Shown here piece after piece: positions 1 through 37,825 of a stretch of DNA of 37,825 nt. The translations under genes were made by a program, and so were the position numbers. This DNA is from Chitinophagaceae bacterium (lineage in GTDB: Bacteria > Bacteroidota > Bacteroidia > Chitinophagales > Chitinophagaceae). The stretch covers positions 1-37,825 of the forward strand of contig JACMJX010000126.1 in the NCBI GenBank assembly GCA_014380425.1, written 5' to 3'. Position 1 is the stretch's first letter; every line of letters begins with the position of its first letter. A model generated the notes under the pieces. The model was not told where the DNA came from. It worked only from the letters and a program-made list of their open reading frames with translations, and did not search any database.

Positions 1-1292
1 CCGATGGCGTGACGCAGTGCGTCTATCCGGCTTGTTTGACCACAGCCCTTGCCAATCAGCTGTTTATTCTTCACCAGGGCAATAGCATTCGATTTGAGAT
101 GCTTGCAAACGATGTTGGAGAATTCCAGGTCGCTTCTTTCCTGGGCAGTGGAGTTTCTTCCGCCCGCTTCCTCCCATTTCAGATAGCTGCCTTCATCATG
201 CTGCTGGCTGAGAACACCGTTTAAAAGAGATTTATATTGACCAGAGCCACCTGCTTTTCCGATCTGCTGGAGAAGAATCCGGTTCTTTTTGCTTTTAAGT
301 ACCACAAGCGCCTCTTCACTGAATGAAGGAGCAATGAGCACCTCAAAGAATATTTCACTGATGGCATTCGCCGTTTCTTTGTCGATTTCAGCATTACATA
401 CCAGTACTCCACCAAACGCACTTTCAGGATCTCCTGCCAGTGCAGCTTCCCAGCTCGATTTAACATCTGGCCTGCACGCAATGCCGCAAGGATTGGTGTG
501 CTTGATAATGGCAAAGGTTGTTTCTGTAAATTCCTGTATCAGCTGCACCGCAGCTTCCACATCTACCAGGTTATTGTAGGAAAGTTCTTTTCCATTCAAC
601 TGTATGAACAATTTACTGACGTCGCCATAAAAAACACCCTGTTGATGAGGGTTTTCGCCATAGCGCATTACAGTGGCATTTTGATCAAAGGGGTTAAAAT
701 GATTCGACTGCATAAAATAGTTAGAAATGGCGATATCATAACCCGAGCAAATATTGAACGCCTTTGCAGCGAATGCTCTACGCTGTTCCAGCGTTGTTAC
801 GCCTTTTTGCTCCCTTAGGATCGCTTCGAGCTGTGCGTACGCTTTTTTGGAAGCTACCACCACCACATCTTTATGATTCTTCGCCGCCGCCCGTATCATG
901 GAAGGCCCCCCGATATCTATTTTCTCGATAATTGCTTTTTCTTCCGTAGTGCTGGCAACCGTTTCCTCGAAAGGATAAAGATCCACTATTACCAGGTCAA
1001 TTTCCGGGATCTTGTATTCCGCCATTTCTCTCAGGTGCTGTTCATCGTCCCGCTTTCCTAGAATACCTCCAAAAACGGCCGGGTGCAGCGTCTTAACCCT
1101 TCCCCCCAAGATGGAAGGATAAGTGGTAAGCGACTCCACCGGAGTACAGGGAACGCCAAGGTCCTCTATAAAAAGTTGAGTTCCTCCTGTTGAATAAATA
1201 GTGATCCCCAGGGTATGAAGCTCTTTTACGATAGCATCCAGCCCATCTTTATAAAACACGGAGATAAGGGCAGCTTGAATTTTCTTGTCCAT
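1..1292 (-). CDS. purH: Bifunctional phosphoribosylaminoimidazolecarboxamide formyltransferase/IMP cyclohydrolase, N-terminal part, runs off the left edge
   Basis: Manual reverse-strand translation from ATG at 1292: MDKKIQAALISVFYKDGLDAIVKELHTLGITIYSTGGTQLFIEDLGVPCTPVESLTTYPSILGGRVKTLHPAVFGGIL...IDIGGPSMIRAAAKNHKDVVVVAS, typical PurH MGS/IMPCH motifs. Not in ORF track because no stop inside the window. Confidence 0.93.
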   Translation of the reverse strand, partial: MDKKIQAALISVFYKDGLDAIVKELHTLGITIYSTGGTQLFIEDLGVPCTPVESLTTYPSILGGRVKTLHPAVFGGILGKRDDEQHLREMAEYKIPEIDLVIVDLYPFEETVASTTEEKAIIEKIDIGGPSMIRAAAKNHKDVVVVASKKAYAQLEAILREQKGVTTLEQRRAFAAKAFNICSGYDIAISNYFMQSNHFNPFDQNATVMRYGENPHQQGVFYGDVSKLFIQLNGKELSYNNLVDVEAAVQLIQEFTETTFAIIKHTNPCGIACRPDVKSSWEAALAGDPESAFGGVLVCNAEIDKETANAISEIFFEVLIAPSFSEEALVVLKSKKNRILLQQIGKAGGSGQYKSLLNGVLSQQHDEGSYLKWEEAGGRNSTAQERSDLEFSNIVCKHLKSNAIALVKNKQLIGKGCGQTSRIDALRHAI

Positions 1293-1364
1293 AGCTTTTA
1301 GTTGAAAAGAGCGGCAAAGCTAAGTAAATCGGTGAAGAAAGGAGAAGATAAGTACGGTATGTAT

Positions 1365-2960
1365 TCAATATGCGGCATACCGCTTTCGCCTCCAACGTTC
1401 CACAAGCGCAATGAACAGAAATAATATAATTAGCTGGTAAAAAGATATCCCTATTTCCCCGGTAACCGTTAAAGGCATCCTCTCGATATGAATTATAAAA
1501 TCATTCATCAGCCTGATAAGGAATGTAACGATCCTTCCGGTAAACACAGGTAATATGGGGAAAAAGGACACTACACACAAAACAAGCATTCCCATCAGGA
1601 TAAGGGTCGACAATGGCACCGCCACCATATTGGATACAAGAAACCAGTTCGGGAACTGCTGGAAATAATAAAGACAGAGAGGGATGGTTAAAACCTGGGC
1701 AGAAAGCGTAACGGCTGCCAGCTTCCATATAATATCGAGCAGTTTGTTTCTAACACAGACAAGATTATATATTGGTTTCATGAAGATAACCAGGCTCAAT
1801 ACCGCCATATAAGATAACTGAAATCCTGCATCGAATAGCCATAATGGATGAAAGCAAAGCAGTAAAAAAGCAGAAACGGCCAGGCTGTTGTAAATGGAAC
1901 TTCTTCTATTGATGCTATTGCCCAACACAATAACAGAAAACATAAGCGCCGACCGTAATACGGAAGGCGAACTGCCTGCCAGCAGGCTGAAACTCCACAA
2001 ACCACTTAGCAGAACAAGGGGCCGTAACCAGTTGAAATAGCGTAATAACGAAAAGGGTTTTAAAAGCACCAGCAGAACATAGTAAATAAGCCCGACATGC
2101 AGCCCCGAAATTGCTATTATATGAACGACACCTGTATTGGAGTAAGAGCGCACCAGTTCCTTATCCAGATCATTCTTATATCCGATCAGCAAAGCTTCAG
2201 CCAGCCCGGCTTCTTTCTTTCCTTCAATATAAGTTCGTAAAACCGCCAGCGTCTTTTCACGTGTATATGAAAATAGTCTGCTAAAACCCCGCACCGTTTC
2301 ACTATCCAGAACCAGGTATTGTCCGTTTTGCAGGTAAGCCTGGTGATATGTATTCATCAGGGCACAATACTTACGGTAGCTGAAGCCGGTGCTGTTTGGA
2401 AAATCGGCAATGGGTCTAAGCTTCGTTGCGATGCAAAGAAGGTTGCCAGCCCTTACAGGTAAAGAGCTGTCTTTTTCTATGGATAATGTGATTGTGCCAG
2501 ACGCGGCTTTCACGCTATCATTCAGTATTATCCCTTCTATATTCGTCGTAACCCTGTAAGAAACTGTTTTTTCCAGCGGGGGATCCCTCACCCGCACGAG
2601 TAATACAGCATTCTTTGCGTTTTTATATCCTATCCAGTTTTTATCATTCCTGATATCCCCTAAAAAAACAAGCAGGCAGGCCAGAAGGAAGAACAGAACA
2701 TAAATAGAAGCTGCCGACATACAATACCAGTAAAAGCGCCGGTACAAATGGCTACCATTCACCACTACAAATAATGCCAGGGCAGCTAAAATACTATACA
2801 GAATTATCCGGATAGGAAAAGGCCTATTCCATTGGCAAGTAATTCCGGTAGCAAATGGAATTAAATAACGGATAAAGGGAGCTTCTTTCCACAAAGGAGC
2901 CGGTTTGAATTTCATCCCTCTAAAATAAGATAGGGATCTGCTTCGAAAGTGGTGAAACAA
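1365..2960 (-). CDS. comEC: ComEC/Rec2-family competence membrane protein; start may be 2915 (MKFKPAPLW)
   Basis: 531-aa polytopic protein with DUF4131-like N-terminus and competence motif 'GVVHIIAISGLHVGLIYYVLL'; no C-terminal metallo-beta-lactamase domain visible. Confidence 0.88.
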   Translation of the reverse strand: MFHHFRSRSLSYFRGMKFKPAPLWKEAPFIRYLIPFATGITCQWNRPFPIRIILYSILAALALFVVVNGSHLYRRFYWYCMSAASIYVLFFLLACLLVFLGDIRNDKNWIGYKNAKNAVLLVRVRDPPLEKTVSYRVTTNIEGIILNDSVKAASGTITLSIEKDSSLPVRAGNLLCIATKLRPIADFPNSTGFSYRKYCALMNTYHQAYLQNGQYLVLDSETVRGFSRLFSYTREKTLAVLRTYIEGKKEAGLAEALLIGYKNDLDKELVRSYSNTGVVHIIAISGLHVGLIYYVLLVLLKPFSLLRYFNWLRPLVLLSGLWSFSLLAGSSPSVLRSALMFSVIVLGNSINRRSSIYNSLAVSAFLLLCFHPLWLFDAGFQLSYMAVLSLVIFMKPIYNLVCVRNKLLDIIWKLAAVTLSAQVLTIPLCLYYFQQFPNWFLVSNMVAVPLSTLILMGMLVLCVVSFFPILPVFTGRIVTFLIRLMNDFIIHIERMPLTVTGEIGISFYQLIILFLFIALVERWRRKRYAAY

Positions 2961-3061
2961 CCCTTTTTCTGCCCCGTAGTCAACTCTTCATAGGGCGCAA
3001 TAATGGCAGTTCATTTAATAGGTTCAATAGACAGTGATCTTATAACTAGATTTCGTTGATA

Positions 3062-3167
3062 CTAAGTAAATACTAGGCAGATCCTAGGTAAATACTAGGT
3101 AGATTCTAGCTTGTTGTACCTAGAATGTACCTAGTATCTACCTAGTATCTACCTAGGATGTACCTAG
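3062..3167. repeat. Ten CTAG-type boxes (first is CTAA) at 11-bp period in two opposed arrays forming a ~48-bp imperfect inverted repeat around a 10-nt spacer
   Basis: Box starts 3062(ctaa), 3073, 3084, 3095, 3106 then 3120, 3131, 3142, 3153, 3164. Arms 3062-3109 and 3120-3167 are complementary at 41/48 positions by hand count; spacer cttgttgtac (3110-3119). Confidence 0.95.
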
Positions 3168-3363
3168 GATGGGCGAAAAATAGCTATAAGATACATGTAG
3201 ATGTAGCGGTGAAGAAAGGTCGATAAAGCTTGAAAAATCAGCATAATCGTAGGATCCTTGAGCCGGGGAGGGGTTATCAGGGTTCTTAATTTCTAAAGAA
3301 ATAGTGCCAGAATGGCATTTTTAATAATTACTACAGAACGGCTCTAAATAGCAATTTGTCCAG

Positions 3364-3463
3364 TGCTTCAAGATGATACGCGGGGGTGAAGGCGACTGCT
3401 TCAAGATGACACACGTGGTGTGAAGGCGCCTGCTTCAGGATGACGCGCGGGGGTGAATGACTC
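3364..3463. repeat. Three-copy imperfect tandem repeat, 33-34 bp unit
   Basis: Copies begin at 3364 (tgcttcaagatgatacgcgggggtgaaggcgac), 3397 (tgcttcaagatgacacacgtggtgtgaaggcgcc) and 3431 (tgcttcaggatgacgcgcgggggtgaatgac). Confidence 0.9.
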
Positions 3464-3525
3464 ACGCAATGGGTTAACCCACAAAACAGGTTTGCAGAGT
3501 GGATGTTTACAGAAAGACAGCTTCG

Positions 3526-6351
3526 CTATTTACTCAGGTACATACTTCTGTCTTTATAAAGCTGCCTGAAATAGGGATCCCGAAGATCCTTGATAAACCG
3601 GATCGCTTCACCGGTACTTTTCATTTCAGGGCCAAGCTCTTTATTTACACCCGGAAACTTATTGAAGCTGAATACGGGTTCCTTGATGGCAAAGCCCTTT
3701 AGCTTTTTTTCGTACTTGAAGTCGGTAAGCTTGTGCCCACCTATCATTATCTTGGTAGCGATATTCAGGTAGGGAATCTGGTAAGCTTTGGCGATAAAAG
3801 GCGTTGTGCGCGATGCCCTTGGATTGGCCTCGATCACATACACTTTACCGTCTTTTATGGCGAACTGAATATTGATCAGCCCTTTAATATTGAGCGCTCT
3901 TGCTATCTTTTCCGCATAATGTTCCATAGTGGTGACTATAAGCGGGGTCAGGTTAAAAGCTGGAAGCACGGCGTTACTGTCACCGCTATGGATGCCAGCG
4001 GGCTCGATATGCTCCATAACGCCCATAACATGGAACGTATCTCCGTCGAAGATGGCATCGATCTCCGCTTCCTGGCAGCGGTCGAGGAAATGATCAATAA
4101 GTATCTTATTGCCAGGAAGATGTTTCAACAGGCTGACGACTGCTTTCTCTACATCTTCATCATTGATAACGATCCGCATTCTTTGTCCGCCAAGTACATA
4201 GCTGGGCCGCACCAGCACAGGATAAAGCACCCTGTTGGCTACTTCAATAGCTTCATCTACGGAATGAGCAGTGCCATAATTCGGGTAAGGGATATTGAGT
4301 TCTTTCAGCATATCGCTGAACCTTCCGCGGTCTTCCGCAATATCCATGCTATCGAATGACGTACCTATTATCTTGATTCCCTTGTTGTGAAGGCGTTCTG
4401 CAAGCTTTAATGCTGTTTGGCCACCTAATTGAACAATTACTCCCTCCGGCTTTTCATGTTCCACTATTTCCCAAAGATGTTCCCAGTAAACGGGCTCGAA
4501 ATACAGCTTGTCGGCAATATCGAAATCGGTGGAAACAGTCTCGGGGTTACAGTTAACCATAATGGCTTCATAACCTGCTTCCTTGATGGCTAGTAATCCG
4601 TGGACGCAGCAATAATCGAACTCGATGCCTTGCCCTATCCTGTTGGGGCCCGATCCGAGTACGATTATCTTTTTTCTGTCTGATACCTTGCTTTCACTGA
4701 CTCCGCTGCTCTCGAAAGTGGAATAGAAGTACGGTGTTTTGGCTTCAAACTCTGCTGCGCAAGTATCCACCATCTTGAACACTCTTTTAATACCGGCAGC
4801 CTTTCTTTTCTCGTAAAGAGAATCTTCCGTGCCATCGTTCATGATGCGGCAGATCTGTTCATCGCTAAAGCCCATTCGCTTGGCGTCTTGTAAAAGATCC
4901 ATAGGAAGCGATTCCAGCTTGTACTTTGAAAGCTCTTTTTCCATAGTGCAGATCTTCTGGATCTCGTAAAGGAACCAGCGGTCGATGCCATTGGTTGCCT
5001 TCGATATGGTGCCAACGGAGATGCCGGCCATCAGAGCATCTTTAATGCGGAAAATCCTGTCCCATTTAGGTATTTTGATATACTCCAGCAGTTCTTCGGC
5101 GTGCATAAGGCTTTTGCCATAGTAGCCGAGGCCCACGGCATTGTTTTCAAGGCTCTGGCAGGCTTTCTGAACCGCTTCGGTAAAGCTGCGGCCTATAGCC
5201 ATTACTTCGCCGACGCTCTTCATCTGCAGGCCAAGTGTATCATCTGCACCTTTAAACTTGTCGAAGTTCCAGCGGGGAATTTTGACTATAACATAGTCTA
5301 GTGCAGGTTCAAAATAAGCCGATGTCGTTTTTGTGATCTGGTTTTTCAGTTCATCCAGGAAATAGCCGATAGCAAGCTTGGCGGCTATTTTGGCTATGGG
5401 ATAACCGGTGGCTTTGGAGGCGAGCGCGGAAGAGCGGCTCACCCGGGGATTGATTTCGATGGCAATGATTTCTTCCGTATCGGGGTTGAGCGCGAATTGC
5501 ACATTGCATCCGCCGGCAAAGTTGCCAAGGTCTCGCATCATCCTGATGGCTGTATTCCGCATCAATTGATAGGCTGTATCACTTAGCGTCATGGCGGGGG
5601 CAACGGTGATCGAATCACCGGTATGCACACCCATCGGGTCAAAGTTTTCTACAGCGCAAATGATCACCACGTTATCATTGGAATCTCTTAATAATTCGAG
5701 TTCAAATTCTTTCCAACCAAGTACGGCTTTTTCCACAAGTACTTCATGAATAGGCGATGCCTGAAGTCCACGGTTCAACGCTTCATCGAGATCTTCTTTT
5801 CCATGCACGAATCCGCCACCTGTGCCGCCGAGCGTGAAAGAGGGTCGTATTACAAGCGGGAAGCCGATTTCCTGTGCAAACTCTTTTCCTTCCAGGTAGG
5901 AATTAGCTGTTTTGGCCGTAGCCACCGGCACTCCCATCTGAATCATCCACTGGCGGAACTTTTCCCTGTCTTCGGCCTTATCGATGGCTTTTATGTCAAC
6001 TCCTATAAGACGTACATTGTATTTCTCCCAGATACCCAGGTCTTCTGCTTCTTTAGCCAGGTTGAGGGCCGTTTGGCCGCCCATAGTGGGTAATACGGCG
6101 TCTATCTGATTTTCTTCCAGTATTTGTTCGATGCTTTCTGCCGTAAGTGGCAGCAGGTAAACCTTATCGGCCATCATAGGGTCCGTCATGATCGTAGCCG
6201 GATTGCTATTAATCAGGTACACTTTTATCCCTTCTTCTCTCAGGCTTCTTGCGGCCTGCGTGCCGGCATAGTCGAATTCGCAGGCTTGCCCGATGATGAT
6301 AGGTCCCGAACCGATAATCAAAACTGATTTTATAGACTGGTCTCTTGGCAT
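3526..6351 (-). CDS. carB: Carbamoyl-phosphate synthase large subunit (start trimmed to [17 protein letters not shown])
   Basis: Two ATP-grasp halves, each with an N-terminal 'GSGPxxIGQ' motif; ends shortly after '[37 protein letters not shown]'. Confidence 0.96.
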
Positions 6352-6434
6352 TTTGTTATTATAGATGATCGAAAAAACACAAATTGCGCAAAAGTAAGGG
6401 AGTGGAAGGTATTTACAAAGAAAGTAAAAATATA

Positions 6435-6479
6435 AAGGCACCGGTTACAGATGTTGTTTCAATCTGTAGCCGGTGCCTT
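6435..6479 (-). terminator. Strong hairpin terminator between the 70-aa ORF and carB
   Basis: AAGGCACCGGTTACAGAT (6435-6452) pairs with ATCTGTAGCCGGTGCCTT (6462-6479), one G-T position in 18; on the minus strand followed by TATATTTTTACTTT. Confidence 0.8.
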
Positions 6480-6498
6480 CCTGCTAAATATAATAATG

Positions 6499-6711
6499 TT
6501 AATTATGATATGCAGCGATCTCGATGTCGTCAAGAACGACGCCGCCTTTGCGAACAAGAGATTTCTTCTCGGCCAGCAGTTTGCGGGTTTCGTACTTGCT
6601 TTTAATTTTAAAGACCCATTTTTGCCTCGCCTCTTCTCCTCTGATGGCACCTACAATGAAACCGCCGGTTACGATCAGGAGGATTAGCAGTCTGATTTTA
6701 ACTTTTTTCAT
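6499..6711 (-). CDS. Small N-terminally hydrophobic protein, unknown function (70 aa)
   Basis: MKKVKIRLLILLIVTGGFIVGAIRGEEARQKW...; AGGAGGAGT ribosome-binding site directly upstream of ATG; own terminator downstream. Confidence 0.65.
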   Translation of the reverse strand: MKKVKIRLLILLIVTGGFIVGAIRGEEARQKWVFKIKSKYETRKLLAEKKSLVRKGGVVLDDIEIAAYHN

Positions 6712-6863
6712 GACTCCTCCAGGTTAATTGGTAATAGTATATAATTAAGACAGTCAAAAGTATCCAAAAGCTGTACCATAGTTAAAAAAAGAATTATAAA
6801 TAATGGTTAACAATAATCCTTTAACAGGCCATTTCATTCTATTTTTACAGCTTAGATGAATTT

Positions 6864-8582
6864 ATGATACTTTATAAACGTTTTTGGCTGTTTTTAGGAT
6901 TTCTCTCCCTTGCTTCGAGCTCCTTTTCCCAGATATTTCCATCAAAAGTTTACCCACAAGGATATTTCCGTAATCCCCTGGCAGTACCCATTAGCCTGGC
7001 GGGGAATTTTGGGGAATTACGGCCTAATCACTATCACATGGGGCTCGATCTAAAGACCCAGCAACGGGAGAACTTGCCGGTGTACGCAGCGGCTGAAGGT
7101 TATATATCGAGAATTAAGGTTGAACCCGCCGGATTCGGCAGGGCTATTTATATCGATCATCCAAATGGTTTTACTACTGTCTATTGCCATCTCAATAATT
7201 TTACACCTAAACTGGAAGCCTATCTTAAAGAACAGCAATACATGCAGGAGTCGTGGCGTGTTTTTCTTGCCATACCTTCCGGGCTATTCCCGGTAAATAA
7301 GGGCGATTTTATAGCCTATAGCGGTAATACTGGCGGATCACAAGGTCCGCATACGCATTTCGAGATCCGTTCTACTGCCGGAGATGTTAATTTCAACCCA
7401 ATGCTGTTTGGATTCAACATTCCTGACAATACAAAGCCCGCTTTTTTGAGACTCGCCATTTACGACAGGAACAAGAGCACTTATGAGCAAGCACCCAGGA
7501 TAGTGCCGGTAAAAAGAACAGCAGGCGATTTTGTTACTACTCTTCCCATCATTTCCGTATCGTCTTCCAGGGTCAGCTTTGCCATTACTGGTTATGATAC
7601 ACACTCTGGTTCTTCGAACCTTAACGGAATTTACGAAGCGGTGCTATATGATGATGACAGCGCTGTTATAGGTTTTCAGATGGACGCTATTAGTTATGAA
7701 AGCACCCGCTATTTGAATGCACATATCGATTACCGTACAAAAGCAACAGGAGGGCCTTACCTGCAGCATTTGTCACAGTTACCGGGGTATGTGAATTCCA
7801 TCTATACAAATTTCATGGGCGACGGTATTATTGATCTGAGTGATGGTGGCGTTCATGCCATTCGCATCCGTATCAGAGATGCTTATGGCAATACTTCTGC
7901 ACTCAGTTGCAGAATTCAGTATAACGGGGTCTTGTCTTCCGTTACAACACCGGCAGGAAAACTATTTCATCCCCTGATGCTCGATGTATGGGAAAGTGAA
8001 AATTGCGAGTTTTATATCGGAGAAAAATGCCTGTACGACGCTGCTCATATAAAGCATCTTGTGTCGGTATCTGCAAGTGCACAGGTAGTTTCAGATGTTC
8101 ATACGATCGGCGAAACGTATATTCCATTGCAGGATTCAATAACCATAAGGATCCGGCCTACTATACCGGTTGAGGGTGAACGTGCGGCTAAAGTAGTGAT
8201 GCAACGTGTTAGTGGCGCCAAAACGGATGTGCAGAAAGTGGAATGGCAGGGCGAATGGGCTGCTGCAAAGTTCCGGGATTTTGGACGTTTTCAGCTGGTG
8301 GTGGATGAGTCTGCTCCCGTAATAGTGCCCATAGGATTTCGGAATGGCTCGGTGCTTTCAACATCTTCGAGGATTGCTTTCACTGTGAAAGATAATCTCG
8401 TAAAGTTCAAAAACGTGCGAGCCCTTCTGGATGGTGAATGGCTACGCTTCAATAACGACAAAGGCAGAACGTTTATTTATCAGTTCGACGAAAAGTGCCC
8501 GCGGGGCGCGCATACACTTTTTATATCAGCAGAAGACGAAGCTGGCAATACGGGTACGGGAACTTATAGCTTTACCCGTTAA
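6864..8582 (+). CDS. M23-family (LytM-like) metallopeptidase, exported
   Basis: Signal peptide; 'NHYHMGLDLKT', 'VYCHLNNF', 'GSQGPHTHFEIR' zinc-ligand motifs of M23. Confidence 0.92.
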   Translation: MILYKRFWLFLGFLSLASSSFSQIFPSKVYPQGYFRNPLAVPISLAGNFGELRPNHYHMGLDLKTQQRENLPVYAAAEGYISRIKVEPAGFGRAIYIDHPNGFTTVYCHLNNFTPKLEAYLKEQQYMQESWRVFLAIPSGLFPVNKGDFIAYSGNTGGSQGPHTHFEIRSTAGDVNFNPMLFGFNIPDNTKPAFLRLAIYDRNKSTYEQAPRIVPVKRTAGDFVTTLPIISVSSSRVSFAITGYDTHSGSSNLNGIYEAVLYDDDSAVIGFQMDAISYESTRYLNAHIDYRTKATGGPYLQHLSQLPGYVNSIYTNFMGDGIIDLSDGGVHAIRIRIRDAYGNTSALSCRIQYNGVLSSVTTPAGKLFHPLMLDVWESENCEFYIGEKCLYDAAHIKHLVSVSASAQVVSDVHTIGETYIPLQDSITIRIRPTIPVEGERAAKVVMQRVSGAKTDVQKVEWQGEWAAAKFRDFGRFQLVVDESAPVIVPIGFRNGSVLSTSSRIAFTVKDNLVKFKNVRALLDGEWLRFNNDKGRTFIYQFDEKCPRGAHTLFISAEDEAGNTGTGTYSFTR

Positions 8583-8881
8583 TGCAAAGAGAGATGGATT
8601 ACAAGATCAAAGAGAACTCGAAAATAGCGGCTATTGCGGCTTTGCTGATGAAGGCCAGCCAGATGGCCATGGTAGTGGGCAAAACAATTTACCTGCACAA
8701 TACATCCCGGGAAGAATTCCTCGGGGATACACGGTGGTTGAGGCATGAGATGGTTCACTTACGCCAGTTCGAGAAGTACGGGCTGCTAAGGTTTCTTTTA
8801 TTATATACCTGGGAAAGCATCCGGAAAGGCTATTATAACAACAAGTACGAGATAGAAGCCAGAAAAGGGGAAACTTTATAG
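8582..8881 (+). CDS. Small HExxH protein, DUF4157-like putative metalloprotease fragment/domain (99 aa); alternative start 8594
   Basis: 'RHEMVHLRQFEKYG...YEIEAR'; start codon overlaps the M23 stop codon (taATG). Confidence 0.75.
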   Translation: MQREMDYKIKENSKIAAIAALLMKASQMAMVVGKTIYLHNTSREEFLGDTRWLRHEMVHLRQFEKYGLLRFLLLYTWESIRKGYYNNKYEIEARKGETL

Positions 8882-9631
8882 CATCCATGTGATGTCTCCC
8901 ACGTCAAATGCTCTTTCCAGCGTATCGAAGGTTATCAGTTTGCCTTCAGCCGATACCCGCCGGATTTCTGTTTCAAATACGGCTGTTTCTACTTTCAGCC
9001 TTACCTTTTCATCGCGTTTGAAAAGAACATCATTGTATGCCTGGATGGTGCCAGCTGTACCGGCAGACAGTGCATTGTACCGGGTATCGATCCAGGTGCA
9101 GAGTTCTTTACTCAGTTCTATAATATCGAACGTTTTGCCGGTGATCTGTTTAAGGGAAACAGGGTTTTTAAGGTCTTCAGCAAATATGGTTTGATTGATG
9201 TTGATACCCATACCGGCTACTGCGAACTGCCAGTTGCTGGCTTTTATTACGTTTTCTATGAGAATGCCCCCTGCCTTTCTGTCACGCCAGTAAATATCAT
9301 TCGGCCATTTTATTCTTGTTTCGTCACCTGCATAGTATTTGAAAAAGTCAAAACACCCGAGTGCAATGGCCATACTCAGAAGAAACTGATGAGAGAGCGG
9401 AATGAGTGAAGGCTCGATAACGGCACTAAGAACAATGTTTTCGGCTTTACTGGTTTTCCAGGTTTTGCCACGCTGGCCTTTTCCTGCTGTCTGCTCCATC
9501 GCAAGCCAGCAATTGCCGTGTTTCGCCATTCCTTCATGAACCATTCCGATGGCATAGTTGTTGGTACTTTCGACTGATTGTAAAACAGTTATTAAATTCC
9601 CTATCTTGGTTACCGATGCATTATTTGCCAA
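8876..9631 (-). CDS. birA: Biotin--[acetyl-CoA-carboxylase] ligase
   Basis: 'AMEQTAGKGQRGKTW', 'IKWPNDIYW', 'KAGGILIE', 'GMGININ' motifs of biotin protein ligases; no N-terminal HTH. Confidence 0.93.
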   Translation of the reverse strand: MANNASVTKIGNLITVLQSVESTNNYAIGMVHEGMAKHGNCWLAMEQTAGKGQRGKTWKTSKAENIVLSAVIEPSLIPLSHQFLLSMAIALGCFDFFKYYAGDETRIKWPNDIYWRDRKAGGILIENVIKASNWQFAVAGMGININQTIFAEDLKNPVSLKQITGKTFDIIELSKELCTWIDTRYNALSAGTAGTIQAYNDVLFKRDEKVRLKVETAVFETEIRRVSAEGKLITFDTLERAFDVGDITWML

Positions 9632-9733
9632 AAAGAGTACTATTTTTGATTCAAGCGAATTTAAGAGTTTCTTTATAGTGTGTAAGGAACTGTACTTTTA
9701 AAAAATATATTATTAATTAAAAAGATTTGATTA

Positions 9734-10138
9734 TTGGAACAGCTGAGCATATTATCTACACGTGATAATAAGAGTGTAGCAAGAATAACAAGAAACTCAA
9801 AGATATTTAAAACCATTCTCCAGGCAATACAGGAAAAAAAAGGTGAGAATATAGTATCGTTGGATTTAAGAAAGATTCATGAGGCAGTATCAGACTTTTT
9901 CATCATTGTGTCTGTAAGTAGTACTACCCAGGTAAAAGCAATCTCCGACAATGTGGAGGAACAAATGAGAAAGATTTGCGGAGAATCCCCGTACAAACAT
10001 GAAGGTCATCAGGCAGCCCAATGGGTATTGATTGACTATGTAAATGTTGTGGTGCATGTTATGCAAGAAGAAACCCGCAAGTTTTACAGACTGGAAGAAT
10101 TATGGAGCGATGCTCCGCTAATGGAGCATAAAGGGTAA
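9734..10138 (+). CDS. rsfS: Ribosome silencing factor (TTG start as called)
   Basis: '[25 protein letters not shown]...[36 protein letters not shown]' is typical of RsfS/Iojap. Confidence 0.92.
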
Positions 10139-10190
10139 TGGGTTTATAAAAATTGCTTTAACAGCATATATAAAGACACTAAAAAATAAC

Positions 10191-12263
10191 ATGTCACAAG
10201 AAGATCAAAAACCGAACGAAAGAAGTTTTCCACGCATACGACCGAAAGATGATAGCAAGAATCCTCGTAAAGGTCCTAAATTCAGTATTTACTGGGTTTG
10301 GGGCGCAATAGCTGCGATCCTTATTGGCTTCAACATTTTTGGTGAGTTTCCTACTGAAAGGTCGGTGATCTACCAGAATGATTTTATATACGATATGCTC
10401 GCGAAGGGAGACGTAGAGAAGATTTCGCTCGTAAGCGGAACCAAGAACGTTGTGCGGGTTTATATAAAAAAAGATAGCCTTGCCAAGCCTTATTACAAGC
10501 AGAAGCTGGAAAAGCGGGTTCCTGTTAAGAACGACAAAGGGCCTCAGTTTGAATTTGCTATCACAAAGCCGGAAATCTTTTCCGACGACCTGAGAGATTT
10601 TTACAAGGACAATCCACAGTTAGAAAAAGTTCCTTTGGAAAATAATATAGAAAGCGACTGGCTACAGCCGTTTATCGGCTTTATAGTTCCGATCATCATC
10701 ATAGTACTGATATGGGTGTTGCTAATGCGCAAGATGGGTGGTGGTGCCGGCGGTGGTGCAGGGCCAGGCGGTATTTTCAATATAGGAAAATCTAAAGCCA
10801 CCTTGTTCGACAAAGGCACCCGGGTGAATATCAACTTCAACGACGTGGCCGGGCTCGACGAAGCAAAAGTGGAAGTGATGGAAATCGTCGACTTCCTGAA
10901 ACAGCCTAAAAAGTACACCGCTTTGGGCGGTAAGATTCCGAAGGGAGCTTTACTGGTAGGCCCTCCGGGAACCGGTAAAACTCTTCTTGCCAAAGCAATG
11001 GCAGGAGAAGCGCAGGTACCGTTCTTTAGCCTGAGCGGAAGTGATTTCGTGGAAATGTTTGTGGGTGTGGGTGCAAGCCGTGTGAGAGATTTGTTTAAGC
11101 AGGCAAGAGAAAAAGCACCTTGTATTATATTCATAGATGAAATTGATGCTATAGGACGTGCGAGAGGCAAGAATGCGATGATGAGCAATGATGAAAGGGA
11201 AAGCACCTTGAACCAGTTGCTTGTAGAGATGGACGGATTCAGCGGAGAAAGCGGGATTATTATTCTTGCTGCTACCAACAGACCGGATGTACTGGATAGC
11301 GCCCTATTGCGCCCGGGCCGTTTCGACAGGCAGATTTCTATCGACAAGCCGGATGTGAAGGGTCGCGAAGCCATCTTTAAAGTGCATCTTAAGCCCATTA
11401 AAACATCTACCCAGGTAGATATTCATAAGCTGGCCGAACAGACTCCGGGATTTGCAGGAGCCGATATAGCCAACATCTGTAACGAAGCAGCACTGATAGC
11501 TGCCCGTCATGGTAAAGCCGGCGTAGAGATGTCAGACTTCCAGGATGCGGTGGACCGGGTAATCGGTGGTCTTGAAAAGAAGAACAAGATCATAGCACCT
11601 TCGGAGAAAAGAATCATTGCATACCACGAGGCAGGACATGCTATTTGTGGGTGGTTTCTGGAGCATGCTTATCCTTTGCTGAAAGTTACCATCGTTCCGA
11701 GGGGAGTGGCGGCATTAGGGTATGCGCAATACACACCGAGGGAACAATACCTGTATGATACCGATCAGCTGTTTGACCAGATCTGTATGACCCTGGGTGG
11801 CCGGGCGAGTGAACAGATTAATTTCGGTAAGATCTCTACCGGGGCACAGAACGATCTGCAGCAGATCACCAGGATGGCTTATGCAATGGTGACGGTGTAC
11901 GGTATGAACGAGAAAGTAGGAAATGTAAGCTTTTACGATCCGGCTGCTGAAAATACGTTCACCAAGCCTTATTCCGAGGCTACCAGCCGGATTATAGATG
12001 AGGAAGTGAAATTGCTGATCGACAGGGCTTATGAGCGAACAAAAGAGTTACTGGTAGAAAAACAGCACCAGGTAACGCTTCTTGCAGAAGCGCTGCTGGA
12101 TAAGGAAGTACTGTTTCAGAGCGACGTAGAAGCACTGATAGGCAAGAGACCTTACGAGGAAAAGAAAACGCTGGATGTTGCCAGCGAATCGACTGAAACG
12201 GGTATAGTGAGCGAGGGTGTTCCTCCTTACGATCCCAACGCTACCAACCTTGCGCTCAGCTGA
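10191..12263 (+). CDS. ftsH: ATP-dependent zinc metalloprotease FtsH
   Basis: Two TM segments, '[18 protein letters not shown]', '[13 protein letters not shown]', SRH region, 'HEAGH' zinc motif. Confidence 0.98.
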
Positions 12264-12264
12264 T

Positions 12265-12900
12265 ATGAATATATCTCCTTCAAAAGAAAACATCTTAAAG
12301 AAAATACGGAAGGCGTTGAGTGCATCAACGCCTCTTCCTTTTCCGGCAGGGGAAGGAAACAGTTCGGTGTTTATGGCTACCCGTAACGAGCTGGAAATGG
12401 AGTTTGCTACCCACTTCACAGGGCTGCTGGGGAAGTTCATTTACTGTGCCGATTCTTCAGAATTAGCACTGCAGCTATCGGTACTTGTAAGAGACCTTGG
12501 TTGGAATAAGATCTTCTGCAATGAAAAGAAACTGGTGGACCTGCTGGGAGAATTTGGCTTTGCAGGCTTTACTAACAAAGACCTTGCTGGTTGCGATGTA
12601 AGCATTACTTCCTGTGAATACCTGGTGGCGCGTACGGGTAGCATCGTGCTAAGTTCTGCAAAAGAGAGCGGACGCGCCGCAAGTGTTTATGCCCCTGTTC
12701 ATGTCTGCATCGCATACGTAGATCAGCTGGTGTACGATGTAAAGGATGCATTGCAACTTATTAAAGACGAACATGGAGGTAACCTGCCTTCCGTTGTAAG
12801 CTTTGCTACCGGTGCCAGCCGTACTGCAGATATAGAAAAGACCCTTGTGGTAGGCGTGCACGGCCCAGGCGAAGTGTATTTGTTTCTCCTGGAAAGATAG
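12265..12900 (+). CDS. LutC/YkgG-family LUD-domain protein (start trimmed)
   Basis: 'CEYLVARTGSIVLSSAKESGRAASVYAPVHVCIA...SVVSFATGASRTADIEKTLVVGVHGPGEVYLFLLE' matches LUD-domain signature. Confidence 0.88.
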   Translation: MNISPSKENILKKIRKALSASTPLPFPAGEGNSSVFMATRNELEMEFATHFTGLLGKFIYCADSSELALQLSVLVRDLGWNKIFCNEKKLVDLLGEFGFAGFTNKDLAGCDVSITSCEYLVARTGSIVLSSAKESGRAASVYAPVHVCIAYVDQLVYDVKDALQLIKDEHGGNLPSVVSFATGASRTADIEKTLVVGVHGPGEVYLFLLER

Positions 12901-12940
12901 CGCACTCTAACTGTATCCAACAAACCCAAATGACCGATTC

Positions 12941-13699
12941 ATGAAACCGGATGCTGGTAAAAAAATATACTTTCTTTCAGATTTTCACCTTGGAGCACCT
13001 GATCATAACAGCAGCCTGAGAAGGGAAAAGTATATCGTACGATTTCTTTCATCCATACAGCAGGATGCGGAAAGCATTTTCATAGTGGGTGATCTCTTCG
13101 ATTTCTGGTATGAGTACAAAAACGTAGTTCCCAAAGGATATGTGCGCATTCTCGGCAAGCTGGCGGAGTTGACGGACAATGGCATAGCTGTTCATTTTTT
13201 TACCGGTAATCATGATATGTGGATGAGCGGGTATTTTGAAAAGGAATTGAATATACCGGTATATCATGCTCCTAAAGCCTTTCAATTTGGAGAAAAGAAG
13301 TTTTATATAGGTCATGGCGATGGCCTGGGCCCCGGCGATCATGGATATAAGTTTATTAAAAAGATCTTTCGAAACAGGATCTGCCGTGCTCTATTTGGTG
13401 CCCTGCATCCCTTTACCGGGATAGGGTTGGCCAATTACTTTAGCAGGAAGAGCCGTGCCGCCACTGGTTCCAACGATGAACACTTTTTAGGAGCTGATAA
13501 AGAATGGCTTATTATCTATTGCAAAGAAGTGCTGAAGCTACAGAACTATGATTACTTCATTTTCGGTCACCGCCACCTGCCTATCGATTTTGATTTGAAT
13601 GGTAAAAGCAGGTATATTAATTTAGGCGACTGGATTCGTTACAACAGCTATGCGGTATTCGATGGAACAAGAACAGAACTAAAATATTACACGGATTGA
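12941..13699 (+). CDS. UDP-2,3-diacylglucosamine diphosphatase-like metallophosphoesterase
   Basis: 'FLSDFHLG', 'VGDLFDFWYEY', 'GNHDMWM', 'GHGDGLGPGDHGYK', 'FGHRHLP' motifs of LpxH-type calcineurin-like phosphatases. Confidence 0.9.
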   Translation: MKPDAGKKIYFLSDFHLGAPDHNSSLRREKYIVRFLSSIQQDAESIFIVGDLFDFWYEYKNVVPKGYVRILGKLAELTDNGIAVHFFTGNHDMWMSGYFEKELNIPVYHAPKAFQFGEKKFYIGHGDGLGPGDHGYKFIKKIFRNRICRALFGALHPFTGIGLANYFSRKSRAATGSNDEHFLGADKEWLIIYCKEVLKLQNYDYFIFGHRHLPIDFDLNGKSRYINLGDWIRYNSYAVFDGTRTELKYYTD

Positions 13700-14499
13700 T
13701 AAAATTGTTACTGATACTACTTTTTGCATTACCTGCCCATACTATGATGGCGCAAGCAGATACCGCTTTGCCTGCAGGATTGATGACAGGAGATATCGTA
13801 GACTTTACGGTCGATAATTTAGGCAATATCTATACGATCAGTAAAACTAACCAGCTTAAAAAAACGACTGCCCGAGGTGATTCGGTGGGTGTATTCAACG
13901 ATGTGAAGCGCTATGGCAAGCTGTATTCCATAGATGCTACCAATCCGCTAAAAATACTACTTTTCTATAAAGACTTTGGTACCATCGTAGTGCTTGACAG
14001 GTTTCTGAACGCTAGAACTACAATAGATATCCGCAAGCAGGGTATTTTTCAGGCAAAAGCGATCGCGCAGAGCTATGACAATGGAATCTGGATCTACGAC
14101 GAGCAGGAAGCGATATTGAAGCGGATGAACGACGAAGGCACTATTATCGGGCAGACAGCCGATTTGCGGCAGTCAATGGAAACTGCTCCTGCTCCCGAAC
14201 TGATTGTTGACCAAGACAGGCTGGTGTATCTTTACGATCCCCTGCAAGGCCTGCTGGTGTTCGACTATTTCGGTACGTTGAAACACAAAATTGCCCTTCT
14301 CGGATGGCTGGATTTCCAGGTAATCGGCGCCAGTGTTTTTGGAAGAAAAGGAACGCTGTTCGAACGCTATGAACTGAATTCACTTTCACTACAAGAGCAG
14401 CAATTTGGTAGTAAACTCACTGGTGTAGACAAGATCCGGATAGGCCCTTCCATGCTTTACTGCCTCAGGAACGGCAGCATCAGTTATTACAAACTCTAG
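13696..14499 (+). CDS. Exported hypothetical protein, possibly beta-propeller-like (TTG start as called)
   Basis: 267 aa with signal peptide; overlaps the previous stop by 4 nt; repeated strand-turn segments such as 'VDNLGNIYTISKTNQLKK'. Confidence 0.75.
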   Translation: MIKLLLILLFALPAHTMMAQADTALPAGLMTGDIVDFTVDNLGNIYTISKTNQLKKTTARGDSVGVFNDVKRYGKLYSIDATNPLKILLFYKDFGTIVVLDRFLNARTTIDIRKQGIFQAKAIAQSYDNGIWIYDEQEAILKRMNDEGTIIGQTADLRQSMETAPAPELIVDQDRLVYLYDPLQGLLVFDYFGTLKHKIALLGWLDFQVIGASVFGRKGTLFERYELNSLSLQEQQFGSKLTGVDKIRIGPSMLYCLRNGSISYYKL

Positions 14500-14557
14500 A
14501 AGGGATGCCATACATGAACGGTAAATAACTCTCCCTGCAATTCAATAAGTTTGCTGG

Positions 14558-15598
14558 ATGAATATAAGAATACCCAGATATTGGATGTTTCAGCTTACGG
14601 GATGGGGGTTATTCTTCTTCATAAATCTCTTTTTCGCCATCACCTTCGACCGGTTTAATAAGATATTTCTAGGCAGATTTCTTGTATTCGTATTTACCGG
14701 TATCGCCTTTTCGCATTGGATGCGCTATATAATTATCCGTAAGGATATTCTTGGAAGTACGGTTCAAAAGCAGTTGATGCAGCTTGTTGCTGTTACGATA
14801 GTATTCAGTTTGCTGGCCGGTATTACCGATACCGTCATTGTAGGCCTGCTGGATCTTAAACACAAGGAAGAGACGCGCAGGAATATATTCTATGTTATTT
14901 CAAGCAATGCGTTGAACGCTTCGTTTTACTTCGCCCTCTGGAACTGTATCTATTTCATTTTCCATTACGTAGATAAAAACAGGAAACAGCAGTTCGATAC
15001 CCTGAAGATGGAGGCGCTTATCAGAGAACTCGAACTGAAAACGATCAAGTCGCACATTAACCCCCATTTCATATTCAACGCCCTGAATAGTATTCGTGCA
15101 TTGATCGATGAGAACCCTGGCAGGGCGAGAAATGCGGTTACAGGCTTGAGTAATATTCTAAGAAGCAGCATGCAGGCGGAAAAGCATGAAACAGTTTCTT
15201 TTGAAAAGGAATTGAGCATTGTAAAAGACTACCTGGCGCTGGAGCATATCCGCTTCGAAGACAGGCTAGTGGTAGAATACCAGATCGATGAAGCCACGCT
15301 ATCGCAACCCGTGCCACCCATGATGTTGCAAACCCTGGTGGAGAATGCCATAAAACATGGTATCAGCAAGCAGATAAAAGGAGGCACCGTGCGGATCATT
15401 TCATCCTTTAAAGGAAGGTTTCATGAACTCGTAATACAGAATACAGGAAGGTTGAGTGGTGTTGTTAACGAAGACGGTTTCGGCTTGTCTGCTACAAGGA
15501 GTCGCCTATATCTCATGTTTGGAGAGAGAGCTGCATTTGATATCAGAGAAGTGAATGAAAGTATGGTGGAGGCAGTGATTCATCTCCCCCTTGCATAA
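14558..15598 (+). CDS. LytS-family membrane sensor histidine kinase
   Basis: TM N-terminus then 'LKSHINPHFIFNALNSIRALI' and 'PPMMLQTLVENAIKHGI' (His_kinase PF06580-type). Confidence 0.93.
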   Translation: MNIRIPRYWMFQLTGWGLFFFINLFFAITFDRFNKIFLGRFLVFVFTGIAFSHWMRYIIIRKDILGSTVQKQLMQLVAVTIVFSLLAGITDTVIVGLLDLKHKEETRRNIFYVISSNALNASFYFALWNCIYFIFHYVDKNRKQQFDTLKMEALIRELELKTIKSHINPHFIFNALNSIRALIDENPGRARNAVTGLSNILRSSMQAEKHETVSFEKELSIVKDYLALEHIRFEDRLVVEYQIDEATLSQPVPPMMLQTLVENAIKHGISKQIKGGTVRIISSFKGRFHELVIQNTGRLSGVVNEDGFGLSATRSRLYLMFGERAAFDIREVNESMVEAVIHLPLA

Positions 15599-15609
15599 AA
15601 ATTAACGGA

Positions 15610-16350
15610 TTGTTTATGATAAGAACGATTATTGTTGATGACGAAAGGCTTGCACGAAACGAATTGAAGAAGCTGTTGCAGGAGTTTCCGGAAATAGAAA
15701 TTGTGGGAGAGGCAGTAAATGCAGGAGATGCAATAGAAAAAATAGCCGACCTTCAACCCGAACTGGTATTTCTAGACATTCAAATGCCAGGCAAAACAGG
15801 GTTTGATATGCTGGCGGAGCTGGACAGAGCTCCAGTGATTATATTTACCACAGCGTACGACGAATATGCTCTAAAGGCCTTTGAAGTAAACGCCCTCGAC
15901 TATCTATTGAAACCGATAGATCCCAAACGTTTGTCAGACGCTGTACAGAAATTGCAGATAGGGGAAGAAAGCGCAGGTGGTTTGCAGAACGAAGCATCCA
16001 TCAATAAGTCGTTGCTCACTGAAAATGACCAGGTGTTTGTGAAGGATGGCGAGAAGTGCTGGTTTGTTAAGCTGAGCGAAATCCGTTTGTTTGAAAGCGT
16101 AGGTAATTACGCAAAAGTTTATTTCGGGCTCAACAAGCCATTGATACTTAAATCGCTGAATGCATTGGAAGAGCGCCTGGATGAAAAAGTCTTTTTCAGG
16201 GCAAACCGGAAGCATATCATTAACTTGAAGATGATTGAAAAAATAGAGCCTTATTTCAACGGGGGCCTGCTGATAGACCTTAAGGGCGGCGAAAAGATAG
16301 AAGTAAGCAGAAGGCAGACGGTGAAGTTCAAGGAGATGATGAGTTTATAA
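15610..16350 (+). CDS. LytTR-family response regulator (start possibly 15616)
   Basis: Receiver domain 'IIVDDERLARNELKKLL...VFLDIQMPGKTGF', then C-terminal LytTR DNA-binding domain ending 'VSRRQTVKFKEMM'. Confidence 0.94.
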   Translation: MFMIRTIIVDDERLARNELKKLLQEFPEIEIVGEAVNAGDAIEKIADLQPELVFLDIQMPGKTGFDMLAELDRAPVIIFTTAYDEYALKAFEVNALDYLLKPIDPKRLSDAVQKLQIGEESAGGLQNEASINKSLLTENDQVFVKDGEKCWFVKLSEIRLFESVGNYAKVYFGLNKPLILKSLNALEERLDEKVFFRANRKHIINLKMIEKIEPYFNGGLLIDLKGGEKIEVSRRQTVKFKEMMSL

Positions 16351-16370
16351 AAGGAACCCAAATACATCAT

Positions 16371-17330
16371 ATGAATAAGATTTTCTTTTTGCTATTATGC
16401 GCCACGGCTACTCAAGCCGTTAGGGCACAGGATACGGCCAGTGTAATTAGCGCCGATAAGGTACAGGCGATTGAGCGCGCGCTCTCCTCCGACGAAATGG
16501 GAGGGAGGGGTCTGTTTACACCAGGCCTGGATAAGGCAGCTGCATATATTGCCGAAGCGTTCAAAGTTGCCGGATTGTTGCCATGGCGGCCAGATAGTAG
16601 TTACTTACAGAGCTTCCTATTTGAGGATAAAAAGAAGCAGATGAAGCTGATGAATGTTGTTGGCATTCTTCCCGGAAAAAGCAAGAGCGATGAATACGTG
16701 ATCTTTTCCGGCCATTACGACCACCTGGGCACCACGGGAGACGCCGTAAACGGAGACTCTATTTACAATGGCGCCAATGACGATGCATCCGGCATTACCG
16801 CCGTCATTATGCTGGCAAATTACTTTAAGGCCCTGGGCAATAATGAACGCACCCTCATTTTTGCGGCATTTACAGCAGAAGAGAGTGGCGGATTCGGGTC
16901 GCAGTATTTCTCCCGGCAATACGAGCCTTCGAAGGTAGTCGCCATGTTCAATATTGAAATGATTGGAACCGAATCGAAATGGGGCAGGAACTCCGCCTTC
17001 ATTACCGGCTACGAGAAAACGGATATGGGTAAGATCCTGGAAAAGAATCTTCAGGGCAGCGGCTTTACGTTTTATCCCGATCCTTATCCCCAGCAGCAAC
17101 TATTTTACCGTTCCGATAATGCGACATTGGCAAGGCTGGGAGTACCCGCGCATACCATCTCTACTTCCAAGATGGATAGTGAAGCGTACTATCATACAGT
17201 AGACGATGAAATAGAAACGCTGGATATGAGTAATATGGCAGCTATTATAAAGGCTATTGCCGTTAGCGCAGAATCCATCATTGCCGGGAAAGATACGCCT
17301 TCTAGGGTTGATAAGGCAGGGTTGAGATAA
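16371..17330 (+). CDS. M28-family exported aminopeptidase
   Basis: Signal peptide; 'FSGHYDHLG', 'GANDDASGITAVIMLA', 'FAAFTAEESGGFGS' motifs. Confidence 0.92.
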   Translation: MNKIFFLLLCATATQAVRAQDTASVISADKVQAIERALSSDEMGGRGLFTPGLDKAAAYIAEAFKVAGLLPWRPDSSYLQSFLFEDKKKQMKLMNVVGILPGKSKSDEYVIFSGHYDHLGTTGDAVNGDSIYNGANDDASGITAVIMLANYFKALGNNERTLIFAAFTAEESGGFGSQYFSRQYEPSKVVAMFNIEMIGTESKWGRNSAFITGYEKTDMGKILEKNLQGSGFTFYPDPYPQQQLFYRSDNATLARLGVPAHTISTSKMDSEAYYHTVDDEIETLDMSNMAAIIKAIAVSAESIIAGKDTPSRVDKAGLR

Positions 17331-17334
17331 GGGG

Positions 17335-18090
17335 CTACACGAGTACGGGAACCGAATGAACCGCTGCACTTATTTCCTTGATAAGATCAGGGTCTTTTTC
17401 AATAGCATTACCAACCACTATCATGTCGGCACCTGCTTTGCAGTTTAGGTAAGCTTTCTCGGGATCGTTGATGCCGCCCCCTACGATAAGCGGCACTTCG
17501 ATGGACTGGGCAACGCTGCTTATCATGCTTTCAGAAATAGACGTTTTTGCACCGCTTCCTGCATCCATATAAATAACTTTCATACCGAGCATTTCTCCCG
17601 CCATTGCAGTACAGATAGCTATTTCATTCTTATCCGCAGGAATCGGCAGCGCATTGGAGATATAAGAAACCGTTGTAGGCGCACCACCGTCAATAACCAT
17701 ATAGCCAGTAGAGATAATTTCCACGCCGCTTTTTTTAACTGCGGGGGCTGATATTACGTGCTGGCCTATAAGTAATTCAGGGTTTCTTCCAGAGATGAGC
17801 GAAAGATACAGTAAGGCATCCGCTTCTTTAGAAATCTGCGAGATGCTGCCTGGAAAAAGAATAACGGGAATAGAACAGTTCTTTTTGATCTGAAGAATGC
17901 ATTCATCGAGATGACTCGATATTACAAGACTGCCGCCCAGGAGCAGATAATCTACGCCGGCCCTGGTTGCCAGGTTTGTTATCTTATCCAGCAAGGGAGT
18001 ATCTACTTTGTCGGGATCGATTAATACCGCAAATAATTTCTTCCCTTCCTGTTTTTTAGCGACCAGTTTTTGGTACAGCACATTATTCAT
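17335..18090 (-). CDS. Geranylgeranylglyceryl/heptaprenylglyceryl phosphate synthase family protein
   Basis: 'LIDPDKV', 'YLLLGGSLV', 'VILFPGS', 'YLSLISGRNPELLIGQHV', 'VGGGINDPEKA', 'GADMIVVGNAIE' of GGGPS/PcrB fold. Confidence 0.92.
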   Translation of the reverse strand: MNNVLYQKLVAKKQEGKKLFAVLIDPDKVDTPLLDKITNLATRAGVDYLLLGGSLVISSHLDECILQIKKNCSIPVILFPGSISQISKEADALLYLSLISGRNPELLIGQHVISAPAVKKSGVEIISTGYMVIDGGAPTTVSYISNALPIPADKNEIAICTAMAGEMLGMKVIYMDAGSGAKTSISESMISSVAQSIEVPLIVGGGINDPEKAYLNCKAGADMIVVGNAIEKDPDLIKEISAAVHSVPVLV

Positions 18091-18161
18091 TCAGCTCAGG
18101 CGTTGTTGACTAGTGCAAAAATGCAAAAAGTTTTTCAAAGGGCACTACTTATTATGATTAT

Positions 18162-18173
18162 AACAGATCTGTT
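18162..18173. promoter_or_regulatory. 12-bp perfect palindrome in the GGGPS/nrdJ divergent intergenic region, candidate operator
   Basis: AACAGATCTGTT; position only, no motif match established. Confidence 0.3.
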
Positions 18174-18336
18174 GTATTATATCCTATGTACGTTAGGAAG
18201 TTAACGATGGGTTCAGTAAAACTATTGTTGTTCACATATGTTAATATCTGTGGGGAGGAATTAACCTGGGTAAAAGATATATTCGTATTACTGTCACCCT
18301 AGGAAATCTATTCGAAACCTATTAAAATCTAGCCTA

Positions 18337-21300
18337 ATGGCACACACAAAAGAAGTGAACAATGCCCTTGTTTTCAATCGCCGGTTCACCAAGGAGGGCG
18401 TTTCCGTTTTTGACCAGTTCGAATACGACTACCGTACATCGGTGATCCGGAACCCGAGCGGAGAAGTTGTTTTCGAGATGAATAATGTAGAAGTGCCGAA
18501 GCAGTGGAGCCAGATCGCTACTGATATCCTGGCACAAAAGTATTTCCGGAAAGCAGGTGTTCCCCAAGCCGATGGCTCTTTGGGAAGAGAAGGGTCGGCA
18601 AAACAGGTGGCGCATCGTATGGCTAACTGCTGGAAAGTGTGGGGAGAGCGATATGGCTATTTTAAAGAGACGAAAGATGCCGCGGTATTCTATGATGAAC
18701 TTGTATATAGTATTCTAAATCAGGGTTGTGTTCCTAATAGCCCACAATGGTTCAATACAGGTCTTCATGAAAGTTACGGCATTACCGGCAAGCCACAGGG
18801 GCATTACTATGTAGACCCGCGTGACGGAGCACTTAAGAAATCAACCTCTGCTTACGAGCGGCCGCAGCCGCATGCCTGTTTTATTCTAAGCGTGGATGAC
18901 GATCTCGTTAACGATGGGGGCATTATGGATCTATGGGTACGCGAAGCCAGAATTTTCAAATATGGTTCAGGAGTAGGAACTAACTATTCGAATATCAGGG
19001 GAGAAAACGAAAAGCTAAGCGGTGGCGGTACATCCAGCGGCCTTATGAGCTTTCTTAAAATAGGCGATCGTGCTGCAGGCGCTATAAAATCTGGCGGCAC
19101 CACGAGAAGGGCAGCAAAGATGGTTTGCCTGAACCTGGATCATCCGGAGATCATGAGCTTTATCGACTGGAAGGTGGAAGAAGAAAAGAAAGTGGCTGCG
19201 TTGATAGCAGCGGGATACGCTTCCGATTATGAAGGAGAGGCTTACAAGACGGTTTCTGGCCAGAACTCCAACAACTCCATACGAATACCAAACGAATTTT
19301 TCCATAAACTGGAAAAAGGAGGCGATTGGGAGCTGAAGGCGCGTACGGATGGAAGCGTTATGCAAAAGGTTCCCGCAAAGGAGATATGGAACAAAATCGC
19401 CTATGCTGCATGGCGTTGTGCCGACCCAGGTACTCAATACAATACTACCATTAATGAATGGCATACCTGCCCGAAGGGAGGGGAAATCAAGGCCTCCAAT
19501 CCCTGTTCAGAATATATGTTCCTCGATAATACGGCCTGTAACCTTGCTTCTGTAAACCTGCGCAGGTTCTTCAACAGTGAAAGCAATGTATTTGATGTGG
19601 AAGGTTTTGAATATACCTGCCGGCTATGGACGGTAGTGCTGGAGATTTCTGTATTGATGGCCCAATTTCCCAGTAAGGAAGTAGCGCAGCTTTCCTATGA
19701 CTACCGCACGCTTGGCCTTGGTTATGCCAATCTCGGATCTATGCTGATGGTAAGCGGCATCCCTTACGATAGTGAGCAAGCAAGAGCCATTGCAGGCTCT
19801 ATAACAGCCATCATGACTGGGATAGCTTATAAAACTTCTGCGGAAATGGCCGCTTTTGCTGGCCCTTTTTCTCAATACCAGGAGAACCGGGAAGATATGC
19901 TGCGTGTTATGCGCAATCACCGGGCTGCTGCCTACGACGCCGCGGAAGCTTATGAAGGGCTTAGTGTAAAGCCCTTCGGAATCAATGCAAAGTACTGCCC
20001 AGATTACCTGCTGAAAGCAGCTACAAAAGCATGGGATGACGCGGTACAAATGGGAGAGAAATATGGCTACAGGAACGCACAGACAACAGTGATAGCTCCT
20101 ACAGGAACGATTGGGCTGGTAATGGATTGCGATACTACCGGAGTGGAACCGGATTTCGCGCTGGTTAAGTTCAAAAAACTCAGCGGCGGCGGCTATTTCA
20201 AGATAATCAATCAATCCGTACCCTTAGCCCTGAAGAACCTGGGTTATAATCAGCAACAGGCGGAAGCAATTGTTCAATATGCTGCCGGAGCAGGCACATT
20301 TGCAGGGGCGCCGCATATCAATCACCAGGTTTTGAGTGAGAAAGGCTTTCTTGCAGCAGAGATAAAGAAGCTGGATGCTGCAGTAGGAGCCGCTTTTGAA
20401 ATAGGATTTGTGTTCAATGTTTATAACCTTGGAGAAGCCTGCCTGCAACGCCTTGGCTTTACTCCTGAACAGTATTTCAACTTCGAGTGGAGCCTGCTGG
20501 AAGCATTGGATTTTACGCAGGATCAGATAAATGCAGCAAATGATTTTGTTTGCGGAGCAATGACTATCGAAGGAGCACCCTATCTCAGGCAGGAACATTT
20601 GCCGGTATTTGATTGCGCTAACAAATGCGGTAAAAAGGGAAAGCGTTATATTCATGCACATGGCCATATCCGCATGATGGCTGCGGCTCAGCCCTTTTTA
20701 AGCGGTGCCATTTCCAAAACGATCAACCTGCCACATGAAGCGACAGTAGAAGAAATAGCCGATTGTTACCTACTGAGCTGGCAGCTTGGGCTTAAGTCGA
20801 ATGCGCTTTACCGCGACGGCTCCAAATTGAGCCAGCCTTTGAGTGCCAGAACAGACAAGAAGAAAACGGATACCGCCGTGGCGACTGGCCAGGAAAGTGA
20901 TGCACAAACTTCCAATATTGTGGACATGGGCAAACTTACCATCGAGGAATTGCTCGAAGAAGTGCAGAAACGAGTGCAGTCATCTCCCGATACAAAACTG
21001 AAAAGACAACTCGCAATGATCGTGGAAAGAAGAACCTTACCGGCGAAGAGACGGGGTTGTACGCAGAAAGCAAAGATCAACGGTCAGGCCCTGTTTCTGA
21101 GGACTGGAGAATACAGTGATGGCACGGTAGGGGAAATTTTTATAGATATGGCAAAGGAAGGAGCTACCATGCGAAGCATGCTGAACTGCTTTGCAATCGC
21201 CATATCTATTGGCTTGCAATATGGCGTGCCATTGGAGGAGTTTGTAGAAAAGTTTGTGTTTACACGGTTTGAACCTGCCGGAATGGTGGATCACCCGAAC

Positions 21301-21693
21301 ATTAAATCGACCACTTCAATAGTAGATTTCATCTTCCGTGCGCTTGCCTACGAATACCTTCAGCGGAAAGACCTGGTACATGTGCTCGATAAGCCTGAAA
21401 TCATGAATTTAGGTACAGACGCCTGGGACGATTTGCCGGCAATTTCGGAGCCGGAGAAGAAGCCTGAATTAAGTGCGTTGAGAATAACGGCTTCTCCAGG
21501 AGGTCAAAGTAAATCAAATCCGGTGCCTAATCCCATACAAAAGAAAGCAGCGGCCGGAATGGACTCCATCAACGCGGCTGCAAAGAATATGCAGAGCGAC
21601 GCCCCGGCTTGCAATACCTGCGGACACATAACAATAAGAAGCGGTACCTGTTACAAATGCCTTAATTGCGGCAACAGTATGGGATGCAGTTAA
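18337..21693 (+). CDS. nrdJ: Adenosylcobalamin-dependent (class II) ribonucleotide reductase
   Basis: 1118 aa; '[10 protein letters not shown]', '[21 protein letters not shown]', '[27 protein letters not shown]', C-terminal Cys-rich '[27 protein letters not shown]'. Confidence 0.96.
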
Positions 21694-21799
21694 AACATCA
21701 TTTCTGTGAGAGGGTTTTTTCTAATACCTCTACAAGAAATTTGAATCCTTCCCGTTTTATATTATATTTAGCTTAATGTTTACCCTAAACCCATACTAA

Positions 21800-21916
21800 A
21801 TGAAAGTTTTAATCTTGTTTTTGTTAATTACCCTGGTAGGTACTTCCTGCATGAGAGCAGTTTCACCTGGCGAAGCAGCCAGTGGAAAGTACAAGAAGTG
21901 CCGCCCGCTTCGTTAA
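21800..21916 (+). CDS. Tiny lipoprotein-like ORF (38 aa)
   Basis: MKVLILFLLITLVGTSCMRAVSPGEAASGKYKKCRPLR*; hydrophobic leader ending in Cys; below the ORF track length cut-off; followed by a terminator. Confidence 0.55.
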   Translation: MKVLILFLLITLVGTSCMRAVSPGEAASGKYKKCRPLR

Positions 21917-21956
21917 ATTTCATTGATGTATGAATGCGTTAATAACGCAATTAAAG

Positions 21957-21980
21957 TCCCCCTGATTCAGGGGGATTTTT
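21957..21980 (+). terminator. Rho-independent terminator
   Basis: TCCCCCTGATTCAGGGGGA (21957-21975) followed by TTTTT; preceded by a second small hairpin TGCGTTaatAACGCA (21935-21949). Confidence 0.85.
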
Positions 21981-22029
21981 GTGTTAGTTATTAAGGCAGA
22001 CATTCCTAATTTAGCAGGAATTATAACGT

Positions 22030-22509
22030 ATGACGATTTATTTTGGCTACGAAAAAAAGCAGGTTATTCAGGCGCTTAGATATCACTTTCTAACAAAACC
22101 GGAGATAAGGATCGTATTGATTCTTATAAACGTATTCGCTATCGGATCGGCTATTCTTTTTGCGTTGGGGAAGGTGAAACCTATCGCTTTCCTTCTGTTT
22201 TCACTCATGTGGTTCATACTCATGTTAGCCATCTGGTCAATGCTGCCTCGCAACATTTACAGAAAGTCGCAGACTTTTAAAGACGAGTTTTCCATGACGT
22301 TTGACCAGGACGGCGTAGTGCTTAAGAATGAGCGGGGAAATATGCAGAACTGGGCCTGGCAGAACTTCACACATTACCTTGAAAGCCCCTTCTTCTTTCA
22401 CCTTTACTTTAACACCCGATCTTTTTTTCTTGTTCCCAAGGATGCATTTGAAGATATTACTACTCTCCAGGAAATAAAGGGGCTCATAAGAAGCAAGCTA
22501 AAAAAATGA
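22030..22509 (+). CDS. YcxB-like family membrane protein
   Basis: Two TM helices then 'FSMTFDQDGVVLKNERGNMQNWAWQNFTHYLESPFFFHLYFNTRSFFLVPKDAF' typical of YcxB-like C-terminal domain. Confidence 0.8.
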   Translation: MTIYFGYEKKQVIQALRYHFLTKPEIRIVLILINVFAIGSAILFALGKVKPIAFLLFSLMWFILMLAIWSMLPRNIYRKSQTFKDEFSMTFDQDGVVLKNERGNMQNWAWQNFTHYLESPFFFHLYFNTRSFFLVPKDAFEDITTLQEIKGLIRSKLKK

Positions 22510-22515
22510 TCCCCC

Positions 22516-23550
22516 TTACCTCGGTTTATACTTCGCCTCCAGAAAGATCCTGCGAGCCTCCAGTTTCATAAGCGCATCCGGCGAGATGTCCGTATGTTTT
22601 TCAGCATAGGCTTTTACTATCTGGAGGCCCAGCCACTGGCCGATATTACCCGGTGACAGTTCCGGCATGCCGGTAGTAGTAGGGGCTTCGCCTATATAGG
22701 TTTTGATGGATGAAGGATCGGTTGTGTAGATATCAGTTCCCTGCAATATGAAGTTCCATACAAGCGCTTCGTTATCATCTATCCAATCAAGTTGACGTTG
22801 GGTATAGCCCGTTATCAGGCTATCGGCTGTTTCAGGTAACAACTTGTTCAGCAGGTACCATCTCTTTCCGTTTTCAATCATTTGTTCTATCAGGCTTTTG
22901 CCTGCGCTGTTTTCCGGGTAAAGATCCTCGATAACTGCCTTCATACAATTAGGTGTAATGTATTGCGGCTCGAAGCGACGAGAGATATATAAAGGGAAAA
23001 CTTCCTGACCCTGGGTGCTGGTGTAGAACGGGAAGTTTTTACCCGCATATAACTGCAGCCCTATCGCCATCGCTTCTGGGGTAACGGCCACGCCAGGGGC
23101 ATCGAACGGTCCGGCATAAGCGATCAGTTTCGGTAATTTGTAAGAGGGGAAATAATACTTCACGAATTGAAAGGCTTTTTTAAGGTCTTTCTCCAGTTGA
23201 CTTAGATCCCGGAACTTCGGTTCGATAGAATCATAAACAGGCTTGGTAGACCGGATGAATCTTTTGAACTCCGGTATGGTTGCTTCACTGGAATCCTGTT
23301 GCTGCCCTTGCAGACCAGATAGCGGGGAGAGCCCGAGAAAATAAACCAGAAAATCTTCACCAAAATAAGGATAAGCAGCCTGCATTTGCCGGATGCTTGC
23401 CCCCATATTGCTGGTGTCCATCTTACGAAAAACAAACTCGTCGAAGCGTTCTATTTTGATGTCGACAGGGATGTTAGAAACATCGGGGGTATTGTGTCTA
23501 CAGCAGGCAAGCAGGATCAGGAATGGCAACAGCGTTAATGTTTGTTTCAT
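22516..23550 (-). CDS. gldB: Gliding-motility lipoprotein GldB-like (start trimmed to MKQTLTLL)
   Basis: Lipoprotein leader 'LILLACC', 'VDIKIERFDEFVF', 'FLVYFLGLSPLSG', 'YITPNCMKAVIEDLYP', 'SPGNIGQWLGLQIVKAY'; adjacent to nadE. Confidence 0.82.
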   Translation of the reverse strand: MKQTLTLLPFLILLACCRHNTPDVSNIPVDIKIERFDEFVFRKMDTSNMGASIRQMQAAYPYFGEDFLVYFLGLSPLSGLQGQQQDSSEATIPEFKRFIRSTKPVYDSIEPKFRDLSQLEKDLKKAFQFVKYYFPSYKLPKLIAYAGPFDAPGVAVTPEAMAIGLQLYAGKNFPFYTSTQGQEVFPLYISRRFEPQYITPNCMKAVIEDLYPENSAGKSLIEQMIENGKRWYLLNKLLPETADSLITGYTQRQLDWIDDNEALVWNFILQGTDIYTTDPSSIKTYIGEAPTTTGMPELSPGNIGQWLGLQIVKAYAEKHTDISPDALMKLEARRIFLEAKYKPR

Positions 23551-23634
23551 GCTGTAAATGTAATAACAAAACATGAGGCTGTTTCTTCCTGCAGGGGATA
23601 ATAATATGCCGGATTTACTGATTAACTTTGAAGT

Positions 23635-25317
23635 ATGAGAATAGCATTGGCGCAGCAGAATTATCATATTGGAAATTTCGAAAGTAATACCCGGAAGATC
23701 ATCAGCGGCATAGAGGAAGCCAGGCAGCAGGGAGCCGATCTTGTAGTGTTCAGTGAGATGTGCGTGTGTGGTTATCCTGCCCGGGATTTCCTAGAGTTCA
23801 AAGATTTTATAGATAAGTGTTATGAGGCGATCGATACTATAAAAGAACATGCAGATACGATCGGTGTGCTGATCGGATCACCTGCCCGCAATCCCGTTAG
23901 AGAAGGTAAAGATCTATTTAATGCCGCCTTTTTTCTTTATGAGAAGGAAATAAAAGCTGAAGTACATAAAACATTGTTACCTACCTACGATGTGTTCGAC
24001 GAATACCGGTACTTTGAACCCGCATACGAATGGAAGGTAATAGAATTCAAGGGAAAAAGATTAGCGGTAACCATATGCGAAGATATCTGGAATATCGAAG
24101 ACAATTCGCTTTACCGCCTCCGCCCGATGGATCAGCTCATAGCGCTTCAACCGGATGTCATGATCAATTTAAGCGCTTCACCCTTCGATTATATTCATGA
24201 AGACGAGAGGATATCGGTAATCAAGGGAAATGTAGCAAAGTATAAGCTTCCAATGATTTACTGCAATGCCACGGGCAGCCAGACGGAGATCGTGTTCGAC
24301 GGGCGTTCGGTAGTATTCGATAAAGCGGGGAATTTGTGCAAAACCCTTCCCTCTTTTCAGGAAGCGGTAGAATCGGTGTTATTGAAGGATGATGGAACAG
24401 TAGAAGGTTGCGATACCGACAAGGTACCATCCCTTTCCCGCCCGCTTCCCGAACCGGAAATATTCAATGCTGCCGTGAACATTGAAAGTATCTACCTTGC
24501 ATTGATCAACGGCATAAGGGATTACTTTAGTAAAATGAACTTTAGCAAGGCAATCCTCGGATCTTCTGGTGGAATAGATAGTTCAGTAACGCTTGCACTT
24601 GCGTGCGAGGCGCTTGGGAATGAGAATGTAAGAGCTATATTGATGCCTTCCCCTTTTAGTTCAAATCACAGTGTAGCCGATGCGGCAGCACTGAGTAAAA
24701 ACCTGGGCAACCCCTATGATACTATCAGGATCAGTAGTGTATACGCCAGTTTTCTTTCAATTCTTGAACCAATATTCGGTGATCTTCCTTTTGGAATTGC
24801 AGAGGAGAATATCCAGAGCCGCACCCGTGGCAACCTGCTGATGGCGATCGCGAATAAGTTCGGTTACATTCTTCTAAATACTTCGAATAAAAGTGAGCTG
24901 GCTACGGGCTACGGAACGTTGTATGGAGACATGGCCGGGGGAATTGGAGTACTGGGAGACTGTTATAAACTGCAGGTATATGAGCTGGCAAACTATATCA
25001 ACCGGCATAAAGAGATTATTCCTTCCAACATTATAAAAAAGCCCCCCAGTGCAGAACTAAGGCCCGGTCAGAAAGATGTAGACAGTCTTCCGGAATACGG
25101 CGTTTTAGACCGTATTTTATACCAGTATATAGAACGAAGAAAGGGCCCGGCTGAAATAAAGGCACAAGGATTCGATGCTGCATTGGTGGACAGGATACTT
25201 AAGCTGGTGAATGCCAATGAGTATAAAAGAAATCAATTCTGCCCTATCATACGTATCAGCCCGAAGGCTTTTGGCGTTGGCAGAAGGGTTCCTATTGTAG
25301 GCAAGTATTTGTCGTAA
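23635..25317 (+). CDS. nadE: Glutamine-dependent NAD+ synthetase
   Basis: N-terminal nitrilase domain ('VFSEMCVCGYPARD', 'TICEDIW') plus synthetase 'LGSSGGIDSSVTLALACEALG' and 'KPPSAELRPGQKD'. Confidence 0.97.
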   Translation: MRIALAQQNYHIGNFESNTRKIISGIEEARQQGADLVVFSEMCVCGYPARDFLEFKDFIDKCYEAIDTIKEHADTIGVLIGSPARNPVREGKDLFNAAFFLYEKEIKAEVHKTLLPTYDVFDEYRYFEPAYEWKVIEFKGKRLAVTICEDIWNIEDNSLYRLRPMDQLIALQPDVMINLSASPFDYIHEDERISVIKGNVAKYKLPMIYCNATGSQTEIVFDGRSVVFDKAGNLCKTLPSFQEAVESVLLKDDGTVEGCDTDKVPSLSRPLPEPEIFNAAVNIESIYLALINGIRDYFSKMNFSKAILGSSGGIDSSVTLALACEALGNENVRAILMPSPFSSNHSVADAAALSKNLGNPYDTIRISSVYASFLSILEPIFGDLPFGIAEENIQSRTRGNLLMAIANKFGYILLNTSNKSELATGYGTLYGDMAGGIGVLGDCYKLQVYELANYINRHKEIIPSNIIKKPPSAELRPGQKDVDSLPEYGVLDRILYQYIERRKGPAEIKAQGFDAALVDRILKLVNANEYKRNQFCPIIRISPKAFGVGRRVPIVGKYLS

Positions 25318-25330
25318 GATGAAACAGTAA

Positions 25331-25357
25331 AGCCCCTGTATAGATATACAGCGGGCT
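25331..25357. terminator. Hairpin in convergent nadE/lipoprotein gap, likely bidirectional terminator
   Basis: agcccctgtatagatatacagcgggct, near-perfect stem with one bulge; weak T-tract. Confidence 0.45.
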
Positions 25358-25382
25358 ATGTTTATGAAATCAAAAATTGAGA

Positions 25383-25847
25383 TTATTGCTTAACCAGGGT
25401 ACCTACCACGGTCACTTCGCGATTGAGTGTTTCTTCGTTCTTCACTTTTCCTTCCAGTACAATCGTTTTACCGTCGAATTGTTTAACGGTGCCGCCGGGA
25501 AAGAAATCCTCCTTAAGGCCCACCAGGAACACAGTCTTTGTGGTCATATCATATCTAAAACCGTATGCCTTTACAGGATCGCATTTTTGTCCGGCATCGA
25601 TATAGTTCGCAGTTGAATCGGCGTTCAGTTCATATAGATCATCCAGCTCGCAAGGCTCGAATCTCGACATAGCGTCTGTAGGAGCAGTAACGGCCGTTTC
25701 AACGGTTAAGGCAGTCAAAAGGTAGCGACCTGCGAGTGTTTCAGGCGTAAGAGGCACCTGTAGTTCTTTATCATCGCGTTTACATGCTGACAGCGACAAG
25801 GCTGTAATTACAGCCAGGGAAATACCTTTGAAGTAGAAGTTTTTCAT
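25383..25847 (-). CDS. Lipocalin-like lipoprotein, unknown function (start trimmed to MKNFYFKGI; alternative 25862)
   Basis: Leader 'ISLAVITALSLSACKRDDKE' then 'LAGRYLLTALTVETA...YELNADSTANYID' typical of lipocalin-like Bacteroidota lipoproteins. Confidence 0.75.
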   Translation of the reverse strand: MKNFYFKGISLAVITALSLSACKRDDKELQVPLTPETLAGRYLLTALTVETAVTAPTDAMSRFEPCELDDLYELNADSTANYIDAGQKCDPVKAYGFRYDMTTKTVFLVGLKEDFFPGGTVKQFDGKTIVLEGKVKNEETLNREVTVVGTLVKQ

Positions 25848-26002
25848 GAGGGTGAATTTCATTTTAAACGCTACAGGAAAGCAATTATTGTTAAAAAAGG
25901 AGGTTATGGAATGCCTGGGAGGCTTAAAAGCAGATATTCTCCGGAAAATCTTCGGGGGTAATTTAGTATTTTGTGACCTTAAAATCATACAATCAGCTAA
26001 TT

Positions 26003-27004
26003 ATGTTGCAAACAGCCGAGGATATCCGTCAGTTGAATGAAAAGATCCAATACAGCAGCTCTTTTATTGATAGACTTCGCGATGAAGTGGGACGGGTGAT
26101 AGTGGGTCAATCGTATATGCTTGACCGCTTACTGATAGGGTTATTAAGCAACGGCCATGTGCTGCTGGAGGGAGTGCCCGGCCTGGCTAAGACCTTAACC
26201 ATAAAATCTCTTGCGCAGGCGATACATGCGAACTTTAGCAGGATCCAATTTACGCCCGATCTTTTACCCGCCGATGTAATAGGCACAATGATCTATAATC
26301 AGCAGAAGAACGAATTCATAGTACGAAAGGGGCCTATTTTTGCCAACTTCATTCTCGCCGATGAAATTAACCGTGCTCCGGCCAAAGTGCAGAGTGCCCT
26401 GCTGGAAGCGATGCAGGAAAGGCAGGTGACGATCGGTGACAGCACCTATAAGCTGGAGCAGCCCTTTCTTGTGCTGGCCACACAGAACCCGTTGGAGCAG
26501 GAAGGAACTTATCCATTGCCCGAGGCACAGGTGGACAGGTTCATTATGAAAGTAATCGTAAATTATCCAACCAAGCAGGAGGAGCAGATGATTATCCGGC
26601 AGAATACGCAAGGGATTCAGTCACCTTCTGTAGAACAGGTGGTTACTACCCAGGAGATCCGCGACGCAAAGGATCTTACAAGAAGTATTTACCTGGATGA
26701 AAAGGTAGAGAACTATATTCTTGATATTGTTTTTGCAACACGATTCCCCGACAAGTATAAGCTTGACAAATTAAAGCCCCTGATTTCTTACGGCGGTTCT
26801 CCGCGGGCAAGCATCAACCTTGCACTGGCGGCAAAAGCCAATGCCTTTCTTAACAAACGGGGTTATGTGATTCCGGAGGATGTAAGAACCATTTCGAGAG
26901 ATGTATTGAGGCACAGAATAGGGTTGACGTATGAGGCAGAGGCCGAAAATGTAAATGTGGAGAATATTGTTGAAGAAGTGCTTAGAACCATACAGGTGCC
27001 ATAG
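26003..27004 (+). CDS. MoxR-family AAA+ ATPase (start trimmed)
   Basis: 'LEGVPGLAKTLTIKSLAQ', 'ILADEINRAPAKVQSALLEAMQERQVT', 'VLATQNPLEQEGTYPLPEAQVDRF'. Confidence 0.96.
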   Translation: MLQTAEDIRQLNEKIQYSSSFIDRLRDEVGRVIVGQSYMLDRLLIGLLSNGHVLLEGVPGLAKTLTIKSLAQAIHANFSRIQFTPDLLPADVIGTMIYNQQKNEFIVRKGPIFANFILADEINRAPAKVQSALLEAMQERQVTIGDSTYKLEQPFLVLATQNPLEQEGTYPLPEAQVDRFIMKVIVNYPTKQEEQMIIRQNTQGIQSPSVEQVVTTQEIRDAKDLTRSIYLDEKVENYILDIVFATRFPDKYKLDKLKPLISYGGSPRASINLALAAKANAFLNKRGYVIPEDVRTISRDVLRHRIGLTYEAEAENVNVENIVEEVLRTIQVP

Positions 27005-27031
27005 ATAAGTAATGAAGTATTAATTAGAGCT

Positions 27032-27901
27032 ATGTTAACGACGGCGGAAATATTAAAAAAAGTCAAGGAGCTGGAGATCAAAAGCAAAAAGATCACTCAA
27101 CACCTTTTTACCGGGGAATATCACTCCGCATTTAAAGGCAGGGGTATGAGCTTCCGTGAAGTGAGAGAATACGCCGCTGGTGATGATATCCGCTTTATCG
27201 ATTGGAACGTGAGTGCGCGCTTATCGCACCCGTTTACAAAGATCTTCGAGGAAGAGAGAGAACTTACCGTTATGCTACTGATCGACGTGAGTGCCAGTTC
27301 TTTCTTCGGTACCGTATATGCGAGAAAAAAAGATATAGTAACGGAGATCGCTGCGGTACTGGCATTTTCAGCTGTTAGTAATAATGATAAAGTAGGTGTT
27401 ATTTTTTTCAGCGATAAAGTGGAAAAATACATACCGCCCAAAAAGTCAAAGCAACATGCTCTATATATAGTACGAGAATTACTGACTTCAGAACCAAAAC
27501 AAAAAGGTACCAATATTGCAGAGGCGATGCGGTTTCTGAATAATTCTGCGAGGGAGAAGAGCATTACGTTTGTTTTAAGTGATTTTCTTGATCCGGAATT
27601 TGCAGATACGTTAAAGGTTGCCGGAAAACGGCATGACCTTATAGGCATAAAGGTGTATGACAAAATGGATATGCAATTACCAGACGTTGGTATTATACAG
27701 GTGACGGACGCAGAAACAGGCAAAACCAAGTGGTTGGATACAAGTGACGGTGTACTCCGCAATAACTATGAAAAAGAGTTTTTTCGCCATACGGACTGGT
27801 GCAAGAATATCTTTCTACGCGCGGGCAGCGACCTTCTTCATGTAAGGACAGACGATGATTACGTAAAAATATTACAGAAGTTTTTTATAGGAAGATCTTA
27901 A
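27032..27901 (+). CDS. DUF58 domain-containing protein
   Basis: 'GEYHSAFKGRGMSFREVREYAAGDDIRFIDWNVSAR' and 'LLIDVSASSFFG' typical of DUF58 partner of MoxR. Confidence 0.94.
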   Translation: MLTTAEILKKVKELEIKSKKITQHLFTGEYHSAFKGRGMSFREVREYAAGDDIRFIDWNVSARLSHPFTKIFEEERELTVMLLIDVSASSFFGTVYARKKDIVTEIAAVLAFSAVSNNDKVGVIFFSDKVEKYIPPKKSKQHALYIVRELLTSEPKQKGTNIAEAMRFLNNSAREKSITFVLSDFLDPEFADTLKVAGKRHDLIGIKVYDKMDMQLPDVGIIQVTDAETGKTKWLDTSDGVLRNNYEKEFFRHTDWCKNIFLRAGSDLLHVRTDDDYVKILQKFFIGRS

Positions 27902-27919
27902 ATCAACAGAGGGGATTGA

Positions 27920-28819
27920 ATGAAGAAATACATACGATATATAGTTCTGCATGCTTGTTTCATTTTTATCACATTACTATCTTACTCGCAACAAGGCGTT
28001 TCTGTTTCGGCTTCGGTAAATAAGAATGCGATAATAATCGGTGAGCCTATAGAACTGAGGCTTGAAGCAACTATTCCTGCCGGAATGCCGTATCTCTGGT
28101 TTTCTGTAGACACCTTACCACACTTCGAGCTGATCGACAAAGGCAAGGTGGACAGTACTGTTGCAGGTGTTTACCGTCAAACCATCATTCTTACCAGTTT
28201 CGACTCCGGGCGTAATATGATTCCCCCCGTAAGCCTTGAATTAAACGGACGATCTTATCTTACTGACTCTATAGCAGTGATGGTGTCATTTTCGGAATTC
28301 GATCCAAAGAAAGAGTACCACGATATCAAGGATATTTTAGAAGTAGAAGCTGTAAAAGATGGCTATCTGAAATGGCTTCTGCTGGGTGTAGGAACATTGC
28401 TTTTACTGTTGCTGATATGGTATCTCTTTAGAAAGTTCCGGAAGAAAAAGAGTGTTGATGCAGTAACAGTATCTCCTTTAAGTGCATTCGAGGAAGCTCT
28501 TAAAGGATTGGAAGAACTGAAAAAACAACAGCTTACAGAGAAACAGTTTTATACTCGAATGAATGATATCCTACGCTGGTTCGTGTATCGTAAAAACGGA
28601 ATTACTACTATGCAGAAAACCAATGAAGAGTTCATTCTTCAATTAGACAAATTGAATATGCCGCGCGAGGATTTTACGGCACTTGCACAAACGCTTAGGA
28701 TGGCCGACGCTGTCAAGTTCGCGAAATATGTGCCAGCGGAGGAAGAGAATGATAATAGCTACAGGGTGATCAGGAAATCAATAGAACAATTAAATAACAT
28801 AAATAATAGTGCTGTATAA
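27920..28819 (+). CDS. BatD/DUF4381-like exported membrane protein
   Basis: Signal peptide, N-terminal beta domain 'VSVSASVNKNAIIIGEPIELRLEA', single TM helix, cytosolic tail; position in MoxR-DUF58-BatA operon. Confidence 0.78.
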   Translation: MKKYIRYIVLHACFIFITLLSYSQQGVSVSASVNKNAIIIGEPIELRLEATIPAGMPYLWFSVDTLPHFELIDKGKVDSTVAGVYRQTIILTSFDSGRNMIPPVSLELNGRSYLTDSIAVMVSFSEFDPKKEYHDIKDILEVEAVKDGYLKWLLLGVGTLLLLLLIWYLFRKFRKKKSVDAVTVSPLSAFEEALKGLEELKKQQLTEKQFYTRMNDILRWFVYRKNGITTMQKTNEEFILQLDKLNMPREDFTALAQTLRMADAVKFAKYVPAEEENDNSYRVIRKSIEQLNNINNSAV

Positions 28820-29813
28820 CTGGTTTCAAAATATAGAACTTTCTCAACCTTGGTTTTTACTCTTGCTTGCAATAGTGCCCATACTTATCTGGTGGTATGT
28901 AAACAGGTATAACAGGCAGCAGGCTACTTTCACCATCTCATCGTTGCGGCAGGTTCCAGAACAAATTTCTTTTAAAAGACTGGTGAGGCACCTGCCATTT
29001 ATTGCAAGGTTACTGGCGCTTGTTTGTATGATAGTGGCTCTTGCCCGGCCGCAAACCCGCTTCGATGAAGAGCTCGTAAGTGGCGAAGGTGTGGATATTG
29101 TACTGTGCATCGATGTAAGCGGGAGTATGCTCGCGCAGGATCTGCTGCCTAACCGTATGGAAGCGGCTAAAGAAGTGGCGGCTAACTTTGTTGCCAGCAG
29201 GCCTACGGACAGGATTGGTCTCGTTATATTTTCCGGAGAAAGCTTTACTTTAACCCCACTTACTACCGATCAAACCAACTTGAGAACGCAGATATATAAC
29301 GTGCGCAGTGGGATGCTGGAAGATGGCACGGCAATAGGCATGGGGCTCGCTACGAGTGTGGAAAGACTGAAGGAGTCGAAGGCGAAAAGCAGGGTGGTTA
29401 TTTTGCTAACCGACGGAGAGAACAACGGAGGATTTATTGACCCGAATACAGCGAAGGAACTTGCTAAATCATTGAAGATAAGAGTATATACCATAGGTGT
29501 AGGCACGGAAGGAACCGCGCCTGTACCGGTTCAGACCAATATGGGGATTATTATGCAGCAGGAGAAGGTGAATATCGACGAGAAGCTGATGACCCAGATA
29601 GCGAACGAAACGGGGGGTAAATATTTCCGTGCAAAGGATAATGAAAGCCTTAAGAACATCTATTCTGAAATAGATAAACTGGAAAAGTCGAAAGTAGAAG
29701 TTACGGCACTTCATCGATATAGTGAAAAGTTCTTTCCTTTTGCCATTGCTGCAATCGCATTGCTTGTACTGGAAGCGATACTGCGATTTACAGTGCTCAA
29801 AAAATTTCCTTAG
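28809..29813 (+). CDS. VWA-domain BatA-like protein (GTG start as called)
   Basis: 'VDIVLCIDVSGSMLAQDLLPNRMEAAKE' MIDAS, 'TDGENNGGFIDP', TM helices at both ends. Confidence 0.93.
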   Translation: MLYNWFQNIELSQPWFLLLLAIVPILIWWYVNRYNRQQATFTISSLRQVPEQISFKRLVRHLPFIARLLALVCMIVALARPQTRFDEELVSGEGVDIVLCIDVSGSMLAQDLLPNRMEAAKEVAANFVASRPTDRIGLVIFSGESFTLTPLTTDQTNLRTQIYNVRSGMLEDGTAIGMGLATSVERLKESKAKSRVVILLTDGENNGGFIDPNTAKELAKSLKIRVYTIGVGTEGTAPVPVQTNMGIIMQQEKVNIDEKLMTQIANETGGKYFRAKDNESLKNIYSEIDKLEKSKVEVTALHRYSEKFFPFAIAAIALLVLEAILRFTVLKKFP

Positions 29814-29870
29814 CTGTGTTGCATGTGTTCTACAAGCAGCGGATTCTTTCGAACCACTTATCTTTATGAT

Positions 29871-30788
29871 ATGATTAAAGGATTGGTATATAAATCCACC
29901 GGAAGCTGGTATCAGGTGAAGGATATTGAGGGAAGGTTTCTGAAAGCCCGTATCAAAGGAGTATTTAAGAACGAAGGGCTTACTTCCACTAATCCTATAG
30001 CAGTAGGGGATGAAGTTGTAATTGAGATGGAAAATGAACTGGAGAGTGGTGCCATGATTACAGAAATTACAGACAGAAGAAATTATATTACCAGAAGTTC
30101 GCCCCATAATCGTCATCAGCATCACATTATTGCCTCCAATCTTGATCAATGTCTTTTATTTGCAACACTTAAAGACCCCAAGACATCTACGGGATTTATC
30201 GATCGTTTCCTCATTACTGCAGAAGCTTATCACATACCAGCTATAGTGGTATTCAATAAGGCAGATCTCTATCGGAAGAAAGAAGAAGAACGATTTTTGG
30301 AGGTAAGGGACATGTACGAGAAGGCGGGCTACAAAGTAATATCTGCAAGTGTTGAGAGAAAAACGGGGCTTGAAGAAATAGGAAAAATGCTGAAAGATAA
30401 GATCACTTTATTGAGCGGGCATTCGGGAGTTGGTAAGTCTTCTTTTATAAATACCTTATTTCCAGAGCTCAAGTTGAGAACGCAGGATGTAAGCGACTGG
30501 AGTGGTAAAGGTTTACATACCACTACATTTGCCGAAATGTTTGACCTGCCGGTAGGAGGGAAGATCATCGATACGCCGGGTATCCGGGAACTGGGGTTGG
30601 TAGATATTTCGAAACAGGAACTTTCACATTACTACCCCGAGATGCGGTTGTTGATCAATCAGTGCCGTTTTAACAACTGTCTTCATTCTAACGAACAGCA
30701 ATGCGCGGTGAAGGATGCAGTGGAGGAAGGAAGGGTTCATATAGATAGATATGTTAGTTATAGAACTATTTTGGACTCTATTGAATAA
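29871..30788 (+). CDS. rsgA: Ribosome small-subunit-dependent GTPase A (start trimmed)
   Basis: 'SGHSGVGKSSFINTLF', 'TTTFAEMF', 'IIDTPGIRELGL', Zn-binding 'CRFNNCLHSNEQQCAVKDAVE'. Confidence 0.95.
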   Translation: MIKGLVYKSTGSWYQVKDIEGRFLKARIKGVFKNEGLTSTNPIAVGDEVVIEMENELESGAMITEITDRRNYITRSSPHNRHQHHIIASNLDQCLLFATLKDPKTSTGFIDRFLITAEAYHIPAIVVFNKADLYRKKEEERFLEVRDMYEKAGYKVISASVERKTGLEEIGKMLKDKITLLSGHSGVGKSSFINTLFPELKLRTQDVSDWSGKGLHTTTFAEMFDLPVGGKIIDTPGIRELGLVDISKQELSHYYPEMRLLINQCRFNNCLHSNEQQCAVKDAVEEGRVHIDRYVSYRTILDSIE

Positions 30789-30791
30789 CAA

Positions 30792-31982
30792 TCATTCCAT
30801 GGCAGTGAGAATTATTTGGCATGCCTGCTTTATCTCCTCCTCAGAAATGGTAAGAGGCGGAGCTATTCTCATACAGTGAGGAGCAAAAAGGAACCAGTCG
30901 GTAATAAGGCCAGGCGAACCGTTTGAGGCATCGAGACATTTATCTATAATTCTTTTATTTACTTCAAAGCTATCCAATTCCACCGCCATTAACAATCCAG
31001 CAGATCGTACATCCCTGATAAGGGGATGCTTTAGCAGCGAAAGAAATAACTGTGCCTTCTGCTCTACGCCTTCGATCATCTTTTCCTCTTCCATTGCGAT
31101 TGCCGCCGCGAGGCCGGCGGCACAGGAAACGGGATGACCGCCAAAGGTGGTGATATGGCCAAGCACCGGGCCTTCCGTTAATGCCAGCATCCGCTCCCGG
31201 GATGCAATAAAAGCCCCCAATGGCATGCCTCCCCCTAATGCTTTTCCAAGCATTAGTATATCAGGCTCTATACCATATTGTTCAAACGCCCATAAGCTTC
31301 CGGTTCTTCCAAAGCCAGCCTGAATTTCGTCAAGTATAAGCAGGGTGCCTGTCTCGCTGCATTTCATTCTCAAGGCCTTCATCCATTCCACCGAAGGCTT
31401 TTTTATGCCACTTTCCGCCTGAACGGTTTCGGCCACTACACAAGCAGTTCTGGTGTTGATGAGATCAAGCGATTTGAAGCAACCGTAGCTGGCATGATGA
31501 ATACCAGGAAGCAAGGGGCGATAAGAGTTTCTCCAGTATTCATCGCCTATTATACTCAATGCCCCCTGCGTGGAGCCGTGGTAAGAGTTGATAAACGATA
31601 CGATCTCCGTACGATTCGTAACTTTTTTTGCCAGCTTCATAGCACCCTCAACTGCCTCGGCTCCAGAATTGGTAAAGTAAACCGAATCCAGTGTTTGAGG
31701 AAGATGTGCGGCGAGCCAGGTGGCATAGTTCACCTGTGGTGATTGCACGAATTCTCCATACACCAGCACATGGAGGTAAGCGTCCGCCTGCGCCTTGATG
31801 GCTTCTACAACTTTAGGGTGACGATGCCCGACATTACAAACACTAATGCCGCCTATCAGATCAAGGTAAGCATTACCAATGGCATTGAACAACCATGCAC
31901 CCTCCGCTTTTACGATTTCAAGAGCAAGCGGGGCCGGCGATGTTTGCGCCACATGCCGGAGAAAGAGTTCTCTTTGATTCAT
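30792..31982 (-). CDS. Class III PLP-dependent aminotransferase (acetylornithine/diaminobutyrate-type)
   Basis: 'LDLIGGISVCNVGHRHPKVVEAI', 'LILDEIQAGFGRTGSLWAFEQYGIEPDILMLGKALGGGMPLGAF'. Confidence 0.92.
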   Translation of the reverse strand: MNQRELFLRHVAQTSPAPLALEIVKAEGAWLFNAIGNAYLDLIGGISVCNVGHRHPKVVEAIKAQADAYLHVLVYGEFVQSPQVNYATWLAAHLPQTLDSVYFTNSGAEAVEGAMKLAKKVTNRTEIVSFINSYHGSTQGALSIIGDEYWRNSYRPLLPGIHHASYGCFKSLDLINTRTACVVAETVQAESGIKKPSVEWMKALRMKCSETGTLLILDEIQAGFGRTGSLWAFEQYGIEPDILMLGKALGGGMPLGAFIASRERMLALTEGPVLGHITTFGGHPVSCAAGLAAAIAMEEEKMIEGVEQKAQLFLSLLKHPLIRDVRSAGLLMAVELDSFEVNKRIIDKCLDASNGSPGLITDWFLFAPHCMRIAPPLTISEEEIKQACQIILTAME

Positions 31983-32112
31983 ACTGCAATTATAACTTTT
32001 TACCAGGCGGCAGACCCTTTTTTATGCTTTTTTAAAAAGCCCGGGATAAAAGTAAAGCATCCATTCTGGCAGAAGGTTTAGCTATATCTATTACTTTTGT
32101 TAAAAATCTCAT

Positions 32113-32637
32113 ATGGCACTTATTCTTCCTGTTAAGGGAATATCCCCGGCGTTTGGTAAAAACTGTTTTCTGGCACCGAACGCTACTGTTGTGGGAGATG
32201 TGGTGATGGGAGATGAATGCAGTGTATGGTTCAGTGCCGTAGTAAGAGGTGATGTAAACAGTATCCGCATGGGAAACAAGGTAAATATCCAGGATGGTGC
32301 TGTAGTTCATGCCACTTATGAGAAAACGAAAGTAGTGATAGGAAACAACGTGTCTGTGGGGCATAATGCGATTATACATGGTTGTACCTTGCACGATAAT
32401 GTACTTGTAGGTATGGGGGCGATCATTATGGACAACGCTGAGATAGGAAGCAATACGATTATTGCAGCAGGCGCCGTAGTGCTTGAAGGAACTAAAGTGG
32501 AAGCCGGCAGCATTTATGCGGGGATTCCTGCAAAAAAGATAAAAGAGATTTCGCAGGAGCTGATAAAAGGTGAGATTGAACGGATAGCTAACAATTATAC
32601 AAAATATTCCGGATGGTTTCAACGTTCTGATGAGTAG
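32113..32637 (+). CDS. Gamma carbonic anhydrase family protein
   Basis: Left-handed beta-helix hexapeptides: 'FWFSAVVRGDVNSIRMGNKVNIQDGAVVH'-type, 'VSVGHNAIIHGCTLHDNVLVGMGAIIMDNAEIGSNTIIAAGAVV'. Confidence 0.93.
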   Translation: MALILPVKGISPAFGKNCFLAPNATVVGDVVMGDECSVWFSAVVRGDVNSIRMGNKVNIQDGAVVHATYEKTKVVIGNNVSVGHNAIIHGCTLHDNVLVGMGAIIMDNAEIGSNTIIAAGAVVLEGTKVEAGSIYAGIPAKKIKEISQELIKGEIERIANNYTKYSGWFQRSDE

Positions 32638-32684
32638 TAATTGAATTTAACTCCTATTAATTCAGGATATAAAAAATACGATAT

Positions 32685-32873
32685 ATGTTAGTTAGTAATC
32701 CTCATCAGGCAGCACGTCATTTAGCCTTTTTGCCAGTAATTTGCCTGTTTATGCTCCTGTCTTCCTCAGGGTGTAAAGCGAAATATGGCTGTCCGTCTAA
32801 TGGTAAAAATGTAGGAGCTGAAAGACTACTGAGTGGGGAGAAGATTCCGAAATCGAAGAAATTCAAAGCTTAA
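32685..32873 (+). CDS. Small secreted/lipoprotein-like protein (62 aa)
   Basis: Hydrophobic leader 'HLAFLPVICLFMLLSSSGCKAKYGCPSNGKNVGAERLLSGEKIPKSKKFKA'; own hairpin downstream. Confidence 0.6.
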   Translation: MLVSNPHQAARHLAFLPVICLFMLLSSSGCKAKYGCPSNGKNVGAERLLSGEKIPKSKKFKA

Positions 32874-32925
32874 AGGGGAAATAATACTGCGAAGGAATTC
32901 TACTATTTATTCTACTATAGAAGTA

Positions 32926-32977
32926 ATGGGTCTGCAAATGTGCAGGTTTTAATGAACCAGCATACCTGCAGACCCAT
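32926..32977. terminator. Bidirectional terminator-like inverted repeat in convergent gap
   Basis: atgggtctgcaaatgtgcaggtt / aaccagcatacctgcagacccat, 23-nt arms with 4 mismatches, 6-nt loop, followed by aattttgattgttt. Confidence 0.6.
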
Positions 32978-32989
32978 AATTTTGATTGT

Positions 32990-35900
32990 TTAGAAATCCA
33001 CACCCATTCCAAAATACAGTATTGGTCTGCCTCTAAATAACCCATCCATTGACCAACCCGCATCGAGACGGAGAAAATATCCAAGTAAAGTGCTTCTTGC
33101 CCCAAAACCATATCCTCCTACAAATGGGCCAATACCACCTGCCTTAAATTTAACGGCGATATTGGTTAAATCAGGGCCTGAAGGTTCAGTTACATAAGTA
33201 GACGTAGGTCTTCCGATCTTATTATATACCCCATTCCATGCACTTCCCAGGTCGATAAATTGAATCAATTGGAAGTTGCGCAAGAAAGCGTTATTAATGG
33301 GTCTGTTGAATAAGGTAGAGAACAAGGGAAATCTGAACTCACTATTAATAACAAGCGCGTTGTTGCCATTGGCGATATTCTGGTTAAAACCCCGCATGTT
33401 AACCGCCAATGCCTGATAAGCATAATAACGGTCTTGTGGTCGGTTTCCCCCATCTGCTTTAGGAAGCAGCCATCCGTCGACCCCACCCAGGTAATAAAGT
33501 ACTTTTTGATCGCCCCAGGAGAAATCGCCGGCAACCCTTCCCGCCCAGATAAAATTTCGGAAGATCGGATAATAATAGCGGCCGTCGAATCCAAGGTTGA
33601 AGCTGTTGCGGCCAATCTGAGGCTTCGTAACGGTGTCTTCTACAGTATTGATTTGGCTATTGAAATCTCCATAGATCTTGTAGCGCAAACCATTCATGAT
33701 ATTTGTTGCTTTTGTTATAGTGTTGTCGTACACGTATTCCAGCCTCAGGAGCGCGTAGTTTCTTTGCCTGTCTTCAAGGTCTTTACTTATTTCATCGAAA
33801 ATCTTATAAATGAATTTGTCGGATCGCACCCCTGCTGAAAGACGCAGGCTCTTTACTTTATCGAAAGGATATTTGATGATACCCTGATACAGGTTTGTAT
33901 AGAGCTTCATGGGGTTATCTGAAAGCTCATCGTAACCTATATCCGTTTTACGGTAATAAACCACGGAGTAATCCATTCTGTGCTTAAGATAATCGACCCT
34001 CCCGAGATATTCAGTGCCGGAGTTAAAAAGCGACTGAGTTCCGGCCACGAAGCCTACATTCCCATTTGAGTTGAGTCCAACACCTGCGCCAGCAGTATTT
34101 AACAGCGGAAGACGGAACATTCCTGTAAAACGCAGATCCTCGAGCATATCGATTACCCCGAGCTTGATTAGGCCATTAAGCCCACCACCACTGGGACTGA
34201 TAGGCAGACTGCCGGTAAATGGCTCATACCTTGTAATAAGCACATCATTGCTAAAGAGCGAAGTAGTTGTTTGATCTACTGCGAACTTCCATGTGTAATC
34301 ATAATGTTTCGCTTTTGCCAGAACAGAAGTTTCCTGTTCATTGACAGTAATTCCCGGAATAACCGGAGTTGTGGCAGAAGTCTTATCGTTCTCGAATTCT
34401 GTTTCAAAAACATTGGTACTCGTCGTATCCTTTAAAGCAGGTATCTCATCGATTCGGTCGCCTGTTGCCAGGCGGAGTGCGTCAATTGTCTTTCTCCTGT
34501 ATTCGGTAGGGCGTGGATTCACGTTTCTGCGTTTCAGCAGGTTTTCGTCTACTTTCAGCCTGTAGAGAAACTTCAGATCACCTTCCTGTCTTACTTCACT
34601 CACCACACCTTTTTCACCGGCGATTTTGGTTTCTACCAGGCTACTTTGATAATTGGTGAGCGCGAAAACATAGGCCGAATCACTTGTAAGGGCAAATGAA
34701 AAAATAGAATCCGGCTCACTTTTATTGAAAGCACGGAGGGTTGAATCAAGATCCTTTGGATCTGGGTTTCGCAGTAATTCTGTTCCGATTTTGTAAACAG
34801 TATCTACACCGACTCTTTTCGAGGAGAAGAAGCCCGCATACCTGTTACCAATTCCATTTTCATCACTTACGAATGTGAAATGCGCTTGGTTATACTGCAT
34901 TGGGAACCTTGCGTTGCCGTACTTAAGGTCAGTTAATTTCGAAATTTGTTTGAACTCGCTCTTGTTCCAGTTATCAACCAGAAATACATTATATCTGTTG
35001 TTGGATGGAAGTGCCGTATCGCTTGTAAGAGCAAGTGCCGTTGGTCTATTAGAGGAATAAAGAATGCCGGTTTTGTTAGGAAAAGCCACGAAGGAGGCAT
35101 CGAGATCATCGTAAACGTCATTAGTGATCTGTTCTGAGGACTCCTTATCGATCTTGAATACAAATAGATCTGATTGCCCTTTTTTCACGGCGCTTAAAAG
35201 GAGCGTATTTGCGTCTAGCATGAACTTCGCATCCTGGATCTGGTCGAACTCGTCGAGATCCAGTTTTATACTTTTACGGCGTGTAGTAAGGTCATAAACG
35301 AATAGTTTTGTTTTCCCCTCTGCCCAGTATATCACCGCAAGTCTTGAGCCCTTCGGATCCCAGGCGAGCATTGGGTAATTGGGATTCGGCACATTATCAG
35401 CTGATCTTACCCCGTTTTTAAGTAAAACCTTCCTGTTTACATAGTTTTCATACAATACTACCCTCGAAATACCGCGCTTAAACTCCACCATAGCATATGT
35501 CATACTACGAGGTGCCGGATTGGGGGTAAAACGAAAGAAATCCTTGTACTTACTAGTTTCTTCTACTACCGACATGGTGCCTTTAGGCGCATTACGCCTT
35601 GCACGAATGTCTTTGTAATACTTCTCTTCGTTTTCTTCCATAAACTGGCGAAGAAGATCTTTAAACTTCATTTTAGTGATTCGCTGAGAAGCACCGTTTA
35701 GGTTACGGTACACCCGGGCCAGGTAGAGAAAATAAGTAACGTTCTCCTTTTTATATCTGTCAGCAACGTAGTTCCAAAAAGAATGACCTGCCAGCATAGG
35801 TTTTTCGAACGCAAACTGGTAGAAGTTTTTATAGCTACCGCTTAAAATCGCTGATTTAAGCTGATCATCCAGCTCAGTTCCCCAGTTTTGGGCTGCGTAT

Positions 35901-36478
35901 GCTACGTAGCCGTCTGTGAGCCATTTGGGAAGATCTAGCAATGTTTGATTAGCGGCGAACTCACCCAGGTCATCCCCGAACAGAATATTATCTAGCAGTA
36001 TTCTAGCCAAACCCTGACGTACCTGTAGGCGGAGATGCTGATGATCGCCATTGTAGTACACAATCATCTTATTGTTTACGAATTGTGTATTGCCGCCGGT
36101 AATGGATGTCCAATCGGTATTTAACCCGATATTGGATTGCTCCATTTCATTGAAGTGATTATAAATAATAATATTTGCCCTTCTTTGTAAGCCATACTCC
36201 GTAAAAGCTTCTATTTCAGGCAATTCCTTTTCAGCTAGTTGCGCCACGTATTTAGCGAGCGGCTCCCCATTCTGGCTGTGGAAGCTGTTGAAATTATCAG
36301 TCTGATAATATGCCCATTTAAATTTTTTAAATTGAACGCGGTTCTTACCAAATTCAACGGTATTTACCTGGCTATAGGAATAAAAAGACAGGAAAGTTAG
36401 CAACAAGCTTACTACTACTACGCGACAATGATTGTGTGATGCTGTAATCGAATAATTCTGCCCAGGTTCCATATCCAA
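32990..36478 (-). CDS. Large outer-membrane fusion protein: peptidase-MA-like N-terminus (degenerate), TolB-like beta-propeller, C-terminal BamA/surface-antigen-type barrel
   Basis: Signal peptide 'VVVVSLLLTFLSFYSYSQ'; 'LPKWLTDGYVAYAAQ'; propeller blades 'YPMLAWDPKGSRLAVIYWAEGKTKLFVYDLTTRR'; barrel-like C-terminus 'GVGLNSNGNVGFVAGTQ...GLRYKIYGDFNSQI...GGYGFGARSTLLGYFLRLDAGWSMDG...PILYFGMGVDF'. Confidence 0.8.
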   Translation of the reverse strand: MDMEPGQNYSITASHNHCRVVVVSLLLTFLSFYSYSQVNTVEFGKNRVQFKKFKWAYYQTDNFNSFHSQNGEPLAKYVAQLAEKELPEIEAFTEYGLQRRANIIIYNHFNEMEQSNIGLNTDWTSITGGNTQFVNNKMIVYYNGDHQHLRLQVRQGLARILLDNILFGDDLGEFAANQTLLDLPKWLTDGYVAYAAQNWGTELDDQLKSAILSGSYKNFYQFAFEKPMLAGHSFWNYVADRYKKENVTYFLYLARVYRNLNGASQRITKMKFKDLLRQFMEENEEKYYKDIRARRNAPKGTMSVVEETSKYKDFFRFTPNPAPRSMTYAMVEFKRGISRVVLYENYVNRKVLLKNGVRSADNVPNPNYPMLAWDPKGSRLAVIYWAEGKTKLFVYDLTTRRKSIKLDLDEFDQIQDAKFMLDANTLLLSAVKKGQSDLFVFKIDKESSEQITNDVYDDLDASFVAFPNKTGILYSSNRPTALALTSDTALPSNNRYNVFLVDNWNKSEFKQISKLTDLKYGNARFPMQYNQAHFTFVSDENGIGNRYAGFFSSKRVGVDTVYKIGTELLRNPDPKDLDSTLRAFNKSEPDSIFSFALTSDSAYVFALTNYQSSLVETKIAGEKGVVSEVRQEGDLKFLYRLKVDENLLKRRNVNPRPTEYRRKTIDALRLATGDRIDEIPALKDTTSTNVFETEFENDKTSATTPVIPGITVNEQETSVLAKAKHYDYTWKFAVDQTTTSLFSNDVLITRYEPFTGSLPISPSGGGLNGLIKLGVIDMLEDLRFTGMFRLPLLNTAGAGVGLNSNGNVGFVAGTQSLFNSGTEYLGRVDYLKHRMDYSVVYYRKTDIGYDELSDNPMKLYTNLYQGIIKYPFDKVKSLRLSAGVRSDKFIYKIFDEISKDLEDRQRNYALLRLEYVYDNTITKATNIMNGLRYKIYGDFNSQINTVEDTVTKPQIGRNSFNLGFDGRYYYPIFRNFIWAGRVAGDFSWGDQKVLYYLGGVDGWLLPKADGGNRPQDRYYAYQALAVNMRGFNQNIANGNNALVINSEFRFPLFSTLFNRPINNAFLRNFQLIQFIDLGSAWNGVYNKIGRPTSTYVTEPSGPDLTNIAVKFKAGGIGPFVGGYGFGARSTLLGYFLRLDAGWSMDGLFRGRPILYFGMGVDF

Positions 36479-36599
36479 AATATAATTGTGTATTAAAATT
36501 ATGCCTTTAGTACTAATCGGTAAAATTCATTTGCAAGGAAGCGCACGGTCAAAATTAAATCTGGCTCTGTGCCCTTACCTTGCAGGTTCAAAAATTTCC

Positions 36600-37238
36600 A
36601 TGCTGACTGTAAAAACGTTCATATTTAATCCATTAAATGAAAATACTTACCTGGTGTTTAATGAGGATAAAGAATGCGTGATTTTGGATCCGGGGTGCTA
36701 TTCAAAAGATGAACGTAAAATTCTTCAGGATTATATATCGGAACACGGGCTAATTCTTAAATATTTGTTAAATACCCATTGCCATCTGGACCATGTGCTT
36801 GGAAACAAGTTCATTCATGAAGCCTACGGCCTTATTCTTCATATTCATCCAAAAGAACAGGCTGTTCTACAATACGCGCCTCTTTTCGCGGCAAATTGGG
36901 GATTGACATTAGACAATTATGAAGGACCGTTACTTTTTTTAGAAGAAGGAGATATCATAAAACTTGGCAGTGATGAGCTAGAAGTTCTTTTCACGCCCGG
37001 TCATGCACCCGGACATATTGCCTTTTACTGTAGACAACAAGGTTTTGTGATTGCAGGTGATGTTTTGTTTAAAGGCAGCATTGGGCGAACGGATTTGCCT
37101 ATGGGTAGTTTTGAAACCTTGATAAGCAGCATCAAAAACAAGTTATTCAAATTGCCAGATGATACAATCGTTTATCCTGGCCATGGCGAATACACTATTA
37201 TTGGACAAGAAAAATTGCATAATCCCTACCTGATTTGA
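36600..37238 (+). CDS. MBL-fold metallo-hydrolase (glyoxalase-II-like; start trimmed to MLTVKTF)
   Basis: 'NTHCHLDHVLGNKF', 'TPGHAPGHIAFY', 'AGDVLFKGSIGRTDLP', 'VYPGHGEYT'. Confidence 0.94.
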   Translation: MLTVKTFIFNPLNENTYLVFNEDKECVILDPGCYSKDERKILQDYISEHGLILKYLLNTHCHLDHVLGNKFIHEAYGLILHIHPKEQAVLQYAPLFAANWGLTLDNYEGPLLFLEEGDIIKLGSDELEVLFTPGHAPGHIAFYCRQQGFVIAGDVLFKGSIGRTDLPMGSFETLISSIKNKLFKLPDDTIVYPGHGEYTIIGQEKLHNPYLI

Positions 37239-37262
37239 CAGAAGGCAACTATAGACATTACA

Positions 37263-37825
37263 TTAAAGTACGGATAGGGTATTGCGGATCTTATTGAGTT
37301 TATCTTCCCCTTTACCTATCTTAGATCTGAGCGATCGGATGTCTTCTTCGATATTCTTCTGTTTATTGACAGATCTGCGGGCTTTCTCTGCACTATCTTT
37401 TGCATCATCAGCACTTCTGCTTGCTCTTTTAGCTAATTTACGATCCTGGGAATCATTAGCAAGACTCGATGCCTTACGGCTGTTTTCGTCTGCGGCCTGC
37501 TGAGCGTTCTCGGCGTCTTTCTTAACCGCAACCTGTTGCTCCGCTAAAAGTAATTCCAGTTGCGCTAATTGTTTTTTTTGCTTTACGATTTTCTCACTTA
37601 GTTCTATAGAATCTTTTATTTGCCTTACTACTTTTAGAGAATCTGATTTCTGTCTCTTGGCTGCTTTAGAAGAATCAGCTGCCTGCTTCTTGATAAGCTT
37701 CAAAGAATCTTCCGAAAACTGAGTAAGCTTCAAAGAATCTTCCGAAAACTGAGTAAGCTTCAAAGAATCTTCCGCTAATTGCGCATTGGCGGTAAAAGCA
37801 AACAAAAAGAATGTAAACAGGGCTA
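37263..37825 (-). CDS. Exported coiled-coil protein with decapeptide repeats; 5' end outside window
   Basis: Reverse frame stays open to 37825 with hydrophobic '..ALFTFFLFAFTANAQ' leader, so the called TTG at 37805 is probably inside the signal peptide; Ala/Lys/Glu-rich coiled coil follows. Confidence 0.75.
   Translation of the reverse strand, partial: ALFTFFLFAFTANAQLAEDSLKLTQFSEDSLKLTQFSEDSLKLIKKQAADSSKAAKRQKSDSLKVVRQIKDSIELSEKIVKQKKQLAQLELLLAEQQVAVKKDAENAQQAADENSRKASSLANDSQDRKLAKRASRSADDAKDSAEKARRSVNKQKNIEEDIRSLRSKIGKGEDKLNKIRNTLSVL
37695..37784. repeat. 30-bp tandem repeat, three copies, inside the coiled-coil CDS
   Basis: aagcttcaaagaatcttccgaaaactgagt at 37695, 37725, 37755 (third diverges at its end); encodes AEDSLKLTQF/SEDSLKLTQF/SEDSLKLIKK. 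Confidence 0.92.

Follow-up and report, generated by a model that had tools for sequence, protein, structure and literature searches.

The array of 11-bp units at positions 3062-3167 of the window (the whole 37,825-nucleotide stretch of DNA that was analyzed) belongs, in our reading, to a dispersed family of non-coding, imperfectly palindromic intergenic repeats of MITE- or REP-like character, in which the units are laid out in two inverted halves and kept in phase through a putative, cooperatively binding DNA-binding protein. We put the probability of this reading at about 60%. Its observed basis consists of the dispersal of the element, its intergenic sites, the relatedness of its copies as whole elements, a near-absence of insertions and deletions, an asymmetry between the two arms, and the lack of covariation between them. 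Mobility of the element and its binding by a protein are what we infer.

Structure of the array and its setting

The array lies in a 565-bp spacer between two genes that the first-pass annotation had named carB and comEC, and Pfam confirmed both gene identities (Table 1). The architecture described there also held upon recounting: nine CTAG boxes and one CTAA box, five on each side of a 10-nt center, follow each other at intervals of exactly 11 bp, and Tandem Repeats Finder, run on the window, reported a period of 11 for both arms. A recount reproduced the complementarity between the arms that had been obtained by hand (41 of 48 positions); extension of the arms gave 58 of 72 positions, and the inverted repeat of the window copy reaches outward to ~3037-3192. 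CTAG is scarce in the window, with 30 observed versus 120 expected from dinucleotide shuffles, and 9 of these 30 sit inside the 106 bp of the array. The array was rightly taken to be non-coding, because stops interrupt all six frames. Compared with the other copies described below, the window copy has different flanks and represents a minor subtype, resembling loci L032 and L029.

Table 1. Positions of the array, its parts and the adjoining genes in the window.
Feature	Positions	Strand	Description
comEC-like competence protein gene	1365..2960	-	Downstream in transcription direction; Pfam
Outer left inverted flank	3037..3054	+	ATCTTATAACTAGATTTC; 15/18 complementary to 3175-3192
Array	3062..3167		CTAAGTAAATA CTAGGCAGATC CTAGGTAAATA CTAGGTAGATT CTAG / CTTGTTGTAC / CTAGAATGTAC CTAGTATCTAC CTAGTATCTAC CTAGGATGTAC CTAG
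Left arm	3062..3109	+	CTAA followed by four CTAG boxes; 11-mer CTAGGTASATN; varies more among copies than the right arm
Center, 10 nt	3110..3119	+	CTTGTTGTAC in the window copy; commonest form in other copies GTACATGTGC
Right arm	3120..3171	+	Five CTAG boxes and GATG; 11-mer CTAGNATSTAC; better conserved than the left arm
Outer right inverted flank	3175..3192	+	Most other copies have a conserved tail of another kind here, GATGATGAnTATTTAAACGAACGAATATGACG
carB, carbamoyl-phosphate synthase large chain	3526..6441	-	Upstream in transcription direction; Pfam

The locus itself is incidental to the array, because carB adjoins comEC in 0 of 11 relatives when 1.5-kb flanks are checked; a comparison of syntenic spacers, which the first-pass annotation had proposed, was thus uninformative. 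Three further observations concern other parts of the window. The comEC-like frame encodes ~530 aa, compared to an open frame of ~700 aa in most relatives, and is possibly shortened at its C terminus. The spacer that contains the array also holds, at 3364-3457, 2.8 repeats of a 34-bp unit (TGCTTCAAGATGACACGCGGGGGTGAAGGCGAC), which is single-copy in the genome by BLAST. Elsewhere in the window, at 37694-37774, a 30-bp unit is repeated 2.7 times without mismatch.

A family of whole elements in the genome

In the draft genome to which the window belongs (G000; 3.36 Mb in 420 contigs, 84% complete), BLAST placed the two-armed element at 17 sites and found one more, partial copy that is truncated where its contig ends. 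Runs of three CTAG boxes spaced by 11 bp occurred 56 times in this genome, versus a single occurrence of a reversed control pattern. The copies are intergenic and lie in spacers that, from open reading frames only, are co-directional, convergent or occasionally divergent. In a consensus of 16 copies, five units of the left 11-mer (Table 1) stand opposed to five of the right one across a center that is mostly GTACATGTGC. On the right side, a conserved tail, roughly GATGATGAnTATTTAAACGAACGAATATGACG, reaches ~90 bp beyond the point at which the right arm begins, and the left flank is weakly conserved. The core of the element spans ~110 bp, and the flanks bring it to as much as ~180 bp. Two of the copies, L023 (G000:C3:98) and L027 (G000:C388:261), have similar flanks on both sides, which suggests that a larger segment was duplicated or that the draft contains strain variants.

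The copies are related not only in their units but also in the order of these units. Units with the same index were more alike across copies than in shuffled orders, with 0 of 500 shuffles reaching the observed value for either arm, both in G000 and in G133, another genome of the family, in which a related element occurs. The likeness of same-index units shows that the copies descend from whole elements; judged from the sequences, it is whole elements, rather than local arrays, that appear to have been copied around the genome. Of the proposals made in the first-pass annotation, that of a short non-autonomous repeat element is supported, by 17 two-armed intergenic copies and a partial one that are related as whole elements.

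Phase, arm asymmetry and pairing among copies

Sixteen G000 copies of 120 bp each (1,920 bp) together contained 253 substitutions from the consensus, or ~13%, and at most two gaps, and the inner arms of the G133 elements had no gaps under strict scoring. Inside the copies, 124 of 126 CTAG were in phase. Spacing on the helix thus seems to matter, because the spacing of the units is almost perfectly kept while their letters drift. As a sign of constraint the low indel count is suggestive, and part of it may be due to a spread that was recent or to indels being rare in general. The first-pass annotation had staked its reading on a conserved 11-bp phase and an uncommon CTAG, and both stood: the phase is kept among the copies, and CTAG is depleted in the window. 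The two arms fared differently, with CTAG retained in 75 of 80 right boxes and in 41 of 80 left boxes over the 16 copies.

These data bear on whether the element could be a neutral by-product of replication. Slippage and template switching readily yield tandem and inverted repeats, and they could have produced the 11-bp tandem units and the inverted halves with no function attached. Arrays with unrelated units do recur in other Bacteroidota, as this easy origin would allow. However, the unit order that the copies have in common points to their spread as elements rather than to local origin, and indels are nearly absent despite the ~13% substitutions. We therefore regard an origin as a functionless by-product as distinctly improbable.

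Alternatively, the array might work by forming a long hairpin in RNA (in mRNA stability, antisense action or termination) or a DNA cruciform, with pairing of the arms under selection. Its predicted folding is indeed very strong and far exceeds that of shuffles on both strands (z = -7.9 and -12.3 for RNA, and z = -7.5 for DNA), the window copy pairs beyond its boxes, and the 11-bp period corresponds to about one turn of A-form RNA. Pairing between the arms, however, proved not to be specific to the individual copy: in G000 it amounted to 679 within copies and 674.9 between copies (p = 0.25), and in G133 it was lower within copies (557) than between copies (591 ± 9). The compensatory changes between arms that the earlier annotation had hoped for are thus absent, with no covariation in either genome. 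In the outer flanks, pairing was not specific to the individual copy when all copies were taken together, although the window copy ranked first; a few further copies also have paired flanks, but this is not general. CTAG, moreover, is kept in one arm and not in the other, no T-run follows the hairpin in the window, and the window gave no Rfam match. Hence, of the functional hairpin RNA suggested at first, the ability of the arms to pair stands, and we consider a pairing-based function unlikely; hairpin selection as the main driver was rejected after arm shuffling between copies, unit shifts and the outer-flank test. We also rejected active avoidance of arm pairing in G133, where the occurrence of the core in both orientations would account for the deficit without selection.

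Unit order, scarcity of indels, lack of covariation and asymmetry of the arms all fit a dispersed palindrome of phased DNA boxes, with one side more constrained, better than they fit a selected hairpin. In the dispersed-repeat reading that we prefer, whole elements would have spread around G000, moved in trans by a transposase. With the strict 11-bp phase, all units come to lie on the same face of the helix, and this phase may have been maintained because a DNA-binding protein, from the host or the transposase itself, reads the units cooperatively. The phased protein-binding array that had been proposed at the outset thus appears plausible, as far as sequence comparison goes, from the spacing kept despite drift and the asymmetry in CTAG; its suggested connection to TrpR found no counterpart, as nothing ties the array to that repressor.

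Related arrays, known elements and wider occurrence

Beyond its own genome, the element had no BLAST match in 60 relatives, and the two-unit pattern occurred in 2 of 399 genomes of the family, namely G000 and G133. In G133, a related element with related 11-mers is found at ~24 places. Each of its arms has five inner units, of type CTAGGTTCATC / CTTCGTTCATC, and, farther out, three to four units of type CATCCTTGCTG, adding up to arms of ~98 bp with a period of 11 throughout, and one end of the elements is often GGTAGGATATTACC. CTAG varies to CTTCG or CTACG in this cognate family, which blurs any motif that a protein would recognize and which we count against the cooperative binding reading.

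A site that organizes the chromosome, that is, an array for a nucleoid or segregation protein which the host keeps and which is no selfish repeat, would agree with ~20 intergenic copies per genome, a strict helical phase and the conservation of one arm. But the absence of matches in the 60 relatives and the restriction to 2 of 399 family genomes weigh against such a role, because a core function of the chromosome would not be so patchily distributed, and we hold this role to be very unlikely.

Similar arrays exist in Chitinophaga sedimenti (L079, L175) and in another Chitinophaga (L095, L164), and some units of L164 are identical in type to those of the window copy. These likenesses suggest that the organism carrying the window is a member of Chitinophagaceae. 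G133 and the C. sedimenti loci L079 and L175 had no 31-mers in common in the stretches compared, so G133 was not equated with C. sedimenti. When 85,462 genomes were scanned for four CTAG boxes spaced by 11 bp, at least 117 loci emerged. Among the CTAG-array loci listed, an inverted partner arm accompanied 17 of 58 in Bacteroidota versus 2 of 59 in others (Fisher p = 1.2e-4, a rough value, since the cut-off for a partner arm, a score of ≥21/30, was chosen after seeing the scores and one genome contributes several loci). The units of the listed arrays are wholly different between lineages, and a few unselected arrays of the same design are free of CTAG, for example, GCCATACTGAT in L080. The 11-bp inverted array design is recurrent yet sporadic in Bacteroidota. 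The idea of a phylum-wide feature was dropped, given a four-box CTAG array in 1 of 247 other Bacteroidota and no 11-bp array in 1.26 Mb of unselected Bacteroidota DNA. It is conceivable, though we think it improbable, that 11-bp inverted arrays form a recurrent Bacteroidota element type with unrelated units, which a widespread DNA-binding or transposition system would read once per helical turn, largely regardless of unit sequence.

Two side observations came from the same loci. A second dispersed motif, like GTCCTGAAATAGGTTTACACC, adjoins arrays of several Chitinophaga-group genomes, at L079, L121 and L175 and at the G133 loci L244 and L250, and may be the end of an insertion sequence. Among unselected arrays of the listed loci, tandem arrays with period 7 numbered 34 in Bacteroidota versus 1 in other phyla.

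Of the elements described previously, the nearest case is BrickBuilt, a MITE of Porphyromonas gingivalis that has 19 intergenic copies per genome, with a 23-nt unit repeated 1 to 22.8 times in one direction, ends matching IS5-family inverted repeats, leader and tail flanks, and predicted stem-loops (PMC4596501). Both are dispersed intergenic elements of Bacteroidota that are restricted to certain species, contain a tandem repeat between flanks and are predicted to form stem-loops, whereas the element reported here has an 11-bp unit, two opposed halves and a fixed number of units, and no IS link was found for it. REPs are likewise palindromes dispersed outside genes, and they abound in some genomes while others lack them; they measure 20 to 40 bp and are tagged at one end by GTAG or CGTC, the GTAG types being linked to RAYT transposases (PMC3733652), in contrast to the 110 to 180 bp of the present element, which is without an end tag. 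Mobilization by a RAYT, or a REPtron, was set aside as a candidate, as PF01797 (Y1_Tnp) had no match in G000 (at 84% completeness) and one weak match in G133. The element also resembles prokaryotic MITEs, which are short, non-coding and multi-copy and have inverted repeats (PMC10969869): it was found in 17 copies and a partial one, at 110 to 180 bp, with stops in six frames. By eye, we saw no clear target-site duplication or empty site in the copies inspected, whose element ends are not fixed, and we noticed no solitary arms flanking a gene among the BLAST matches; neither an autonomous partner nor a parental insertion sequence came to light, the transposase search having covered Y1_Tnp. A plasmid or viral origin was rejected for want of a match. 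A literature search, which covered few subscription journals, turned up no description of 11-bp arrays of this kind.

If the phase is under selection, the element would provide a named repeat family for genomes of the Chitinophaga group, and it may affect their assembly, because several G000 contigs start or stop close to a copy. On that condition, these elements would be natural arrays that offer a protein one site at each turn of the helix, available in dozens of variants for comparison, and they would allow a direct test of the limits that helical phasing sets on a mobile or regulatory DNA element.
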